In this document: positions 1-64,000 of the stretch, piece after piece | How positions within the stretch are numbered: position 1 is the first letter of the stretch | Layout: each line of letters starts with the position of its first letter | NCBI RefSeq assembly: GCF_024298825.1 | Contig: NZ_CP101153.1 | Span: forward strand, 1,054,001 to 1,118,000 | DNA from: Haloglomus salinum | GTDB taxonomy: Archaea > Halobacteriota > Halobacteria > Halobacteriales > Haloarculaceae | Length of the DNA stretch: 64,000 nt | Direction of reading: 5' to 3' | Notes under the pieces: model-generated | Seen by the model: only the letters and a program-made list of their open reading frames with translations | What the model was told of the DNA's origin: nothing | Database searches by the model: none | Program-made: the position numbers and the translations under genes

Positions 1-125
1 CGAACGAATAGCACACCAGGAGCTCGTGGTGCATACAGCCTCTGAGTCGGTCACGCTGGTACTGACAGCGTTCTGCCACGAACCTCACCGGCTGCAGGCC
101 GCGTACTCATCTCTCCAGCCAGTAC

Positions 126-767
126 CTATTCTGAAATCCATTCGATCGTGTCAGCAGTGCCCTGGACGGTCACGCCGATGTTCTCCAATTCCCGGATACC
201 GCGTTCATATACCCTGGAGGTCGCGTCGGGAACGAAAACCAGCCGATAATCCCGCTCGCTTGCTTCGTAGATTGTCGTTCGCGGACAGTTCGGGAAGTTA
301 CACCCACAGGCGACGACCGTATCCACCGACCGTGCAGCGAGAAAGTCCTCCAATCCGGTTCGATAGAACGCGCTCCAGCGGGGTTTGTACATAATCCATT
401 CTTGTGAGCCGATCTCCTGAAAGTCACCGCGGAGCAGCGCCTCGGAATCGATACGCACGTCGGCCGATGGTTTCAATTCCTCAACGAGCTCGGCGCCGTC
501 AGTTCCAGGCTGGACGATTTCAGCCCCGGCTTCAATCGTTGCCCGCCTGCACTGATCGACGTTTGACCCGTCCTCCTTGTACAACCGGACGACATTAACG
601 ATCGGTGCGTCCGCAGACCGAAACGCCTCGGCGAGACGCTTCATCTGTGATACTGCCTGAGCGGTCCCCTCAATCTCTGCCGGAGCACCGGGCAACGTGA
701 AGTCGTTTTGCGTATCGATGGTAAGCAGAACCGAACTCCCCGGACGGGGCTCGATATACTCGTCCAT
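126..767 (-). CDS. Isochorismatase-family cysteine hydrolase
   Basis: A 213-residue protein of the isochorismatase-like (cysteine hydrolase) superfamily, the usual length. The catalytic triad can be placed: Asp18 in DTQNDF, Lys128 in MYKPRW, and Cys161 in the NFPNCPRTT segment after a VVACGC strand. Members hydrolyse small amides or esters (nicotinamide, N-carbamoylsarcosine, isochorismate, ureidoacrylate); the extra Cys residues around the nucleophile (C154, C156) are unusual, and nothing nearby indicates the substrate. No signal peptide, so cytoplasmic. A TATA-like ttaaat stands about 28 nt before the ATG, which suggests a leaderless transcript. The gene stands alone between intergenic stretches carrying repeated motifs. 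Confidence 0.85.
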   Translation of the reverse strand: MDEYIEPRPGSSVLLTIDTQNDFTLPGAPAEIEGTAQAVSQMKRLAEAFRSADAPIVNVVRLYKEDGSNVDQCRRATIEAGAEIVQPGTDGAELVEELKPSADVRIDSEALLRGDFQEIGSQEWIMYKPRWSAFYRTGLEDFLAARSVDTVVACGCNFPNCPRTTIYEASERDYRLVFVPDATSRVYERGIRELENIGVTVQGTADTIEWISE

Positions 768-791
768 GCCCCGCAGTGGTGTGCCAGTTCG

Positions 792-799
792 GTTAAATC
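792..799 (-). promoter_or_regulatory. TATA box of the isochorismatase-family gene
   Basis: On the minus strand the sequence reads atttaacc, centred about 28 nt upstream of the ATG at 767. That is the distance expected for a haloarchaeal promoter giving a leaderless mRNA. Confidence 0.55.
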
Positions 800-994
800 A
801 GGGGTGCTGCGTACACCCTCTGCATCGGTCAGGCCGATACTGATTGCGAGTAGTCACGCCTTCTGACCGGTACTGAATACAGCGCGCGAGTCGGTCAGAC
901 TCAAGCGGACATCCGCCCGCGATGCGGGAACTGGCGGGCCCCAGGGGCCGGCTGGTGAGAGAGCTTCCGAAAGAGAACTCGCGCGCGAGGATGG

Positions 995-1546
995 TCACAC
1001 GTCCAGTTGCCGCTCGAACTCGAAGGTCGCCGCGGCGCCCCCCGCCGCCTGCGGTTTCAGGACCACTGTCACCTGCCCATCGTTGTTCTGGACCTTCCGG
1101 CCGCCGCCGAGCCCCGGGTCGACGTTCTTCGTAATCTCCGACTTCCGGCTCCGGGCGCCGACATCACCGATCGACTGGGTGCCCTCGTAGACCTGGTCGC
1201 CGCCGGTAGACACCGTGATCCCGACCGTCACATCCGCTGCCGGCGCCATCCCGCGGTTCGTGATGGTGTAGGTCACCGTCCGGCAGGTGAACCCGCACTG
1301 GCTGGTACTCTCGGCGAGGCTGGCGTCGAACTCGACGCCCGCGGGCGTGGGCGTCGGACCGCCGGTCGGTGTCGACGCGCCCGTCTCCCCGCCCGTTGCC
1401 GTGGCGTCCGTGGTCGGCGCTTCTGTGGGCGTGAGTGTTTGCTGGTCCGGCGTCGATTCGGGCGTGTCACCGTCGCTCGACGTGTCGTTGCACCCCGAGA
1501 GCGCGACCGCGGCGGCGAGACTTCCCAGGAGGGCCCGTCGGCGCAT
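995..1546 (-). CDS. Secreted lipoprotein, FxLYD/CARDB-like
   Basis: A 183-residue lipoprotein. The N terminus MRRRALLGSL plus a hydrophobic stretch and LSGC lipobox (Cys19) indicates Tat export and lipid anchoring. Residues about 20-75 form a Thr/Pro/Gly/Asp-rich linker typical of haloarchaeal lipoproteins. The C-terminal part (about 75-180) is a beta-rich domain containing a tvtYTITNRG strand, resembling FxLYD or CARDB-type extracellular domains. A possible disulphide pair is CGFTC. Function is unknown. A TATA box 28-30 nt before the ATG predicts a leaderless transcript. There is no obvious operon partner; the downstream gene faces the same way but is separate. Confidence 0.8.
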   Translation of the reverse strand: MRRRALLGSLAAAVALSGCNDTSSDGDTPESTPDQQTLTPTEAPTTDATATGGETGASTPTGGPTPTPAGVEFDASLAESTSQCGFTCRTVTYTITNRGMAPAADVTVGITVSTGGDQVYEGTQSIGDVGARSRKSEITKNVDPGLGGGRKVQNNDGQVTVVLKPQAAGGAAATFEFERQLDV

Positions 1547-1572
1547 GCTCGTGTGTCTCGCCTCCAGCGGAT

Positions 1573-1580
1573 AGGTTTAC
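1573..1580 (-). promoter_or_regulatory. TATA box of the lipoprotein gene
   Basis: Minus strand gtaaacct centred about 30 nt upstream of the ATG at 1546; consistent with a leaderless transcript. Confidence 0.5.
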
Positions 1581-1673
1581 CGTCCGTTCAGGACGGAATC
1601 GACCCCGTCCGATTCGGCCCACTCGCGCCGGGGCGAGGTCGGCATCGGTACTCCACTCGGCTGCGAACCTGCA

Positions 1674-2139
1674 TCACGCCCCGACCACCACCGCGTGCCC
1701 ACAGGCGGCACAGTAACCGCCATCCACACTGACGGCCTCGTGCGTGCTGGGCCGGAGCAGTTCCTCTACTGCAGGCCGTCCAGTATCCGCGCCGGTCGTC
1801 GGCCGTCGGGTAGACGAGGATGAGCAGTGGCACCAGAACCATCGTCCACACCGTTGGCGAGAGCGTGGGAATCGTATAGAAGGTCGTGTAGAGGTAGCTG
1901 GCCAGCCCCAGGAGCGGCGCAAACACGACCGTCGGGGCGACCGGACCCAGCCGCGCCGCGGTCGGCGAGCCGTCCAGGCCGTACGTGGCGGTGACGGAGG
2001 GCGCCGGCCACTCGATGGTGAGCGACACCGTCTCGGCATGCCGGGCGTGGACGACGTAGTGGGCACCTTCGTGGAGTGCATACACGGCGGCGCACGCGAG
2101 CAGATAGCCGCCGATGAGGGCGAGGGGATTCCAGACCAT
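1674..2139 (-). pseudogene. Frameshifted membrane metalloprotease-like gene with C-terminal zinc ribbon
   Basis: The reading frame starts at the ATG at 2139 (MVWNPLALIGG) and encodes a membrane protein with HEGAH, an HExxH zinc-protease motif, at residues 23-27 in the first helix, and two or three later hydrophobic segments. Around 1775-1790 the frame degenerates. Continuing in a second minus-strand frame the DNA encodes EELLRPSTHEAVSVDGG, then YCAACGH and a stop at 1674, a plausible zinc-ribbon tail. The two halves join if one base is removed (or two added) near 1778. It resembles M50/DUF3267-type metalloproteases. Either a recent inactivating frameshift or a sequencing error; an uninterrupted version would be about 155 residues. 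Confidence 0.6.
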
Positions 2140-2280
2140 GGGATGCTCAGGGGGGTGTGGGGGCTGACACAGATTGATGCTTCTATCGCGGCAGTCTCGG
2201 GACTTTTCCACGAAGGCGGGCTGGCTGAGCCCGGCCCCTGCACCACGCTTTTGAGTCGTCCTCCGGTGGGCCTACGTCCA

Positions 2281-2403
2281 ATGTCACGGTCGGTACCCGT
2301 CCAATGCCCGAGCTGCGGCTGGACCGGTACAGAGGCAGAGTTAGCCAAGCGGGGGCGGACCTACCATTGCCCCGTCTGCGACGACGAAATCCCGGTCGAG
2401 TGA
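2281..2403 (+). CDS. Zinc-ribbon microprotein (40 aa)
   Basis: A 40-residue protein with two CPxC knuckles: QCPSCGW at residues 8-14 and HCPVCDD at 29-35, a four-cysteine zinc ribbon. It matches the class of very small CPxCG-type zinc-finger proteins common in haloarchaea, several of which are regulators of motility, biofilm or metabolism; the role of this one is unknown. The ATG at 2281 is preferred because it immediately precedes the conserved part and an AT-rich element (cgcttttgag) lies about 30 nt upstream. It is divergent from the broken metalloprotease gene, which also ends in a zinc ribbon. Confidence 0.75.
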   Translation: MSRSVPVQCPSCGWTGTEAELAKRGRTYHCPVCDDEIPVE

Positions 2404-2433
2404 GCAGCCGGCGTGTGACGACTCTTACGCCCC

Positions 2434-2817
2434 AAGGCTGACAGGGCGCGTGGCGATACCCCGGCCGGGATTCGGGCGCTGAAACACGCCGCCGAGCGGC
2501 CCCCCTCAAGCGGTGTCGACCGCACCAGTGGGGCCGCAATCGCCGAGGAGGTGCCCGAGGCCCGGGCGGAGATCCGCCAGCAGACCATCTAGAACCTCAC
2601 CCATCGGTAGCGCGTTCTGTTCGAAGTAATCGAAGAGCATGGAGAGGTGTCGGCCAGTGACCTGTACGCGGCGTACGAGAAGCGGGTCGAGGAGCCGTGC
2701 TCGGAGCGCCAGCGGCGCAACTATCTCACGGAACTGGAGTGGTACAACCTCATCGGGCGGGAGGGTGAGCGCCGGTGGGCGACGTATCGGGTCGTCGAGG
2801 GGCCCGTGCAGTCGTAG
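2434..2817 (+). pseudogene. Orc1/Cdc6 C-terminal fragment with two in-frame stops
   Basis: One continuous plus-strand frame encodes the end of an archaeal Orc1/Cdc6 replication initiator: first the AAA+ lid (GDTPAGIRALKHAAE, then EEVPEARAEIRQQTI), then the winged-helix domain (VLFEVIEEHGEVSASDLYAAYE, ERQRRNYLTELEWYNLIG). Two TAG stops interrupt it, at 2590-2592 and 2608-2610, and the whole ATPase core is missing upstream. The frame ends at a TAG at 2815. The order of motifs and the strong likeness to family consensus make the origin clear, although the alignment is from memory. This is a dead remnant, probably left by a lost replicon or integrated element, next to an insertion-sequence remnant. 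Confidence 0.75.
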
Positions 2818-2866
2818 CCCGGGGCTGGTCGGTGGGGAACGAACGCAGGAAGGGTTGGTTACAGCT

Positions 2867-3640
2867 CTACGCGTTCGGGCCGGTCCACTTGCCGAGCGTG
2901 GCCGTGTCGCCGCCGTTCGAGGAGGACCAGAGGACCCGAATCGTTGGGTCGTGGTAAGTTTGGCATCGATTCCACCAGACGGCGAAGGTTTGCAGCCACG
3001 ACTCAGCTGAGCGTAGCGACGCGTTGCTGAACGTATTGGAGAACAAAGATATTCGCCGTTTTACCCCCCTAAAGATACGTGCAGCGCTGTTCCGATTTCC
3101 GTGGCGAACCGTGTGAAATCGCAAGCCGAGTCGCTCAAGGACGCTAGCGAGTGTCGGCGCAGCATCGACGAGGAACGTGGCCTGCTCGACCTGCTGTTGT
3201 TCGCGGAGTTCACGCACGAACAGCACGGTGAGTTGCGTGGTTCGCGACCGAAACAGCCGTGCGTGGAGGATTTCGTTCGTCGCTGAATCGACGGCGGCGA
3301 ACAGCCAGTGCCGTTCGTCGTTGACCTGAATCACGGTTTCGTCCACCGCGACGTGATTCGGCGAGCCGCCGCAGTTGGGCTGTAGGTCGGCCTTCTGCAC
3401 CCAGTTGTGAATGGCGGTGCGGCTCCGTTCGACACCCAACCTCTCGAGAACCCGTTTGGTATTCGAAAGTGATAGTCTCGCGACGTGGAGGTGAATACCC
3501 ACTTCGACGATTTCGCGGGGGGTCCGCTCGATGAATTCTAAGTCAATCCAGCTAGCACGGCCGCTGAGGCGTTCGAATTCGTCGATGAACACTTCGAACT
3601 CGAACGCCTCTTTCTCTAAGTTAACGCGACCCCACCCGGC
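2867..3640 (-). pseudogene. IS6-family transposase, catalytically dead and without a start codon
   Basis: The frame resembles haloarchaeal IS6-type transposases (ISH14-like): helix-turn-helix region with LSLSNTKRVLERLGVERSRT, then HNWVQKADLQP, first catalytic Asp in NHVAVDETVIQ, second in ATFLVDAAP, and the conserved RHGNRNS segment. The third DDE residue should be Glu in FREVKRR, but here the codon at 3065-3067 is GGG, giving FRGVKRR. The N terminus (about LEKEAFEFEV) has no ATG or GTG in place; the frame simply continues upstream antisense to the DUF1330 gene. The last 30 residues do not look like the family. Both facts indicate a fossil copy. Confidence 0.75.
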
Positions 3641-3651
3641 CGCCCCCGCGA

Positions 3652-3659
3652 TTTTATAT
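3652..3659 (+). promoter_or_regulatory. TATA box of the DUF1330-type gene
   Basis: The sequence ttttatat is centred about 27 nt before the ATG at 3683, a near-ideal haloarchaeal TATA position for a leaderless mRNA. Confidence 0.7.
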
Positions 3660-3682
3660 CCGCTCCGTCCGCTGACGGACCG

Positions 3683-4024
3683 ATGAACGAGAACGAGAAC
3701 GAAAGCGAAGACGAAAGCGAGAACGGGACCGTCTACATCGTCGCACAGATCCAGGTCGAGGACTGGGACACCTACGAGTCCGACTACCTCCCGAAGACGC
3801 TCGAACGCATCACCGCACACGGCGGCGAGGTGCTGGTGGCGAGCGAGGCGGCCGAGGAACTGGAGGGGGAGTGGGACGGCAACTGGACGGTCATCATCGA
3901 GTTCCCGTCCGAGGCCGACGCCTACGCGTTCATGCAGGACGAGGAGTACGTCGAGGCGATGCGCGCGCGCCACGAGGCGGCCGCGTGGAACGACATCGCG
4001 ATGCTCCCGGCGTTCGACGGCTGA
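3683..4024 (+). CDS. DUF1330-family protein
   Basis: A 113-residue protein. After a very acidic N-terminal tail (residues 1-15, Asn/Glu/Ser repeats) comes a ferredoxin-like alpha/beta barrel of the DUF1330 (dimeric alpha-beta barrel) family: VYIVAQIQVEDWDTYESDY, then GEVLVAS, then the typical WTVIIEFPSEADAYAF strand-helix and a MLPAFDG end. DUF1330 proteins are small cytoplasmic homodimers of unknown enzymology. It has its own strong promoter and lies head to tail with the transposase fossil, convergent with the pilin-like gene downstream. Confidence 0.85.
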   Translation: MNENENESEDESENGTVYIVAQIQVEDWDTYESDYLPKTLERITAHGGEVLVASEAAEELEGEWDGNWTVIIEFPSEADAYAFMQDEEYVEAMRARHEAAAWNDIAMLPAFDG

Positions 4025-4051
4025 GACGGGGGGTCGGGAATCCACGGCCCG

Positions 4052-6319
4052 CTACGGGTCGCTCCCGTCCGCAGCCGGGTCGTCGATGGTGTCACTGTCG
4101 CTGTTGCCCGCGGCGTCCTCGGCGACGACCGTGAACGAGTACGCGTCCCCATACGCGCCCTCCCGATGGTACGTCTCGGTCCCGCTGTAGGAGCTGTAGG
4201 TCTGGACGAGGCTCCCGTCCCGCCGGACCTCGACGGTCACCGAGTTGAGGTCGCCGTCGGCGTCGGAGGCGCCCCAGGAGATCTCGAACTCGGCGTGGTC
4301 CGTCGCGGCCTTGTTCTTGCAGCCCCCGTTCCCGTTCCCGGGGTTGACGTCCGAGCACTCGCTGTTGTCCGTTACCGAGAACGAGTCGACGGTCGGGGCG
4401 TTGTTGCCGCCGGGACCGGGGCTCGAGGCGGGGTAGTCCGCGGTCGCGGTCTCGGACTCGCTCTCGCTCGTGTCGACGGCCGTCACGCTGGACTCGTCCG
4501 GGAGGCTGTCGCAGTCGATCACCCCGGCGTCGCACGCGACCGTCGTGGTCGGGCCGGTCGTCGTCCGGTCGCGAGAGCCGTCGGCGTCGAAGTCCCAGTG
4601 GTACTCGTCGACCCGGTCGGCCTCCGTCGTGCCGCTGGCATCGAACCGGTACTCGTCGCCATCGCTCCGTTCGGAGACGGCGAGGTCCGCGATGATGGTC
4701 CGCCCCGGGAGCGTCACCGTCCCCTGTGTGGCGCTGGCCCCGTCGACATCGATGCGGTTGACCGAGATGTGCAGGTACGTGACCGGCGGCGGAAGCGCCG
4801 TCCCCGCGGGGAACCGCGGCTCGACCTTCCGGAGCCCCTCGCCGTAGTCGAAGCTCGTCCCCTGCTGGATGCTGGTCGGGCCGCCGATGATGGCGCCGTG
4901 TACATCGCCGCTCCCCTGGCCCACGCAGACATCGACATCGGTCGGGCAGGCCGAGGTGGCCGAGGTGAGTCCGTACTCCCCGACCGCCTCGTTCGACCCC
5001 TCGGCGGGCGCCTGGCGGGGGGCGTACACCGCACCCGTGAACCCCTTGCTCTGCCCCATCGCGAAGTGCATCTCAGAGGTTCCGTACAGCTGGAAGCGGC
5101 TGGCGTTCCCCGAGTCGACGCTCACCTCGGCCTGCCCGGTCGCCATCGCGACATCCCCGTTCGTGTAGATTCGGGCGTAGTGGTTCGTGTCCTGGCCGTT
5201 CTCGACGGCAATCTTCCCACCGTCCAGCCCGATGTTCCCGTCGACGAACAGCGTGACGTTGCCCGAGGAGAGATCGAGGGAGAGGGTGTCGCCGCTGAGA
5301 CCGACCCCCTCGCTGTAGTACGCTCCCGAGGTGAGCGTCGTGTCGCCGGCGATGTTCGCGTCCGGGTGGTCGTCCTCGGCGTTGTCGAGGAGGACCTCGA
5401 TGCCGGCGTCGAGGGCCATCCACCGCGTGTCGGTGTTCGTGGTGATGCAGTCCGAACCGCTCCCGGCGGCACACTCGATGCTCCCGTGCTTGTCGCTCAC
5501 GCTCCCCGCCGAGACGACGGCCGTATCGACGGTCTTCGGGGTCTCCACGCCGATATCGCCGTCGGCGACGAGACCGTCGCGGTACGTTCCATCGAGGTCG
5601 AGGCGAGCGAGGTCCGCCTCGACGGTCCGGTTGTTGTGGTGGACCGTGACGGAGACGCCGTCGATGCGGTCGCGGAAGTAGTCCGCCCAGGCGACGTAGT
5701 GGTCGCTGGTGATGCTGACCGTGAGAATCTGCTCCCGGACGACGCCCGGACCGAGCCCCTGCCGGGAGCCGGCCGCCTGGAGGGTGACCTCCTCGCCGGT
5801 CCCGGCGTCGGCCGGGTTGGCGGCGACGAGGGGGAGCGTGAGCGTCCCCGCCCGGTAGTGGAATTCGGGCGGCGATATCATCCGGCTCGCGTTGCCCGTG
5901 CCGCGCCAGACGCCGCCACCCTGGTAGGCGACGACCTGGTCGCTCGTCTCCCGCGTGACGGTCCCGAGCGTCTGGTTGAGGTACTCGGTCCCGTCCTGGG
6001 CCTCGACGACGATGCGACCCGTCGCCGCCGCGGTGAGTGCACCCCCGCGACCGCTCCGGGTGAGGGGGACCGTCTGGACCTGGCTGTCACCCAGCGCGAC
6101 CCGTGCCGCCTTCGCGTCGAGCTGCGTGAGCGCCGTCTCGGCCTGCCCCTGCTCGATGGTCCCCTCGATGTCGTTCAGTCCGGCCGCGCCGATAACGACC
6201 ACCAGCGTGACGCCGAGCGCCGTGATACCCAGCAACAGCGCGACCCCGAGTACCGATGCCTGAGCCCGGCCGGCGTCCCCGCTCTCGTCCCCACGGCCGG
6301 CGTCCCCCGTGTGCAGCAT
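4052..6319 (-). CDS. Large pilin-like surface protein (class III signal, PKD-like tail)
   Basis: About 755 residues from the ATG at 6319, chosen over one 45 nt upstream because a TATA box sits 25 nt before it. After a short charged N terminus comes a single hydrophobic helix (QASVLGVALLLGITALGV...) in prepilin arrangement, as in haloarchaeal DUF7289/DUF7305-type proteins (numbers from memory). The body is beta-rich and secreted: GGGVWRGTGN and ISPPEFHYR motifs near residues 145-165, a central passenger region, then PKD/Ig-like segments (YHWDFDADGSRDR, NAPTVDSFSVTDN, ISWGASDADGDLN). It is a clear paralogue of the protein at 35346-36986. Probably a surface or pilus-tip subunit. Ends in an acidic tail (ADGSDP). 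Confidence 0.8.
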   Translation of the reverse strand: MLHTGDAGRGDESGDAGRAQASVLGVALLLGITALGVTLVVVIGAAGLNDIEGTIEQGQAETALTQLDAKAARVALGDSQVQTVPLTRSGRGGALTAAATGRIVVEAQDGTEYLNQTLGTVTRETSDQVVAYQGGGVWRGTGNASRMISPPEFHYRAGTLTLPLVAANPADAGTGEEVTLQAAGSRQGLGPGVVREQILTVSITSDHYVAWADYFRDRIDGVSVTVHHNNRTVEADLARLDLDGTYRDGLVADGDIGVETPKTVDTAVVSAGSVSDKHGSIECAAGSGSDCITTNTDTRWMALDAGIEVLLDNAEDDHPDANIAGDTTLTSGAYYSEGVGLSGDTLSLDLSSGNVTLFVDGNIGLDGGKIAVENGQDTNHYARIYTNGDVAMATGQAEVSVDSGNASRFQLYGTSEMHFAMGQSKGFTGAVYAPRQAPAEGSNEAVGEYGLTSATSACPTDVDVCVGQGSGDVHGAIIGGPTSIQQGTSFDYGEGLRKVEPRFPAGTALPPPVTYLHISVNRIDVDGASATQGTVTLPGRTIIADLAVSERSDGDEYRFDASGTTEADRVDEYHWDFDADGSRDRTTTGPTTTVACDAGVIDCDSLPDESSVTAVDTSESESETATADYPASSPGPGGNNAPTVDSFSVTDNSECSDVNPGNGNGGCKNKAATDHAEFEISWGASDADGDLNSVTVEVRRDGSLVQTYSSYSGTETYHREGAYGDAYSFTVVAEDAAGNSDSDTIDDPAADGSDP

Positions 6320-6340
6320 TACTCGTCGTTGGCCACCGGA

Positions 6341-6348
6341 AATAAACA
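6341..6348 (-). promoter_or_regulatory. TATA box of the large pilin-like gene
   Basis: Minus strand tgtttatt lies about 25 nt before the ATG at 6319 and supports that start. Confidence 0.6.
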
Positions 6349-6521
6349 GGGGACCGACCACCACCCCCCGGACCGTCTATATCGGGGGGCACCCCCCGCA
6401 ACGACCCGGACGGGGCGGCCACGTCTGGCGGAGCAACCACGACGGACGGGGCCGAACGCCGGTCGGGGATGAGCGTGCCCCCACCCGAACCCCTTTGTCA
6501 CTCACACCCAACCGGGTAGCC

Positions 6522-7583
6522 ATGCGTGCAGCAGTCCTGCGAGAACACGGCGAACCACTGGACGTGACCGAGGTCGACCCCCCGGAGCCGGACCCGGACG
6601 GCGTCGTCGTCGAGATCGAGGCGTGTGGCATCTGCCGGTCGGACTGGCACGGCTGGCAGGGTGACTGGGGCTGGCTCGGCCTCGAAACGTCGCCCGGACA
6701 GATCCTCGGCCACGAGCCCGCCGGCCACGTCGTCGCCGTCGGCGAGGAGGTCGAGAAGGTCCGCGAGGGTGACCACATCGCGGTCCCGTTCAATCTCGGC
6801 GACGGCACCTGCGAGCAGTGCCGCACCGGCCACGGGAACACCTGCGACAACACCACGCCGCTCGGATTCGTCGAGAGCGCACCCGGCGCGTTCGCCGAAC
6901 TCCTGCACGTCCCCCACGCCGACCACAACGCCGTCCACCTGCCCGAGGGCGTCTCCTCGACCGATATGGCGGGACTGGGCTGTCGGTTCATGACCGCGTT
7001 CCACGGGCTGGCACACCAGGCGCCCGTCAGCGCGGGCGACTGGGTCGCGGTCCACGGCTGTGGCGGCGTCGGCCTCTCGGCGGTTCACATCGCGGACGCG
7101 CTCGGCGCGAACGTCGTCGCGGTCGACCTCGACGACGACAAGCTCTCGAAGGCCGCCGAGCTCGGCGCGACCGAGACGGTCAACGCCGGCGAGACCGAGC
7201 GCGTTCCACGGGAGATAAAGGGTATCTCCGACGGCGGCTGCCACGTCTCCGTCGACGCGCTCGGCATCGAGGAGACCTGCCGCAACTCCATCCTCGGGCT
7301 GGGCAAGCGCGGCACGCACGTCCAGATCGGCCTCACCACGGAGGCCGAGCAGGGTGACCTCTCCATCCCCTCGGACCTGATGGTGATGCAGGAGATCGAG
7401 TTCGTCGGCTCGCTGGGCCTGCCGCCGACGCGCTACGACGAGATTTTCCGGATGGTCGCGACGGACAAGATCACCCCGGGCGCCGTCGTCAGCGAGACCG
7501 TCGGACTGGAGGACGTCAGCGACAAACTCGCGGCGATGACCGACTTCGAGACCGAGGGCATCCCCGTCGTCGACTCGTTCTGA
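6522..7583 (+). CDS. Zinc-dependent alcohol dehydrogenase
   Basis: A 353-residue medium-chain dehydrogenase. N-terminal GroES-like domain with catalytic zinc residues: Cys38 (CGICRSDWHGW), His64 and Glu65 (GHEPAGHVV). Rossmann domain with VAVHGCGGVGLSAVHIA at about 165-180 and an acidic residue after strand 2 (VAVDLDDDK), favouring NAD over NADP. The structural zinc lobe is incomplete: CEQCRTGHGNTC supplies three cysteines, while the first position of the usual four is Asp (FNLGDGTC). C terminus VVDSF. Oxidises a primary or secondary alcohol; substrate unknown. The start is the ATG at 6522, not further upstream, because the conserved MRAAVLREHG begins there. Confidence 0.9.
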   Translation: MRAAVLREHGEPLDVTEVDPPEPDPDGVVVEIEACGICRSDWHGWQGDWGWLGLETSPGQILGHEPAGHVVAVGEEVEKVREGDHIAVPFNLGDGTCEQCRTGHGNTCDNTTPLGFVESAPGAFAELLHVPHADHNAVHLPEGVSSTDMAGLGCRFMTAFHGLAHQAPVSAGDWVAVHGCGGVGLSAVHIADALGANVVAVDLDDDKLSKAAELGATETVNAGETERVPREIKGISDGGCHVSVDALGIEETCRNSILGLGKRGTHVQIGLTTEAEQGDLSIPSDLMVMQEIEFVGSLGLPPTRYDEIFRMVATDKITPGAVVSETVGLEDVSDKLAAMTDFETEGIPVVDSF

Positions 7584-7791
7584 GCCGGGCGGCCTCGCGG
7601 TCCCTGGGCCACCCGGACCCGCGGAATCGGGGACGCTGGCCCATCCCATTCGGACACGGACACATAGCAATTACTAGTCACCCATGTCGAATGCTTCGCC
7701 ATCAGCATCCGATTAGCAGGTATTTGACTCGATATTCACCAGAATCGTAGAAAATCCACTTAGGTGGTCCGTCCACAGAGCCGGTATCTCT

Positions 7792-9288
7792 ATGGCCGGA
7801 GACAGTTCTCGACACCATCACGCGACGCCGACCCGACGCCGACTCATCAGGGGCGGCGCGGCCGCCGTGGGGACGGCAGGGTTCGCCGGGCAGGCGAGCG
7901 CCCTCGGCGAGGAGGCCGGGCACACGACCGACGACACCCTCGCGACGGGCGACCGCGAGGTCCGGGCCATCTACACGATGCCGAAGTGGTACTGGGACGG
8001 GCAGACGGTCGAGTCCAGCCGGCTGAAGATGACGCAGTTCCTCAACCGGGCCGAGGAGACGGGGCTGAACACCATCTACGCCTGGATAGAGAGCGACGGC
8101 CTCGCCTCGCTGCTGGGTGAACCGGCCTACGCGCAGTCACCGAAGTACGACTTCTGGAACCCGGACCGGGGCTGGGACCCGCTGGGTGAACTCATCGCCG
8201 GCGCCGCCCGGCGCGGTATCGAGGTCCACCTCTGGTACCCGTTCGTCCGGTACAAGCGCTCGATACTCCCCGTCCCGGAGTTCAACCCCGACCTAGAGGT
8301 ACTCCCCCCAGGCGACCCCGGCTGGGCGGCGCTCAGCAAGTCGCAGTACGAGGCAGGCCACGACGACTCGACCGACATCGACGCCAACGCACTCTGTGCG
8401 AACAACTCGGCCGCGCGTGCGTGGACCCTCGAGACGCTGGCACGGGCGTTCGACCGCTATCCGATGCTCTCGGGGCTCCACATCGAGGAACCGGGCTACC
8501 TCGACGCCGAGCGGTGCGTCTGCCCCCGCTGCCGGACCCACTACGCCGATGTCTACGACGACGATCCGGAGAACTACGTGGACCACGTCTACGACACCAG
8601 AGAGCCGTACTTCGAGGACGACCTCGCGCTGCCGGTGAAGAACCACGGCACCGACGCCTTCGCCGAGGCCCTCTACGACTGGTGGACCTCGAGCCAGTCC
8701 ACCGACGCCCTCTCGTACAACGGCGCGTGGCTCCCCGAGTTCGACGCCGTCCGCGGTCGCAACTGGCCGACCTGGTCCGAGGAGGGCTGGCTCCCCTACT
8801 ACGCCCCGCAGATATACACGCAGGAGGTCGGCGTCTACCGCGACCGGCTGAAGGCGACGATGGAGGCGCTCACGGGCACCGTCGTCGTGCCGGTGACGGG
8901 GCTGCGGTGGGGCACCGAGGCCACCGCCCGCAACGACGTGGCGACCGTGGCCGACCAGGTCGAACTCGTCCGGTCGATGGACGGCTACGCCGACATCGTC
9001 ACCGGCGGGACGGGGCTGTTCCTGGGCTCGGCACTCACGCCCGAGATGACCGTCGGCCTGCGAGCCGGCCCGTACACGCAGTCGGCCTCGCCCCACTGGT
9101 CCGACGGCTCGAACGAGCAGTCGTCCAGGGACGCGACACTCGCAGCGCTGCGCGAACAGGAGCCGTTCGCGTTCACCAGCCACTGGCCCGAGGACGTCCC
9201 GCTCCGCTCGACGATGGGCGGCGACGGCTCGGTCGAGACGAGCGACGGCGGGCGGGTCGACATGAGCGGCATCACCGAGACGGTCTGA
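7792..9288 (+). CDS. Tat-exported glycoside-hydrolase-like protein
   Basis: 498 residues. The N terminus has a twin-arginine signal (TRRRLIRGG, residues 14-22, then an Ala-rich hydrophobic stretch), so it is exported folded. The remainder looks like a TIM-barrel glycosidase-like fold of the hypothetical-glycosidase type (GHL10/DUF4015-like): YTMPKWYWDGQTV opening, NRAEETGLNTIYAWI, GIEVHLWYPFVRYK, SGLHIEEPGYLDAE near residue 231 with adjacent acidic residues, and a CVCPRCRTHY cysteine cluster often found after that strand in this group, then LPYYAPQIYTQEVG. Substrate unknown, probably an external polysaccharide. It stands alone after a 200-nt AT-richer intergenic stretch. Confidence 0.75.
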   Translation: MAGDSSRHHHATPTRRRLIRGGAAAVGTAGFAGQASALGEEAGHTTDDTLATGDREVRAIYTMPKWYWDGQTVESSRLKMTQFLNRAEETGLNTIYAWIESDGLASLLGEPAYAQSPKYDFWNPDRGWDPLGELIAGAARRGIEVHLWYPFVRYKRSILPVPEFNPDLEVLPPGDPGWAALSKSQYEAGHDDSTDIDANALCANNSAARAWTLETLARAFDRYPMLSGLHIEEPGYLDAERCVCPRCRTHYADVYDDDPENYVDHVYDTREPYFEDDLALPVKNHGTDAFAEALYDWWTSSQSTDALSYNGAWLPEFDAVRGRNWPTWSEEGWLPYYAPQIYTQEVGVYRDRLKATMEALTGTVVVPVTGLRWGTEATARNDVATVADQVELVRSMDGYADIVTGGTGLFLGSALTPEMTVGLRAGPYTQSASPHWSDGSNEQSSRDATLAALREQEPFAFTSHWPEDVPLRSTMGGDGSVETSDGGRVDMSGITETV

Positions 9289-9446
9289 GTGGTGACGGAT
9301 GCGGGGGGACTCGACCGACCCGTCGTCGCTCGCGACGTGGGGCAGCCGTGAGCGCGGGCGTCGTCACCAGATGGTGCCCGGTAAAAGAACCCACCGGCAA
9401 CCGAAGCCACAACCCATACACAGTTTCCAGCCGTTGTTACGGTATC

Positions 9447-9614
9447 ATGACCACAGAGACCCGCGCGGACGAGATCGCCGTCTCGGACACCGGTCCCGGC
9501 CCTGCCGCCGAGACGTGCGACCTCTGCGGTGCGGTCGTCCAGCCCGACCCCGGCGAATCACGGTTCGAGGCCGTGGTCGCGCACTTCGAGACGGTCCACG
9601 TGGACCGGGACTGA
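9447..9614 (+). CDS. Small C2H2-like zinc-finger protein
   Basis: A 55-residue protein. Residues 24-27 form CDLC and residues about 46-51 HFETVH, giving a Cys-x2-Cys ... His-x4-His zinc finger. Such single-finger microproteins are frequent in haloarchaea and some act in gene regulation; this one is unassigned. The ATG is taken because an AT-rich element (catacaca) lies about 30 nt upstream, and the protein reads as acidic and compact. Confidence 0.65.
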   Translation: MTTETRADEIAVSDTGPGPAAETCDLCGAVVQPDPGESRFEAVVAHFETVHVDRD

Positions 9615-9682
9615 ACCCGGGGCTCGACGAGGAGGGAGATAGCCGCGTCAGACCGCAAAAATCAGTATCGGAAGCGTCGTCG

Positions 9683-10099
9683 TCAGGTGGTCTCCTCGAC
9701 GAGGACTTCCAGTTTCGAGAACGAATCTATCGGCAGTTCGCTCGGGAAGTCGTACGTGACCGATGTCACCGAATCCTGCGTGAACGTCTTCCCGGTGTAG
9801 GTCTTGCTGTCCACGATGGTGCCGTCCGACTTCTTGATGGAGATGTGAACGTCGCCCGTGTGGTCGGTCATGCCGGTGTTGTTGACATCGACGGTGACGC
9901 CCGTCGCGTTGACGCCGGAGTACGAGAGACTCTGCGAGTCGATGGACAGGTTGGTCGAACCCGTGACCTGCCCCTCACCGGGAGCGACTTCGTTCGGATT
10001 GGCCTGGGAGATGGTCACCGCTGCCGCCGCGAGTCCGCCACCCACCACCAGCGCGACCAGACCGACCGCGATGGTCGAGGTCTTGATTGGGAAACTCAT
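9683..10099 (-). CDS. Membrane-anchored extracellular beta-domain protein
   Basis: 138 residues. One N-terminal hydrophobic segment (residues 9-30, IAVGLVALVVGGGLAAAAV) anchors or exports the protein; the rest is Thr/Ser/Val/Asp-rich beta structure with several N-glycosylation sequons (STNLS, GVNATG, VNNTG), as in CARDB or archaeal secreted Ig-like domains. No cysteine and no lipobox. The N terminus MSFPIKTSTIAVGL does not show a clear class III pilin cleavage site. Not recognised as a named family. It precedes, on the same strand, nothing obvious; the bat-like gene also lies on the minus strand further upstream. Confidence 0.65.
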   Translation of the reverse strand: MSFPIKTSTIAVGLVALVVGGGLAAAAVTISQANPNEVAPGEGQVTGSTNLSIDSQSLSYSGVNATGVTVDVNNTGMTDHTGDVHISIKKSDGTIVDSKTYTGKTFTQDSVTSVTYDFPSELPIDSFSKLEVLVEETT

Positions 10100-10237
10100 G
10101 TTGCACTGCTTCCTTCCGCTCGGCGACCCATCCTCGTGCGCACTAGCCTGTTACCCCCGTTCGCTCGGATGGCTTTCCAGCTAGACCGGGGCGAAGAACG
10201 GCCCGGTGTGGAGACGACGTTGCCGGCTACCGGTCGG

Positions 10238-12604
10238 TCACTCCGACTCCGAGTGGGACCCGGACGACAGGAGTTCGCCGAAGACGTGCCGCTGTGCGGC
10301 CCGGAGATGCGTGTGGAAGGTCGGCCCGGCGATGCCCAGGTCCGAAGCCAGGTCCTGTCCCGTCTGCACCCGGGGCGACTCGAAGTACCCGCCGTCGTAG
10401 GCCAGTTCCAGAATCTGCTGCTGGCGGTCGGTCAGCAGGTCGTCGAGTTGCGTCCCGAGCGCGGGCTGTGAGCGGCCGGTCCGCTGCTGGCGCGACCGCA
10501 TCCGCACGGTGTCGTAGCTGTCGTCCAGCATCTTCACGAACGCCCGCACGTCGGTACTCTCCGGGACCTGCACGGTCAGCGTGCAGTGCTCGGGGGTCGC
10601 CGACAGGGATTCGAGGACGCTCCCGTGTGTCGCGAGCCTGTCGACGACGCCGTCCTCGGTGGTGCCGAGTTTCAGAATCGGCGTCTCACGGTCGCCAGTG
10701 ACCCACTCCCAGTCGTCGATGGAGGAGAACCGCTCGCAGACGGCATCGACACGGTCGGTCTCTCCGCACGCCACGGAGAGATACATGGTGGACCTGCCGT
10801 CCTCGCGGGGCGTGATGCGCTCGAGCGTGATGGCCCGGTCCAGCGCCGCGGCGAACCGGCTGAAGAACTCGGTCTCGTCGGCGAGTTCGAGTTCGAGGTC
10901 CACGACCGGCGCGGCGAGCAGCGCCCGCTTGCGCTCGGCGGTGTTGATCGCCGCCCCGACCGTCTCGCCGAGTTCGCCGAGAACTCCCTCCTCCAGTTCG
11001 ATGTTGTCGCTCCGGCGGCCCGAGTACAGCGCCAGCACCCCGTAGCGGGCGTTCTGGAAGCTCAGCGGAATCGCGATGACCGACTCGAAGCCCCGTGCCT
11101 GCGCTGCCTGGCGCCAGGGCTCGAACGCCGCGTCCGTGACCTCGTTCGTCTGGACCTGGTTCGTCCGTATCGCCCGTACGACGGGGGCCCGCTGCTCGTC
11201 GTCGAGCGATATCGATATCGCGTCCAGATACCCCTCGTCCGTCCCCGCGGCCGCTCTCGGGACAATCCGCTGGTGACCACGGTTGGGCGCCCCGATCCAG
11301 GCGAACTGGTACGGCCCGGCTCCGGCGAGCCGCTCACAGACGAGCGACTCCACCTCCGCCCGGGACTCCGCCGTGACGAGGGCCGCGTTGATCTCCCTGA
11401 CCAGCCGGTTGGTCTGTGCGAGCATCGAGAGCTGCTCGCGCTGGGCGGTGAGCTGTCGCTCCCGTTCGCGGCGCTCGGCGATGTCGCGGGCGATGCCAGC
11501 GGCACCGATGACGGTCCCCGCCTCGTCGGTCAGCCGCCGGGTCCGCGCCTCGACCGGCAGCGTCTCGCCGCCCTTCGTCACCAGCGTCAGCTCCCGGGCG
11601 TCCTGGCCCTCGTCCAGCGCCGTCTGCAGCCCGGATTCGAGGGCCGGGATGTCCCGGCCGACGATGAGCCGGTCGAGGAACATCCCGTCGAGTTCGGCAT
11701 CGGTGTAGCCGGTCGTCTCGGCGAGCGCCCGGTTCCACCGGATGAGCCGCCCGTCCGGGTCGACGACGTAGAACCCGTCGTTCAGCGTATCGAGCGCGTT
11801 CTCGATGAACCGTCGCTCCGACCGCAGCTCCCGCTCGGCCTCCCGGAGTTCGGTCACGTCGATGATGACCGCCTGTCCGACCGGTTCCCCGCGGAACTCA
11901 CCGGGCGCCGTGGCGACCTGGATATCCCGGCAGGGCCCGTCGTCGGGGCAGACCGTCATCTGTGTCGGCCCGACCGTCTCCCCCTCCTCGATGACGCTGG
12001 CCAGTTCCGCCCGGGCGACCTCGCGGTCCGCGACCTCGATGTAGTCGAATATCGAATCGCCCTCGAGGTCGGCCGGGTGGTCGATACCGAGCAGGTCGGC
12101 GACGGCCTGGTTGGAGTAGAGAATCTCGCCCGTCCTGTCGAAGACGTTGATGGGCGCCGGTGACGCCTCCAGCAGGTTCCGGTAGCGCCGTTCGCCCTCG
12201 CTGGGCCCCGGCTCGCTGGCTGGCTCGCTGGACTGGAGAATATCGGTTACACGCTCGACCACGGCGTTCACGTCGGCTCTCGGGAGATATCCGTCCACGC
12301 CGGCCGCGACCGCCTCGCTCGCGACCTGCTCGTCGCCGTCGGTGGCGACCAGCACGAACGGGATGTCGGCATCCACGTCGCGAACGGCACGGAGGAACTC
12401 AAGCCCATCGCCGTCCGACAGCGAGTACCGGCTGACGACCACCTCGGCGACACCCTCCCTGACGAGTTCCAGCGCACGCTCGCGCGAATCGGCATCGTGC
12501 ACGTCGAACGATATCCGCTCGGCCGCAGCGTTCACACGCTGCTCGGGGAGGTCGCTAGAGCCGACGTGGACGATGGTCGTGCCCGGACTCGCCGGACCGT
12601 GCAT
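10238..12604 (-). CDS. Receiver-like/PAS/PAS/GAF bacterio-opsin-activator-type regulator
   Basis: 788 residues from the ATG at 12604 (an upstream in-frame start would overlap the preceding gene). Domains in order: receiver-like domain (1-115), PAS (about 128-245, RYRNLLEASPAPINVFDRTG), second PAS (about 250-370, FIENALDTLNDGFYVVDPDG), GAF (about 390-545), bacterio-opsin-activator region and C-terminal HTH_10 (LTDRQQQILELAYDGGYF, residues about 715-770). It is therefore a cytoplasmic sensor with a DNA-binding output. The receiver lacks its phospho-acceptor: the usual VSDY motif reads VVSRYSL, Arg instead of Asp. It follows the 7TM gene by 32 nt, so it is probably co-transcribed with it. Confidence 0.88.
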   Translation of the reverse strand: MHGPASPGTTIVHVGSSDLPEQRVNAAAERISFDVHDADSRERALELVREGVAEVVVSRYSLSDGDGLEFLRAVRDVDADIPFVLVATDGDEQVASEAVAAGVDGYLPRADVNAVVERVTDILQSSEPASEPGPSEGERRYRNLLEASPAPINVFDRTGEILYSNQAVADLLGIDHPADLEGDSIFDYIEVADREVARAELASVIEEGETVGPTQMTVCPDDGPCRDIQVATAPGEFRGEPVGQAVIIDVTELREAERELRSERRFIENALDTLNDGFYVVDPDGRLIRWNRALAETTGYTDAELDGMFLDRLIVGRDIPALESGLQTALDEGQDARELTLVTKGGETLPVEARTRRLTDEAGTVIGAAGIARDIAERRERERQLTAQREQLSMLAQTNRLVREINAALVTAESRAEVESLVCERLAGAGPYQFAWIGAPNRGHQRIVPRAAAGTDEGYLDAISISLDDEQRAPVVRAIRTNQVQTNEVTDAAFEPWRQAAQARGFESVIAIPLSFQNARYGVLALYSGRRSDNIELEEGVLGELGETVGAAINTAERKRALLAAPVVDLELELADETEFFSRFAAALDRAITLERITPREDGRSTMYLSVACGETDRVDAVCERFSSIDDWEWVTGDRETPILKLGTTEDGVVDRLATHGSVLESLSATPEHCTLTVQVPESTDVRAFVKMLDDSYDTVRMRSRQQRTGRSQPALGTQLDDLLTDRQQQILELAYDGGYFESPRVQTGQDLASDLGIAGPTFHTHLRAAQRHVFGELLSSGSHSESE

Positions 12605-12636
12605 GATAGAAGGGCGCACACAGGGACGTAAAGAAG

Positions 12637-13380
12637 CTAGTCTTGACTGAACGTTCTCCAGACGGACCACTCCCGTTCGACGAACCAGGAGACCTGCTGG
12701 GCCTGGAACCACCCGATAGCACTGAGCGATGCCGCCAGCAGTGGTGCAACCGATGTTCCGCCCGGGGCAGCGACCGCGCTCCAGAGGACGCCAGCGACAG
12801 TCGCGGTCCCCGCGACCGTGTACAGCCGGGTGAACCGGACATCGGTTCCGCACTCCCACGCGGCGGCGAACAGGAGCGTCCCGCCGCCGAGCAGCACCAC
12901 GAGCAGCTGGATGTGGAGCCAGTACCCCAGCTTCGGCGTGATGACGGCGAAGCCGGTCGTCAGCGTCAAGGGGTCGGGGATCTCCCAGTAGATGGTGTGA
13001 GCGGGCGCCGTCATCGCCAGGAGCATGTCGACACCCGTGAGGACGGCCGCGCCGCCGTACAGCAGCCGTCTGCGCGGAACGTTCGGCGTACTGCTCGCGG
13101 TGCAGGCGAAGAGGAACCAGCCGAGCGCGGCGAGCAGCGACCCGACGACCGACAGCGAGAGGAAGAACCCCTTCACCAGCGGCTGGGGGGAGAGGAGCTG
13201 TGCGGCGAGCATCGCGTTCCAGACGCTGATGCCCATCAGGAGCAGGATGTAGGCGAGCCCGTTGTCGCGACGGCGGTAGGCGATGGCGGTCGCGACGAAC
13301 GGGTACGTCGACAGGAGGACCAGCACGGCGAACCCGCCGAGCAGTGCCTGGACGACCGCGTCGGCAACGATGGGGCTCAT
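12637..13380 (-). CDS. Stand-alone 7TM sensor region of histidine-kinase type
   Basis: 247 residues, almost entirely seven hydrophobic segments (from ALLGGFAVLVLLSTYPFV to LLAASLSAIGWFQAQ), with a pattern resembling the N-terminal 7TM sensor of archaeal histidine kinases (conserved WY/PKLGYWLH). It stops right after the last helix with WSVWRTFSQD; no HisKA or HATPase domain follows in any frame, because the next gene starts 32 nt further with a receiver-like domain. It lies in an operon with a HalX response regulator (13 nt upstream) and the PAS/GAF/HTH regulator downstream. Probably a membrane input component that works through partners. The exact family assignment is inferred. Confidence 0.7.
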   Translation of the reverse strand: MSPIVADAVVQALLGGFAVLVLLSTYPFVATAIAYRRRDNGLAYILLLMGISVWNAMLAAQLLSPQPLVKGFFLSLSVVGSLLAALGWFLFACTASSTPNVPRRRLLYGGAAVLTGVDMLLAMTAPAHTIYWEIPDPLTLTTGFAVITPKLGYWLHIQLLVVLLGGGTLLFAAAWECGTDVRFTRLYTVAGTATVAGVLWSAVAAPGGTSVAPLLAASLSAIGWFQAQQVSWFVEREWSVWRTFSQD

Positions 13381-13393
13381 CCGTCGACCCTCC

Positions 13394-13957
13394 TCATGCG
13401 ATGAGCCTCCGCAGTTCGGCCGACTCGAAGCGTTCGGTGTCCAGTTCGGCCCAGGACAGCTCTATCTCCGTCGCCAGCTGGTCGAAGGCCGAGCTCTCGC
13501 GGAGCTGTGCCTTCGTCTTCGTCTCCTGGAGTGCGACGCGCTTCTCGGCCAGCGCACAGAGGGACCGGAGCGTCCGGCCGTACGACGCCCGCTCTTGGAG
13601 CGTCTCGACGGCGGTCACGAGATCCGCCCGGGAGACCGGTTTCTGGAGGTACATGTCGAACGGCGGCCCCGTCGCGTCGATACTGGGGGCGGCGGCCGAG
13701 ACGGCCGCGATCATACACGCGCGGTGCCGGTCGCGGATGTCGGCCACGACGGCGTCACCGGACCGACCGGGCATGTGCCGGTCCAGCAAGACGATATCGA
13801 CCGTTTCGTCGAGGGTGTCGAGCGCCGCCTCCGCGCCATGTACCGTCCGCACGTCGGCGGACTCGCCGAGCCACATCTCGTAGGCAGCCGCGACATCTGG
13901 GTCGTCGTCGACGACGAGTACGGTCGGCACGTCACTGTTGGCTGTTGAACCCACCAT
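13394..13957 (-). CDS. Response regulator with HalX domain
   Basis: 187 residues from the ATG at 13957 (MVGSTANSDVPTVLVVDDD). Receiver domain about 12-120: acidic pocket VVDDDPD, phospho-acceptor Asp in VLLDRHMPG, Lys in YLQKPVS. C-terminal HalX domain (about 130-187), the short coiled region specific to halophilic archaea, with ALAEKRVALQETKTKAQLRES and WAELDTERFESAELRRLI. No DNA-binding domain, so it probably acts by protein contacts. It is the first gene of an operon with the 7TM protein and the PAS/GAF/HTH regulator. The receiver here keeps its Asp and Lys, unlike the one downstream. Confidence 0.88.
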   Translation of the reverse strand: MVGSTANSDVPTVLVVDDDPDVAAAYEMWLGESADVRTVHGAEAALDTLDETVDIVLLDRHMPGRSGDAVVADIRDRHRACMIAAVSAAAPSIDATGPPFDMYLQKPVSRADLVTAVETLQERASYGRTLRSLCALAEKRVALQETKTKAQLRESSAFDQLATEIELSWAELDTERFESAELRRLIA

Positions 13958-14082
13958 ACGCGCTCTTGTCGGGTACTCGAGGGTAGCGGTTGGGGCTCGA
14001 TAGTTAGCGTCCGGCGCGGACACGAGGCTCACCATCTAGCCCTCGGTCGAGTCCGCCCGGCGGTCCGCCCGCGGCGGCGAGT

Positions 14083-14090
14083 GATTTACC
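14083..14090 (+). promoter_or_regulatory. TATA box of the methyltransferase gene
   Basis: gatttacc centred about 28 nt upstream of the GTG at 14115 supports that GTG as a leaderless start. Confidence 0.5.
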
Positions 14091-14114
14091 TCGGTGGGCG
14101 CTGCCCACAGTATT

Positions 14115-14726
14115 GTGCCAGGGAACACGGAATCGGATGGTGAAGGGCCGGCAGCCTGGTGGAACGAGCGCTACGACTCGGATGACATGCCGTGGGACAC
14201 CGGTGCGCCCCAGTCGGCACTCGTCGACGCCGTCGCGGAGTACGGGCTCTCGGGGCGGGTGCTCGATATCGGCTGCGGAACGGGAACCCACGCGCTGTGG
14301 GCCGCCGAGCAGGGCCACCCGGCCGTCGGCCTCGACATCTCCGAGCGAGGCATCGAGCGGGCACGGGACCGGGCGACCGACCATGACCTCGACGTCCGGT
14401 TCCGCGTCGGGAACGCGCTCGACCTCGACGCCGACGTCGGGGAGTTCGGGACGGTGCTCGACAGCGGCCTGTTCCACGCCTTCGAGGCCGAGGGACACGC
14501 CGCGTACGCCGAGCAGGTCGCCGACATCCTGCGGGCCGGTGGGCGGCTGTTCATCGTCGGGTTCGGCCCGGACGCACCGACGGATTTCGGTCCCGTGCCG
14601 ATGTCGACGGGGGACGTACGCCAGGCGTTCGCGGACGGGTGGCACGAACTGACCTGTCGCGAGGCCACGTTCGAGACCCGCGCGATGGAGGTGCCGGGGC
14701 TGCTCGGGGTGTTCGAGCGAGAGTAG
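14115..14726 (+). CDS. Class I SAM-dependent methyltransferase
   Basis: 203 residues from a GTG (an in-frame ATG at 14094 is possible). The N-terminal AAWWNERYDSDDMPWDTGAPQ is typical of small TPMT/tellurite-resistance-type methyltransferases. SAM-binding motif I is VLDIGCGTGTHALWAA, motif II ends in GLDISERG, and motif III is VLDSGLFHAFE. The acceptor substrate is unknown; homologues in halophiles methylate small molecules such as thiols, tellurite or metalloids. Cytoplasmic and monocistronic; it is divergent from the HalX operon. Confidence 0.85.
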   Translation: MPGNTESDGEGPAAWWNERYDSDDMPWDTGAPQSALVDAVAEYGLSGRVLDIGCGTGTHALWAAEQGHPAVGLDISERGIERARDRATDHDLDVRFRVGNALDLDADVGEFGTVLDSGLFHAFEAEGHAAYAEQVADILRAGGRLFIVGFGPDAPTDFGPVPMSTGDVRQAFADGWHELTCREATFETRAMEVPGLLGVFERE

Positions 14727-14768
14727 TCCAGCACGATGCCTCGCGGCGAGCACCTGTGGCCGGCCCAG

Positions 14769-14968
14769 CTAGTCCAGGCCGACCGCCCGCTCGAGATAGG
14801 CTCTCGCCAGGGAGAGATCGCGACGGAGTTCGGCGAGCAGTAGCTGCTCGGGCGATCGATTCGGGTCGGTGATATCTGATGTTCGGACCAGAGACGGATA
14901 ACCAGCAGGTTCGGCCGGCTCGGCGCCGGTCAGGTGCTGCTGGAAGCGGAGGAGGGAACGAAGGAGTG
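14769..14968 (-). other. Start-less coding-like frame, possible gene remnant
   Basis: A minus-strand frame ending at a TAG at 14769 reads as convincing protein: ...RTSDITDPNRSPEQLLLAE then LRRDLSLARAYLERAVGLD. It is open up to and into the tRNA gene, but has no ATG, GTG or TTG. The helical, leucine-rich end looks coding. It could be the tail of a gene truncated by recombination at the tRNA, or chance. Confidence 0.3.
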
Positions 14969-14970
14969 AG

Positions 14971-15042
14971 TGGACTCGCGGGGATTTGAACCCCGGGCCT
15001 TCCCCGTGCCAGGGGGATGATCTACCGCTGATCTACGAGCCC
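14971..15042 (-). tRNA. tRNA-Ala (anticodon GGC)
   Basis: A 72-nt cloverleaf on the minus strand. Acceptor gggctcg pairs with cgagtcc; discriminator A, CCA not encoded. D arm gatc-agcggta-gatc. Anticodon stem tcccc/gggga with loop ctGGCac. T arm ccggg/ggttcaaat/cccgcg region contains the invariant ggttcaaatc. The gggctcgtagatc start is typical of haloarchaeal alanine tRNAs. No intron. Confidence 0.93.
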
Positions 15043-15070
15043 GCGTACTCGTTTCTGAGTCCAGCCGCGG

Positions 15071-15078
15071 GCATAAAC
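15071..15078 (-). promoter_or_regulatory. TATA box of the tRNA-Ala gene
   Basis: Minus strand gtttatgc lies about 30 nt before the mature 5' end at 15042, as expected for a haloarchaeal tRNA promoter with a short leader. Confidence 0.5.
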
Positions 15079-15129
15079 CCATCGTCATCCCACAGCGCGT
15101 GACCCGGCGTAGCACGCGGGAGGGACAAC

Positions 15130-15345
15130 GGAAACCGTTTAGTCGCTGAGGAGTCCAGCACGGGTGGGAACAGCACAGCCGCATATCCGACTCGCCGCCC
15201 GTTCGGGCGGCTTGGGAGTGCGGAAGTGCAGGCCGACAGCGGCGCTTCGCCGCACCCGGCCACACGCTCGCAGCCCCTCGCGCGGTCGGCGCGCGGGCGA
15301 CACCGTCCGAGGTGTCCGCCGAGGGGGCACGCGGCTCGTGCGGTT
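15130..15345 (+). other. Hairpin-rich leader or ncRNA candidate upstream of the S15 operon
   Basis: The 329 nt between the tRNA gene and the S15 start hold no gene but five consecutive hairpins on the plus strand: 15173-15229 (gcac/gtgc, ccgca/tgcgg, then gccgccc/gggcggc around a gttc loop); 15231-15261 (ggcc/ggcc with inner gcggcg/cgccgc); 15279-15295 (cgcgcg/cgcgcg); 15301-15314 (cacc/ggtg); 15327-15341 (gcacg/cgtgc). A weak TATA-like gtttagt precedes them at 15137. Could be an independent structured RNA, the S15-operon 5' UTR, or a GC-rich intergenic palindrome array. Confidence 0.4.
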
Positions 15346-15371
15346 CCAATCACACAGCTACGAGTATACAC

Positions 15372-15836
15372 ATGGCACGAATGCATACCCGCCGTCGCGG
15401 CTCGTCCGGTTCGGACAAGCCCGCGACCGACGAACCGCCGGAGTGGAGCGACGTGGACGAGGACGCCATCGAGGAGCGCGTCGTCGAACTCGCAGAGCAG
15501 GGGCACGACCCGTCCCAGATCGGGATGAAGCTGCGCGACGAGGGCGTCCAGGGCACGCCGATTCCCGACGTCAAACTCGCCACGGGCAAGAAGGTCACCG
15601 AAATCCTCGAGGAGCACGACGCCTCCCCCGAGGTCCCGGAGGACCTGTACAACCTGCTCGAGCGCGCCGTGCGCCTGCGCGAGCACATGGACGAGAACCC
15701 CGGCGACGCACAGAACAAGCGCGCGCTCCAGAACACGGAGTCGAAGATCCGCCGGCTCGCCAACTACTACCGCGGTGACGAGCTGGACACGGACTTCACG
15801 TACACGTACGAGTTCGCGAAGGAACTCACCGAGTAA
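15372..15836 (+). CDS. rps15: 30S ribosomal protein S15 (uS15)
   Basis: 154 residues, the archaeal/eukaryotic long form of uS15. N-terminal MARMHTRRRGSSGSDKP and WSDVDEDAIEERVVELAEQGHDPSQIG precede the S15 core (LYNLLERAVRLREHMDENPGD, RRLANYYR). It binds the central domain of 16S rRNA. The start ATG gives the conserved MARMH. It heads an operon with the RecJ-like, Pcc1 and S3ae genes (16-nt gap, then two 4-nt overlaps), the conserved haloarchaeal arrangement. The insertion of acidic residues at the C terminus (DTDFTYTYEF) is normal for halophiles. Confidence 0.96.
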   Translation: MARMHTRRRGSSGSDKPATDEPPEWSDVDEDAIEERVVELAEQGHDPSQIGMKLRDEGVQGTPIPDVKLATGKKVTEILEEHDASPEVPEDLYNLLERAVRLREHMDENPGDAQNKRALQNTESKIRRLANYYRGDELDTDFTYTYEFAKELTE

Positions 15837-15852
15837 CCCGACCACTCCACCC

Positions 15853-17070
15853 ATGGCCGCTGCCGACCCGTCCGACGGGCACGCCCCCGGTGAGAGCGTC
15901 GCCGCCGCCTGCCGCGAAGCCGGCCTCGTCCGGCTCGTGGCGACGAGCGACGGCGACGCGCTCGCCGCGACGGGTGTCCTCGCACGGGCGCTCTCGGCGG
16001 TTGGCATCCCGTTCCAGGCCTCCGTCCGGCCGTTCCCTGCCGAGACACTCGGCGACGGCACGGACACGGACGCGACGGTGACCGTCGGTGCGACCGGCGG
16101 CGATGTCGCGCTCGACGGCCACCCCGCGAGTCCAGCGGCGTACGCGGCTGCCCGGAAACTCGCGCCCGACGCCGCCGACCCGACGCTCGCGCTCGCGGGC
16201 GTGCTGGCGGCCGACGCCGTGCCGGGCGACGACCCGACGACGCTGGCTGAAGATGCACGGGCCGCCGGCTGCGACCGCCGGCCCGGCGTCGGCGTTCCGA
16301 CCGCGGACCTCGTCGACGGGCTGGCGCACACGACGCTGGCGCACACGCCCGACTCGGGCGACGTGGAGGCGTACCGCGCGGCACTGGCCGAGCGGGACCT
16401 CCCGACCGAGTGGACGGTCGAGCCGTCAGACGACGCCACCGCAGCGGGCGACGACCGCGAGGACGCCGGCCGCCGGCTGGCGTCGCTGCTGGCGTTCGAC
16501 GCCGTCCGGTCCGGCGAGGCGCCGCCGCGGGCGGCCGACGCGGTCGAGCGCGCGCTCCGGCCCCACGCTGGCGCGCACTGCCCGTTCGCGACGGTCGAGG
16601 GGTACGCCGACGTACTCGACGCGACGGCACGCCGCGCGCCCGGCACGGGCGTCGCGCTGGCGCTCGGGCACGACGCCCGCGACGCCGCGCTCGACGCGTG
16701 GCGCGGCCACGCGAACGACGCCCACAGCGCGGTCCGGGCGGCCGACACCAGTCGGTACGACGGCTGTGTCGCGGTGGTCACGCGGACCGGCCCCGTCGAG
16801 ACGGTCGCACGACTGGTTCGCGACTTCCGCTCGCTCGAGCCCGCGGTCCTCGTCATCGGTGACGGGGAGGCCGCGGCTGCGGGCGACGGCGTCGACGTGG
16901 GCGAGCCGCTGCGGGCGACCGCGGCGGCTGGCGGCCCGTCCGGCGGGCAGGCCTCGCCGGACGGGTCCGACGGTGGCACGAGCCACGCACGCGGCGAGAC
17001 GGCGTACGCCCGACTGGACACGAGCGACCCGACGGGACTCCTCGACGCGTTCCGGGAGGGACTGGCATGA
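15853..17070 (+). CDS. RecJ-like DHH-family exonuclease (degenerate)
   Basis: 405 residues. Resembles the haloarchaeal RecJ-like proteins coded between S15 and Pcc1. The first motif corresponds to DADG of DHH phosphoesterases (VATSDGDALAATGVLARAL, about residues 31-50), and a DHH-like segment appears as LDGHPASP near residue 92, without the full DHH. A DHHA1-like C-terminal part contains YDGCVAVVTRTGPVETVARL near 305-325. The DHH active site is therefore incomplete by eye, so nuclease activity is uncertain. Probably related to archaeal RecJ/GAN proteins of the replication and repair machinery. Its stop overlaps the Pcc1 start (ATGA), so translation is coupled. Confidence 0.75.
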   Translation: MAAADPSDGHAPGESVAAACREAGLVRLVATSDGDALAATGVLARALSAVGIPFQASVRPFPAETLGDGTDTDATVTVGATGGDVALDGHPASPAAYAAARKLAPDAADPTLALAGVLAADAVPGDDPTTLAEDARAAGCDRRPGVGVPTADLVDGLAHTTLAHTPDSGDVEAYRAALAERDLPTEWTVEPSDDATAAGDDREDAGRRLASLLAFDAVRSGEAPPRAADAVERALRPHAGAHCPFATVEGYADVLDATARRAPGTGVALALGHDARDAALDAWRGHANDAHSAVRAADTSRYDGCVAVVTRTGPVETVARLVRDFRSLEPAVLVIGDGEAAAAGDGVDVGEPLRATAAAGGPSGGQASPDGSDGGTSHARGETAYARLDTSDPTGLLDAFREGLA

Positions 17071-17417
17071 GCGGGACCGACGCTGCCGGCGACGGCACGG
17101 ACGGCGTCCGCAAGCGTGCCACTCTCCGGACGCGCCACGACGACCCCACGGTCGTCGCCCGAGCGGTCCGGCCGGACAACACGGACGCGATGGGGACCGC
17201 AGTGACCGAGGACCGTGTCGTCACGCGCATCGAGCGCCCGACGACCGGTGGCCTGCGCTCGACCGTCGACGACTACGTGGTCAACCTCCGGGTGGCCGAG
17301 CAGGTCGCGGCGACCGCTCGGGGCGAGGCGGCGACGGTGGACCCAGTACGCGAGGCGACAGCATCGGACGGTCCGAACGACAGCGACATCACCACAGACG
17401 ACACACACGACACATGA
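17067..17417 (+). CDS. pcc1: KEOPS complex subunit Pcc1
   Basis: 116 residues. The core KRATLRTRHDDPTVVARAVRPDN and RIERPTTGGLRSTVDDYVVNLRVAEQV is the Pcc1/Cgi121-type dimerisation fold of the KEOPS complex, which with Kae1/Bud32 and Cgi121 makes N6-threonylcarbamoyladenosine at tRNA position 37. Longer than the minimal Pcc1 because of an acidic tail (about 90-116). It overlaps the RecJ-like gene by 4 nt upstream and the S3ae start by 4 nt downstream, so it is co-translated with ribosomal protein genes. The other KEOPS genes are not in this window. Confidence 0.88.
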   Translation: MSGTDAAGDGTDGVRKRATLRTRHDDPTVVARAVRPDNTDAMGTAVTEDRVVTRIERPTTGGLRSTVDDYVVNLRVAEQVAATARGEAATVDPVREATASDGPNDSDITTDDTHDT

Positions 17418-18049
17418 GCGAACGAAGCGTTTCCCGACGGAAACAGGAGAAGCGGTGGTACACCGTGCTCGCGCCGGAGCAGTTCGACCGGCAGGAGCTC
17501 GGCCGCACCCCCGCCGACGAACCCGAACAGCTCTACGACCGCACCATCGAGACGACCCTCGGTGAACTGGAGAACGACGCCAGCGAGAACAATACGAAGC
17601 TGACGTTCCAGATCAACGACGTCGGCTCGGACTCGGCGTACACGGAGTTCATCCGGCACGAGCTCACGCGAGACTACCTGCGCTCGCTGGTCCGCCGTGG
17701 CTCATCGAAGATCGCCACCTACGAGACCGTGCTGTCGACGGACGACTACCGCGTCCAGATCCAGCCGGTGGCGTTCACGACCAAGAAGGCCGACCACTCC
17801 CAGGAGAAGGCGATCCGCCGGACGATGATCGACCTGACCCGCGAGGCCGCGGAGGACCGGACCTTCGAGGAACTCGTGGATGCGGTCGTCAACGGCCAGC
17901 TCTCCTCGGCCATCTACGCCGAGGCCAAGACCATCTACCCGCTCCGCCGGGTCGAGGTCCAGAAGATGACCCTCGAGGCACGCCCCGAGGAGGTCGCCGA
18001 GGAGGAGGAGACCGCCGTCGCCGTCGAGGACGACGACGTCGAGGTCTGA
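17414..18049 (+). CDS. rps3ae: 30S ribosomal protein S3ae (eS1)
   Basis: 211 residues. Typical eS1 sequence: VSRRKQEKRWYTVLAPEQFD, NNTKLTFQINDVGSDSAYTEF, HELTRDYLRSLVRRGSSKI, YPLRRVEVQKM, then an acidic tail (EEEETAVAVEDDDVEV). It sits on the small subunit near the mRNA exit. Start ATG overlaps the Pcc1 stop. Last gene of the operon: a terminator hairpin with T-run follows immediately. Confidence 0.96.
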   Translation: MSERSVSRRKQEKRWYTVLAPEQFDRQELGRTPADEPEQLYDRTIETTLGELENDASENNTKLTFQINDVGSDSAYTEFIRHELTRDYLRSLVRRGSSKIATYETVLSTDDYRVQIQPVAFTTKKADHSQEKAIRRTMIDLTREAAEDRTFEELVDAVVNGQLSSAIYAEAKTIYPLRRVEVQKMTLEARPEEVAEEEETAVAVEDDDVEV

Positions 18050-18053
18050 ACCC

Positions 18054-18073
18054 GAACGTTTCCGTTCTCTTTT
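18054..18073 (+). terminator. Terminator of the S15-S3ae operon
   Basis: gaacg-tttc-cgttc hairpin directly followed by tctttt, 5 nt after the S3ae stop. T-rich tracts are the known archaeal termination signal. Confidence 0.6.
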
Positions 18074-18087
18074 CGCTCCCGCAGTGG

Positions 18088-18501
18088 CTACTCCGTGACG
18101 ACGATGGTCCCCTTCATCCCGGCGGCCTCGTGGGGGATGCAGTAGTACTGGTACTCACCGGGGACCTCGAAGGTGTGCGAGTAGGTCTCTCCCGGCTGGA
18201 TGTTCCCGGCGCCCGGCCACCCGTCCACCGCCTCCTGCTGGGAGTCGGCGCCCCCGGAGGCGAAGTACGTCGCGTCCGCGGGGATGAGGCTCTCGTAGGC
18301 CGTGACGCTGTGACCCCGGCTCCCGACGTTCCCCCAGACGACGGTGTCGCCGGCCGATACCTCGTACTCGACGGGCTGGAAGGCGTTGTGGACCATCCCC
18401 ACGTCGTAGGAGTCGTCGGAGAGCGCCGCGCTCGACCCACAGCCCGCGAGGCCGACCGAGGCGGCGGCACCAGCCGTCGCGAGGAACGTCCGTCGCTTCA
18501 T
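18088..18501 (-). CDS. Halocyanin-like blue copper lipoprotein
   Basis: 137 residues. N terminus MKRRTFLATAG with a hydrophobic run and LAGC lipobox (Cys21): Tat-exported lipoprotein. The plastocyanin-like domain carries all four type 1 copper ligands: His64 (SRGHSV), Cys121, His124 and Met129 (YYCIPHEAAGMKG). It is a small electron carrier on the outer face of the membrane. Compared with long halocyanins the linker is short (residues 22-32). A weak TATA (gcctaagc) lies about 28 nt upstream. Convergent with the ribosomal operon. Confidence 0.92.
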   Translation of the reverse strand: MKRRTFLATAGAAASVGLAGCGSSAALSDDSYDVGMVHNAFQPVEYEVSAGDTVVWGNVGSRGHSVTAYESLIPADATYFASGGADSQQEAVDGWPGAGNIQPGETYSHTFEVPGEYQYYCIPHEAAGMKGTIVVTE

Positions 18502-18606
18502 CACCTCGCGGTTGGGGTTCGGCGCGCTTAGGCGACGTGGTTCGACCCTCGAATCCGGGGCTCGGCACGAGAGTTCAAGTAGGGTGACGCGACCAGACGG
18601 CCCACC

Positions 18607-19905
18607 GTGCTCCCCGTGCTTCCGCCCATGCCGCCGGCGCCGCGCCAGTTCCCCCTCCGGGCGGCCGTCGACCTCGCCGGCATCCGGTTCCTGCTCGACC
18701 CGGCGCTGACGGCGACAGCGCTGGCGTTCGTGGCGGGTGGGGTCCTCCTCGGGACGGTCAGCGGGCTGACGCCGGGGCTGCACGCCAACAACATGGCGCT
18801 CCTGCTGGCTTCCGTGGCGCCCGCGGTCCCCGGCCCGCCGCGGCTCGTCGGCGCGGCGCTGCTGGCGACCGGCGTGGTCCACACGTTCCTCGACGTGGTG
18901 CCCGCGCTCGCACTCGGCGTGCCGGACCCGGCGATGGCCGCCTCCGCGCTCCCGGGCCATCGGCTCGTCCTCGAGGGGCGGGGCCGGGAGGCACTCCGGC
19001 TCTCCGCGCTCGGGAGCGGCCTCGCCGTCCTGCTCGCGGTGCCGCTGGCCATCCCCGTCACGCGGGCGATGGTCGCGGCCTACCCGACGCTCAGTACACA
19101 CCTACCGCTCGTGCTCGGCGGCGTCGCGGCCGTCCTGGTCCTCACCGAGCGCGACCCGTTCCGGATGCTCGTGGGTGCCGGGTCGTTCCTCGCCAGCAGC
19201 GCACTCGGCTGGCTCACCCTCGACATCGACCCCGCCGCGCCGCTCGCCGTCGGCGGCGTCCTCACGCCGCTGTTCGCCGGCCTGTTCGGCGCCCCCGTCC
19301 TCGTCGACGCGCTCGGCGGGAGCGGCGTGCCCCCGCAGGGCGACACGACGGTCGCGACCGGGCCACGGACCGTCGCCCGACTCGGCGCCGTCGGCGCGCT
19401 CGCCGGCGCCGTCGTCGGCTACGTCCCCGGCGTCTCCAGCGCGGTCGCGGCGACGGTCGCCCTGCTCGCGGTCGGCGGCAGCGGTGCCCGCGGGTTCGTC
19501 GTCACGACGAGCGGCGTCAACACCGCCAACTCGATATTCGCCCTGTTCGCGCTCGTCGCGCTCGGCTCCCCGCGGACCGGCGTCCTGGTCGCGCTGGAGG
19601 AGGCGAAGACGCCGCTGAACCTGCCGTTGCTCCTGACCGCCGCCGGCCTCGCGGCCGTCGCCGGCTTCTGTCTGGTGCCGGTACTGGGTGACCGGTATCT
19701 CGAACGACTCCGTGACGCCGACTACACCCGGCTGTCGGCCGCCGTCCTCGTGGGACTCGCCGCCGTCTCCTTCGTCTTCGCGGGCGTGCTCGGCGTGGGC
19801 ATCTTCCTCGTCGCGGCGGGGCTGGGACTGGTGCCCGCTCGCCTCGGCGCACGCCGGTCACACCTGATGGGCGTGCTGATGGGGCCGCTCATCGTGGGGG
19901 CGTGA
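18607..19905 (+). CDS. TctA-like/DUF112 permease
   Basis: 432 residues from GTG (an ATG at 18628 is an alternative). Ten or more hydrophobic segments, with the family motifs: GTVSGLTPGLHANNMALLL near residues 48-66 and VVGYVPGVSSAVAATVALL near 275-293, the two inverted-repeat signatures of tripartite tricarboxylate transporter permeases (COG1784/TctA). In archaea these usually lack a solute-binding protein partner, and none is found here, so substrate and mechanism are open. Located in the cytoplasmic membrane. Divergent from the halocyanin gene. Confidence 0.82.
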   Translation: MLPVLPPMPPAPRQFPLRAAVDLAGIRFLLDPALTATALAFVAGGVLLGTVSGLTPGLHANNMALLLASVAPAVPGPPRLVGAALLATGVVHTFLDVVPALALGVPDPAMAASALPGHRLVLEGRGREALRLSALGSGLAVLLAVPLAIPVTRAMVAAYPTLSTHLPLVLGGVAAVLVLTERDPFRMLVGAGSFLASSALGWLTLDIDPAAPLAVGGVLTPLFAGLFGAPVLVDALGGSGVPPQGDTTVATGPRTVARLGAVGALAGAVVGYVPGVSSAVAATVALLAVGGSGARGFVVTTSGVNTANSIFALFALVALGSPRTGVLVALEEAKTPLNLPLLLTAAGLAAVAGFCLVPVLGDRYLERLRDADYTRLSAAVLVGLAAVSFVFAGVLGVGIFLVAAGLGLVPARLGARRSHLMGVLMGPLIVGA

Positions 19906-19992
19906 TTCGCCCCAAAACGAGGAACATCTCAGATATAAGTTCTTCGAGTAGAGTTAGATGGATATCGAGGAACTATTCGAGATATCCTGGGA

Positions 19993-21423
19993 CTAGTCTG
20001 CTGCCGTGAGGATATCGTCCCGCATCGCGTGGGCGAGCGCCTCCGCTCGCTCGCGGCTCGGGGCCTCGGCGTACACCCGGATGAGCGGTTCCGTCCCCGA
20101 TTCCCGGGCCAGCACCCAGGCGTCGCCGAAGTCGAGGCGGTAGCCGTCGATGGTCGTGACCTCGGCGTCCGCCGCGGCGGCGTGGGTCTCGATGGCCTCG
20201 AGCATCGCCTCGCGCTCCGCGCCGCCGGAGTGGCCGACGTTCAGGCGGACGTTCTCGTAGCCGTCGAACGGGGCGACCACCTCCCGGACCGTCCGGCGGC
20301 CGTCGGCGACGCCCGCGATGTCGCCGTGGCCGGCCAGCAACTCGCAGAAGCGGGCGGCCGTGTAGGCGCCGTCGCGGGCGAGGCGGTAGGGCGGGAAGAG
20401 GACGCCCCCGTTCCCCTCGCCGGCGACCGGGACGTGGGTCCCCTCGGCCTGCAGTTCCTCGATGCGCGTGATGATGTGCGTGCTCCCGATGGGCGTGAGT
20501 TCGAGGTCCGCGTCGGCCCGGCGGGCGGCCTCGACGAGCCGCTGAGAGACGTTCACGGCGGAGACGGTGGCGTCCCCCGGTTCCAGGTCCGCGGCGGCCA
20601 GCGCCGCGAGGGTGGCGTCACCCTCGACGGGGTCGCCGGCGGCGTCGTAGAAGATGGCACGGTCGGCGTCGCCGTCGTGGGCGATGCCGATATCGGCGCC
20701 GCGGGCCCGGACGAGACGGCCGAGGTCCGCGAGGTTGTCGGGGACGGGTTCGGGGTCCCGTCCCGGGAAGTGGCCGTCCGGTGTGGCGTTGACCGTGACG
20801 ACCTCACAGCCGAGTTCGCGGAACAGGTCGGGCGAGGTGAGTGCGCCGGCCCCGTGACCGGGGTCGAGCGCGACCGTCAGGTCGGCGCTGGCGATGGCCT
20901 CGCGGTCGACCGCATCGAGGACGCTCTCGACGTACTGCCGCCTGGCGTTCTCGATGCGGTAGCTCCGGCCGGTCTCGTCCCACGAGGCGTGGGCCGGGCC
21001 GACAGCGCCGTCGGAACGCATCGCGCGGACGTGGGCCTCGACGCGCTCGAGTTCCGCGCGGTCCAGTTCGATGCCGTCGGCACCGATGAGCTTCACCCCG
21101 TTGTACTCGGGCGGATTGTGGCTGGCCGTCACCATCAGGCCCGGCACCCCCTTGTACTCGTCGTACGCCTGCAACCCCGGCGTGGGAACGACGCCGAGTC
21201 GGTGGACATCGATGCCGACGCTGGTCAGGCCGGCGGCCGCGGCATCCGCGAACGTCTCGCCAGTCCGGCGGGTGTCGCGGGCGAGGGCGGCCACCGGCCG
21301 GTCAGTCCCCGGGTCGTCCTCGCGCCAGACTGCACCGGCGGCGCGCGCGACCCGGCCGACGAACGCGGGCGTCATCAGGTCACCGACCACACCGCGGACC
21401 CCGCTGGAACCGAACACCTCCAT
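19993..21423 (-). CDS. glmM: Phosphoglucosamine mutase / phosphohexomutase
   Basis: 476 residues, full length. All signature motifs of the alpha-D-phosphohexomutase family: start MEVFGSSGVRGVVGD, active phosphoserine loop MVTASHNPPEYNG (about residues 97-109), metal-binding loop HDGDADRAIF, sugar loop GEGNGGVLFPP and phosphate-binding loop ESGTEPLIRVYAEA. Converts glucosamine-6-phosphate to glucosamine-1-phosphate, or mannose/glucose phosphates; archaeal members can be bifunctional, so the glmM name is a family assignment. Cytoplasmic. Its promoter (cccctttgac about 27 nt upstream) is weak. It is divergent from the HVO_0234-like gene. Confidence 0.9.
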   Translation of the reverse strand: MEVFGSSGVRGVVGDLMTPAFVGRVARAAGAVWREDDPGTDRPVAALARDTRRTGETFADAAAAGLTSVGIDVHRLGVVPTPGLQAYDEYKGVPGLMVTASHNPPEYNGVKLIGADGIELDRAELERVEAHVRAMRSDGAVGPAHASWDETGRSYRIENARRQYVESVLDAVDREAIASADLTVALDPGHGAGALTSPDLFRELGCEVVTVNATPDGHFPGRDPEPVPDNLADLGRLVRARGADIGIAHDGDADRAIFYDAAGDPVEGDATLAALAAADLEPGDATVSAVNVSQRLVEAARRADADLELTPIGSTHIITRIEELQAEGTHVPVAGEGNGGVLFPPYRLARDGAYTAARFCELLAGHGDIAGVADGRRTVREVVAPFDGYENVRLNVGHSGGAEREAMLEAIETHAAAADAEVTTIDGYRLDFGDAWVLARESGTEPLIRVYAEAPSRERAEALAHAMRDDILTAAD

Positions 21424-21560
21424 TCGGGTGGGCGTCCGTCCGGTCGCGTCAAAGGGGTTCCGGACAGCACACCGCCGTCGCTATCCCGTGACGCCCTCGC
21501 CCACACCGGGAGCCGGAGCCGCACGGCAACCGCTTTGGGCGTGGCCGTCGGCGTTCGGAT

Positions 21561-22421
21561 ATGAGCGACGACGACATCTCCATCGACGAGAAGCGCGTCT
21601 ACGGCGCGAAGACGGGCACGACGGCCGTGTTCGTCGCCACGGGCGCGGGGCTCGCGCGCGTCGAAATCTCGGACGACCTCGTCGGCGAGTTCGGCCTGGC
21701 CCACCGCGGCGGCGTCCACGACGTGGCCGGCGCGGACGGCAACCTCGCGCTCGCGGGCGAGGACGACGTGCGCCTCGGCACCGGCGACACCTTCCGCCCC
21801 ACCGGGTTCGGCGACGCGACGGCCGTCGGCTGGCACGACGATGCGCTCCACGCCGCGGGCGACGACCGTGTCCTCCGGTTCGACCCCGACGGCGACCCGA
21901 CCGTCGGCGACATGGATGACCCCGCGCCGGGTTCCTGGACGACCACTGCCGAAGTGGGCGAGGTGCGTGCCATCGTCGACGACATGGTCGCGGGCGCCGA
22001 GGGTCTGTTCCGCCTCGACGGCGACCGCCTCGGCCTCGCGGATGTCCGTGACGTGGCGCCCGCGGGCCCGCTTGCCGCGACCGGCGACGGGCTCTACTAC
22101 CTCGGCAACGGCTGGATGGACGCGCTTGCCGGCGATTTCCGGGCCGTGGCCGCAGCGCCCGACGGCCGCGCCCACGCCGCGACCCCGGACGGGCTGTACG
22201 CCCGCTCGCCCGCCAGCGAGGGGTACGACGAGGCCGCCTGGGTCGAGACCGACCTCCCGGTGGCCGGCCACGTCGTCGACGTGGCGTACGGCCCCGAGGC
22301 GACCTACGCCGTCACTGCCGAGGGGACCGTCCTGGCGAACGCGGGCGACGGCTGGCGTGACCGCTCGCTCGGCCTCCCCGGCGCGCGGCGGCTGGCCGTC
22401 CCCGGCGTCTCGCTGGAGTAA
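21561..22421 (+). CDS. HVO_0234-family beta-propeller protein
   Basis: 286 residues. The start MSDDDISIDEKRVYGAKTG and the repeated pattern of short strands with GD/DG turns (GDTFRPTGFGDATAVGWHDDAL, GDDRVLRFDPDGDPTVGD, PDGRAHAATPDGLYARSP) match the haloarchaeal HVO_0234-type beta-propeller, which as I recall lies beside prs in several genomes, as here. No signal peptide, so cytoplasmic; function unknown. It is strikingly acidic and has no cysteine. Same strand as prs, but a 296-nt gap with a stable hairpin separates them, so they may not be one transcript. Confidence 0.82.
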   Translation: MSDDDISIDEKRVYGAKTGTTAVFVATGAGLARVEISDDLVGEFGLAHRGGVHDVAGADGNLALAGEDDVRLGTGDTFRPTGFGDATAVGWHDDALHAAGDDRVLRFDPDGDPTVGDMDDPAPGSWTTTAEVGEVRAIVDDMVAGAEGLFRLDGDRLGLADVRDVAPAGPLAATGDGLYYLGNGWMDALAGDFRAVAAAPDGRAHAATPDGLYARSPASEGYDEAAWVETDLPVAGHVVDVAYGPEATYAVTAEGTVLANAGDGWRDRSLGLPGARRLAVPGVSLE

Positions 22422-22717
22422 TCAGCCGGAAGCGACGGCCGGCCCGTTCCACCACAGGAAGCGCCCGCTCGCCCCATCAGGCGGAGCCGGCGCGTCAGCG
22501 CCGTGCGGAGCCACGCCGGCGAGCGGGCGGGGAGGTGTGGGGGTACCCTGCTCGGCTGGAACGACCACGGGCGTCGCTCGACGGGAAACCGTCCCCCTGG
22601 CGTCCTCGCGAGCGGAGCGACCGAGGGCTTCGTAGCCAACCTCGCCGCCATCCCCGACCTCGCTGCAAACGCCTGCCGACGGAAACGCTTGTTACCCTGC
22701 ACGAGGGAGCCGCAGTC
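22422..22717 (+). other. Intergenic stretch with a large stem-loop
   Basis: No gene. It contains a perfect 12-bp inverted repeat, cgcccgctcgcc at 22462-22473 and its complement at 22518-22529, with a 44-nt loop that itself holds a cggcgc-gtca-gcgccg hairpin. It may terminate the propeller gene. The right part (about 22690) carries a weak TATA-like cttgttacc 26 nt before prs. Confidence 0.45.
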
Positions 22718-23566
22718 ATGATAGTCCCAGGGTCCGGGTCGCAGTCGCTCGCGGCGTCGCTGGCCGCCGCCCTCGACGAGCCCCTGGCACCCGTCGAGTT
22801 CGAGCGGTTCGCGGACGGCGAGTTGCTGGCGCGGGTCCCCGGGTTCGAGGGGTCCCGAGCCGTGGTGGTGGCGAGCACGGACTCCAGCGACGCCCACGTC
22901 GAGTTGCTCCAGTTGCAGGACGCCGTCGCCGACCGGGCCGACGAGGTCGTGACGGTCATCCCGTACATGGGGTACGGCCGACAGGACCGGCGGTTCCGCG
23001 ATGGCGAGCCGGTCTCGGCACGGGCGATGGCGCGCGCCATCTCCACGGGAACGGACCGCGTCCTCGTGGTCAACCCGCACGAGCCGGACGTCGGCGAGTT
23101 CTTCGACGCCCCGTTCACGGCCGTCGACGCGGCCCCGCAGCTCGCGACACCACTTCCCGACGACCTCCGGGAGCCGCTCTTCCTCGCCCCCGACGCGGGC
23201 GCGACCGACCTCGCGGCGACAGTCCGGGACGCGTACGGCGCCGGCGAGACCGACCACTTCGAGAAGCATCGCGACCGCGAGACCGGCGCGGTGGAGATGC
23301 AGCCCTCGGCGGTCGACGCCGGCGGCCGGGACGTGGTCCTCGTCGACGATATCATCGCCACGGGCGGGACGATGAGCGAGGCCATCGCGCAACTGCACGG
23401 GCACGCCGTCGGGCGCGTCTTCGTCACCTGCATCCACCCGATGCTTGCGGCGAGCGCGCGGACGCGGCTCGAGCGCGCGGACATCGAGGCCGTCTACGGC
23501 ACGGACACGCTGGAGCGCGCGTCCTCGTGTGTGAGTGTCGCACCGGCCGTGGCCGAACACCTCTGA
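22718..23566 (+). CDS. prs: Ribose-phosphate pyrophosphokinase
   Basis: 282 residues, the short archaeal (class II/III-like) form. ATP-binding flexible region [19 protein letters not shown] (about 82-100), phosphate and ribose-binding PRPP motif [18 protein letters not shown] (about 205-222). Makes PRPP from ribose-5-phosphate and ATP, feeding purine, pyrimidine, His and Trp synthesis. The ATG at 22718 ([16 protein letters not shown]) is preferred to upstream frame starts because the conserved N terminus begins there. It lies upstream of pdxS, which also uses pentose phosphate. Confidence 0.93.
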
Positions 23567-23623
23567 GTCGGCGCCGGCACCGCTACCGGGCCGTCACGAC
23601 ACGCATCCCCACGCAAAGACACG

Positions 23624-23631
23624 CGTTAAGT
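23624..23631 (+). promoter_or_regulatory. TATA box of pdxS
   Basis: cgttaagt centred about 27 nt before the ATG at 23655; leaderless arrangement. Confidence 0.55.
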
Positions 23632-23654
23632 GGGTCCGGACCGAACCGTTTGTC

Positions 23655-24563
23655 ATGAGCGAGGCCACCGATCTCGAGGAACTCGAACGCGGCACGGAGC
23701 TCGTCAAGCGCGGGTTCGCGAAGATGCAGAAAGGCGGTGTCATCATGGACGTCGTCAACCGTGAGCAGGCCCGCATCGCCGAGGACGTGGGCGCAGTCGC
23801 CGTGATGAACCTCGAGGCGGTGCCCGCCGACATCCGCAAGCGCGGCGGCGTCGCGCGGATGGCCGACCCCGCCAGCCTGACGGAGATCATCGATGAGGTC
23901 TCCATCCCCGTGATGGGCAAGGCCCGCATCGGCCACACGAAGGAGGCCGAGATTCTCGAGGCCGCCGGCGCGGACATGGTCGACGAGTCCGAGGTCCTCA
24001 CCCCAGCGGACAACGAGTACCACATCGAGAAGGAGGAGTTCACGGCCCCGTTCGTCTGTGGCGCCCGGAACCTGCAGGAGGCGCTGCGCCGCATCGACGA
24101 GGGCGCCGCGATGATCCGCACGAAGGGCGAGGCCGGCACCGGGGACGTGAACCAGGCCGTCACCCACCAGCGCGCCATCAAGTCCGCCATCCGCGAACTG
24201 GAGGGCACGACGAAGGAGGAGCGCGAGAAGTGGGCCCGCGAGCACGAGGCACCCGCCGACCTCGTCCACCAGACCGCCGAGATGGGCCGGCTCCCGGTCG
24301 TCAACTTCGCGGCCGGCGGCATCGCCACGCCCGCCGACGCCGCGCTGATGATGCACCACGGCTGCGACGGCATCTTCGTCGGCTCCGGCATCTTCGGGGC
24401 AGAGAACCCCGAGGCGATGGGCCGCGCGGTCGTCGAGGCCGTCAACAACTGGGACGACCCCGAGCGCCTCGCGGAGATCTCCGCCAACATCGGGAAGGGG
24501 ATGAAGGGCGATTCCAACGTCGACATGCCCGAGGAGGAGAAGCTGCAGGGTCGCGGCGTGTGA
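23655..24563 (+). CDS. pdxS: Pyridoxal 5'-phosphate synthase, PdxS (lyase) subunit
   Basis: 302 residues, usual length for PdxS/Pdx1. Motifs: [45 protein letters not shown], the Schiff-base lysine in VMGKARIGH (about residue 91), second lysine in [12 protein letters not shown], and [16 protein letters not shown]. It condenses ribulose/ribose-5-phosphate, glyceraldehyde-3-phosphate and ammonia to PLP in a dodecamer, taking ammonia from the PdxT glutaminase. pdxT is not in the window. Leaderless promoter present. Confidence 0.97.
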
Positions 24564-24655
24564 CCGAGGCCGGCATCGTCTCCCCACGATAGTACTGACA
24601 GCCCGGGCGGCGAACCCACACAAGGCACTTACTGCGAACGCTTACCTCCCCGGAC

Positions 24656-25077
24656 ATGTCTCCGATACTTCGTCGGCGACTCCTCGTGACCGTCGGTACT
24701 GGAGGAGCGGCGTCCTCAGCTCCGGATGCACCTCACTTGGACAGTCTTCACCCACGGAGACCGCCCGCCCCGACTCGGAACGCCGGGACGACTTCAGATT
24801 CGCTAACGAGACTAGCTCGGAGGTCACCCTCCGGATGTCCGTCACCGACGAGGAATCGGGAGAATCGATTATAGAACGCTCGTACGACCTGGCACCCCGC
24901 TTCGAGGCGGAACACGTGATAGAGAATACGATTCCGGGACTACGCAACCAGCTCTACGCCTACGATTTCAGCACGGACGCTGGACCGGAGGAAAGCTACG
25001 GGTACGCGCCCTATCGGTCCACACAGCTGCGGGTATACGTTCGGGCGACCGGAATAGAGGTCCGGGAGGTCGCATAG
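24656..25077 (+). pseudogene. Frameshifted lipoprotein gene
   Basis: An ATG at 24656 starts a Tat/lipoprotein-like signal (MSPILRRRLLVTVGTGG). At about 24703-24708 the frame shifts: the downstream frame supplies SGVLSSGCTS, a lipobox with Cys, followed by a Thr/Glu-rich linker and a beta domain (ETSSEVTLRMSVTDEESGES, LRNQLYAYDFSTDAGPEESYG) to a stop at 25077. One missing base in the GGAGG run would join the halves into about 140 residues. It could be a real inactivation or an assembly error. Not recognised beyond secreted lipoprotein. Confidence 0.6.
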
Positions 25078-25371
25078 CGTCTCGCATACGCGCGCCGAAG
25101 GCGCGCGTTTCACTTACCGTCGGAGCAAGCTCCGACGACGTTCGGGCTGTCGCCCTCACCGGCCGGAGTGAGCGGAGCTCTCGTGAGCGAAGCGAACGAG
25201 GGCCGTGCCAGAGCTTGCTCTGGCTGAGCGAACGGAGGCCGGCATTTTTCTGAACGTTCTTTGGCGTCATCAGAACGCGTCGTGTTCTGATTGCCCGTGG
25301 AATCGCTCAGCGATTCCACGACGCCGAGTGGTACCCGAGCCGTCGAAGAAGCTCGTGTGAAAGAGCCCGTT
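25078..25371. repeat. Cluster of five perfect palindromes
   Basis: This gene-free stretch carries tandem stem-loops: 25088-25108 (acgcgcgcc-gaa-ggcgcgcgt), 25118-25137 (9-bp arms), 25207-25224 (gccagagc-tt-gctctggc), 25269-25291 (atcagaac/gttctgat), and 25296-25320 (12-bp arms around a single base). All are perfect inverted repeats with different arms, so they are not copies of one unit. It separates the broken lipoprotein gene and the SCP-2 gene, which face each other, so bidirectional termination is one plausible role. Confidence 0.6.
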
Positions 25372-25800
25372 TCAGTGCTTGTAGTTCGTCGGAATCGTGC
25401 TCGAGATGTCGGTGAGGTCGACCGCGGCCTCGGTGTACTGCATCACCTTCTGCATGTCCCCTTCCAGCTCGAAGACCCCGGACATCATCCCGTCGACAGC
25501 GCCGATATCGCCGTTGTTGAGGTCGATCCAGTCCGTGTACGCCCCCCGGAGCACGAAGCCGGCGTCGACCTCGTCCGGGTCGTCGACCTCCATCGCCTCG
25601 GTGGCCTCGCCGTCCTCCAGTCCGATGAAGAAGTACCGCGTCTCGGGCAGACGGCCGTCGGCCTCGATGACGTAGAGGAAATCACCGTTGAAGTCGACAC
25701 CCCACCCCGCGCCCGTCTCGGCGTAGCTCTCGCTGGCGTTGACGCGCTCCTTGTACTCCTTCATCCACTCCTCGCTGGGGAAGTCGAACTCCGCTGTCAT
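25372..25800 (-). CDS. SCP-2 sterol-carrier-like protein
   Basis: 142 residues, one SCP-2-like domain: FPSEEWMKEYKERVNASESYAE, FLYVIEADGRLPETRYFFIGL, the GAYTDWIDLNNGD loop and MSGVFELEGDMQKVMQYTEA. Such domains bind hydrophobic ligands in a tunnel; archaeal members have no known ligand and are often fused to or neighbours of lipid enzymes, none of which is evident here. Cytoplasmic. A TATA (gtttaacc) lies about 33 nt upstream. Confidence 0.85.
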   Translation of the reverse strand: MTAEFDFPSEEWMKEYKERVNASESYAETGAGWGVDFNGDFLYVIEADGRLPETRYFFIGLEDGEATEAMEVDDPDEVDAGFVLRGAYTDWIDLNNGDIGAVDGMMSGVFELEGDMQKVMQYTEAAVDLTDISSTIPTNYKH

Positions 25801-25829
25801 GGTGCGACGTACCGCACGTGTGGTCCGTG

Positions 25830-25837
25830 GTTAAACG
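25830..25837 (-). promoter_or_regulatory. TATA box of the SCP-2 gene
   Basis: Minus strand gtttaacc about 33 nt before the ATG at 25800, giving a very short 5' UTR. Confidence 0.5.
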
Positions 25838-25983
25838 TTCGGCCCTTCATACGACGTATCATTTAATCCAAAGTCGGACCGAGCGCGCGGTGGACAGTTC
25901 GGTCAGGGCAGGTGGGGTCGGTCGGAATCGCCGGAAACCGGCGGAGTAGCCGGTATAAACCGCCGGAGAGCACCCCCGCAACG

Positions 25984-25991
25984 CTTTATTA
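25984..25991 (+). promoter_or_regulatory. TATA box of the four-repeat membrane protein gene
   Basis: ctttatta centred about 35 nt upstream of the GTG at 26023; predicts transcription starting near 26014 and so excludes the in-frame GTG at 25993 as start. Confidence 0.5.
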
Positions 25992-26022
25992 GGTGGGGTT
26001 TACAAACGCTTGTAGACAGACA

Positions 26023-28059
26023 GTGACGCACAGCAACGTGTTTGGCCGTGCCGGGGTCGGTGGGAATCCCGGGCGCGGAGCGGACGGCCGGGTGGTGCTC
26101 GCGCTCCTCGGGGGACTCCTCGCGGGAGCACTGGCCGTGCTGGTGGCAACGGGCGTCGTCTCCGCACCCGACGGGATGGAGGGAATCCTGACGGCGGGGT
26201 CCGGAATGGCCATGAGCAGCGGGACGCAGAGTGCGACAGGGAACCGGAAACGGCGGGCGACGGCGTACGCCGGACTGACCGGCGCGCTGGCGGGAGCTGT
26301 GACGACCTACGTCGTCTCGGCGCTCCACCTCCGGTACATGGGAACCATCCTCCAGAGCGGGTCACCGACCCGTGGGATGTTCCTCTTCGGCGTCGTGGCG
26401 CTGGCGCTGACGGGCCTCTACACCGTCACCGGGGCGAAGTTCGTCGGCCGTGGTAGCGGGTTCGTCCGCCGGAGCGCGACGACGGGCCTCGCGTTCGGCG
26501 CCATCCTCGGCGGCCTGTTCAGTCTCTTCGTCGTGCCAGCGCTCATCGGAAGCACCCCGTCGAGCATCGATCCGGCGCCGACCGGCGTCGTCCTCGGCTG
26601 GGCCGTCTTCGGTCTGGTGATGGGAACGACCTACGCCAGCGTCCTCTCGGAGCAGCCGGTGCTCCCGGCGTACGTCCGCCGGAACGGGACCCGGGCCGTC
26701 GCGAGTTCACTCGCCGGCGTCTACCTCGGCGGCCTCGCGCTGCTCGTCATCCGCCCGCCGCATCTCCGCTTCGTCGGCACCATCATCGCCAGCGGGACCC
26801 AGCAGCGCGGGCTGGTCTTCCTCCTCCTCATCGGCCTGTTGCTGACGCTGACCGTCTCGCGTGTGGCCGGCCTGCGAGCCGAGCAGGCACCGTTCTCGAC
26901 CGGCGTCTTCGCCGGCATCGGCATGACCGTCTTCGGCCTGTTCGTCGTGCCCGCGCTCGTCAGCGCCATCGGTGGCTGGCCGCTGCAGGTGCCCATCGGC
27001 TACTTCCCCATCGCCTTCGGCTACTTCCTGTTCGGGCTCGGAACGGCCGCCGCGTACGGCCTGCTCCGGCGCCGCGAGATCGACCTCGTTACCGACATCC
27101 GCAGCACTGCGACCCTGAAGGGACTCCTGGCCGGCGGCACCGTCGGCGGCGTGCTGCTCTACATCCTCGCACAGCCGCACCTCCTCTGGCTGGGCACCAT
27201 CCTCCGGTCAGGTAGCACCGGGCGCGGCTTCCTCGCGTGGTTCATCGTCTGCCTGCCACTCGCGGTCATCATCGCAGCGGTCCCGGGACGCCGGTTCGAA
27301 GCCGGGACGAGCAGCTTCGACGCCGGCACCACGGGACTCATCTACGGCCTCGTGTACGCCATCGTCGCCGGCGCCGCGCTCGTGCCCACGGTCATCGACG
27401 GCGTGACCCCGCTCCAGCCGTATCCCGCGCCGTACGTCGGTCTGGGACTGCTCGCGTACGTCGCATTCGGCTTCGTGTTCGCCGCCGTCTACCGTGACAG
27501 CCTCCCGCTGGGTGAGCCACAGACCGACTTCGACGCCGTCGGCACCAGCGTCGGCTCGCGCCGCGCCCGTGCCTACCTGTTCGGCTCCGCCTTCGGCGGC
27601 CTCGTCGGTGGGCTCACCATCTACCACCTCGGCGGCCCGGTGTACATGCGCTACATCGGCTCGCTGTTCAAGATGGGTGGGAGCTTCGAGATGGCCTGGG
27701 TCGCGTGGTTCGTCCTCGCGCTGGTGCTGGGCCTCCTGTTCGTCGCGCTCCTGCGGAACAAGCTCGACGACTACGTCAACAGCCTCATCATGACCACCTC
27801 GCGGAACAAGGATTTACGCCAGCTCCTCCAGCCCGCACTGAAGCAAGCCTCGGTCACCACCACTGCGACGGCGGTCGGCCTGGCCTACGGCGTCGCGCTG
27901 GCGGTCGTCCTCGGGGCGGTGGGCCTGCCGCTGCTGGTCGAGAACCTCACCGCGTTCTCGATGGGGCCCGCCCCGAACCTCGACGGCGGTACGCTCCTCG
28001 GGTTCGTCCTCTACGGGGGCTTCCTCGGTGCCGGCTACGGACTCATGCTGGAGTTCTGA
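26023..28059 (+). CDS. Polytopic membrane protein built of four ~145-residue repeats
   Basis: 678 residues from GTG 26023 (26038 also possible). Not a family I recognise. Almost wholly hydrophobic, with about 16-18 membrane segments. Four units repeat: each has motif A, (R/W)(Y/F/L).G(T/S)(I/L)..SG...RG, at residues about 107, 252, 391 and 546 (YMGTILQSGSPTRG, FVGTIIASGTQQRG, WLGTILRSGSTGRG, YIGSLFKMGGSFEM), followed 50-60 residues later by motif B, a hydrophobic stretch ending VPAL or VPTV, a Pro-rich loop and an FG...G..Y helix. Conserved charged and Gly positions inside repeats suggest a transporter or channel-like fold. Single gene with own promoter and terminator. Confidence 0.75.
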   Translation: MTHSNVFGRAGVGGNPGRGADGRVVLALLGGLLAGALAVLVATGVVSAPDGMEGILTAGSGMAMSSGTQSATGNRKRRATAYAGLTGALAGAVTTYVVSALHLRYMGTILQSGSPTRGMFLFGVVALALTGLYTVTGAKFVGRGSGFVRRSATTGLAFGAILGGLFSLFVVPALIGSTPSSIDPAPTGVVLGWAVFGLVMGTTYASVLSEQPVLPAYVRRNGTRAVASSLAGVYLGGLALLVIRPPHLRFVGTIIASGTQQRGLVFLLLIGLLLTLTVSRVAGLRAEQAPFSTGVFAGIGMTVFGLFVVPALVSAIGGWPLQVPIGYFPIAFGYFLFGLGTAAAYGLLRRREIDLVTDIRSTATLKGLLAGGTVGGVLLYILAQPHLLWLGTILRSGSTGRGFLAWFIVCLPLAVIIAAVPGRRFEAGTSSFDAGTTGLIYGLVYAIVAGAALVPTVIDGVTPLQPYPAPYVGLGLLAYVAFGFVFAAVYRDSLPLGEPQTDFDAVGTSVGSRRARAYLFGSAFGGLVGGLTIYHLGGPVYMRYIGSLFKMGGSFEMAWVAWFVLALVLGLLFVALLRNKLDDYVNSLIMTTSRNKDLRQLLQPALKQASVTTTATAVGLAYGVALAVVLGAVGLPLLVENLTAFSMGPAPNLDGGTLLGFVLYGGFLGAGYGLMLEF

Positions 28060-28080
28060 GGAACGGCCCACGAAAGCAAC

Positions 28081-28108
28081 CTTCTTTCTTTTCGGCGCGC
28101 GAAAGAAG
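28081..28108 (+). terminator. Hairpin after the four-repeat membrane protein gene
   Basis: cttctttc (28081-28088) pairs perfectly with gaaagaag (28101-28108) across a 12-nt loop that starts with a T-rich tract, 21 nt after the stop codon. Confidence 0.5.
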
Positions 28109-28334
28109 CCCATATTCTGATAAAATTCAGTTTGTCGAATTATCGCGATAGTTCGGAGGCAACCGATACACTTCTCCAGCACCCTGATTCCTAAGTAGGA
28201 TACCGGGACCAGACGACGCGTGCCCTGACGAGTCGTCCCGGACCGCCGGCCCGGTCGGGGGGAACGCCACCCCTCGGCCGGTTCGACCAGTGCGGTGACC
28301 GGTCCGAGTTGCGGTCGCGGACACCGCCTGTTCG
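28109..28334. other. Gene-free convergent spacer with AT-rich patch and palindrome
   Basis: Both flanking genes end here, yet about 45 nt (28111-28155) are distinctly AT-rich and centre on tatcgcgata (28141-28150), extended to an 18-20 nt imperfect palindrome (cgaat.tatcgcgata.gttcg). A small TTG-initiated 20-codon frame exists but is not convincing. No other gene seen. Confidence 0.35.
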
Positions 28335-29327
28335 CTACTCGACCTCGATAGCGGCGCCCTCGTTCCGCGGTCGGGTGACCAGCACGTCGCCGTCGCTCCC
28401 GACCGCGTCGAGCGCTGCGTGGGCCGCCCGTTCGGCGTCGTCGGCCCGGTCGGCGTCCGTGAGCGCGTACACGGCCGGCCCCCACGACGACTGGCCGACG
28501 CCCGCGACCGCCGGCGATTCACGGAGTTCCTCGACCACCCGCCCGGCCGGCGGTCGGTAGACGCCACCCTGCTCGTCGGCGTACCACGCCCCGTTGAGCC
28601 GACCGAACTCCGCGACGGCGTCGCCGAAGGCTCCCAGTCGCCCCTCGGCCGCCGCGGGGAGCAGCCGCCGGACCGTCAGCGCCGCGAGGGCGTCCGCCAC
28701 CGACGGGTCCGCCGACTCCACGACCGCGCGCATGCTGTCGTCCTCGTCGCTCCCGTGGCGTCCCTGTTCGGCGTCGGGGAGCGCGAGGACGACGCGCCAC
28801 TCGGTCGGGAGCGCGTGCCGCGCCAGCACCGCCGGAACGGTCCAGTCGCCCTGCTCGGGCGGCCGGGTGGTGAACCGCTCGGTCGGGTGGCCCGCGTCGA
28901 CGACGAAGCCGCCACACTCGAACGCGGCGACTCCAACGCCCGACCGGCCGCCCCGGCCCAGCGCGGGCGCGCGTTCCCGGGGGCACACCTTGCGGTCGTG
29001 GGCCCGGGCGACGGCTGCCAGCGTCGCCAGCGCCGTCGCCGTCCCACTCCCGAGGCCCGCGTGCCGCGGGAGCGTCGCCTCGACCGCCAGTTCGACTCCT
29101 GGAACGCCGAGCAGCTCGCAGGCCGTCGTCGCGTACGCCCGGACCTCGTCGGTATCGACCCCGTCGCCGTTCGCACGACAGGCCACCGTCTCTGCCGGCG
29201 TCGCCGAGAGCCGGACCCGCGGCTCCGCGAGTGCCAGCCCGACACCCCCGTAGAGGCGCTCGTGTGCAAGCGAGAGGTTGCCGAAGCCGACGTGGAGCCG
29301 CGCGCCAGTCGAGACGGTTGCCCGCAT
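28335..29327 (-). CDS. Beta-ribofuranosylaminobenzene 5'-phosphate synthase-like GHMP protein
   Basis: 330 residues from the ATG at 29327 (MRATVSTGARLHVGFGNLSL). GHMP-kinase superfamily with ATP-type loop LPRHAGLGSGTATALATLAAV (about 96-116) and C-terminal SSWGPAVYAL. This matches the beta-RFAP synthase family, the first enzyme of methanopterin synthesis in methanogens (4-hydroxybenzoate/4-aminobenzoate + PRPP). Haloarchaea use folates, so the real reaction may be another PRPP-dependent aromatic ribosylation. Cytoplasmic. It is divergent from ilvD with 108 nt between starts. Confidence 0.85.
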   Translation of the reverse strand: MRATVSTGARLHVGFGNLSLAHERLYGGVGLALAEPRVRLSATPAETVACRANGDGVDTDEVRAYATTACELLGVPGVELAVEATLPRHAGLGSGTATALATLAAVARAHDRKVCPRERAPALGRGGRSGVGVAAFECGGFVVDAGHPTERFTTRPPEQGDWTVPAVLARHALPTEWRVVLALPDAEQGRHGSDEDDSMRAVVESADPSVADALAALTVRRLLPAAAEGRLGAFGDAVAEFGRLNGAWYADEQGGVYRPPAGRVVEELRESPAVAGVGQSSWGPAVYALTDADRADDAERAAHAALDAVGSDGDVLVTRPRNEGAAIEVE

Positions 29328-29405
29328 CGTCCGGGCGTGGGCGGCCCGCCGACAAGCGGCTTTCGACCGGCCGGCGTACGGGCAGAACTCGCCCCCTCTC
29401 GCGGA

Positions 29406-29413
29406 ACTTAACC
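29406..29413 (+). promoter_or_regulatory. TATA box of ilvD
   Basis: acttaacc centred about 27 nt before the ilvD ATG at 29436; leaderless. Confidence 0.55.
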
Positions 29414-29435
29414 CCGTGCGCGACAATCGGCCAGC

Positions 29436-31202
29436 ATGAGCCAGCAACGCCCCCGCCGCACCGAGGACGACGACGCGGTCGGCCCCGACGACGAGAAACC
29501 CGAGAACCTGCGGTCACGCGAGGTGACCGAGGGCGCCGAGCGGGCGCCCCACCGCGCGATGTTCCGCGCGATGGGGTTCGACGACGAGGACCTCACCTCC
29601 CCGATGGTCGGCGTCGCCAATCCGGCCGCCGACATCACACCCTGCAACGTCCACCTCGACGATGTGGCGCAGTCGGCGGTCGACGGTATCGACACCGCGG
29701 GCGGGATGCCCATCGAGTTCGGCACCATCACCATCTCGGACGCCATCTCGATGGGCACCGAGGGGATGAAGGCCTCGCTCATCAGCCGCGAGGTCATCGC
29801 CGACTCCGTCGAACTCGTCTCCTTCGGCGAGCGCATGGACGCTCTCGTCACGGTCGCGGGCTGTGACAAGAACCTCCCCGGGATGATGATGGCCGCCATC
29901 CGGACGGACCTGCCCAGCGTCTTCCTCTACGGCGGCTCCATCATGCCCGGCCAGCACGAGGGGCGCGACGTGACCATCGTCAACGTGTTCGAGGGGGTCG
30001 GCGCGTACGCCGAAGGCGACATGTCGGGCGAGGAACTGGACGACCTCGAACGGCACGCCTGCCCCGGCGCCGGGTCGTGTGGTGGGATGTACACCGCCAA
30101 CACGATGGCCTCCATCAGCGAGGCGCTCGGGCTGGCGCCACTGGGGTCGGCGTCGGCGCCCGCCGAGGCCGAGGAGCGCTACGCGGTCGCCGAGCGCGCC
30201 GGCGACCTGGTTCTGGAGTGCGTGCAGGAGGACCGCCGGCCCTCGGACATCCTCACGAAGGAGTCGTTCGAGAACGCCATCGCGCTCCAGACCGCCATCG
30301 GCGGCTCGACCAACGCCGTGCTCCACCTGCTCGCACTGGCTGCCGAGGCCGACGTCGACCTCGACATCGAGGACTTCGACCGCATCAGCCGACAGACGCC
30401 GAAGATCGCTGACCTCTCGCCCGGCGGCACGCACGTGATGAACGACCTCCACGAGGTCGGCGGCGTCCCCGTGGTCGTCCGTCGCCTGCTGGAGGCAGGG
30501 CTGTTCCACGGCGACCAGCTGACGGTCACGGGCCGCACCATCGCCGAAGAGCTCGATGAGCTGGACCTGCCCGACGACGAGGAGATCGACGCCGAGTTCC
30601 TCTACACGGTCGACGAGCCGAAGTACCCAGAGGGCGCCATCAAGATCCTCACCGGCAACCTCGCTCCCGACGGCGCCGTCCTGAAGGCGACCGGGCAGGA
30701 CGAGTTCCACCACGAGGGGCCCGCCCGCATCTTCGAGGACGAGGAGGACGCGATGCGCTACGTGCAGGAGGGCCACATCGAGTCGGGCGACGTCATCGTC
30801 ATCCGGAACGAGGGGCCCCGCGGCGGGCCCGGGATGCGCGAGATGCTCGGCGTCACGGCCGCCGTCGTCGGCGCCGGTCACGAGGACGACGTGGCGCTGC
30901 TGACGGACGGCCGCTTCTCGGGGGGGACCCGCGGCCCGATGATCGGCCACGTCGCGCCCGAGGCGTTCGTCGGCGGCCCCATCGCCGCGCTGGAGGACGG
31001 GGACGTGGTCACCGTCGACATCCCGGACCGCACCATCGAGGTCGACCTGACCGACGAGGAACTGGAGCAGCGGCTGGAGGACTGGGACCAGCCCGAACCG
31101 GCCTACGACAGCGGTGTCCTCGCGAAGTACGGCTTCGCCTTCGATTCGGCGGCGAACGGCGCCGTCACCAACCCGGGCGTCAGGCGATCGGACGACCGGT
31201 AG
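29436..31202 (+). CDS. ilvD: Dihydroxy-acid dehydratase
   Basis: 588 residues, full length. The iron-sulphur cluster cysteines are present: ITPCNVHL (Cys70), [11 protein letters not shown] (about 143) and the [17 protein letters not shown] segment (about 208-224). Also [12 protein letters not shown] and the C-terminal [13 protein letters not shown], hallmarks of the IlvD/EDD family. Dehydrates dihydroxy acids to 2-keto acids for valine, isoleucine, leucine and CoA synthesis. The extended acidic N terminus (1-32) is a halophile feature. No other branched-chain gene adjacent. Confidence 0.97.
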
Positions 31203-31281
31203 GCAGCCCCATCGAGAGCGGGGCGACGTGACGGCGCCCGGCGATTCGACGAGTGGGCCAGCGCGATAGGCGTCCTCTGTC

Positions 31282-31473
31282 TCACCGCAGACTCGGCCGC
31301 GAGATGGCCACCGTCGAGGCGAGCCACGCGCCCGACTCCTCACGCCCGGACTCGTAGATGCGGATGCCGTCGTCGCTCTCCCGGGACTCGTACCCCTCGT
31401 AGGCCGCCGCACCCGGACCCACGGTCGGGTAGCGCTCCATCTCGCCCTCGCCGTCCCGCGAACTGCTGGACAT
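31282..31473 (-). CDS. Small haloarchaeal protein (DUF7331-like)
   Basis: 63 residues, no cysteine, acidic/polar: ERYPTVGPGAAAYEGYESRE, then GIRIYESGREESGAWLASTVAISR. The pattern of (Y-D/E)-rich repeats ending in a W/AWL..TVA.S strand is seen in a widespread small haloarchaeal family (DUF7331, number from memory) of unknown role. A taac/ttaac-rich element lies about 40 nt upstream. Convergent with ilvD. Confidence 0.6.
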   Translation of the reverse strand: MSSSSRDGEGEMERYPTVGPGAAAYEGYESRESDDGIRIYESGREESGAWLASTVAISRPSLR

Positions 31474-31594
31474 CTGTCTCGAACTCCCTGCACCGGCCCT
31501 CGACCCATCTCTTGTTAAGTGTTGTCACACAGCATGACGTATGTCAGACGCGGGGGTCGGCGCGCAAAAGAAGTGAGAAGGGTCGGTCGGCCGC

Positions 31595-33643
31595 TCAGTG
31601 CTGGCGGCGGGCGAGGAGGGCCGCCGCGACGAGTGCGACGAGCGCTGCCACGGCGCCGAAGCCGGGCTGACCGTCGCTGGAGGTGCCGCCGTCGCCACCG
31701 TCACCGCCATCACCGCCGCCCGCGGTGGGCGTCGGGGTCGGTGCCTCGAGCCCGAGGTAGTCGTACGCGCGCTCGGTCTCCATCTCGGGGAACGAGCGGT
31801 CGTACGACCCGGGCATGTTGACGGTGGTGTCCTCGTCGACCACGGAGAGTTCGCGGACGGCGCTCTCACCGGCGCCGGCCTCGACTGCACCCGTGACGTA
31901 GACGTACTGGTTCAGCGAGCCGCTCTCGTTGGACCGGCCGACGACCTGACTGACCGAGAGGTCGAGCCGACCGGACTGCTGGAGCACGTCGCGGAACGCG
32001 GCCATGTCCTCGAACTTCGCGCCCGCCTCGAAGGTGACGTTCCCTTCGCTGACGCTGACGTCGGTGCGGGCCTTCTGGAAGCCAGCCTCGCGGAAGGCGC
32101 GGACGAACTGTCGGGCCTGTTCGACGTCCTCGTCGGTCGCGTTCTGGGTCTCCGTCGCGTTGAGGAACTGGTCGACGGCGGTGTCGACGAGGTCCTCCTG
32201 CTCGACGCTGAGCGACCCGTTCGCGACGATCTGGTCACCCGACGTATCGGCGGCCAGCGAGAACTCCTGGTTCGCGACCGGAATGTCGCGGCTCTGGAGT
32301 TCGCTCACGTAGGCCCCCCAGTTCTCCGTCCGGGACTGGGCCTGCAGCTCGATGACCGCCAGCGAGCTGGACTCCAGAGTGTGCGAGGCACTCAGCGAGT
32401 ACGTCCGAGTGAGGTCGGCGGCCTGCTGAGCTTCGATCTGTGCGCGGAGCGTTTCGAGCTGGTCCGGCTGGACGGGAGGGACCTCCTGCTCCGGCGGCGA
32501 GTACGCTGCCGCCGCATCGAGGCCGGCCAGCAGGGCGTCGTTGTAGTTCTCGAGCTGGAAGTCGAAGCTGCCCTCGACGGACTGGGCCTGCATCCGGAAG
32601 TCAGCCGCGATGCGCTCGATCTCCAGCTGCGTCACGTTCGCGGCGATGCCCGATGCGGCCTCGCGCGAGAGGTTGAACTGCTCGGAGTTGGCGAGGTAGG
32701 CCGCCGCCTGCCGTTCCAGCCCCTCGTCGACGCCCTCGTACTCGACCGTGTAGTCCACGTCGAGCCGGTAGACGCCACGCTGGCTGGCGTTGGCGAAGGC
32801 GTAGGAGTTCAGCGTGACCGTGGCACTACCACCGAGCTGCTCGGCGACGCTCGCGTAGCGCTGTCGGATGGTCTGCCGGGCGCGCTCCTCGGTGTCCCAC
32901 TGGTCCTTCGAGAATTCGCGGATGGTCTGGTTCTGGGCTGCCTCCAGCGTGTACGTGCCCTCACCCTCGACCAGTTCGAAGGAGCCCGACATCGGCTGAC
33001 CGAGCTGCGTCGACGTCTGGGCGTTCAGGCTCCCGGTGGCATCGAACGAGTTCGGCGCGACCGTCGCCTCTAGCGACGTGTCGGCGGACTCGACGAGCCG
33101 CAGCGACGGCGCACTCCGTGTGGCGACAGCCACCCGGCCGTCCGCGTCGAAGCGGTTGTTCTCCTGGGTCCGGACGGCGTCGACCGTGAGGCTCAGGTCC
33201 TCGATGGCCTGCGGGCGGACAGTCGTCAGTTCACCCTCGGCAGTCAGGGCACCGGGCTCGAGCACTGCCTGCGCCGACCCCGTCGCGTTCGGGGTCTCCT
33301 CGAGGTCGCTCACGATGAGCCCGTAGAAGATGCCCTGCCCGACATGGAGCCCGTACTCGCCGTTCGTCAGTTCGGATTCCGTGCCGGTCTCCTGTTCGGT
33401 CTCGTCCTCGTAGTAGAGGATGGCGTCGCCGTTCTCCTTGACGTAGATCTCATCGGCGACGTCGAGTGTCTGATTGCCGGTACTGTCGTCGTCCTCCTGA
33501 AGGGACTGCTGCGCCGGGTCGTCCGCTGCCGCGACTGCAGCACCGGCACCCGCACCGATGGCCATACTCGAGACCATCAGCAGGGCGACCAGTGCAACAA
33601 CCACCCGTCGCCAGTACCCCGCGGAGGGAGTTGCGTCATCCAT
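31595..33643 (-). CDS. PGF-CTERM surface protein
   Basis: 682 residues from the ATG at 33643. N-terminal Sec-type signal (about residues 12-38, VVVALVALLMVSSMAIG...AAA). The secreted part is Asn/Gln/Thr-rich with more than ten N-glycosylation sequons and no cysteine; it has a long beta-rich body, with helical tracts (DQFLNATETQNATDEDVEQ). At the C terminus are a Thr/Pro/Gly linker (TPTPTAGGGDGGDGG), the PGF tripeptide (GQPGFGAV), a membrane helix and a final RRQH: the PGF-CTERM signal cleaved and lipid-modified by archaeosortase A. Hence a lipid-anchored S-layer-associated protein of unknown function. Confidence 0.85.
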   Translation of the reverse strand: MDDATPSAGYWRRVVVALVALLMVSSMAIGAGAGAAVAAADDPAQQSLQEDDDSTGNQTLDVADEIYVKENGDAILYYEDETEQETGTESELTNGEYGLHVGQGIFYGLIVSDLEETPNATGSAQAVLEPGALTAEGELTTVRPQAIEDLSLTVDAVRTQENNRFDADGRVAVATRSAPSLRLVESADTSLEATVAPNSFDATGSLNAQTSTQLGQPMSGSFELVEGEGTYTLEAAQNQTIREFSKDQWDTEERARQTIRQRYASVAEQLGGSATVTLNSYAFANASQRGVYRLDVDYTVEYEGVDEGLERQAAAYLANSEQFNLSREAASGIAANVTQLEIERIAADFRMQAQSVEGSFDFQLENYNDALLAGLDAAAAYSPPEQEVPPVQPDQLETLRAQIEAQQAADLTRTYSLSASHTLESSSLAVIELQAQSRTENWGAYVSELQSRDIPVANQEFSLAADTSGDQIVANGSLSVEQEDLVDTAVDQFLNATETQNATDEDVEQARQFVRAFREAGFQKARTDVSVSEGNVTFEAGAKFEDMAAFRDVLQQSGRLDLSVSQVVGRSNESGSLNQYVYVTGAVEAGAGESAVRELSVVDEDTTVNMPGSYDRSFPEMETERAYDYLGLEAPTPTPTAGGGDGGDGGDGGTSSDGQPGFGAVAALVALVAAALLARRQH

Positions 33644-33908
33644 TGTATTGTCACCTGTCGACCCCGTGGTTACACGGCAGGCCCCCGGAGACGTGACAGC
33701 AGTCACGCGGGTAGGGGATGGGGACCGGCGTCCTCGATTTCGGACGCGTTCGTCAACCGGTTCTAGCTGTCCCTACATAAACATTCGTGGGATGGAGTGA
33801 CGATAGCAACCAGTAACCAACCGACACCACCACCAGCGACCGCCGCCTCCAGGCACCACCCGGACGGCGCCGGAAGGAGTATCCCCCGCTCGCACCTATG
33901 GATGGGTG
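33644..33908. other. Intergenic spacer upstream of the PGF-CTERM gene
   Basis: No gene seen. Minus-strand gtttatgtag near 33775-33783 is a plausible TATA for the PGF-CTERM gene with a 5' UTR of about 105 nt; nothing closer looks convincing. Confidence 0.3.
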
Positions 33909-34175
33909 ATGGACCCGTTCTCGGTGGTCGTCGAGGAGGACGACGACGCGGGCGAGCGTCTCGCGGACGGCGTAGGGTCACTATCGTCGGGGACCTTCCG
34001 GGCGTTCGTCGTGGCCCTGCTGCTCGCGCAGGCGGGCCTGTTCGCGGCGAGTCTGGGGCTCCTGCTGGGCTGGTTCCGGGCACAGTGGCTGCTGGGCGGC
34101 GCGCTCTTCATCGGCGGTATCGTGGCGCTGGCGGCGACGGTCGGAATCGTCCGCTGGCACGCGCGACAGTCCTGA
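33909..34175 (+). CDS. Small two-helix membrane protein (DUF7322-like)
   Basis: 88 residues from the ATG at 33909 (a GTG three bases upstream is also in frame). Acidic N terminus (MDPFSVVVEEDDDAGERLA) then two membrane helices (AFVVALLLAQAGLFAASLGLL and LLGGALFIGGIVALAATVGI) and a short basic tail (VRWHARQS). Resembles a conserved haloarchaeal family (DUF7322, from memory). Role unknown. Confidence 0.75.
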   Translation: MDPFSVVVEEDDDAGERLADGVGSLSSGTFRAFVVALLLAQAGLFAASLGLLLGWFRAQWLLGGALFIGGIVALAATVGIVRWHARQS

Positions 34176-34234
34176 GACGGCCGGTCCTGGCGCCGTCGTC
34201 CACGCAGAACCGTCGAGACCCGGAGACCACCCGC

Positions 34235-34336
34235 TCAGGGCGCGAACCCCAGGCCGGTGGCGGCGACCGCCGAGACGACGAGAGCAACGACCAGAAGACA
34301 GAGGAGGAAGAGGAGCGCCTTCTGGACGCGGTACAT
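34235..34336 (-). CDS. 33-residue single-span membrane microprotein
   Basis: The ATG at 34336 opens MYRVQKALLFLLCLLVVALV then VSAVAATGLGFAP and a stop. One basic start and one membrane helix, end in Pro. Very short, supported by shape only; similar micro-ORFs occur in haloarchaea. Convergent with the two-helix membrane protein gene. Confidence 0.4.
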   Translation of the reverse strand: MYRVQKALLFLLCLLVVALVVSAVAATGLGFAP

Positions 34337-34412
34337 AGGTTCACGCACGGCCGCCAGCAATAAGACCCCCTTCGGCGTTCTCCGAGCCAGAGAACGGCCC
34401 GGGGCGTCACCA

Positions 34413-34748
34413 TCAGTCCTCGACCTCGTACATCGGCCGCCGCGCGACGACATCGCGCTCGCGGAACCATTCGGCCCCGGTCGGGAGCGTCGCCGAGCAG
34501 CGGCCGCAGGCCAGCCCCGTGAGCCCGCGCTCGACGAACGCCGCCGCGGGCGCGAGACACCACGGGCAGACGAGGTCGTCGGCCAGCGCGTCGGTCCCCG
34601 TCGCCGCCTCATCCCGCCCGTTCGCGAAACCGTCGTCCCCGTCCGGGCCAGCGCCAGGGCCATCGCTCGCCGAGCCCTCGTCGTCCGATTCGTCGCCATC
34701 ACTGTCGCTGTCGGCGAACGTGCCCAGCGTCGCCTGGTCGTCGGCCAT
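34413..34748 (-). CDS. Acidic zinc-ribbon protein
   Basis: 111 residues from ATG 34748. Residues 1-55 are extremely acidic (Asp/Gly/Ser repeats); residues about 60-85 hold a four-cysteine ribbon, LVCPWCLAP and LACGRCSATL, followed by EWFRERDVVARRPMYEVED. Haloarchaeal zinc-ribbon family, function unknown. It probably acts in the cytoplasm. Preceded by another small minus-strand gene. Confidence 0.75.
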   Translation of the reverse strand: MADDQATLGTFADSDSDGDESDDEGSASDGPGAGPDGDDGFANGRDEAATGTDALADDLVCPWCLAPAAAFVERGLTGLACGRCSATLPTGAEWFRERDVVARRPMYEVED

Positions 34749-34831
34749 CGGTGGAGGAGCGTCCGGTGGGTGCTTAACGCTCACGGAGCACGTGCTCGCC
34801 AGGGAGGGCGCGCCGAGAAAGGCGGCGTCGC

Positions 34832-34936
34832 TTACTCGTCGTCGGTGGACTTCCGACCCCGCTCCCAGACCCGGACGGGCTCGCCGGTCGGCGGTGTGTG
34901 GCTGATGTCTTTCAGTGTCGGCTTCTTGGCACTCAT
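34832..34936 (-). CDS. 34-residue conserved-looking microprotein
   Basis: ATG at 34936 encodes MSAKKPTLKDISHTPPTGEP, then VRVWERGRKSTDDE and TAA. Basic start and HTPPTGEPVRVWERGR core look like coding sequence of a small haloarchaeal family, from memory and unnamed. No domain recognised. It lies 83 nt before the zinc-ribbon gene on the same strand, with an AT-rich region upstream. Confidence 0.5.
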   Translation of the reverse strand: MSAKKPTLKDISHTPPTGEPVRVWERGRKSTDDE

Positions 34937-35345
34937 TGTGAGACACAGTAGCACGAGCCAGCTATTTGAGGGTTTGCTGGCACCACCTATGACACCTTAT
35001 ACTATACATATATTTCCATACCAGAGAATATTCACGAGAATGGAGCCACATACACCCACTCTTCCACGATATTCCAGCAGTAAATATGCCATCCGTCGAT
35101 GATGAACGGCCGTTCAGACAGTGGATGGACAGGCGCGGGCAGCAGGTGATTTCCAGCGACGTTCCAGCCACGAGGCTGTCACCGACCCATCCCTGAAGGA
35201 CGTGGCGACCACCCGGGATAGCGCGGCGGAACCGCAACGGAAACGACCAGCACACCCGCCGAAACCGGCCGTCGTGGCGGCAACAGCCGGGCGAGGCCCG
35301 TGATGGCCACGCAGTTTATGCCTCGTGGCCCCCTCGTCGGGGACG
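34937..35345. other. AT-rich intergenic island
   Basis: 409 nt with no convincing gene. Positions about 34960-35100 are strikingly AT-rich for this genome (for example ttatactatacatatatttcc), and a perfect 14-bp palindrome tgaacggccgttca lies at 35103-35116. The right end carries the promoter of the large surface gene. Composition suggests a promoter or foreign DNA; I see no ORF that reads as protein. Confidence 0.5.
35314..35320 (+). promoter_or_regulatory. TATA box of the second large pilin-like gene
   Basis: gtttatg centred about 29 nt before the ATG at 35346; leaderless or nearly so, which supports that ATG over the upstream GTG. Confidence 0.55.
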
Positions 35346-36986
35346 ATGAACGGAAGACCCTCACGGGGGCAGGCGACGATCGGGTTCGCGCTTATCGTCG
35401 GCATCGCCCTCATCGGGGTCGTGACCGTGGTGGCACTCGGCGCAACGGCCCTGACCGATATCCAGACCTCGTCGGGGACCGGTGCCGCCGAGCAGGCGAT
35501 GACGCAGTTCGACTCCAAGACCTCCCAGGTCGCCCTCGGGGACTCGAACACCCAGACCGTCAGCGTCGGGCAGACCGCGGGCAGCTATCAGGTCGACCCC
35601 GACGCCGGCTACGTCCAGGTCGTCCACATCGACTACGACGGGAACTGGCAGGACGACGGGGACAACCTCCCGAACTCGGCTCCCCCCGGCGACGAGGACG
35701 AGGAGGTCATCTACGAGTCCACGCTGGGGACGGTCCGCTACCAGCGCGGTGACACGACCATCGGCTACCAGTCCGGTGGCGTCTGGAAGCGGACAGGGCA
35801 GGGTCAGAGCACGATGGTCTCCCCGCCGGAGTTCCACTACCGTGGCTCGACGCTGACGTTCCCGGTCGTTCGCGTGAACCAGCTCGGTGGGGGAACCCAG
35901 AGCGGTTCCGGCGCCATCGACCTCCGGGTACAGCAGTCCGACGAGCCGCGCAGTGTCTTCCCGAACCAGTCGGTCGCGTACCCTGACACGAACGGGAAGA
36001 GCAATGGTGTCTACAGCAACCCCTCGGAGAACGGGACCGTCGTCGTCTACATCGAATCCGAGTACTACCAGGCCTGGGCAAACTACTTCGAGGACCGCAC
36101 CGACGGCCGCATCCAGACCAGCGACACCGGCGGCTCACTCCTCAACGGCTACCCCGCCGACCCCAACGGCGACGGTGAAACCGGGCAGCTCGTCGCGGTC
36201 GAACTCGTCAGTACCGGGCGCACCGGCGCGTTCAACATGCCGGGCGACGGCTCCGCTCTCGAGGTCTCCGGCGTCGCCGACCACTCGATGTCGAGTTTCG
36301 ACATCACGCTCACCCCGGACAAGGCCGACAGCGCGAACTTCAACAACCTCCAGTGGTCGATGTACGCCGACGACGGGGGGCAGGAGTTCGAGATGCACGT
36401 CCGCAAGGACGGGGGCGGTGGGAAATGTGACACCCAGGAGTTCGCGGTCCGGATCTTCTACTCGCCCGCAGGGACGGACAAGTACCACGGCTGGGAGGAA
36501 GACGGCATCACGGGCAACTGCGTCGACGCCGACGGCGAGGACGGAGCGGACGAGATCGAACTCTCGCTCACCTTCGTCGACGACGACGACGGCGACGACC
36601 TGCCCCGTGAGGACAACGGCGACGAGAACGACATGCAACTCGAGTACACCTCGCTCTCGAACAACGCACTGATCCACTTCGACGCGAGCGGGCGGTCGCT
36701 CAAATCCAACCCGACGTTCGACCAGCACGGGGACACGCAGGGTGACGCAGATCCGGTGACGTGGGAGCCGGTGAGCTATTCGACCGGCGACGAGGAGTCC
36801 AGCGACGGCCTCGTCAACCACTACTTCTCCCTGCTGGGGCCCGGGTTCGACCTGACGGTCGACGACAGCAACAACAACGGGGTCCAGGAGAGTGCCTCCG
36901 CCGGCAACATCCAGTACACGGGCGGTGACGAGTTCATCACCTACGTCCACCTCTCGGAGAACGATGTCGAGGTCACCGTCGACTGA
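35346..36986 (+). CDS. Large pilin-like surface protein, paralogue of the one at 4052-6319
   Basis: 546 residues. N terminus RGQATIGFALIVGIALIG... is a class III (prepilin) helix cleaved after RG. The first 250 residues parallel the 4052-6319 protein: MTQFDSKTSQVALGDS versus LTQLDAKAARVALGDS, SGGVWKRTG versus GGGVWRGTG, and SPPEFHYR..TLTFPVV versus SPPEFHYR..TLTLPLV, with EYYQAWANYFEDRTDG matching the yvAWADYFRDRIDG block. The second half is very acidic and probably calcium-binding (DDDDGDDLPREDNGDENDMQ). Two cysteines (KCDTQEF and GNCVDADG) may bond. It faces the pilus operon, convergent with its last gene. Confidence 0.8.
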   Translation: MNGRPSRGQATIGFALIVGIALIGVVTVVALGATALTDIQTSSGTGAAEQAMTQFDSKTSQVALGDSNTQTVSVGQTAGSYQVDPDAGYVQVVHIDYDGNWQDDGDNLPNSAPPGDEDEEVIYESTLGTVRYQRGDTTIGYQSGGVWKRTGQGQSTMVSPPEFHYRGSTLTFPVVRVNQLGGGTQSGSGAIDLRVQQSDEPRSVFPNQSVAYPDTNGKSNGVYSNPSENGTVVVYIESEYYQAWANYFEDRTDGRIQTSDTGGSLLNGYPADPNGDGETGQLVAVELVSTGRTGAFNMPGDGSALEVSGVADHSMSSFDITLTPDKADSANFNNLQWSMYADDGGQEFEMHVRKDGGGGKCDTQEFAVRIFYSPAGTDKYHGWEEDGITGNCVDADGEDGADEIELSLTFVDDDDGDDLPREDNGDENDMQLEYTSLSNNALIHFDASGRSLKSNPTFDQHGDTQGDADPVTWEPVSYSTGDEESSDGLVNHYFSLLGPGFDLTVDDSNNNGVQESASAGNIQYTGGDEFITYVHLSENDVEVTVD

Positions 36987-37028
36987 GCACGCCCCGGCGG
37001 ACACCGGGGACCGACGGCGGACTGTTCC

Positions 37029-38090
37029 TTACCGGTAGATGACGTCCACACGCGTCGCCGTGGAATAGACGTTCTCGGCGGCGAGGCTGCACTCGACGGT
37101 CTCGGTCGTGGAGTCGCCGTCGATCTCGATGATGTCACAGGCCCCGGACCCGGCGCGGGCATCGAAGCTGCCGCCGGCCGCGGTGACCTGCTCCTCCAGG
37201 TAGTCGAGCCAGATATCGCTCCGTTTCTCCGAGGTCTGGATGCGGACCGTGACGTTGTACTCCTTGCTGCCGTCACCGTCGGGGTCGAGGTCACCGTAGT
37301 CGTTAACACCGTCGCCGTCGGAATCGAGATTCCCGTACTCGTGGTTGCCGTCGTTGTCGGGATCGAAATCGCTGATCTCGTCGGTTCCGTCGCCATCGAA
37401 ATCGGGGTTGATTCTGAACTCGTTGGCGTCGTCTCCGGTAGTGTTGAATCTGAGAGTCTCTGGGTCGTCCTGGGCGATGGTGACCTCACGGGTGGCCAGC
37501 AACGTCCGCACGAGGACGGTTCGCTGGCTCCCGGTACTCTCGGGGCCGGTGTTCCGTGTCTCGATGACCGGCAGGATGAGCGTCTTCTCGGCGGCAGCGG
37601 CGTCATAGGTGAGCAGGAACGGCGGGTTCTTGTCCAGCACGGCGCCACTTGGGTCCTCACGGAACAGCGCGCCGTTCGAGTACAGGAGGTCGGTCCCGCC
37701 CTCGGCGGAGTAGACGATCGGCCGGTACTCGACGACTGAGGTGTTGCCGGTCCCCTTCATGTTCCGTATCGTGATGTTGGCCCGGACGGAGTCACCGAAC
37801 TCCATCTGCGCGTCGGAGACCTTGATCTCGGTCGCCCGGCTCGGCGCCGCCTGCCGGTGGATGTCCCCGATGTTGTCCGCGAGCACGTCGAACGCACGCT
37901 CGGCGTTGTTCACCTGCTCGGCCGAGCGGGTGTCCTCCAGCCCGCCGATACCGGAGACGTACACCAGCGCGACGGTCGCGGCGATGAGCGAGAAGATGAG
38001 TGCGAAGCTGATGACCTCGCTCACGCCGCGGTCGGTGTCCCCCCCACCGTCCGGCGCGAACGCGCCGCGGGAGCGAGGGCGGTCAGACAT
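37029..38090 (-). CDS. Pilin-like protein with TSP3/calcium-type repeats (DUF7289-like)
   Basis: 353 residues. N terminus DTDRGVSEVISFALIFSLIA: prepilin-type site RG|VSEV with a hydrophobic helix. Residues 60-200 follow the DUF7289-like pattern (NNAERAFDVLADNIGDIH). At about 229-278 come four ~13-residue acidic repeats (PDFDGDGTDEIS, DFDPDNDGNHEYG, NLDSDGDGVNDYG, DLDPDGDGSKEYN), the EF-hand-like/thrombospondin type 3 calcium pattern. Last gene of the pilus operon, overlapping the previous gene by 8 nt. Probably a surface subunit whose stability depends on Ca2+ (inference). Confidence 0.82.
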   Translation of the reverse strand: MSDRPRSRGAFAPDGGGDTDRGVSEVISFALIFSLIAATVALVYVSGIGGLEDTRSAEQVNNAERAFDVLADNIGDIHRQAAPSRATEIKVSDAQMEFGDSVRANITIRNMKGTGNTSVVEYRPIVYSAEGGTDLLYSNGALFREDPSGAVLDKNPPFLLTYDAAAAEKTLILPVIETRNTGPESTGSQRTVLVRTLLATREVTIAQDDPETLRFNTTGDDANEFRINPDFDGDGTDEISDFDPDNDGNHEYGNLDSDGDGVNDYGDLDPDGDGSKEYNVTVRIQTSEKRSDIWLDYLEEQVTAAGGSFDARAGSGACDIIEIDGDSTTETVECSLAAENVYSTATRVDVIYR

Positions 38091-38541
38091 TACGGACCAC
38101 CAGTTCGTCGTCGCCATCCGGGTTGTAGACGACCTCGATATCCCCGCCGTCGACCGAGGTCTGTTCGAGGCCGCCGGGGGCGAACTGTGCCTCGACATCG
38201 ACGCGGACCGTCACCTCCGGCTCGGCCGAGGTCAACCGGAGATGCGTCTCTCCACTCGTCACCACCGCCACCGTGTAGGCCGAACCGGTCACCCGATCCG
38301 GGAGGTTGCGCTGGACCCGGATGTTCGACGCGTCCGTGCCCACGAGCCGGTCCGCCGAAGCGATGTCGGCGGCGATCTGATGCCCGATGACCGTCAGCTC
38401 CGAGCGGGTGCTCGTGACGCGCTGGTCCTGCAGGAACCCGCCACCAGCGATGAGCAGGCCGGAGATGAGCAGCGCCGAGATGCCAAGCGAGAGAGCGTAC
38501 CCGACGGTCGTCGAGACGGCCCGGTCGTCGAACTCACGCAT
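38083..38541 (-). CDS. Minor pilin-like protein (DUF7266-like)
   Basis: 152 residues. N terminus DDRAVSTTVGYALSLGISALLISGLL is a classic haloarchaeal pilin helix (AVSxxVGyAL). The remainder is a small beta domain without cysteine (TVAVVTSGETHLRLT). Overlaps the next gene's start by 8 nt and follows the 413-residue gene by 21 nt; same operon. The DUF number is from memory. Confidence 0.82.
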   Translation of the reverse strand: MREFDDRAVSTTVGYALSLGISALLISGLLIAGGGFLQDQRVTSTRSELTVIGHQIAADIASADRLVGTDASNIRVQRNLPDRVTGSAYTVAVVTSGETHLRLTSAEPEVTVRVDVEAQFAPGGLEQTSVDGGDIEVVYNPDGDDELVVRNV

Positions 38542-38562
38542 CGTGGTCCACCCCCACCGCGC

Positions 38563-39804
38563 TCACGGCTCGTTCGGCGCCACCGTCACGTTCGATTCGT
38601 AACTCATGGAGTCCGACTGGTAGTCGAGGCTGACGTCGGCCGAGTAGATGGCCGGTTCGATGTAGGGGCTGTCGGGGCCGTACGGCGAGGTGTGCGCGGA
38701 TGGGTCGGGGTGGGGCTGGTAGATATCCCCGAACACCGGGTCGTCCGACAGGAGCCCGAACAGGTCCAGTTCCAGGATATTCAGGCTGTCGTACCCGTTC
38801 TCGAAGCTGGTGGTCGACTCGTCGACGACGAGTTCGTAGTTCCCGGCGACCTGGTCGCCCTGGACGAAGAACAACTGGTACGACCCGGAGATTTCGGACT
38901 GGAACGCGAAGACGTCCCTGCAGGCACCGTCGTCTCCCTCCACCCGCCCGTTCGAGACATCGACAGTGAACGTGCTGTCTACGTCCTGGACCGTGCAGGT
39001 GCGCGTCGTCCCGGACCCGTCGTAGCGGTAGTACGTGATGTTCACGTCGTCGGGGTCCGCGTCCGAACGGTAGATGGCGAAGGAGTGGTCGACCTCGCCG
39101 GTGTCGCCGACATCGTAGACCACGGTGAACGGCGGGTCGTCGAACGACAGGTCGCCGATTCCGACCAGTTCGTCCCCGTCGCCACCCGTCTCCAGTTCCA
39201 GACCGGCCTGGAACGTTTCGATAACGCTGGCCTCGATTCCCAGCAGCGTATCGTCCCCGCGCAACTGGTCGGGGTCGATGTCCATGCTGAAGTCCCGAAC
39301 CTGTGTCGCCCCGGGCGTCACTGACCAGTACTCCACGTTGATGGAACTGAGCAGCCCCGTCGTGAGGTCGACACTCACGACCGCGTCCGACTCCTCCGGC
39401 TCGAACGTCCCACCGTCGTCCTGCGTGATGCGCGTCCCGCGCGTGTACGGGTCGGTATCCACCACCCGTACGTCCACGTACTGCCCCTCGCGAGCGCTGT
39501 CGCGGACGGTCCAGTCCGACCAGCTGTCGATGGCGTCCTCGAAGTCGTTCTCCAGATTCCCGTACGACGCGTGCGAGTCGACATCGTGGTGGATGTGTTC
39601 CATCGCGACGCCGGCACCCTGTGTGGCCTCCCGTTCCAGCGTCACGATCTGACCGCTCTCCTGCTGGTTCGCGCGGGTCGCGAGGTTCTCCGCGTAGATG
39701 GAGGCGTTCAGGACCAGCGCGATACCCACGAGGACGATCGCGAGCGACAGCGCTCCGACGAGGATGAGCTGCCCGTTTTCCTGCCGCTCGCGAACGTCCC
39801 ACAT
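38563..39804 (-). CDS. Pilin-like protein (DUF7261-like), copy 1
   Basis: 413 residues. N terminus ENGQLILVGALSLAIVLVGI, then ALVLNASIYAENLATR, a class III helix ending in the AENLATR motif also found in the neighbour at 39874-41286; the two are paralogues. The body is secreted beta structure with Ig-like spacing and a single cysteine region (CTVQDVDS, CRDVFAF). A 69-nt gap before it could hold an internal promoter. Probably a minor pilin. Confidence 0.82.
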   Translation of the reverse strand: MWDVRERQENGQLILVGALSLAIVLVGIALVLNASIYAENLATRANQQESGQIVTLEREATQGAGVAMEHIHHDVDSHASYGNLENDFEDAIDSWSDWTVRDSAREGQYVDVRVVDTDPYTRGTRITQDDGGTFEPEESDAVVSVDLTTGLLSSINVEYWSVTPGATQVRDFSMDIDPDQLRGDDTLLGIEASVIETFQAGLELETGGDGDELVGIGDLSFDDPPFTVVYDVGDTGEVDHSFAIYRSDADPDDVNITYYRYDGSGTTRTCTVQDVDSTFTVDVSNGRVEGDDGACRDVFAFQSEISGSYQLFFVQGDQVAGNYELVVDESTTSFENGYDSLNILELDLFGLLSDDPVFGDIYQPHPDPSAHTSPYGPDSPYIEPAIYSADVSLDYQSDSMSYESNVTVAPNEP

Positions 39805-39873
39805 AGCTCGTTCGTGCGGTGAATGCGCTTCGAGCCGATATGCCTTTCGGCCATACTGGTGATAGCCGGCGAT

Positions 39874-41286
39874 TCATAACGGGCACGCCCCGCTGGTGTC
39901 GGTATCGCCGTCGGCGTCGTGGGTCACGGTCCGGGTGCGCTCGGCCATCCCGTCGGTGACGGTCACGGCCAGGTCATAGGTGTTGTCCCAACCATCGGTG
40001 TCGGTGACAGAGAGGCTCCCCGTCTCCGACTCGCCCCCGATATCAGCGTCGTCTGTGTCGTCGGTGTCGACGACGGTCCCGGAGCTATCCACCAGCTCGA
40101 GGGTGACCTCGTCCAGATCGCCGTTCGGGTCCTCGACGGTCCAGGCGACGGTGAACGAGGCGTCCCCGTCGGTGGCGGAGTTGTCGGTCACGTCGAGCGA
40201 GGTGACCAGCGGCGTGTCCAGAGAGTCACCGGCCTGTTCGGGGACGACCTGTACCGTCGCGTCGCTCTCGGCCCCCTGGCTCCGGTAGCTCAGGTCGACC
40301 GTCCCGGCGTAGATGGCGGGGGCGCTGTACGGGGCGTTGCCGACCGTGGCGGCGTACGTGGTCCCGCTACAGGCGGCGCCGTAGTTCACGCGGTCGACCT
40401 GCTCGTCGAGGGATTCCTCGGAGGCGGACGGCCCGTCGGTCCGGTCGACGACGAGCCGGTAGGTCCCCATCGCCAGGTCGCCGTTGGTGACGTTCACCTC
40501 GTACGTGCCGCTCGCCTCGGCAACCGGACCGAGCGCGTCGCAGTACGCGCCGTCGACGGTCGGCCGCCCGGTCAGCGAGACGGTGGCGTCCCCGCCCTCG
40601 GCGTCGCACTCGCGGACGGCACCGGAGCCGACCTCACTGACCGCGACCCGAACAGTCGAGTCGTCGCTGTCCTCGTAGACGGCCACCTCGTGGGCCGTCC
40701 CCGTCGCGGCCGTCAGCGTCACCTCGAACGCGTCGCCGGTTCCGCCCGTCAGCTGGGTCGTGACCTCGCTCGTCGAGTCCGGTTCCGTCGGCTCGGCCGT
40801 CAGCTCGAACGCACGGATGTGAGCCGACGCGACCATCGTCCAGTCGCCGGCGGTCGTCGTCGCGTCACGGGGCGTGAAGTCGGTGCTCGCGTCGCCATCG
40901 ACGATCTGGGTCCCCGGACGGCTCCCGTCAGTCGTCAGCTGGATGGCCTCGCCATCGAGCGACCGACGATTGGCGAGCTGGTCGGCCAGTATCTCGACCC
41001 GGGGCTGGTAGCGGTCGTCCCGAAGGGTGGCGAACGACTCGCCGGCACGGTCCTGGTTCGTGCTCCCGATGGCGTCTCCGACCCCGTCAGCGACCGTGCT
41101 ACGGAACTCCTGGACCTCGGCGCTGGCGCCGCCGCTCTGTCGCGTCGCGAGGTTCTCGGCGAAGATGGAGCCGTTCAGTACCAGCGCGATGCCGATGAAT
41201 ATCATCGCGAGCACGATGCCACCGAGGAGGAGCAACTGGCCTCGGGCGGAATCTCGCCGGCCGGACCGCGCCGTCACATCCGCCAC
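39874..41286 (-). CDS. Pilin-like protein (DUF7261-like), copy 2
   Basis: 470 residues. Class III signal ARGQLLLLGGIVLAMIFIGI then ALVLNGSIFAENLATR, paralogous to copy 1. The C-terminal half contains Ig/CARDB-like extracellular domains (SLDVTDNSATDGDASFTVAW, DLDEVTLELVDSSGTVVDTD) and ends DTSGACPL. Its C-terminal ~85 residues also resemble the C-terminal domain of the 4052-6319 protein (VTDN...W...D.NGDL..V). Start overlaps the preceding gene's end by 13 nt. Confidence 0.82.
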   Translation of the reverse strand: MADVTARSGRRDSARGQLLLLGGIVLAMIFIGIALVLNGSIFAENLATRQSGGASAEVQEFRSTVADGVGDAIGSTNQDRAGESFATLRDDRYQPRVEILADQLANRRSLDGEAIQLTTDGSRPGTQIVDGDASTDFTPRDATTTAGDWTMVASAHIRAFELTAEPTEPDSTSEVTTQLTGGTGDAFEVTLTAATGTAHEVAVYEDSDDSTVRVAVSEVGSGAVRECDAEGGDATVSLTGRPTVDGAYCDALGPVAEASGTYEVNVTNGDLAMGTYRLVVDRTDGPSASEESLDEQVDRVNYGAACSGTTYAATVGNAPYSAPAIYAGTVDLSYRSQGAESDATVQVVPEQAGDSLDTPLVTSLDVTDNSATDGDASFTVAWTVEDPNGDLDEVTLELVDSSGTVVDTDDTDDADIGGESETGSLSVTDTDGWDNTYDLAVTVTDGMAERTRTVTHDADGDTDTSGACPL

Positions 41287-41912
41287 GCGACCACCTCGAC
41301 GCGTACCACGTTGTACAGCCCGTCCGAGTCCGGGAGGTCGGGCGCGTAGAAGTCGCTCTTCCCCCAGCCGTCGCCCGGGCTGTCGTCATCCAGACACCGG
41401 CTTTCGTCGGTTGTCTCGTCTTCGTTCAGCATGCAGTCGCTGTCGTACAGCGTCACCGTCCGCGAGGCGCTGATGGCGTTGTCGCTCGGCCGGCCACGGT
41501 AGACCATCCGCTGGGTCACCCACGACCCGCTGCCGCCCTGGTAGGAGACGTAGACGTTGTACGCGATGGCGCGACCGCCGTACGCCATCGAGAGTGCCTC
41601 GCCGAACTCGTTGTCCGGTGGCCCGTTCGTGTAGTAGACGCCGGGGGCGCCGTAGAAATTGAACTCATCGTCGCTGTCCTTGTCGCCCCAGAACAGTACC
41701 GCATCCTTCAGGTGGTCGTCCTCGGCCGAGACCGCCAGCACGCCGTCGGCGACGGACTGCATCTGGTTCTCGATATGCTGGCTGGACGTACTGGCCGATA
41801 GCGGTGTCACGGCGGTCACCTGCAGGGCGAACGTCAGGCTCGACAGCAGCAGGATGGCCGCCACGACACCCTCCAGCGTGTGGGCCTGCCCACGGTCGCG
41901 GCTCACGGGCAC
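41274..41912 (-). CDS. Pilin-like protein (DUF7288-like)
   Basis: 212 residues. Signal RDRGQAHTLEGVVAAILLLSSL: class III site RG|QAHT. Conserved opening (HTLEGVVAA) is typical of a haloarchaeal pilus-operon family. The secreted part is polar with two cysteines (DSDCMLNEDE, ESRCLDDDSP) likely disulphide-linked. Ends VRVEVVAWRM. Operon position between the DUF7287-like gene (55-nt gap) and copy 2 of the DUF7261-like pair. Confidence 0.82.
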   Translation of the reverse strand: MPVSRDRGQAHTLEGVVAAILLLSSLTFALQVTAVTPLSASTSSQHIENQMQSVADGVLAVSAEDDHLKDAVLFWGDKDSDDEFNFYGAPGVYYTNGPPDNEFGEALSMAYGGRAIAYNVYVSYQGGSGSWVTQRMVYRGRPSDNAISASRTVTLYDSDCMLNEDETTDESRCLDDDSPGDGWGKSDFYAPDLPDSDGLYNVVRVEVVAWRM

Positions 41913-41967
41913 ACCTCGCGTGGACGCACGATAGGTACCGGTTCGGAGCGAGTGTACAAGTACCTCA

Positions 41968-42789
41968 TCACCACACCCGTACGTAGACGGTCGCTCGGAT
42001 GCCGTCGATGGTCACGATTCGCCGAGCCACAACGACCGAGCCGGAGTCCTCGGGCGGGTCCTCGCCGGCCTGGAAGGGGACATCGTAGTCGCCGTCCGAA
42101 GCGCCACAGTCAACCGACCCCGTGGTGTCGAAGGCCCCGTCCGGCGATTCGACGATTGTAGATGTGACGTTCGGATACTGATTCGAGTCGGGGTCCTCGT
42201 TCGCCTCGAGGCAGAGCAGGTTCCGCGTCTCGTTTCCGTCGGCGTCGCCCCGGATCTCGATCTGCAGTCCCGGCGAAAGTGCCCTGCTGACGCTCCCGTC
42301 GTCGGCGATTCCGGCGATACCGAGCCGCGCGTGGAGGTAGTCGGAGTCATCGGGTTGGGACACCTCGAAGTTGCAATCGTTGTTCTTCCAGAGGTTGGCT
42401 CGCGAGATGTCGAATCGATCCCGTGTCAGTTGGTCGTCGTTCGAGGTATTCAGGTCCTCGTCGTTGTCGGGGTCACCGTCGAGGTTCTCCGGCGCGAAGA
42501 ACGCGACCGTGCACGCCTTGTCCAGCACGTACGGCTTCCCGGGGTCGGCCAGCGTTCCCTCGACGAGCTGGCTGGCCACGCGGTTCGCGATGATGGTGTC
42601 CTCGGTGCCGCTGTCGGCGAACGGTTGGATGAGGTTCGGTGTGAACGAGATGACGAACGCGACCGAGATGAGAAAGAGGCTCATCCCGACCGCGAAATCG
42701 AGCGTCGTCTGCCCGCGGCTTCGCCCGTCGTCGTCGCTGGGGCCGGGTGTGTCGCCGCGTGCGTCGAACGTGGGGGGCCTTGCCTGCAT
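41968..42789 (-). CDS. Pilin-like protein (DUF7287-like)
   Basis: 273 residues. Signal RSRGQTTLDFAVGMSLFLIS: class III site RG|QTTL. The remainder is a long extracellular beta domain with NxS/T sequons and paired cysteines (KACTVAF, NDCNFEV). It starts 7 nt after the pilC stop, so it is tightly coupled to the assembly genes. First of six prepilin-type proteins after pilC. Confidence 0.82.
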   Translation of the reverse strand: MQARPPTFDARGDTPGPSDDDGRSRGQTTLDFAVGMSLFLISVAFVISFTPNLIQPFADSGTEDTIIANRVASQLVEGTLADPGKPYVLDKACTVAFFAPENLDGDPDNDEDLNTSNDDQLTRDRFDISRANLWKNNDCNFEVSQPDDSDYLHARLGIAGIADDGSVSRALSPGLQIEIRGDADGNETRNLLCLEANEDPDSNQYPNVTSTIVESPDGAFDTTGSVDCGASDGDYDVPFQAGEDPPEDSGSVVVARRIVTIDGIRATVYVRVW

Positions 42790-42796
42790 GCTGGCC

Positions 42797-44827
42797 TCAG
42801 AGGAACATGAACGTCAGTAGTGCGAACGTCGGCAGGACGACGGCGAACTTCAGCCCGGCCATCAGGCTCACGTCGCGCATGTAGCCCGCGATGAAGCCAC
42901 TGATGATGGCCTGCAACGTGACGGCGTGGAAGAACAGCATGTTCAGCATGTTCACGTCCACGCCGCCGCTGAAGCTACCGCCGCCACCGCCACCGCCGCT
43001 CGACGCCTGCTGGGCCAGCCCCGCCATCACGTCGAGGAACTTCACCTTGAGGATGGCCATCACGCCCAGCAGCGTCATGTAGGTCATGATGATGATGACC
43101 GTCTGCATCCGCGTGCGGGACTTGCGGTCGCGCTCGATGTCGTCCTGGTTCTCGGAGGCCTGCGCCGCCGTCGAGAGGACCTGCGTGATCTGACTGGATG
43201 CCTCCTGGGCCTTCGAGATGAGCTTCATCGTCCGCGCGAGGCGGGGGATGTGGTACTTGTTGTTGAACTCCACCAGCGCCGTCTTCAGGCTGGTTCCGTA
43301 GTTCACCTTCGCGTACATCGTCTCGAACTCGTCTGACAGCTTCCCCGAGGAGGTGTCCGAGACGACCTTGATGGATTCGAGCAACGTCATCCCGGTGTCG
43401 TTGGCCGAGGAGAGCTTCCGGAGGTTGTCCGAGAGCTTGTCCGTGATGGCCCGCCGCGACCTGACGTTCCACTCGTAGAAGATGGTGAGCGGGATGAAGT
43501 TGATGTACAGCGGGGCGTACAGCCAGAAGAACGTCCCGAGGATGGGGCTGCCTTTCATTCCCTCCCACGAGGTGGGCGCCATCCCGGACAGGGCCGTGAA
43601 CGCCAGCACGACCAGCGAGATGGGAAGCGTCACCCCCAGCACCGCGAGCGGGTGGTCCCGGAAGAAGTGGTGGGGTGACTTCAGTATCTCCATCAGCTCG
43701 TAGGTCCCCTCGCGGGACTTGATGCGGTCGAACAGACCGTACTCGCCGGTGTAGTTGTTCACGATGCCCAGGTCGAACATCGCGGTGTTGTCCGCGGCCG
43801 CGTCCGCGTCTCCCGGGTCGAGGTAGCCGTCACCGACCTCGTCCTGAACGACCGTCGACACGAGTACGAGGAACCCCGCACCGATGAGCGGGATGAGTCC
43901 GTAGACGGTCCCGTACAGCAGGAAGTCCTGGGCCTCGCCCAGCATCGACATGATGACGAGGATGATGATGAGCAGGAGCGGGAACAGCGACAGCGTCATG
44001 AACATCTCGCCGAACAGCTCCAGCGTCTCCAGCACCATCTCCTGTTCCTGCTTGGAGGTCCGCATCTGCTTCTCCTTCTGGTCGGACAGGAACTTCTCCA
44101 TGTCACCGCCCGAGTTGATGATAGACAGCATGTCCGTGAGGAACTGGCTCAGCTCGTCAGATGGCGTCTCCATCGCCTGGTTCCGGATGGCCGTCCGGTA
44201 GTCCGTGTCGAAGTACTCCGTCTCGAGGACGATTGACTGGAACTCCTTCGACACCTCGCCGTACGTGTCGTCGGCCTTCGCCATCGCCTCGAGAATCTCG
44301 AGCTGGTTCAACCCACCCACCGACAGGGCGTACATGAACGACACCGAATCCGAGAGAAGGACGTTGATCTCCCGCTTGCGCTCGCCCGAGGTCATGTACG
44401 GACGAGCGACCATCGACCCGAAGCCGAGGCCGAACCCGATGAGCCCCATCACGATGCCGGTGACGATGATGAACGCCGGTATCTTGATGGCGTTCAGGAG
44501 CGCTGCGGTCGACTCGCCGACCGGCAGCCCGAGCAGGATGGGGACCTCGCTCAGCAGGACGCTGAAGACGAACCAGCCGGTGAACACGCCGAGGAACCAC
44601 AGCACCAGCCCCACGAGCACGCCGACCGCGAGCGACCGAGAGAGGTATATCTCGACGGTCTCGGGCATCCGGGCCTCGGCCAGTTTCGTCTCGACGTTCG
44701 AGACGAAGTCGCCCTCCTCGTCGAACAGCCGCTTGTACATCGGGTAGAACAGGTCGCTGAGCGTGCCGCCTTCGCCGTACGACCCGCCCGCGCCGGCGCC
44801 CGCGCCACCCGCGGTGTCGAGGCTCAC
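42797..44827 (-). CDS. pilC: Type IV pilus/T2S-like membrane platform PilC
   Basis: 676 residues, two T2SF-type domains (about 130-330 and 440-610), with the pattern LSALSVGGLNQLEILEAM and FETMYAKVNYGTSLKTALVEFN, and eight to ten membrane helices including the C-terminal FAVVLPTFALLTFMF. Archaeal PilC/FlaJ-like platform that couples the ATPase to pilus assembly. The gene overlaps pilB by 4 nt (ATGA). The insertion between domains (DAAADNTAMFDLG...) is a halophile extra. Confidence 0.92.
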   Translation of the reverse strand: MSLDTAGGAGAGAGGSYGEGGTLSDLFYPMYKRLFDEEGDFVSNVETKLAEARMPETVEIYLSRSLAVGVLVGLVLWFLGVFTGWFVFSVLLSEVPILLGLPVGESTAALLNAIKIPAFIIVTGIVMGLIGFGLGFGSMVARPYMTSGERKREINVLLSDSVSFMYALSVGGLNQLEILEAMAKADDTYGEVSKEFQSIVLETEYFDTDYRTAIRNQAMETPSDELSQFLTDMLSIINSGGDMEKFLSDQKEKQMRTSKQEQEMVLETLELFGEMFMTLSLFPLLLIIILVIMSMLGEAQDFLLYGTVYGLIPLIGAGFLVLVSTVVQDEVGDGYLDPGDADAAADNTAMFDLGIVNNYTGEYGLFDRIKSREGTYELMEILKSPHHFFRDHPLAVLGVTLPISLVVLAFTALSGMAPTSWEGMKGSPILGTFFWLYAPLYINFIPLTIFYEWNVRSRRAITDKLSDNLRKLSSANDTGMTLLESIKVVSDTSSGKLSDEFETMYAKVNYGTSLKTALVEFNNKYHIPRLARTMKLISKAQEASSQITQVLSTAAQASENQDDIERDRKSRTRMQTVIIIMTYMTLLGVMAILKVKFLDVMAGLAQQASSGGGGGGGSFSGGVDVNMLNMLFFHAVTLQAIISGFIAGYMRDVSLMAGLKFAVVLPTFALLTFMFL

Positions 44828-47283
44828 TCCTCGTCACCCCCCTCCTCGTCGTCGTCCTTGTCGAAGGCGAAGCCGCCGAAGTCGACATCGTCGGCCGCGC
44901 CGCCGTCGGCGGCGGCGGGCTCACCGGGGTCGGCATCCACGTCGAGTGCGGAGGCCAGGTCGCCCGAGCCACGACCGCGGTACTCCGTGAGCAGGTCCTC
45001 GGCGTTGTCGAGGACGTCGGCCGTCTCCTCGAGCATCTCCTCGCCGGCGTCCGGCCGTGGGACCATCTCTTCCTTCTCCGGGTCGATGTCGATCTCGACG
45101 GACTCCATCTCGCGGAGGTCCTCGAGGGACTTCTCCAGCCGGTCGCCGGCCAGCAGCCCCATGATGGTGTCGGGGTCGTTCATGAACGCCTGCAGGCTCG
45201 CCGCGACCTGCGTGTACGTGTTGAGGCCGTTCTCGATGAGGTAGGCGAGGACTACCTTCCGCTTGAAGATCTCCGTCTGCAGGCGGTCCTGGCTCCAGCC
45301 ACGGTCGAACATGATGGTCTCGAGCGTGTTGGACTCGCCCATCTGGAGATACGTGTCCGTCTCGGCCTGCCACTGGTAGACGTCCTGGACGTTGATCTCG
45401 TCGTTCTCCGGGTCGTAGTGGTTGATCTCGGTCAGTGACTTGTTCCGGCGGACCTTGTGCCCGCGCACACGGGTCTGTGTCTGGATAGAGACCAGGTCCA
45501 GCGCCGTGAACATCGTCTTCGAGACGTTGATCGGCTCGGTGGTGAACCGCTTGATGACCTCGCCGACGGAGTCGGCGTGGAACGTCGTCAGCGTCGTGTG
45601 CCCGGTCGACATGACCTGGAACAGCGTCCGGCCCTCCTCACCACGGATCTCACCCATGACGATGTACTCGGGCCGCTGTCGCAGTGCGGCCTCCAGCAGG
45701 TCGAACTCGTCCACGTCACCCTTGTCGCCCTCCGAGAAGGAGGGTCGGGTGACCGACGCGATCCAGTTGCGCTGGGGCAGCTCGACCTCGCGCGTGTCCT
45801 CGATGCTCACAATCTTCGCCTTCGACGGGATGAACAGCGACACCGCGTTCAGCGAGGTCGTCTTCCCCGACGCGGTCCCGCCCGCGAAGATGAGCGACTT
45901 GTGGTTCTCGATGCAGAGCCACAGGAACGCCATCTCGTCCAGCGAGAAGGTGTTCCAGTTGATGAGGTCGACCGGCGTGAACGGGACGTCCTTGAACTGG
46001 CGGATGGTGTAGTTGGTCCCGTGGTCGGAGACCTCCTTGCCGAGCGTGAGCTGGGCACGCGAGCCGTCCGGGAGGGTCGCGTCGACCTGCGGCGAGCGCT
46101 TCGAGATGCCCTTCCCGGAGCGCTGGGCCAGTTTGACGACGAAATCGTCGAGTTCCTCTTTCCCGTGGTAGACGTTGGTGATGAGCTGCTCGTAGTCCGA
46201 GTGGTAGACGAAGACGGGCGAGTTGTAGCCGTCGACGGAGATGTCCTCGACGTTGATGTCGTGTTTGATGCCGTCGATGCGCTCGAAGCCGATGAAGTCC
46301 CGCTTGAGCAGGTAGAGGATCTTGTCGATCTGGTAGCCGGTGAGCGTCTCGGCGTCCTCCTCGATGACGGCGTGTTCGGGCCGGACCGTGACCTCACGGG
46401 CCGGAACGAGCGCCCCGTCGCCATCGTCGGTACCACCACTCATTCCGAGCGCGTTCTTGACCCGGGACATCACGTCGCCGCCGGCGATGCCGTCACCGGC
46501 GCCGTCGCCCTCCCCACCGGAGCTGGAACCGTTTCGCCGGGCGGCCCGGGCGCCCTCGGCGTAGAGGTCGTAGCGCTCCAGGAGGTTCTCGGTCTCCTTC
46601 TCGATGACGTTCGCGCGGGCGTCCTCGTTTCCCTCGACGATGACGTCGTCGCTGGAGTACTTGATGGCGGTCTTCAGTTTCGAGGAGAGGAACTCCCGCA
46701 GGTCAGACTCGATGGGCGTGAGATGGGGCTCGATGAGGTAGTACTTCTTCTCGTTCTCCTTCTCGGAGTGGAAGATGATGACGAAGGCGTAGGGCTTGTT
46801 CACCCAGTAGCGGTCGACCTCGCGGAAGTGGGTCTTCTTCGCTAGCGGCACGGCCTTCTCGAGGTCGTAGCGCGTGACGATGGTCGAGGAGCCGTCCTGT
46901 TCGCTGAAGAAGGCGTCCTCGTCGAGGTCCTCGGTGACGCTGACGGACCGGTCCTCGACGATGTCGGCGAGGGCCTCCCCCACATCCCCGGCCATCGCCA
47001 GTTGCCCCTCCGTCTGCTCGGGGTCGAAGCCGAGATACTCCGTGGGGTCGAACTCGATTCGCTGGCCGTTGTCGTCCGTCGGCGGATTACCGGCCTCGTC
47101 GTAGTAGTACTCCTCCTTGAACGCGTCCCAGTCGTACGTGCCGGCGACCACGGACGACTCTCCCGGTTCGACGTCGGCACTATCGGCGCCGTCCGCGCGA
47201 GACGCCTCGGACGCCTCGCTATCATCGACGGCGACCTCCCCCGCCTCCTCCGCGTCGCCGCCGTCTGCCTCGTCGATAGCCAT
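44824..47283 (-). CDS. pilB: Type IV pilus assembly ATPase PilB
   Basis: 819 residues. N-terminal ~110 residues are a very acidic tail; then an N-domain and the GspE/PilB ATPase: Walker A GGTASGKTTSLNAV (about residues 470-484), Asp box VSIEDTREVELPQ, Walker B MGEIRGEEGRTLF and His box STGHTTLTTFHADS. It powers assembly of archaeal type IV pili. The C-terminal 130 residues (EEMLEETADVLDN...) are an acidic extension. First gene of the eight-gene pilus operon with a strong TATA box. Confidence 0.93.
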   Translation of the reverse strand: MAIDEADGGDAEEAGEVAVDDSEASEASRADGADSADVEPGESSVVAGTYDWDAFKEEYYYDEAGNPPTDDNGQRIEFDPTEYLGFDPEQTEGQLAMAGDVGEALADIVEDRSVSVTEDLDEDAFFSEQDGSSTIVTRYDLEKAVPLAKKTHFREVDRYWVNKPYAFVIIFHSEKENEKKYYLIEPHLTPIESDLREFLSSKLKTAIKYSSDDVIVEGNEDARANVIEKETENLLERYDLYAEGARAARRNGSSSGGEGDGAGDGIAGGDVMSRVKNALGMSGGTDDGDGALVPAREVTVRPEHAVIEEDAETLTGYQIDKILYLLKRDFIGFERIDGIKHDINVEDISVDGYNSPVFVYHSDYEQLITNVYHGKEELDDFVVKLAQRSGKGISKRSPQVDATLPDGSRAQLTLGKEVSDHGTNYTIRQFKDVPFTPVDLINWNTFSLDEMAFLWLCIENHKSLIFAGGTASGKTTSLNAVSLFIPSKAKIVSIEDTREVELPQRNWIASVTRPSFSEGDKGDVDEFDLLEAALRQRPEYIVMGEIRGEEGRTLFQVMSTGHTTLTTFHADSVGEVIKRFTTEPINVSKTMFTALDLVSIQTQTRVRGHKVRRNKSLTEINHYDPENDEINVQDVYQWQAETDTYLQMGESNTLETIMFDRGWSQDRLQTEIFKRKVVLAYLIENGLNTYTQVAASLQAFMNDPDTIMGLLAGDRLEKSLEDLREMESVEIDIDPEKEEMVPRPDAGEEMLEETADVLDNAEDLLTEYRGRGSGDLASALDVDADPGEPAAADGGAADDVDFGGFAFDKDDDEEGGDEE

Positions 47284-47309
47284 TGAACAAGGGGTTGGTC
47301 CGAGTAGGG

Positions 47310-47317
47310 ATATAAAT
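47310..47317 (-). promoter_or_regulatory. TATA box of the pilus operon
   Basis: Minus strand atttatat centred about 30 nt before the pilB ATG (47283), giving a 5' UTR of only a few nt. A second AT-rich box (ttaaataatcc, about 47411-47421) and a 6-bp inverted repeat, cgggaa/ttcccg at 47375-47391, lie further upstream and could be a second promoter and an operator. Confidence 0.6.
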
Positions 47318-47515
47318 TACGCCCACCTTAACTTCCCAGGGACCACCCTATAGAGGCATTTAGGGCCGTTCTACCGGGAATTCAGTTCCCGTCGCTGCCC
47401 CGGGGAGACCCGGATTATTTAACTGCTGTTCCGCCGTGCTACCGGTCGCCATTCCTGCCGGTCACGGCCGTCTCCCACGCTCTCGGAACCCGGCCGGCTC
47501 CCCGGTCGCCCCGGG

Positions 47516-48730
47516 TCAGTCGGCATCCTCGACGAACCGCTCCAGCCGGTCCATCGCCTCCTTCAGGTCGTCCAGTCCGGTCGCGTACGACGCACGGAGA
47601 TGCCCGCCGCCACCAGCCCCGAACGCGTCGCCCGGGACCATCGCCACCGACTCGGCCTCCAGCAGGTCCTCGGCGAACGTCTCCGCGTCCGTCCACGGGT
47701 CGGGAACCTCCGGGAAGACGTAGAACGCGCCGGTCGCCTCGAAGCACTCCACCCCCATCTCCTCGAACCGCGAGAGGACGAACTGCCGGCGGCGGTCGTA
47801 CTGCCGACGCATCTCGGCGACCTCGTCCGCACACGACTCCAGCGCCTCGATGGCGGCGTACTGGGCCGTCGTCGGCGCCGACAGCATCGCGTACTGGTGG
47901 ACCCGGTTGATTGCCTCAATCGCCCCCGCGGGCCCCAGCGCGTACCCCAGGCGCAGCCCCGTCATCGCGTACGCCTTCGAGAAGCCGTTGAACACGACCG
48001 TCCGCTCGCGCATCCCCGGCAGCGCGGCGATGCTGGCGTGGTCGCCCTCGTAGGTGAGGTCGGCGTAAATCTCGTCGGAGAGCACGCCGATGTCGTTGGC
48101 CTTGCAGAACTCCGCCACTGGCGCGAGTTCCTCGACGCTCATGGTCGCACCGGTCGGGTTGTTGGGGAAGCAGTAGACCAGCAGGTCGGCGTCCTCGGCG
48201 CCCGCATCGCGCAGCACGTCGGGGGTCAACTTGAACTCGTCCGCGGCACGCGTCGGCACCGGCAGTACCTCCCCGCCCGCGAACCGGACGCCGGGCTCGT
48301 AGGAGACGTAACACGGCTGGGCGACCGCCACCGTATCGCCGGGGTCGACGAGCGCCCGGAACGCCGCGTCGATGGCCTCGCTCGCCCCCGCGGTGACGAT
48401 GACCTCCTCGTCGGCGTCGTACGAGAGGTCCCACCGCTCGGCGTCCTCGGCGATGCGCTCGCGCAACTCGCGCATCCCCCGGTTCGCGGTGTAGGAGGTC
48501 TGCCCGCGCTCCAGCGAGGCGATAGCCGCCTCGCGTGCGGTCCACGGCGCGGTGAAGTCCGGCTCGCCCACGCCCAGCGAGATGACGTCGTCCATCTCCT
48601 CGGCGAGTTCGAAGAACCGGCGGATGCCCGACGGCGGGGTGTTCTGCACCCGCTGGGACGGGACGAGGGGGGCCTCGCTCTCGCCATCCTCGCCGCCGCC
48701 GTCCTCGCCCTCGGCCTCGTCCAGGCTCAT
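47516..48730 (-). CDS. PLP-dependent aminotransferase (class I/II)
   Basis: 404 residues. Motifs: ISLGVGEPDFTAPW, TSYTANRGMRELRERIA, PNNPTGATMS, and the PLP lysine Lys252 in FNGFSKAYAMTGLRLGY. Fold type I, aspartate/aromatic aminotransferase-like. The gene overlaps the Lrp regulator by 4 nt (ATGA), a known haloarchaeal pairing that suggests amino-acid-dependent control. Substrate is not determined; acidic N terminus (1-25). Confidence 0.93.
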   Translation of the reverse strand: MSLDEAEGEDGGGEDGESEAPLVPSQRVQNTPPSGIRRFFELAEEMDDVISLGVGEPDFTAPWTAREAAIASLERGQTSYTANRGMRELRERIAEDAERWDLSYDADEEVIVTAGASEAIDAAFRALVDPGDTVAVAQPCYVSYEPGVRFAGGEVLPVPTRAADEFKLTPDVLRDAGAEDADLLVYCFPNNPTGATMSVEELAPVAEFCKANDIGVLSDEIYADLTYEGDHASIAALPGMRERTVVFNGFSKAYAMTGLRLGYALGPAGAIEAINRVHQYAMLSAPTTAQYAAIEALESCADEVAEMRRQYDRRRQFVLSRFEEMGVECFEATGAFYVFPEVPDPWTDAETFAEDLLEAESVAMVPGDAFGAGGGGHLRASYATGLDDLKEAMDRLERFVEDAD

Positions 48731-49275
48731 GGCGTCACGGAGAGCCGGTCGTCGTCGCCGGTCTCCTCGAAGCGGTGGCCCGCCTCCTTGTACGTGTCCA
48801 TCACGTAGTGGGTCACCGTCTGGGTGATCTCGGGGACGGGCGCGACCTTCTCGCTGATGAAGCGCGACACCTTGCTCATCGATGCCTCCTCGACCTCCAG
48901 GGCGAAGTCGTAGTTGCCGCTGACCAGCCGGAGCGCCTGCACCTCGGGGAACTGCGCCAGCCGGTCGGCGATGTCCTCGTAGCCGGTCTCGCGGTCCAGC
49001 TCCACGTTCAGCTCGACCAGCGCGTGGACGTGCTCGGCCTCGGTGACGGACTCGGCCCGCTCCCAGTCCACGACCGCGGCGTACCCCTGGACGACGCCCG
49101 CCGATTCGAGGTCGGCGATGACGTCCTCTACCTCGGCGGCGTCGAGCCCGGTCATCCGTGCGAGGTCATCGGTGCTGTAGCGGGCGTTCTCGCACAGCAG
49201 GTCGAGGAGTTCGGCTCGGGCCTCGGTCTCGTCCTGGCCGCCGTCGGCCGCGGCGTCGTCCGACTGGTCGCTCAT
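48727..49275 (-). CDS. Lrp/AsnC-family regulator
   Basis: 182 residues. N-terminal winged HTH (LLDLLCENARYSTDDLARMTGLDAAEVEDVI about 22-52) and C-terminal RAM/ligand-binding domain (about 75-160, HVHALVELNVELDRETGYEDI, then VSGNYDFALEVE). Amino-acid sensing transcription factor; precedes the aminotransferase, which it may regulate (inference from coupling). A TATA box sits about 28 nt before the ATG. Confidence 0.93.
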   Translation of the reverse strand: MSDQSDDAAADGGQDETEARAELLDLLCENARYSTDDLARMTGLDAAEVEDVIADLESAGVVQGYAAVVDWERAESVTEAEHVHALVELNVELDRETGYEDIADRLAQFPEVQALRLVSGNYDFALEVEEASMSKVSRFISEKVAPVPEITQTVTHYVMDTYKEAGHRFEETGDDDRLSVTP

Positions 49276-49618
49276 ACCTCGTTGGGGGTGCAGGGCGGAC
49301 TAAACGCTTGCGAGTGCGTGCTAGGTGTGGGCGTGGAGGGGACGGAATCGGTACCAGGCCCTGAGCTCTCTCCCTCTACGCCTCACTCGCTCTCACGACG
49401 ACAACAGCCACGACAGACTCGGGGAGAAAGCCCCCACACGCTCGACCGGTTACGACTCGCTGCGCTCTCTCGAACGACAGCGACCGACGGGGGCGAGGAG
49501 CGCAGCGAGTCGCGGCCGGTCAGGAGCGCGAGGGCTTCGGGTACGGGGTTGTCTGCTGGGATAATAAGCAGAAAGTAGACATTTCGATAAAAATTGCGAG
49601 CCAAGTGGTAAGAAGTAA
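49276..49618. other. Intergenic stretch with a 21-bp stem and AT-rich end
   Basis: 343 nt, no gene that reads as protein. It contains an inverted repeat: cgactcgctgcgctc (49453-49467) with its exact complement at 49498-49512, extended by gaccgg (49444-49449) and ccggtc (49516-49521) after a 3x3 internal loop. The last 55 nt before the HPP-USP gene end are AT-rich (gataataagcagaaagtag). Confidence 0.5.
49298..49305 (-). promoter_or_regulatory. TATA box of the lrp-aminotransferase operon
   Basis: Minus strand gtttagtc centred about 27 nt before the ATG at 49275, so leaderless. Confidence 0.55.
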
Positions 49619-51235
49619 TTACAACTTGAAATTCCGGTCCAGAATAGCGAAATCACAGTCCAGTTCGTCCACGCGCTCGAACGTCGGTCGCGACACGAAC
49701 CGCGACGCGGTCGACCGGTCCGAGGACGACCCGATGATGACGAGGTCGTAGCTCGCCGAGGCGCGGGCGAGGAACTCCGTGATGTCGTCCCGTGCGACCC
49801 GCGTCTCGACGCCGCCGTCGGCCGTCTCAGCCAGGTTCCCGAGCATCCGCTCGGCGTCGGCGCGCTCGCGCTCGCTCCCGATGCACTTGCAGACCGAGAC
49901 GCGGCCGACATCGCCGGCCAGCCGGGTGGCGAAGTCGATCATCTTGTGTGCCACGTCGCCCGCGCGCCGGACCGGCACGAGGACATCGCGCCACTCGCCG
50001 CCGGAGGGATGCTCCGAGTCGGCACAGCGATGCACCAGCGTGTCCGTGTCGCTGTGGAACAGCTCGTGGATGTAGCCGGCCAGCCGGTCGCCGTCGGTCT
50101 CGTAGGGGGTGACGATGAGGTCGCAGCTCGTGTCGTGGGCGGCCTGCACGATGGCACGGCCGGGCGTCTCGGGCGTGGTCTCGGCGACCAGCACCTCCGT
50201 CGGAACACCGTAGGCCGCCTCGATGTCGGCGGCCCGCGACTCGAGGTCCATCGCCGACGCCGCGGTCGCGAGCTGCTCGGCGAGGGTGTCGGCGCCCCCG
50301 GGCGCCGGCGCATCCGCCGTTGCCTCGTCGGGCGAGGTGCCCGCCGCGAACTCGTCACCGGACCCGGGGTCGGCATCGTCACCCGACACGTCGTCGGGGG
50401 TCGTCGTGCCGCCGTCGGGACTCGGGGACTGCCCCTCCTCGACGACGGCGACGCGGTCGGCCGAGCGGTCCGCCTCGGGGACCTCCGACGCGGCGGCCGC
50501 GAACTCCTCGGGGTCAAGCAGGCCGAGGAGCACCACCTTCGCGCCCTCGTGTGCGGCGGCGATGCGGGCACCCAGGCGCGCGGTCTCGCCCGGGTGTGCA
50601 CCGCGGACGGGAACGAGCACGCGGTCGTCGCCGCGCGTCGAGGTGTAGAGGTAGCGCGCCCGCTGGTCGAAGAACCGCTCGCGCCACAGGAGGAACACGC
50701 CGGCGACGAGGATGCTGGAGGTGGCGACGCTCAGGACGTACGTCAGGCGGTCGGTTCCGGTGACGAGGACGAGCAGCGCCGTCGAGAACGCCGACGGCTC
50801 CTCCAAATCGAGCGCCCACGTCCCGGCGCCCGCCAGAAAGACCGCCAGCGCGGCTCCCTCGGGCGTGACCTCGAGGGCGTTCACGGTCGTCCCCTGCAAC
50901 CAGGCGGAGGCGTTGACCGCGACCAGACCCGCGACCGCGCCGAACGTCAGCCCGCCCACGAACCGCCGGGGCGAGGCGAACGCCCCGTCCGGGTCGTAGA
51001 ACAGCGTGTACGTTCCGGATGCCAGCGGCGGGAACAGGAGGAAGGAGATCTGCTGCACCTCGCTCGAGAGGAAGGTGACCGCCGCGATCAGCAGTGGCAC
51101 GAGCAGGAGCGCCGAGAGGTGGATGAGGTTGTTCGTGTGCTCGAGCCACGCGCGGAACCCCCGGACCTCACGCCGCTCCAGCCGCCGCAGCCGGGACCAC
51201 GCCGACTGCAGGCGCCCCCGGAGGTCGTCCTGCAT
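49619..51235 (-). CDS. HPP membrane domain fused to two UspA domains
   Basis: 538 residues from the ATG at 51235. Residues about 30-190: HPP-family membrane region (AALLLVPLLIAAVTF type helices, QQISFLLFPPLASGTYTLF, FVGGLTFGAVAGLVAVNASAW). Residues 200-400: first universal-stress domain split by an acidic ~75-residue linker (about 245-320, PSPDGGTTTPDDVSGDDADP). Residues 400-538: second USP domain (GGEWRDVLVPVRR, YDLVIIGSSSDRS). It probably senses nucleotide or stress at the membrane. HPP domains are known nitrite-transport related; substrate here unknown. Confidence 0.85.
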   Translation of the reverse strand: MQDDLRGRLQSAWSRLRRLERREVRGFRAWLEHTNNLIHLSALLLVPLLIAAVTFLSSEVQQISFLLFPPLASGTYTLFYDPDGAFASPRRFVGGLTFGAVAGLVAVNASAWLQGTTVNALEVTPEGAALAVFLAGAGTWALDLEEPSAFSTALLVLVTGTDRLTYVLSVATSSILVAGVFLLWRERFFDQRARYLYTSTRGDDRVLVPVRGAHPGETARLGARIAAAHEGAKVVLLGLLDPEEFAAAASEVPEADRSADRVAVVEEGQSPSPDGGTTTPDDVSGDDADPGSGDEFAAGTSPDEATADAPAPGGADTLAEQLATAASAMDLESRAADIEAAYGVPTEVLVAETTPETPGRAIVQAAHDTSCDLIVTPYETDGDRLAGYIHELFHSDTDTLVHRCADSEHPSGGEWRDVLVPVRRAGDVAHKMIDFATRLAGDVGRVSVCKCIGSERERADAERMLGNLAETADGGVETRVARDDITEFLARASASYDLVIIGSSSDRSTASRFVSRPTFERVDELDCDFAILDRNFKL

Positions 51236-51293
51236 GACTGAAGACGTGCGGGCGCGGCCAGTAAACCGTTCCGCCAGCGTGCGGAGCGTGACG

Positions 51294-51893
51294 TTACCGG
51301 GCGTAGCGGTGCGCACCGTAGATGCTCGCCGCCGCCGCGAGCGGAATCAACACGGACGCGACCGGCGGGATGGCGTACAGGAGCGCGACGAGCGGCGCCA
51401 GCAGCCCCGACGGCGGCGTCCGGGTGACGGTCTCGCCATCGAGGACGAACTCCGGCGGGATGGAGGCGACGACCCCGAGGTACAGCGAGAGCAGGAACAG
51501 GAACCCCGACGCCCCGAGCAGGCGGTCGTACCGGGTGTCGCTCCCCGCTCGGCGGTGCCGGCGCGCGACGAGCAACACCGGCGCCAGCACCGGCCCCACG
51601 ACGAACAGGCCGACGAGGATGAACATCGCCCGCGAGAAGGTGAACGTCCCGCCGGTCCCGGAGAGCGTGTTGAACACCTGCACCACCAGAGCGAGGCCGA
51701 AGAAGAGCGCGAGCAGCCCACCGAGCAGCCCGCCGAGAGCGACGTACAGCTTGCAGAGCCGCGAGCCCGTCTGCCGGAAGGCGTACGGGAACGCCCCGAA
51801 CAGCCCGGAGTAGGCGTCGTCGTCCGGTGTGGGGTCGTCCGCCGCACCCGTCGCCGGCCCGGCGTCTGCCGTGGCGGTCTCCGAGTCGGTCAT
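51294..51893 (-). CDS. Four- to five-helix membrane protein
   Basis: 199 residues from ATG 51893 (GTG at 51896 also possible). Acidic N terminus to about 28, then helices at about 48-74, 85-110, 128-148 and 165-190 (ALGGLLGGLLALFFGLALVVQ, LVALLYAIPPVASVLIPLA), short basic tail (GAHRYAR). The pattern is not one I recognise. Between the HPP-USP gene (58 nt downstream) and the propeller gene; same strand. Confidence 0.7.
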   Translation of the reverse strand: MTDSETATADAGPATGAADDPTPDDDAYSGLFGAFPYAFRQTGSRLCKLYVALGGLLGGLLALFFGLALVVQVFNTLSGTGGTFTFSRAMFILVGLFVVGPVLAPVLLVARRHRRAGSDTRYDRLLGASGFLFLLSLYLGVVASIPPEFVLDGETVTRTPPSGLLAPLVALLYAIPPVASVLIPLAAAASIYGAHRYAR

Positions 51894-51941
51894 CACCCGG
51901 GCTACGGGCGGCGGGTCGAAAAGCCGCCCGGTACCAACCGG

Positions 51942-53168
51942 TCAGCGGTCGCCGAGCGCCGCGCCGCAGTCCGGACAGAACGATGGCGCTGCCAGTTCCG
52001 ACAGGTCGGTACCACAGTGCGAACAGCACTCGGGGGCGCCGGAGTCGTGCACCCGGGCGGCGGTCCCGGAGGTGTGGTCGTCGGGCGACCCCGGCGGGCC
52101 GGCAGGGTCGCGGCGGTCGTGGTGACCCAGCGTTCCGGCCAGTACGCGCGAGTCACGACTCGACCAGTCGCGGTCGCCGACAGCCCCGACCGCGTACAGG
52201 TAGCCGTCGTGGCTGCCGGCGTAGACGGTTCCGTCGACGACCGTCGGGGCGGTGTCCACCGGCCCCTCCGTCTCGAACCGCCAGCGTTCCTCACCGGTCC
52301 ACGCGTCCACCGCGACCAGGGCGCCGGCACGCTCGCCGGCGTACACCGTTCGACCAGCGACCGTCGGCGAGGACGCCACCGACGAACCGGTCTCGAACCG
52401 CCAGCGCTCCTCACCGGTGGTCGCGTCGAACGCGTACAGTCGGTTGTCATCACTCCCCGCGTAGACGAGGCCGTCGGCGACGGTCGGGGTCCCTCTGAAC
52501 GCCTCATCGCGACGGGCACGCCAGCGTTCCCCGCCGGTCGCCGCGTCGAACGCGTACAGACCCGCCCGGCTCCCGAGGAACACCGCCCCCGCCCCGACGG
52601 TCGGCGAGGAGTGTCCCGGCGGGATGTCGGCGCGCCAGTGCTCCTCACCGGTTGCCGCGTCGAGCGCGAACGGCCGCCGTTCGCTCCCCGCGTACACGGT
52701 CCCCTCGACGACCGTCGGCGACCGGTGGATGCCGGTCGCGGCCACGTACTCCCAGCGCTTCTCCCCGGTCGCCGCGTTCACCGCGTCCAGTCGGTGGGCA
52801 CCGACGCCGCAGTTTCCCACGTAGACCGTCCCGTCGTGGACGGTGGGCGAGACGTCGATGTCGTCGCCGACCGTGTACGTCCACCGCCGGTCCCCGGTGG
52901 CCGCGTCGAGCGCGTGGAGGTCACCGTCTGCGGCGGCGTAGACGGTGCCGTTGGCGACCGACGGCGCGGTCTCGACCGGTCCACCGGGGCCGTACCGCCA
53001 GCGCCGGTCGCCGGTCGCGGTGTCGACGGCGTACAGGTATCGGTCCGTGCTTCCGACGTACACCGTTCCGTCGACGACCGTCGGCGAGGAACGCGTGATG
53101 GCCCCCGTACGCGTGCCTCGATTCGTGGTCGCGTCGTACCGCCACAGCCGCCTGCCGCCATCGGGCAT
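51942..53168 (-). CDS. Cytoplasmic-looking eight-bladed PQQ-type beta-propeller with zinc ribbon
   Basis: 408 residues from ATG 53168 (MPDGGRRLWRYD), with no signal peptide. Eight repeats of about 40 residues, each with (S/T)SPTV..GTVY.GS...LYA.DA.TG..RW, the PQQ-dehydrogenase/BamB propeller. Repeats run from about residue 10 to 325. Then a Thr/Ser/Asp linker and a C-terminal four-cysteine zinc ribbon (CSHCGTD, CPDCGAAL). The usual members are exported; this one is not. Hence a role inside the cell, perhaps as a scaffold. Confidence 0.82.
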   Translation of the reverse strand: MPDGGRRLWRYDATTNRGTRTGAITRSSPTVVDGTVYVGSTDRYLYAVDTATGDRRWRYGPGGPVETAPSVANGTVYAAADGDLHALDAATGDRRWTYTVGDDIDVSPTVHDGTVYVGNCGVGAHRLDAVNAATGEKRWEYVAATGIHRSPTVVEGTVYAGSERRPFALDAATGEEHWRADIPPGHSSPTVGAGAVFLGSRAGLYAFDAATGGERWRARRDEAFRGTPTVADGLVYAGSDDNRLYAFDATTGEERWRFETGSSVASSPTVAGRTVYAGERAGALVAVDAWTGEERWRFETEGPVDTAPTVVDGTVYAGSHDGYLYAVGAVGDRDWSSRDSRVLAGTLGHHDRRDPAGPPGSPDDHTSGTAARVHDSGAPECCSHCGTDLSELAAPSFCPDCGAALGDR

Positions 53169-53253
53169 GTGACCGGAGGGGGCCCCGGAACCCAACAACC
53201 TTCCGACGGTCCGGAAGGGGAAACCCCTTGCCGACCGACTGCGACCCCCCCGC

Positions 53254-54273
53254 ATGACCAGCGTCAAGGAGTTCGTCATCGAGGAACCCGCGACGCCCGA
53301 GCGGACGGGCCGCGGCCGCTTTGCCTTCACCGACGACTACTCCGTCTTCGACTGGGGGAAGATGCCCGACCCCATCCCCGGCAAGGGCGCCTCGCTCTGT
53401 GCGATGGGCGCCGCGAACTTCGAACTGCTCGAAGCCGAGGGCGTCCCGACCCACTACCGCGGCGTGGTCTCGGAGGGCGAGGTCGTCACGCTGGACGAGG
53501 CCGACGCACCGCCCCGCGAGATGGCCATCGACCTCTCTCGCGTGCCCGACCTCCCCCACGAGGGGCGCACCTACGACTACACAGTCTTCCATCGCGAGGC
53601 CGGCGAGAACTACGTCGTCCCGCTGGAGATCGTCTTCCGCAACACCGTCCCCGTTGGCTCCTCGCTCCGGGGGCGTGCCGACCCCTCGGATTTCGACCTC
53701 GAGTTCGACGACTGGCCGGACGAAGCGGTCGACCTGCCCGAGGCCGTGGTCGAGTTCTCCACGAAGTTCGAGGAGTCCGACCGCTACCTCTCGCGCGAGG
53801 AGGCCGACCGCATCGCCGGCGCCGCCGACATCGAGACGCTCGAGGAGACCGCCCGTACGGTCAACCGGCTCGTCACCGAGCGCGCCGACGACGCAGGGCT
53901 CGAGCACGAGGACGGGAAGATCGAGTGCATCTACGTGGATGGCGAGGTCCGTGTCGCCGACGTGGTCGGCACGTTCGACGAGAACCGCTTCTCCTACGAC
54001 GGCCAGCAGGTCTCGAAGGAGGTCGTCCGGCAGTACCACAAGCGCGAGCAGCCCGAGTGGGTCGCGGCCGTCGACGAGGCGAAGCAGCGCGCGAAGGCCG
54101 AGGACGTTGCCGACTGGCGCGAGCTCTGCGAGCGCGAGCCCGAGCCCCTCCCCGAGGGCGTCGTCGGGGCGATGAGCGACCTCTACTGTGGGGGCGCGAA
54201 CGCCTACCTCGGGCGCGACCTGTTCGACGCGCCGCCGCTGGCCGAGGCCGTCGAGCGAGTGCGCGACCTCTGA
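53254..54273 (+). CDS. purC: SAICAR synthetase
   Basis: 339 residues. PurC motifs: MTSVKEFVIEEPATPERTGRGRF, SVFDWGKMPDPIPGKGASLCAMG, VPLEIVFRNTVPVGSSLRGR, and the ATP-binding DDAGLEHEDGKIECIY block. Converts CAIR and aspartate to SAICAR in de novo purine synthesis. Longer than bacterial PurC because of halophilic insertions. Convergent with purU and close to purS/purQ, so a loose purine cluster. Confidence 0.93.
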   Translation: MTSVKEFVIEEPATPERTGRGRFAFTDDYSVFDWGKMPDPIPGKGASLCAMGAANFELLEAEGVPTHYRGVVSEGEVVTLDEADAPPREMAIDLSRVPDLPHEGRTYDYTVFHREAGENYVVPLEIVFRNTVPVGSSLRGRADPSDFDLEFDDWPDEAVDLPEAVVEFSTKFEESDRYLSREEADRIAGAADIETLEETARTVNRLVTERADDAGLEHEDGKIECIYVDGEVRVADVVGTFDENRFSYDGQQVSKEVVRQYHKREQPEWVAAVDEAKQRAKAEDVADWRELCEREPEPLPEGVVGAMSDLYCGGANAYLGRDLFDAPPLAEAVERVRDL

Positions 54274-54300
54274 ACGGCGCGCCGACCGCGGCCGTATTTC

Positions 54301-55287
54301 TCAGTCGTCCTCGGACGATTTCGGAGCGATGTCCATGTCGACATCGTACTCCAGGCCAGCACCGTCACGCGGCTCGCTGGGCCGGAGGGCGTCGGCCTCC
54401 TCGGAGAGCCCGAGCTGGTACTGCGAGCGGTCCACGTCGTCGCGGAACTCCGTGCGGCCGTGGTAGACCGACACCGCGTCGTCCAGATGCAGGCGGACGG
54501 CCTCGACGAGCGCGGCCGCCTCGAGCGGCTGCCCCCGCCGCTCGAGTGCCTCGACCTCGGCCCCCGCGGGCGCATCGAAGACGCGCTGGGTGATGATGGG
54601 CCCCTGGTCGAGGTCCGTCGTGACGTAGTGGGCCGTGACGCCAGCCACACGCACCCCCTCCTCGCGGGCCTGTCGGTAGGCCTCGGCGCCGGGGAACGCG
54701 GGCAGGAGCGACGGGTGGACGTTGATGATGCGGCTCTCGTAGCGGAAGACGACGTTCGGGCTGAGGATGCGCATGTAGCGCGCCAGCACCACCAGGTCGA
54801 CCTCGTACTCCGCGAGCAGATCGAGCAGGTGGTTCTCGTCGGGAACGCCCTTCTCGTCGCCGATGTCGTGGAAGTCGACGCCGCGCTCGGCCGCGAGCGG
54901 TTCGAGGTCGTCGTGGTTCCCGATGACGACGCTGATTTCGGCGTCGAGTTCACCCTCCTCGCGCGCCTGGAACAGGGCCTCCAGGCAGTGTGACTCCTTC
55001 GTCACCAGGACGGCGATACGGTCGGTCTGGCGGTCGCTCGGGAACCGGACCTGGATGTCGACCCCGAGTTCGTCGCCGAGGTCGGTCAGGTCGTCGCGGA
55101 GCGTCTCGTCCTTGACGATCATCTCGCTCGTGTCGACGTGGAGCGTCATCCGGAAGACGCCGTCACGGACCGCCTGGTCGAGGTCCTCGATGTTGATGCC
55201 GCGCTCGAACAGCAGCGACGTAACCCGGGCGATGAGTCCCTTCTTGTCGTCGCCGACGACGACGATCTCCGTGTAGTGGCGGGTCAC
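54301..55287 (-). CDS. purU: Formyltetrahydrofolate deformylase
   Basis: 328 residues from a GTG at 55287, chosen because translation VTRHYTEIVVVGDDKKGLIARV begins the conserved ACT domain; an ATG further upstream lacks family sequence. ACT domains about 1-85 then the formyltransferase-like domain with GNHDDLEPL, ARYMRILSP, NVHPSLLPAFPG, VTAHYVTTDLDQGPIITQ (catalytic Asn/His/Asp set). It hydrolyses 10-formyl-THF to formate and THF, supplying formate to purine synthesis. It is longer than bacterial PurU by an acidic C terminus. Confidence 0.9.
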   Translation of the reverse strand: MTRHYTEIVVVGDDKKGLIARVTSLLFERGINIEDLDQAVRDGVFRMTLHVDTSEMIVKDETLRDDLTDLGDELGVDIQVRFPSDRQTDRIAVLVTKESHCLEALFQAREEGELDAEISVVIGNHDDLEPLAAERGVDFHDIGDEKGVPDENHLLDLLAEYEVDLVVLARYMRILSPNVVFRYESRIINVHPSLLPAFPGAEAYRQAREEGVRVAGVTAHYVTTDLDQGPIITQRVFDAPAGAEVEALERRGQPLEAAALVEAVRLHLDDAVSVYHGRTEFRDDVDRSQYQLGLSEEADALRPSEPRDGAGLEYDVDMDIAPKSSEDD

Positions 55288-55391
55288 GCGACCACCTCGA
55301 TGGGCGTGGAACTGGTCATACACTCCCCGAGCGGCCCAGTCGGCAAAAGCGCCGCGCTCTCCGGATGGAGGTGAGGGCCGACCGAGCGGAG

Positions 55392-55399
55392 GTTTATCA
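55392..55399 (+). promoter_or_regulatory. TATA box of the nucleotidyltransferase gene
   Basis: gtttatca, with predicted transcription start about 55420; the GTG at 55422 or the ATG at 55437 would be the first codons. Confidence 0.5.
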
Positions 55400-55436
55400 T
55401 CCGGCGCGCGCCACCGTCCCGGTGAGCGAGTTCCCA

Positions 55437-56033
55437 ATGGAGTACGACGGCGACCGGCTCGTCATCGAGAAGGAGACCCTGTCGAACCTGGACGAGTTCG
55501 TCCTCCAGTTCACCGAGGTTCTGGACCAAGCGGGAGTCCAGTACGTCGTCGTGGCCGGCTACGTGGCGATACTACTCGGCCGGTCGCGGGCGACGGAGGA
55601 CGTGGATGTCATCATCGAACCGCTCTCCGAGTCGGAGACGGACGCGCTCGCCGAGGCGCTTGATGACGCCGGCTACTGGGGCGTCGAGGAGCCGCTGGAG
55701 CACATGTACGACCGACAGACCGACGACATCGCGACCCGGGTCGCCCCGGATGGCAAGATGATTCCGAATTTCGAGGTCGTCTTCCCTCAGGACGGGTACG
55801 ACCGTCACTCCCTCAGCGAGGCCATCGTTGCCGAACTCGCGGGGCGAACGCTCCGAATCGGGCCGCTCGAACTCCAGGTCGCGTACAAACTGCACCTGGG
55901 GTCGCAGAAGGACTTCGAGGACGCCCTCCACCTGTACACCCTGTTCGCCGACAGACTCGATACGGAGAAACTCGAACGGTTCGTCGACGGCTTCGAGGTG
56001 AACGACAGCTATGAGCGACTCAGAGACGCCTGA
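55437..56033 (+). CDS. MNT/AbiEii-like nucleotidyltransferase
   Basis: 198 residues from ATG 55437 (GTG 55422, VSEFPMEYD, fits a leaderless mRNA). NTase core: VVVAGYVAILLGRSRATEDVDVII with the G-(A)-x-A...R.T.D.D pattern, two active Asp residues. Resembles DUF6036/AbiEii-type toxin-side or substrate-adenylating NTases. Followed by a 71-residue small gene overlapping by 23 nt, a gene pair of toxin-antitoxin shape. Isolated with own promoter between purU and the purS/purQ genes. Confidence 0.78.
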   Translation: MEYDGDRLVIEKETLSNLDEFVLQFTEVLDQAGVQYVVVAGYVAILLGRSRATEDVDVIIEPLSESETDALAEALDDAGYWGVEEPLEHMYDRQTDDIATRVAPDGKMIPNFEVVFPQDGYDRHSLSEAIVAELAGRTLRIGPLELQVAYKLHLGSQKDFEDALHLYTLFADRLDTEKLERFVDGFEVNDSYERLRDA

Positions 56034-56226
56034 CCTGGACGAACTCGAGGCCAAGCACGAGCGCAACCGCCAGCAACGGCTCGCGTTCGTCAAGCGCTGG
56101 GCCGAGTACGTCCGCACCCACCCGGACGAGGAGTGGGCCCGCCAGCAGAAGGTCGTCATCGACGGCCAGGTGGACCCGCCGCCCGACGAACGGGAGACGG
56201 ACGCGGCCGACGACGGCGAACCGTAG
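56011..56226 (+). CDS. Small helical partner of the nucleotidyltransferase
   Basis: 71 residues, highly charged and helical: ELEAKHERNRQQRLAFVKRWAEYV then HPDEEWARQQKVVIDGQ and an acidic tail. It starts within the nucleotidyltransferase gene (23-nt overlap), so the two are translationally linked. No family recognised. If the pair is a toxin-antitoxin module, this would be the second component; the sequence alone does not show which is toxic. Confidence 0.65.
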   Translation: MSDSETPDLDELEAKHERNRQQRLAFVKRWAEYVRTHPDEEWARQQKVVIDGQVDPPPDERETDAADDGEP

Positions 56227-56243
56227 CCACTCGCCGAACAGAA

Positions 56244-56251
56244 CCGTTTTG
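56244..56251 (+). promoter_or_regulatory. TATA-like element of purS
   Basis: ccgttttg centred about 28 nt before the purS ATG at 56276. Confidence 0.4.
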
Positions 56252-56275
56252 TCCGGCCGCCACCCGCCCTCGAAC

Positions 56276-56527
56276 ATGACCGCCTACACCGCCGTCGTGA
56301 CGGTCCGACTGAAACACGGCGTGCTGGACCCGGAGGCCGAACGGACACAGGAGGCGCTCGAACGGCTGGGGTTCGAGCTGGCCGACCTCCGCTCGGCGGA
56401 CCGCTTCGAGGTGGACCTCGACGCCGAATCGCCCGAGGCCGCCGCCGACCGCGCCGAGGAGATGGCCGAGCGCCTGCTCGCCAACCCCACCATCCACGAC
56501 TACACGGTGGAGGTCGAGGAGCGGTGA
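56276..56527 (+). CDS. purS: FGAM synthase subunit PurS
   Basis: 83 residues, standard size for PurS. Core MTAYTAVVTVRLKHGVLDPE, then TQEALERLGF and AERLLANPTIHDYTVEV. PurS bridges PurQ and PurL in the three-part formylglycinamide ribonucleotide amidotransferase. PurQ follows 52 nt later; PurL is not in this window. Confidence 0.92.
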   Translation: MTAYTAVVTVRLKHGVLDPEAERTQEALERLGFELADLRSADRFEVDLDAESPEAAADRAEEMAERLLANPTIHDYTVEVEER

Positions 56528-56579
56528 CGGTTGCAGTCACGATGACGGCGACGCCCGACTCCCACACGAGGTGGTCGCT

Positions 56580-57257
56580 GTGACCGTCGCCGTCATCCGC
56601 TTCGGTGGCTCGAACTGCGACCGCGACGCCGTCCGCGCCCTGGAGCACCTGGGTGTCGACGCCGACATCGTCTGGCACGAGGACGGCCTCCCGGCCGACC
56701 CCGCCGGCGTCGTCATCCCGGGCGGGTTCTCCTACGGGGACTACCTGCGCGCCGGTGCGATGGCCGCCCGCTCGCCCATCATGGACGAGGTCCGCGCGGT
56801 CGCCGACGAGGGCACGCCCGTCCTCGGCGTCTGCAACGGCGCACAGATCGGCTCCGAGTCCGGCCTCACGCCGGGCGCGTTCACGACCAACCGGAGTGCC
56901 CGCTTCCAGTGCGAGCACGTCCACTGCCGCGTCGAGCGCGCCGATACCCCGTTCACGAGCGCGTTCGAGGAGGGAGCTGTCGTCGAGTTGCCCATCGCTC
57001 ACGGGGAGGGCCGCTTCGAGGTCGACGAGGACCGCTACGACGCGCTCGTCGACGAGGACCGCGTGCTGTTCCGCTACTGCGACGCCGACGGGAACGTGAC
57101 CGACGCCGCGAACCCGAACGGCTCGAAGGGGAACGTCGCCGGCGTGCTGGGCGAGCGCGAGTCCGTCGCGGTGCTGATGCCCCACCCCGAGCGCGCGACG
57201 CTGCCGGACCTCCACGCCGGCACCGACGGACAGGGGCTGCTGCAGGCGTTCGCGTAG
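56580..57257 (+). CDS. purQ: FGAM synthase glutaminase subunit PurQ
   Basis: 225 residues from a GTG at 56580 (three codons upstream also a GTG; the conserved TVAVIRFGGSNCDRD starts here). Class I glutaminase: nucleophile Cys85 in VLGVCNGAQIG, catalytic His and Glu in the MPHPERATLPD block near the C terminus. Hydrolyses glutamine to feed ammonia to PurL. Follows purS. Confidence 0.93.
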   Translation: MTVAVIRFGGSNCDRDAVRALEHLGVDADIVWHEDGLPADPAGVVIPGGFSYGDYLRAGAMAARSPIMDEVRAVADEGTPVLGVCNGAQIGSESGLTPGAFTTNRSARFQCEHVHCRVERADTPFTSAFEEGAVVELPIAHGEGRFEVDEDRYDALVDEDRVLFRYCDADGNVTDAANPNGSKGNVAGVLGERESVAVLMPHPERATLPDLHAGTDGQGLLQAFA

Positions 57258-57333
57258 CGGGCGCTGCGGGAGCTCTTCTCGTCGAGGAACTACGATTCGG
57301 TGGAATCGTCTTCCAGAGGTTACCGACGAGTGG

Positions 57334-58596
57334 TCACTCCTCGGCCAGTTCCTCGTCTGCGGCCGCGATCTCCTCCTCGTTGGCCTCGGCGATGTGGGCG
57401 GCGAAGTTCTCTACGCCGGTACCGCCGCCGAGTGCGGACTGGGCGAGGAGGTGGCCACCGATGACGGCGGGCGAGACGACGGTGTCGGCGCCGGCGCGCT
57501 TGAGTTTCTTCTCGTTCTGCCGCTCGGTCGCGGCGGCGACGATGTTCAGGTCGGGGTTGAGCTCGCGGGCGGTCAGAATCGCGAGCGCGTCCTGGGCGTC
57601 GTCGTCGGTGGCGGCCACCAGCGCACGAGCCCGCTCGATACCGGCCTGTCGGAGTGGGTCCTCGTCGGAGGGGTCCGCGACGACGACGTCGACGTCGCGG
57701 TTCCGGAGGCGTCGGGCCTTCTCCTCGTCGCGGGTGATGACGATGAAGTCGACCCGGCCCAGTTCCTCGATGATCGGTTCCGTCATGTCGCTGAACCCGA
57801 CCACGATGACGTGGTCGTCCAGCAGTTCCAGTCGTGATTCGTTCATGGTTCCGAGTGCCTCGGCGAGGCGGGCCTCGATGGCAGGCGTCAGTAGCGTCCC
57901 CAGCGCGACCGCGAACGATGCCGTCCCGATGACCAGCGCGCTCATGGCGAACAGTTTCGCGGTTTCGGTCTGGGGGGTCACGTCGCCGTAGCCAACCGTG
58001 GAGGCGGTGACCAGGGCGAAGTAGAACGCGTCGGTCAGGGAGTCGACGCCGGTGAAGCCGTCCTGCAGGGCGAACGCGCCCGCCGTCCCGTACACCTGTG
58101 CCCCGACGATGGCCGCCAGCGCCGCCAGCTGTGTCGTTCCGAGGTCGAACTCCCGGTCGAACGTCCGGAAGTTGATGAGCAGGCCGAGCAGCGACAGCAC
58201 GGAGAGCGCGACCAGCGGTGTCGCGACGGGGATGGTCCGGCCGGCGACCGCCACCCCGGTGGAGCCGACGAGTCCCTGGAACGCCGTCACGGGGAGCAGG
58301 ACGACCGCGATGCCCCAGGCGACACGGACCCCCCGGCGGAGGCCGGCAGTGGTGGCGAGGAGGATGAAGCCCGTGAGCGCGCCGGTGAACCCGAACGCCT
58401 GCTCGACGGACTGGGGGACGTACGCCGAGAGCAGTCCGGACGTCTCCGTGCCACCGATGTTGATGATTCCGGTGACGATAGAGAGGAGGGCGACGACGGT
58501 GACGAGGCCGATGGCCGCACGGACCCGGAACAGCGACCGGCTGGCCCGGCGGACCGAGCGCCCCGCCTCTTCGAATTCCTCGTCGACGCTACTCAT
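57334..58596 (-). CDS. Two-pore-region potassium channel with TrkA-type regulatory domain
   Basis: 420 residues from ATG 58596. Six hydrophobic segments, pore loop TASTVGYGDVTP (selectivity filter residues 200-205), then cytosolic RCK domain (about 268-385) and C-terminal tail. In the RCK the dinucleotide-binding motif is degenerate: HVIVVGFSDMTEP rather than GxGxxG, so ligand may differ. The last part (AQSALGGGTGVENFAAHIAE...) is acidic. Divergent from the RCK_C pair 58706-61242. Confidence 0.9.
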   Translation of the reverse strand: MSSVDEEFEEAGRSVRRASRSLFRVRAAIGLVTVVALLSIVTGIINIGGTETSGLLSAYVPQSVEQAFGFTGALTGFILLATTAGLRRGVRVAWGIAVVLLPVTAFQGLVGSTGVAVAGRTIPVATPLVALSVLSLLGLLINFRTFDREFDLGTTQLAALAAIVGAQVYGTAGAFALQDGFTGVDSLTDAFYFALVTASTVGYGDVTPQTETAKLFAMSALVIGTASFAVALGTLLTPAIEARLAEALGTMNESRLELLDDHVIVVGFSDMTEPIIEELGRVDFIVITRDEEKARRLRNRDVDVVVADPSDEDPLRQAGIERARALVAATDDDAQDALAILTARELNPDLNIVAAATERQNEKKLKRAGADTVVSPAVIGGHLLAQSALGGGTGVENFAAHIAEANEEEIAAADEELAEE

Positions 58597-58676
58597 GCGG
58601 TGAGCCACATCCCCGGCCGACAAAACAACCGCGGTCCCCGAGACAGCGGCGTGCCGAGTCGTGACCTCCGGTAGTC

Positions 58677-58684
58677 GTTTAACC
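58677..58684 (+). promoter_or_regulatory. TATA box of the RCK_C membrane-protein pair
   Basis: gtttaacc centred about 26 nt before the ATG at 58706; leaderless. Confidence 0.6.
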
Positions 58685-58705
58685 GTCCCCACCATCGGAG
58701 CGCGC

Positions 58706-60007
58706 ATGGCTCCACTCCCCGTCGAGGTCGTCCTCGGCATCTATCTGGGGGTGCTCACCGGCATCATCCCGGCACTGGTCGCCTGGGGGCTCGGCTTCAT
58801 CTTCAAGTACGTCACCGGGGTCTCCATCCCCGGATTCGGTGTGGTCGTCCTCGCGCTCGCGATGGCAGGCGTCAACGGCGGCCTGCTGGCCCTGACCGAC
58901 CAGACCGTCACCAGGCAGGCCTCGGGGCCGGTCGTCGTGGTCGCCATCCTCGTCGTCCTGATGATGTCGCTGTACGCCCACGCGAAAGGCGACGCGATGG
59001 GCTCGGCGTTCCCCAAACGCGTCTCGCTCCAGCGCCTGCGCGACCAGACGCTCTCGGCCGACGTGGTCGAACTCGTCGGCGGGCGCGGCCAGGTCCGCGT
59101 CGCGGTGGTCGGCGAGGTGGCCGACATGGAGGGCTACCCGCCGCTCCCGGACGACATCCGGTCCGAGATCAAGGGCGGCGACTGGACGTTCCCAGCAGAC
59201 CTCCCCATCGGGGAACTGGAGTCGCGGTTCGCCGACCGCCTCCGGACGGAGTTCGACTGCGCCGAGGTGACCGTCCGCATCGACGAGCGCGGCCAGGCGT
59301 CCGTGGCCGCCGCGCCACCGATGGCCGGCCTCTCGAAGCGCGTCCCCGAGGGGCACCGCGCCATCTCCGTCGACGCGCTGCTCCCGACGGGCCTCGCACG
59401 CGGCGACCGCGTCACCGTCCGCACCGACGGCGGGGCGGTCGACGGGACCGTTCTCAGCGCGAAGACCGGGACGCCGCCGGCACCGACCCGGACGCCGGAG
59501 CCGCCCGACGCGCCCCCCAGCACCAGCGGCGACCGCTCTCCCTCGTCCGACCGTGAGAACCGAGACGACGACGCCCGGACGGACGGCGGGACCGTGGCCG
59601 AGGCCGCCGAAGTCCCCCCGCCGCGGGCACCGACGACCGCCGGCGGTGACGGCCGGCTGACGGTGGCGGTCCCGCGGAGCGACGCCGACACCCTCCTGAC
59701 GGCCGACCGGGGTCGCGTGGTGGTCCGCTCGCGGGGGCGTCGCCGCGAGTTCGAACTCCTCTCGCTGCTCCGCCGGGCCGGGAAGCGCGTCCGGCGGCTG
59801 ACGCTCCGGGCCGACGGCGCCCTCGACGGCGCGAGCATCGGGAGCGCGGGCGTCCGGGAGACGTACGGTGTGGCGGTGCTCGCGGTCCGAACGGCCGAGG
59901 GCTGGGCGTTCGCCCCCTCGGGAGAGACGGAACTCGCCCCCGGCGACGAGCTGTTCGCCATCGGGACACGCGAGTCGCTCGACGCGTTCGCGGAGGCGGT
60001 CGCATGA
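58706..60007 (+). CDS. Membrane protein with C-terminal TrkA-C domain, copy 1
   Basis: 433 residues. Three hydrophobic segments in the first 95 residues, then a soluble domain (about 110-255, SADVVELVGGRGQVRVAVVG, DMEGYPPLPDDIRSEI, DWTFPADLPIGELESRFADRL), a Pro/Ser/Asp linker (about 255-310), and a C-terminal RCK_C/TrkA-C domain (about 340-433, LTLRADGALDGASIGSAGV, LAPGDELFAIGTRESL). No pore motif. The middle domain is paralogous to the next gene's. The stop overlaps the next ATG (ATGA). Confidence 0.8.
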   Translation: MAPLPVEVVLGIYLGVLTGIIPALVAWGLGFIFKYVTGVSIPGFGVVVLALAMAGVNGGLLALTDQTVTRQASGPVVVVAILVVLMMSLYAHAKGDAMGSAFPKRVSLQRLRDQTLSADVVELVGGRGQVRVAVVGEVADMEGYPPLPDDIRSEIKGGDWTFPADLPIGELESRFADRLRTEFDCAEVTVRIDERGQASVAAAPPMAGLSKRVPEGHRAISVDALLPTGLARGDRVTVRTDGGAVDGTVLSAKTGTPPAPTRTPEPPDAPPSTSGDRSPSSDRENRDDDARTDGGTVAEAAEVPPPRAPTTAGGDGRLTVAVPRSDADTLLTADRGRVVVRSRGRRREFELLSLLRRAGKRVRRLTLRADGALDGASIGSAGVRETYGVAVLAVRTAEGWAFAPSGETELAPGDELFAIGTRESLDAFAEAVA

Positions 60008-61242
60008 CGGGACTCGCCGCGTTCGACACCTTCCTCCAGTCGACGGGCGGGCTCGGCTCGGTGCTGGGCATCCCGGTGCGGTCGTTCGTCAACGCGGCCG
60101 GACTGGCGGTGCTGGCGTTCGCGCTCGGCGGCGGCATCGGGCTCGTCCACCGCTGGTACGCCGACCAGACGGTCCCCGAGGGTCTCTCCGTGCTGGTCGG
60201 GCTGAGCGGCGTGGCGCTCTCGCTCAACACCGACTTCGCGCTCGCACAGGTCATCGACGACCAGACCGCCGTCCTGGGGCTCGAAACGGCCGTGTTCAAC
60301 GTCAGTGTCTTCCTCGCCGCCGGCCTCACCGCGGCGGCTGGAGGGCGTGCCGGCGACCGTCTCGGCGCTGGCGCGTTCGCCCTGACCGGCGCCGATAGCG
60401 TCGACCGCGAGGTTTCGAAGGTCGTCAGGGCCGTCGGGCGGGTCGTCACCGTCGACCTCCCGGACACCGAGGACATCGGTGACATCGAGGGGTACGACCC
60501 GGTTCCATCCGAAACGAAGGCGGAGTTCGGGGGCGCGACGCTCGTCTTCCCCCGGCGTCTGACAGTCGAGGAACTCCGCAGACGCCTGGTCGAGCGTCTC
60601 AAGACCGACTACGGCGTCGGACAGGTAGACCTGGAACTCGACGAGGACGGCGTCGTGGAGTTCCTCGCGGTCGGCTCCCGCGAGTCCGGCATCGGCCCCT
60701 CGCTCCCGCCCGGGACCGCCGCGGTCCCCGTCCGCGCGGACCCGCCCCACGCGGCCCGGGCCGGCGACGTGGTGCAGGTGTTCCGGCCCGCCGACGCCGA
60801 GGGCGGCCCGAAGCGCGTGACGACGGCGGAGGTCCGCGGGAGCGCCGACGACACGGTGACGCTGGCCGTCGACGAGGAGGAGACCGAGGCGCTCGACGAC
60901 ACGACGCGCTATCGACTCGCGACGCTCCCCACGTCCCCGCGCGCCGACCGCGAGTTCGTCTCCCTCCTTCGCGCGGCCGTGGAGACGATGGGCGTCGCCA
61001 CCGTCGCCGAGGGCAGCCCGCTGGTCGGCGTGAGCCTCGGCGGCCTCGCGGTGTCTATCGCGGCCGTCCGCCCCGCCGATGGGACCGTCGAGGCCATCCC
61101 GGCCCGGACCCGGACGCTCGCCGCCGGCGACACCGTCTACGCCGTCGCACGGCCGGCACTCCTGCGACGGCTGGAGGCCGCCGCCCGCGGCGACGCCGAC
61201 GCCGAGCCGCCGCTGGTGGACGCCGCCGGGCGCGACGACTGA
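60004..61242 (+). CDS. Membrane protein with C-terminal TrkA-C domain, copy 2
   Basis: 412 residues. Three hydrophobic segments in the first 120 residues, then a domain paralogous to copy 1 (DIEGYDPVPSETKAEFGG..TLVFPRRLTVEELRRRLVERL against DMEGYPPLPDDIRSEIKGG..WTFPADLPIGELESRFADRL), and an RCK_C domain at the end (LVGVSLGGLAVSIAAVRPADG, TLAAGDTVYAVARPALL). It overlaps the stop of copy 1, so translation is coupled; a heteromeric complex is likely. Confidence 0.8.
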   Translation: MTGLAAFDTFLQSTGGLGSVLGIPVRSFVNAAGLAVLAFALGGGIGLVHRWYADQTVPEGLSVLVGLSGVALSLNTDFALAQVIDDQTAVLGLETAVFNVSVFLAAGLTAAAGGRAGDRLGAGAFALTGADSVDREVSKVVRAVGRVVTVDLPDTEDIGDIEGYDPVPSETKAEFGGATLVFPRRLTVEELRRRLVERLKTDYGVGQVDLELDEDGVVEFLAVGSRESGIGPSLPPGTAAVPVRADPPHAARAGDVVQVFRPADAEGGPKRVTTAEVRGSADDTVTLAVDEEETEALDDTTRYRLATLPTSPRADREFVSLLRAAVETMGVATVAEGSPLVGVSLGGLAVSIAAVRPADGTVEAIPARTRTLAAGDTVYAVARPALLRRLEAAARGDADAEPPLVDAAGRDD

Positions 61243-61322
61243 CCGCCTCGGCTTCCGGCACGCTACCCATTGACTCTCGACGCGCGATGAGCAGCACGAC
61301 CAGCCACAGTGACACGTCCGTC

Positions 61323-62012
61323 TTACTCCCATGGCGGGTCGACCAGCTCCCGCATCGACCCCAGCTCGAAGTGCGGCCGGGTCCCCGGCCGCCCGGTCGC
61401 GTCCAGTGCCGCCTCCGACCGTCGCAACCACGCGGTCCGCATCCCCGCCGCGTCGGCCCCGAGCACGTCGTCGCGGCCGTCGCCGACGTGAACCGTCGCA
61501 GGAGCCGCGGTCCCCAGCGCGTCCAGCGCGTCGAGGAACGGCGCGGGGTCGGGTTTCGCGAGCGTGTCGTAGCCCGCGTGGACCACGGTCTCGAACCGGT
61601 CGGCGAGGCCGAGTTCGTCGAGCTTGGGCGCCTGAATCTCGGGCGCGCCGTTGGTCACGACGGCGAGGGGGTAGCGCTCGGCCAGTGCCGCCACCGCCTC
61701 GCGGGCCCCCGGCACCGGCTCCACGTCGCGGTGGTCGCGCAGGGTCGTGTGGACCGCGGCGACCCGTCGCCCGACGGCGCGGTCGTGGCCACGCTCCGCG
61801 GCGAGGTCCGCGAAGCACGCCTCCCGGAGCTCGGCCTTCGTGTCGGTCCGGGGGACGTAGCGGAACATCCGGCTGCGATACTCCTCGGCGGTGAAGAAGG
61901 GATCGACGCCGACCTCGGCGAAGGCCTCGCCGAGCAGGTCGGCGGTCGAGCGCCGGTACTCGCACAGCGTCCGGTCGATATCCAGCGTGACGGCTGCGAC
62001 CTGCGTCGGCAT
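61323..62012 (-). CDS. HAD-superfamily hydrolase
   Basis: 229 residues from ATG 62012. HAD motif I DIDRTLCEY (Asp8 nucleophile region, residues about 11-19), cap domain, motif II VVTNG, motif III lysine in TLAKPDPAPF and motif IV HVGDGRDDVLGADAAGM. Phosphatase or phosphonatase-like; substrate unknown. Divergent from secF, with a promoter between them; convergent with the RCK_C pair. Confidence 0.9.
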   Translation of the reverse strand: MPTQVAAVTLDIDRTLCEYRRSTADLLGEAFAEVGVDPFFTAEEYRSRMFRYVPRTDTKAELREACFADLAAERGHDRAVGRRVAAVHTTLRDHRDVEPVPGAREAVAALAERYPLAVVTNGAPEIQAPKLDELGLADRFETVVHAGYDTLAKPDPAPFLDALDALGTAAPATVHVGDGRDDVLGADAAGMRTAWLRRSEAALDATGRPGTRPHFELGSMRELVDPPWE

Positions 62013-62167
62013 TCGCTCGCGGGTAGGGCCCTTGCGGCCGTAAACTGTTGGGGGCGTTCGCGGGACGAGTCCGTGACCGCGGGACGGCCGCGGCTGGGCC
62101 GAGGCCGGTCGGGAACCGGGCACGGGTCTCGGTCGTCAGCAGGACCTGCCAGCGCCGAAGTGAGAAG

Positions 62168-62175
62168 GCTTATTC
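62168..62175 (+). promoter_or_regulatory. TATA box of the secF-secD operon
   Basis: gcttattc centred about 27 nt before the ATG at 62199, which starts a 13-codon leader reading frame overlapping secF. Confidence 0.5.
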
Positions 62176-62198
62176 GCCGCCGTTGCCGACCCGTGGCC

Positions 62199-62240
62199 AT
62201 GGTAGACTCCGCGCACGTGGGGGTGAACGCCGGTGGCTGA
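62199..62240 (+). CDS. 13-codon leader ORF overlapping secF
   Basis: MVDSAHVGVNAGG then TGA at 62238-62240. The frame starts exactly where a leaderless mRNA from the TATA at 62168 should begin, and its stop overlaps the secF GTG (62233), so it could couple or regulate secF translation. It may equally be chance. Confidence 0.35.
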   Translation: MVDSAHVGVNAGG

Positions 62241-63126
62241 GGCCGACGCCACCGGGAAGCTCCCGTTCAGCCTCCCCGACGTGGACTACGAGCAGTACAC
62301 GAACCGGCAACTCATCACCGTCCCGCTGGTCGTGCTCGTGATCGCGCTCGCGGTCATCGCCGGCTTCTTCGTACTCACCGGGTCGCCCGTCCAGCCGGGA
62401 CTGGCGTTCACCGGCGGTACCGAGCTGCAGGTCACGACGACCGACACCGCGGCCCAGATCGAGTCCACGTTCGAGTCCAACGGGTTCGACGTGGAGTCGG
62501 TCCAGCCCATCCGCTCGCAGGAGAACGCCTTCATCATCACCTTCCAGTCGACGGACACGGACGCCATCCAGACCCAGGCCGAAGGGGCCGGCTACGACGT
62601 GAACTCCATCCAGGGGCGGTCGGCCTCGTTCGGCGCACAGAGTCAGAGCCAGGCTCTCATCGGTCTCGCAATCGCCTTCGGCGGGATGGCGGTCCTGGTG
62701 TTCGCCCTGTTCCGGACGTTCATCCCCTCCATCGCCGTCGTCGCGAGCGCCTTCTCCGACATCGTCATCCCCCTCGCGCTGATGAACATCTTCGGGATGG
62801 AGCTGACCCTCGGAACCGTCGCGGCGCTCCTGATGCTCATCGGGTACTCGGTCGACTCCGACCTCCTGTTGAACAACCACATCCTCCGGCGGTCGGGTGG
62901 CTTCTACGAGTCGACCTACCGCGCGATGCGGACCGGGGTGACGATGACGCTCACCTCCATCGCCGCGATGACCGTGATGGCCATCACCGCGTTCCTGTTC
63001 GGCATCCCGCTCCTGCCGGCGGTCGGGACGGTACTCGTCTTCGGACTGACGGCCGACCTGATGAACACCTACATGCTCAACATCACGCTGTTACGCTACT
63101 ACAAGTACGAGGGGGTGGCGAGATGA
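62233..63126 (+). CDS. secF: Protein translocase accessory subunit SecF
   Basis: 297 residues from GTG 62233. Six membrane helices with the family motifs: first periplasmic-type region (GLAFTGGTELQVTTTDTA), then LIGLAIAFGGMAVLVFALF, YSVDSDLLLNNHILRR and LFGIPLLPAVGTVLVFGL. Works with SecD and SecYEG in export. It precedes SecD, the reverse of the bacterial order but as in haloarchaea. ATGA overlap with secD. Confidence 0.95.
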   Translation: MAEADATGKLPFSLPDVDYEQYTNRQLITVPLVVLVIALAVIAGFFVLTGSPVQPGLAFTGGTELQVTTTDTAAQIESTFESNGFDVESVQPIRSQENAFIITFQSTDTDAIQTQAEGAGYDVNSIQGRSASFGAQSQSQALIGLAIAFGGMAVLVFALFRTFIPSIAVVASAFSDIVIPLALMNIFGMELTLGTVAALLMLIGYSVDSDLLLNNHILRRSGGFYESTYRAMRTGVTMTLTSIAAMTVMAITAFLFGIPLLPAVGTVLVFGLTADLMNTYMLNITLLRYYKYEGVAR

Positions 63127-64000
63127 ATCTCTCACCCCGCGAGAACTGGCGTGTCTACCTGCTCATCGTCCTCATGCTGGTGAGCACGGTCGCGGTGTTC
63201 GTCCCGCTGGGCGGTGCCGACACGGACGGCCCGACGAACCTCCAGTACGGCCTCGAACTCTCCGGTGGGACCCGCGTCCGCGCGCCCCTGGTCGGCATGA
63301 CCGCCGAGGTCGACACCGGCGGCACTGACACCCGTGAGCTCGCGGCCACGCTCTCGAACCGCCTCAACGTCTCCCGGACGGATGTCAACATCCGGCAGGT
63401 CCAGAACGGACAGGACACCGTGGAGGTGTTCGCCGACGCCAACAACGACAACGTGACACAACAGGAGTTCGCCGCGGCGCTCGACGCGGCTGGCGTCGAG
63501 GCCTCGACCGACGACATCCGCGACGGCGTCACCCAGGAGACCCGACAGACCGCCGTGAGCGTCCTCTCGAACAAGATCAACACCGTCGGGCTCTCGGGCG
63601 GGACCGTCTCGACGACGACCACGCCGACCGGCGAGACGTTCGTCCTCGTCGAGGTGCCCAACGCCAACCGCTCGCAGGTGCTCGACCTCATCACCTCGCG
63701 TGGCCGCGTCGAACTGGTCGCGCACTTCCCCCAGCAGCGCCAGAACGAGAGCGACAACGGTACCCGGACCGTCTACCGCGACGTGTCGCTGCTGACACAG
63801 GAGGACTTCTCGACCAGCAACTTCCAGGCCCAGCCGGCCGACCAGGGTCAGCCGGCCCGCGTCCCGGTCGCGCTGAAGGACGAGCCCGCCCGGAACTTCT
63901 CGAACGCGATGCAGACCTTCGGCTTCACCGACGAGGGAATCAGCAACTGTGGCTACCAGCCCGCCTCCGGCGAGGACCCGGACACGTTCCCGGGCTACTG
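63123..64000 (+). CDS. secD: Protein translocase accessory subunit SecD (partial)
   Basis: At least 292 residues; continues past the right edge. N-terminal helix (ENWRVYLLIVLMLVSTVAVFV), the LQYGLELSGGTRVRAPL motif of SecD, then the P1 extracellular domain (LNVSRTDVNIRQVQNGQDT, FVLVEVPNANRSQVL). Overlaps the secF stop by 4 nt, so it is translated together. The six-helix transmembrane part lies outside the window. Confidence 0.95.
   Translation, partial: MNLSPRENWRVYLLIVLMLVSTVAVFVPLGGADTDGPTNLQYGLELSGGTRVRAPLVGMTAEVDTGGTDTRELAATLSNRLNVSRTDVNIRQVQNGQDTVEVFADANNDNVTQQEFAAALDAAGVEASTDDIRDGVTQETRQTAVSVLSNKINTVGLSGGTVSTTTTPTGETFVLVEVPNANRSQVLDLITSRGRVELVAHFPQQRQNESDNGTRTVYRDVSLLTQEDFSTSNFQAQPADQGQPARVPVALKDEPARNFSNAMQTFGFTDEGISNCGYQPASGEDPDTFPGY

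Follow-up and report, generated by a model that had tools for sequence, protein, structure and literature searches.

A haloarchaeal membrane protein composed of tandem four-helix modules and encoded head-to-head with an SCP2-family gene in Haloglomus salinum

The window analysed here, a stretch of 64,000 nucleotides from Haloglomus salinum (contig NZ_CP101153.1, positions 1,054,001 to 1,118,000), carries a gene for a membrane protein in which a sequence-only reading had noticed a fourfold internal repeat, and this raises the question of what the repeated unit is, whether the number four is fundamental to the protein and what the protein may do. The open reading frame proposed in that reading (26023..28059, plus strand) is real; it starts with GTG, encodes 678 amino acids and has orthologues over its full length in three other genomes, with 96, 87 and 84% identity. 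The two of these genomes that are named are Haloglomus halophilum and a Halobacteriales MAG, and the nearest named relatives of the protein belong to Haloglomus. An alternative in-frame GTG at position 25993 would yield a product of 688 amino acids, but the start at 26023 is favoured by the similar N-terminal segment (MTTSNAH, VTTSKAH or VTHSN) found in several homologues. The G+C content of the gene by codon position, 0.68/0.51/0.90, fits a haloarchaeal gene.

The two motifs on which the repeat had been recognised are found once in each unit: the first, G[TS][IL] and then a stretch rich in Gly and Ser, at residues 107, 252, 391 and 546, the second, resembling VPAL, at residues 171, 309, 454 and 635. 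Units 3 and 4 have variant forms (WLGTILRSG and RYIGSLFKMGG). The counts of the two motifs were matched in 0 and 4 of 2000 composition shuffles, with expressions that had been written after the sequence was known. A hidden Markov model of the module was built from nine proteins of one module each, all encoded at other loci and none of them the window protein; some of its rows are near-identical and one carries an N-terminal extension of the reading frame. It matches the window protein with 104 bits, a score that comes from unit 4 alone, while the best of 500 shuffled sequences reached 6.7. Unit 4 is matched whole, including the long linker between the second and third transmembrane segments (TM2 and TM3), and with this score against a model made from other loci it is a member of a haloarchaeal module family.

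The matches of the model lie at residues 83-133 and 154-208 in unit 1, 225-277 and 302-348 in unit 2, 362-421 and 437-490 in unit 3, and 507-677 in unit 4. Units 1-3 match in halves because about 40 model positions, corresponding to the TM2-TM3 linker, are absent from them. The six half-matches score 5.1, 8.6, 10.0, -0.4, 11.1 and 4.6 bits; taken individually they are weak, and such weight as they have would lie in their regular, in-register order. Profile-profile comparison of the unit positions, with three sequences per unit, supports five of the six pairs (E 2e-4 to 1e-10), namely units 1 and 2 (3e-9), 1 and 3 (1e-10), 2 and 3 (1e-9), 3 and 4 (2e-7) and 1 and 4 (2e-4); the comparison of units 2 and 4 gave no support (E 0.11). 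Four repeat units are thereby confirmed, unit 4 by the model and units 1-3, which are shorter and diverged copies, mainly by the profile-profile comparison. Chance similarity of motifs was rejected as an explanation on the basis of the model, the profile-profile comparison and the composition shuffles.

All four units lie on the plus strand. Unit 1 (26242..26661) and unit 2 (26674..27090) have a short linker and are placed by profile-profile comparison and by a tree of units, unit 1 also by its weak half-matches; the second half of unit 2 is not significant by the model and had no match in the comparison of unit architectures. Unit 3 (27106..27492), also with a short linker, is assigned from weak half-matches and profile-profile comparison, and unit 4 (27541..28056), the complete module with the long linker, from the model, an AlphaFold2 model of the unit and the tree. 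The proposed repeat length of about 145 residues fits, unit 4 being longer, at about 170. Hydropathy analysis called 15 transmembrane segments and missed TM1 of units 1 and 4; when these two are added, there are four segments per unit and one further segment at the N-terminus (residues ~20-60, 26080..26202, plus strand). Thus, the fourfold repeat was borne out, and the protein has in addition a transmembrane segment before unit 1 which the sequence-only reading had not mentioned.

The description of the protein as unrecognised also holds, since nothing exceeded a Pfam or NCBIfam cut-off and no significant match to the unit turned up in the PDB, by sequence or, with a model of unit 4, by fold. 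A Pfam scan of the whole protein and of its units returned no family over its cut-off, transporter families included, and an NCBIfam scan of the whole protein returned no match. DUF6789 (PF20587; cut-off 27.1 bits) did not match the whole protein and scored best with unit 3, at 13.4 bits; DUF1440 (PF07274; cut-off 34.7 bits) was absent among the matches of the window protein and its units. Weaker relatives with short linkers (L020, L022 and L023) reached at best 23.4 bits for DUF6789, 23.2 for DUF1440 (L022) and 16.2 for YqhR (PF11085), all below the cut-offs. These three families are likewise uncharacterised small membrane proteins. Membership in DUF6789, DUF1440, YqhR, MscL, MgtE or Peptidase_M50 was rejected, each being below its cut-off or absent from the Pfam results, and the repeat protein is an unnamed variant among the small four-helix membrane proteins of haloarchaea. 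A sequence profile search of the PDB (alignment A2) gave one match at chance level (E 0.58).

The AlphaFold2 model of unit 4, made from 20 alignment rows, has a pLDDT of 81.6 and a pTM of 0.76. Its best Foldseek match in the PDB has an E value of 1.5, and the best VIA match is FtsX with a Z score of 5.2, followed by Insig (4.5) and a heme exporter (4.4), scores within the stated background for helical models; from the fold searches with this model it follows neither that the fold is new nor that it is known. The model of the full-length protein, from a five-row alignment, has a pLDDT of 34.8, so that the packing of the units is not readable from it; that they pack around a common axis is a presumption. 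Among titles and abstracts on SCP2, lipids, the related DUFs and Haloglomus, few subscription journals being covered, none deals with the repeat protein.

The module is not unique to the window gene, as single-module relatives are found in many genomes of the order. By sequence comparison, the window protein is best described as a tandem fusion of a haloarchaeal four-helix module that elsewhere forms a separate protein of ~160-210 amino acids. The module profile matches 250 of 392 genomes of the order at an E value of 1e-5, with 49 genes in 43 genomes scoring above 100 bits and only weaker matches in the other 207 of the matching genomes. Of 148 genomes sampled from the phylum, 15 match, and all of these belong to the order of the window; no match was found in the 11 genomes listed from elsewhere in the phylum, and 113 further genomes without a match are not itemised. 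A scan of genome contigs returned four loci only, and none of 33 candidate stretches of viral contigs proved to be a relative.

Among the relatives the number of modules is one, two, three, four or five; the listing of architectures omits 13 loci, 12 of them duplicates of listed loci and the other being L043 (G359). L075 has one complete and one weaker module, and the proteins of L067-L069 have three complete modules, all keeping the long linker. Four modules occur in Halorarius (L033 and L034) in the order long-short-short-long, referring to the linkers, and in the window genus, L072 and L074 in the order short-short-short-long, while L066, L070, L071 and L073 have five modules (long-short-short-short-long). 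Four- and five-unit forms are present in 8 of the 392 genomes. The five-unit proteins of L066 (G018), L070, L071 and L073 resemble the window protein in the order of unit types and in having an SCP2 gene head-to-head, but differ in their complete first unit and show ~30-38% identity to it. L067-L069 and L075 likewise have several modules per chain, though L067 ends in a C-terminal DUF6114 domain (by Pfam, scanned in L010, which is the same gene). Near the single modules of L077, L078, L083 and L084, DUF6230-like and DUF6114-like reading frames occur within a few kb; both domains are confirmed by Pfam in L084 only.

The genome of H. salinum itself contains a second module gene, L002, which encodes a single-module protein of 165 amino acids. 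Like unit 4, it is a complete module with the long linker, and its identity to unit 4 is 33%; unlike the repeat protein, it consists of one unit and lies beside hydantoinase A/B genes, with no head-to-head SCP2 gene. Its locus, at about 2.12-2.14 Mb (L076:7925-13086 and L085:54-8306), has the hydantoinase A/B genes adjoining (Pfam), followed by two AMP-binding-like reading frames recognised by eye. Farther along, the reading frame L085:15878-16636 has a low-complexity start made almost entirely of Gly-Val repeats and may be no gene.

The fourfold count is present in the window protein, but it is not supported as the basic symmetry of the family: some homologues are built from five units, to which most of the window units can be related. 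In a tree of 39 units (support given as ultrafast bootstrap/SH-aLRT), window unit 1 and L066 unit 2 form a pair (97/90), as do window unit 2 and L066 unit 3 (95/90); window unit 4 is placed with the fifth units (93/86), its neighbour being the last Halorarius unit (99/87). Window unit 3 has no resolved partner, and by order it corresponds to unit 4 of the five-unit relatives. In the five-unit proteins, the first units are grouped separately from the rest (97/93). Not all of the tree fits a simple picture: units 2, 3 and 4 of the L070-L073 group cluster by position among themselves and are not joined to those of L066 and the window protein, and 13 of 36 inner branches are left open. Since three of the window units (1, 2 and 4) have their counterparts in units 2, 3 and 5 of five-module proteins, the number four is probably a secondary state, and on the simplest reading of the tree an ancestor with five units would have lost its first unit to give the window protein. 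The N-terminal transmembrane segment might then be a remnant of that unit, and its alignment to TM1 of the unit model is suggestive only: with the unit model, 5-21 of 300 shuffles scored as high as the segment of the four orthologues, which is not significant, and with a model of first units 12-82 of 300 did.

The closest indication of function comes from the neighbouring gene. Head-to-head with the repeat gene, on the minus strand (25372..25800), lies a gene whose 142-residue product matches the SCP2 family (PF02036) over residues 68-124 with 27.1 bits, the cut-off being 21.3. SCP2 proteins are nonspecific lipid carriers. The two divergent genes have in common an intergenic region of 222 bp (25801..26022, read by eye), in which a TTTATTA sequence is visible by eye at 25985-25991, upstream of the repeat gene. 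Neither the SCP2 gene at this region nor a link to lipids had figured in the sequence-only reading, which credited the repeat gene with a promoter and a terminator of its own. That assignment is not upheld: scans for promoters and terminators of bacterial type, which are unsuited to archaea, gave no match at the gene, and its upstream region is common with the divergent gene.

The adjacency is conserved. When only the module matches above 100 bits are counted (49 genes in 43 genomes, weaker matches being excluded), an SCP2 match lies within 3.5 kb of at least 24 of the 49 genes, against about 0.18 expected from the number of SCP2 matches and a genome of 3.9 Mb. Among the SCP2 matches listed, 25 of the 49 have none within this distance; these 25 include the three-unit genes of G023, G049, G246 and G359 and the single-unit paralogue of H. 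salinum, for which the nearest one listed is ~11.7 kb away. For genes with four or five units, SCP2 adjoins in all eight such genomes among the 392 and, over all such genomes covered, in 11 of 12, the exception being G031. By tblastn, SCP2 relatives were found beside the repeat gene in L031-L033, L065, L066 and L069-L074, and near single modules in L009/L079, L013, L014/L084, L052-L056, L064 and L082; no SCP2 relative was found by this search in the locus stretches of L034, L067, L068, L075-L078, L080, L081 and L083. The arrangement is head-to-head in the window, L031-L033, L065, L066, L069-L074 and L079, convergent in L082, L084, L090 and L091, and co-directional in L089 and L092. Thus, the adjacency is kept while the gene order changes. 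At the level of whole genomes, an SCP2 relative is present in 42 of the 43 with a strong module versus 58 of the 349 without. As the genomes are related to one another, these counts, and the P values given here, overstate independence.

Some single-module copies lie among genes of acyl-CoA metabolism. In L082 the module gene is surrounded by genes for an AMP-binding enzyme, an acyl-CoA dehydrogenase, an SCP2 protein and a protein resembling ribonucleotide reductase R2 (all by Pfam), by two further SCP2-like genes found by tblastn, one of which gave no match when scanned with Pfam, and by a ferredoxin-like reading frame seen by eye. Inspection by eye of L087-L092 showed acyl-CoA-synthetase-like and acyl-CoA-dehydrogenase-like reading frames in all six, with R2-like and ferredoxin-like ones in L090 and L091 only. 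By the same means, no acyl-CoA, R2-like or ferredoxin-like genes were seen around L077, L078, L080 and L081. The arrangement of L082 and L087-L092, which recurs in genomes of several families, resembles a catabolic locus for acyl compounds or hydrocarbons; it includes a small acidic reading frame, with SCP2-like genes in most of its instances and SDR-like reading frames in some, as judged by eye outside L082.

A further association is with wax ester synthesis. According to passages of a 2025 report (PMC11948995), halophilic archaea contain wax esters, carriers of the WS/DGAT wax ester synthase include Haloglomus and Halorarius, and Natronomonas grows on long-chain fatty acids. The wax ester synthase family TIGR02946 is found over its cut-off in 14 of the 392 genomes, among them seven of the eight with a four- or five-unit protein (hypergeometric P 1e-10, which ignores kinship), G354 being without it; the enzyme is also present in all four further genomes with such a protein, giving 11 of 12 overall. 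Seven of the 14 wax ester synthase genomes have no strong module and 13 have an SCP2 relative, and the link may therefore run via SCP2 or common ancestry. In H. salinum both wax ester synthase genes are more than 600 kb from the repeat gene, which makes this a case of co-occurrence and not of linkage.

Taken with the SCP2 adjacency, these contexts suggest, with a probability of roughly 0.45, that the repeat protein is a membrane component that passes acyl or neutral lipid substrates between the membrane and SCP2. It would sit at the cytoplasmic membrane, handle long-chain acyl or neutral lipid substrates and allow them to enter or leave the bilayer, handing them to, or taking them from, the soluble SCP2 carrier encoded head-to-head; after SCP2, the next stations of the substrate would be acyl-CoA synthetases, beta-oxidation or wax ester synthesis. 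On this scheme we infer that the module interacts with SCP2, that its substrate is a lipid and that it moves lipids rather than anchoring or organising enzymes. It is doubtful whether the protein is, beyond this, a dedicated archaeal membrane conduit through which long-chain fatty acids or precursors of wax esters pass, arisen as a five-copy fusion of the four-helix module working with the SCP2 carrier that is encoded from the shared intergenic region, and in the window since deprived of its first unit.

The modules could instead form a channel or transporter for small solutes or ions, the four or five copies surrounding one pore as a pseudo-oligomer, a possibility raised in the sequence-only reading, with the lipid genes nearby being incidental or co-regulated. 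The coexistence of single-module proteins and tandem fusions is what would be expected of a homo-oligomer turned into a single chain, and Gly-rich helices with repeated motifs are in keeping with this, but a unit number varying from one to five argues against a strict fourfold pore, and the strong linkage to SCP2 also speaks against a channel, which is unlikely. Equally improbable is a structural scaffold that keeps SCP2 and the acyl-CoA enzymes attached to the membrane or a lipid inclusion and moves no substrate. Acyl-CoA synthetase, acyl-CoA dehydrogenase and SCP2 genes do adjoin some single modules (partly by eye), the alignments, inspected by eye, contain no conserved motif of catalytic appearance, and genomic linkage cannot tell transport from scaffolding; however, some sixteen transmembrane segments would be a large investment for an anchor, and the retention of the loop motifs in every unit suggests more than anchoring, neither point being decisive. 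That the protein scrambles or flips the ether lipids of the cell itself, although compatible with an all-helical membrane protein beside a nonspecific lipid carrier, is very improbable, because a housekeeping scramblase is expected to be near universal, whereas a strong module occurs in 43 of 392 genomes and four- or five-unit forms in 8, and because the linkage is to acyl-chain catabolism and not to isoprenoid lipid synthesis.

If the repeat protein does pass lipids between the membrane and SCP2, it would concern a step for which the passages of literature covered offered no account, namely the movement of such substrates across or out of an archaeal membrane. A membrane protein encoded beside SCP2, and tracking wax ester synthase, provides a concrete gene pair for testing. 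With its one to five modules per chain, the family would clearly exemplify how copies of a membrane subunit become joined in one polypeptide, with later loss of a unit.

The other identified neighbours of the repeat gene in the window include no lipid genes. A gene at 31595-33706 encodes a PGF-CTERM protein (Pfam), and positions 35325-42789 are occupied by a run of reading frames, mostly on the minus strand, several of which have pilin-like hydrophobic N-termini as judged by eye.
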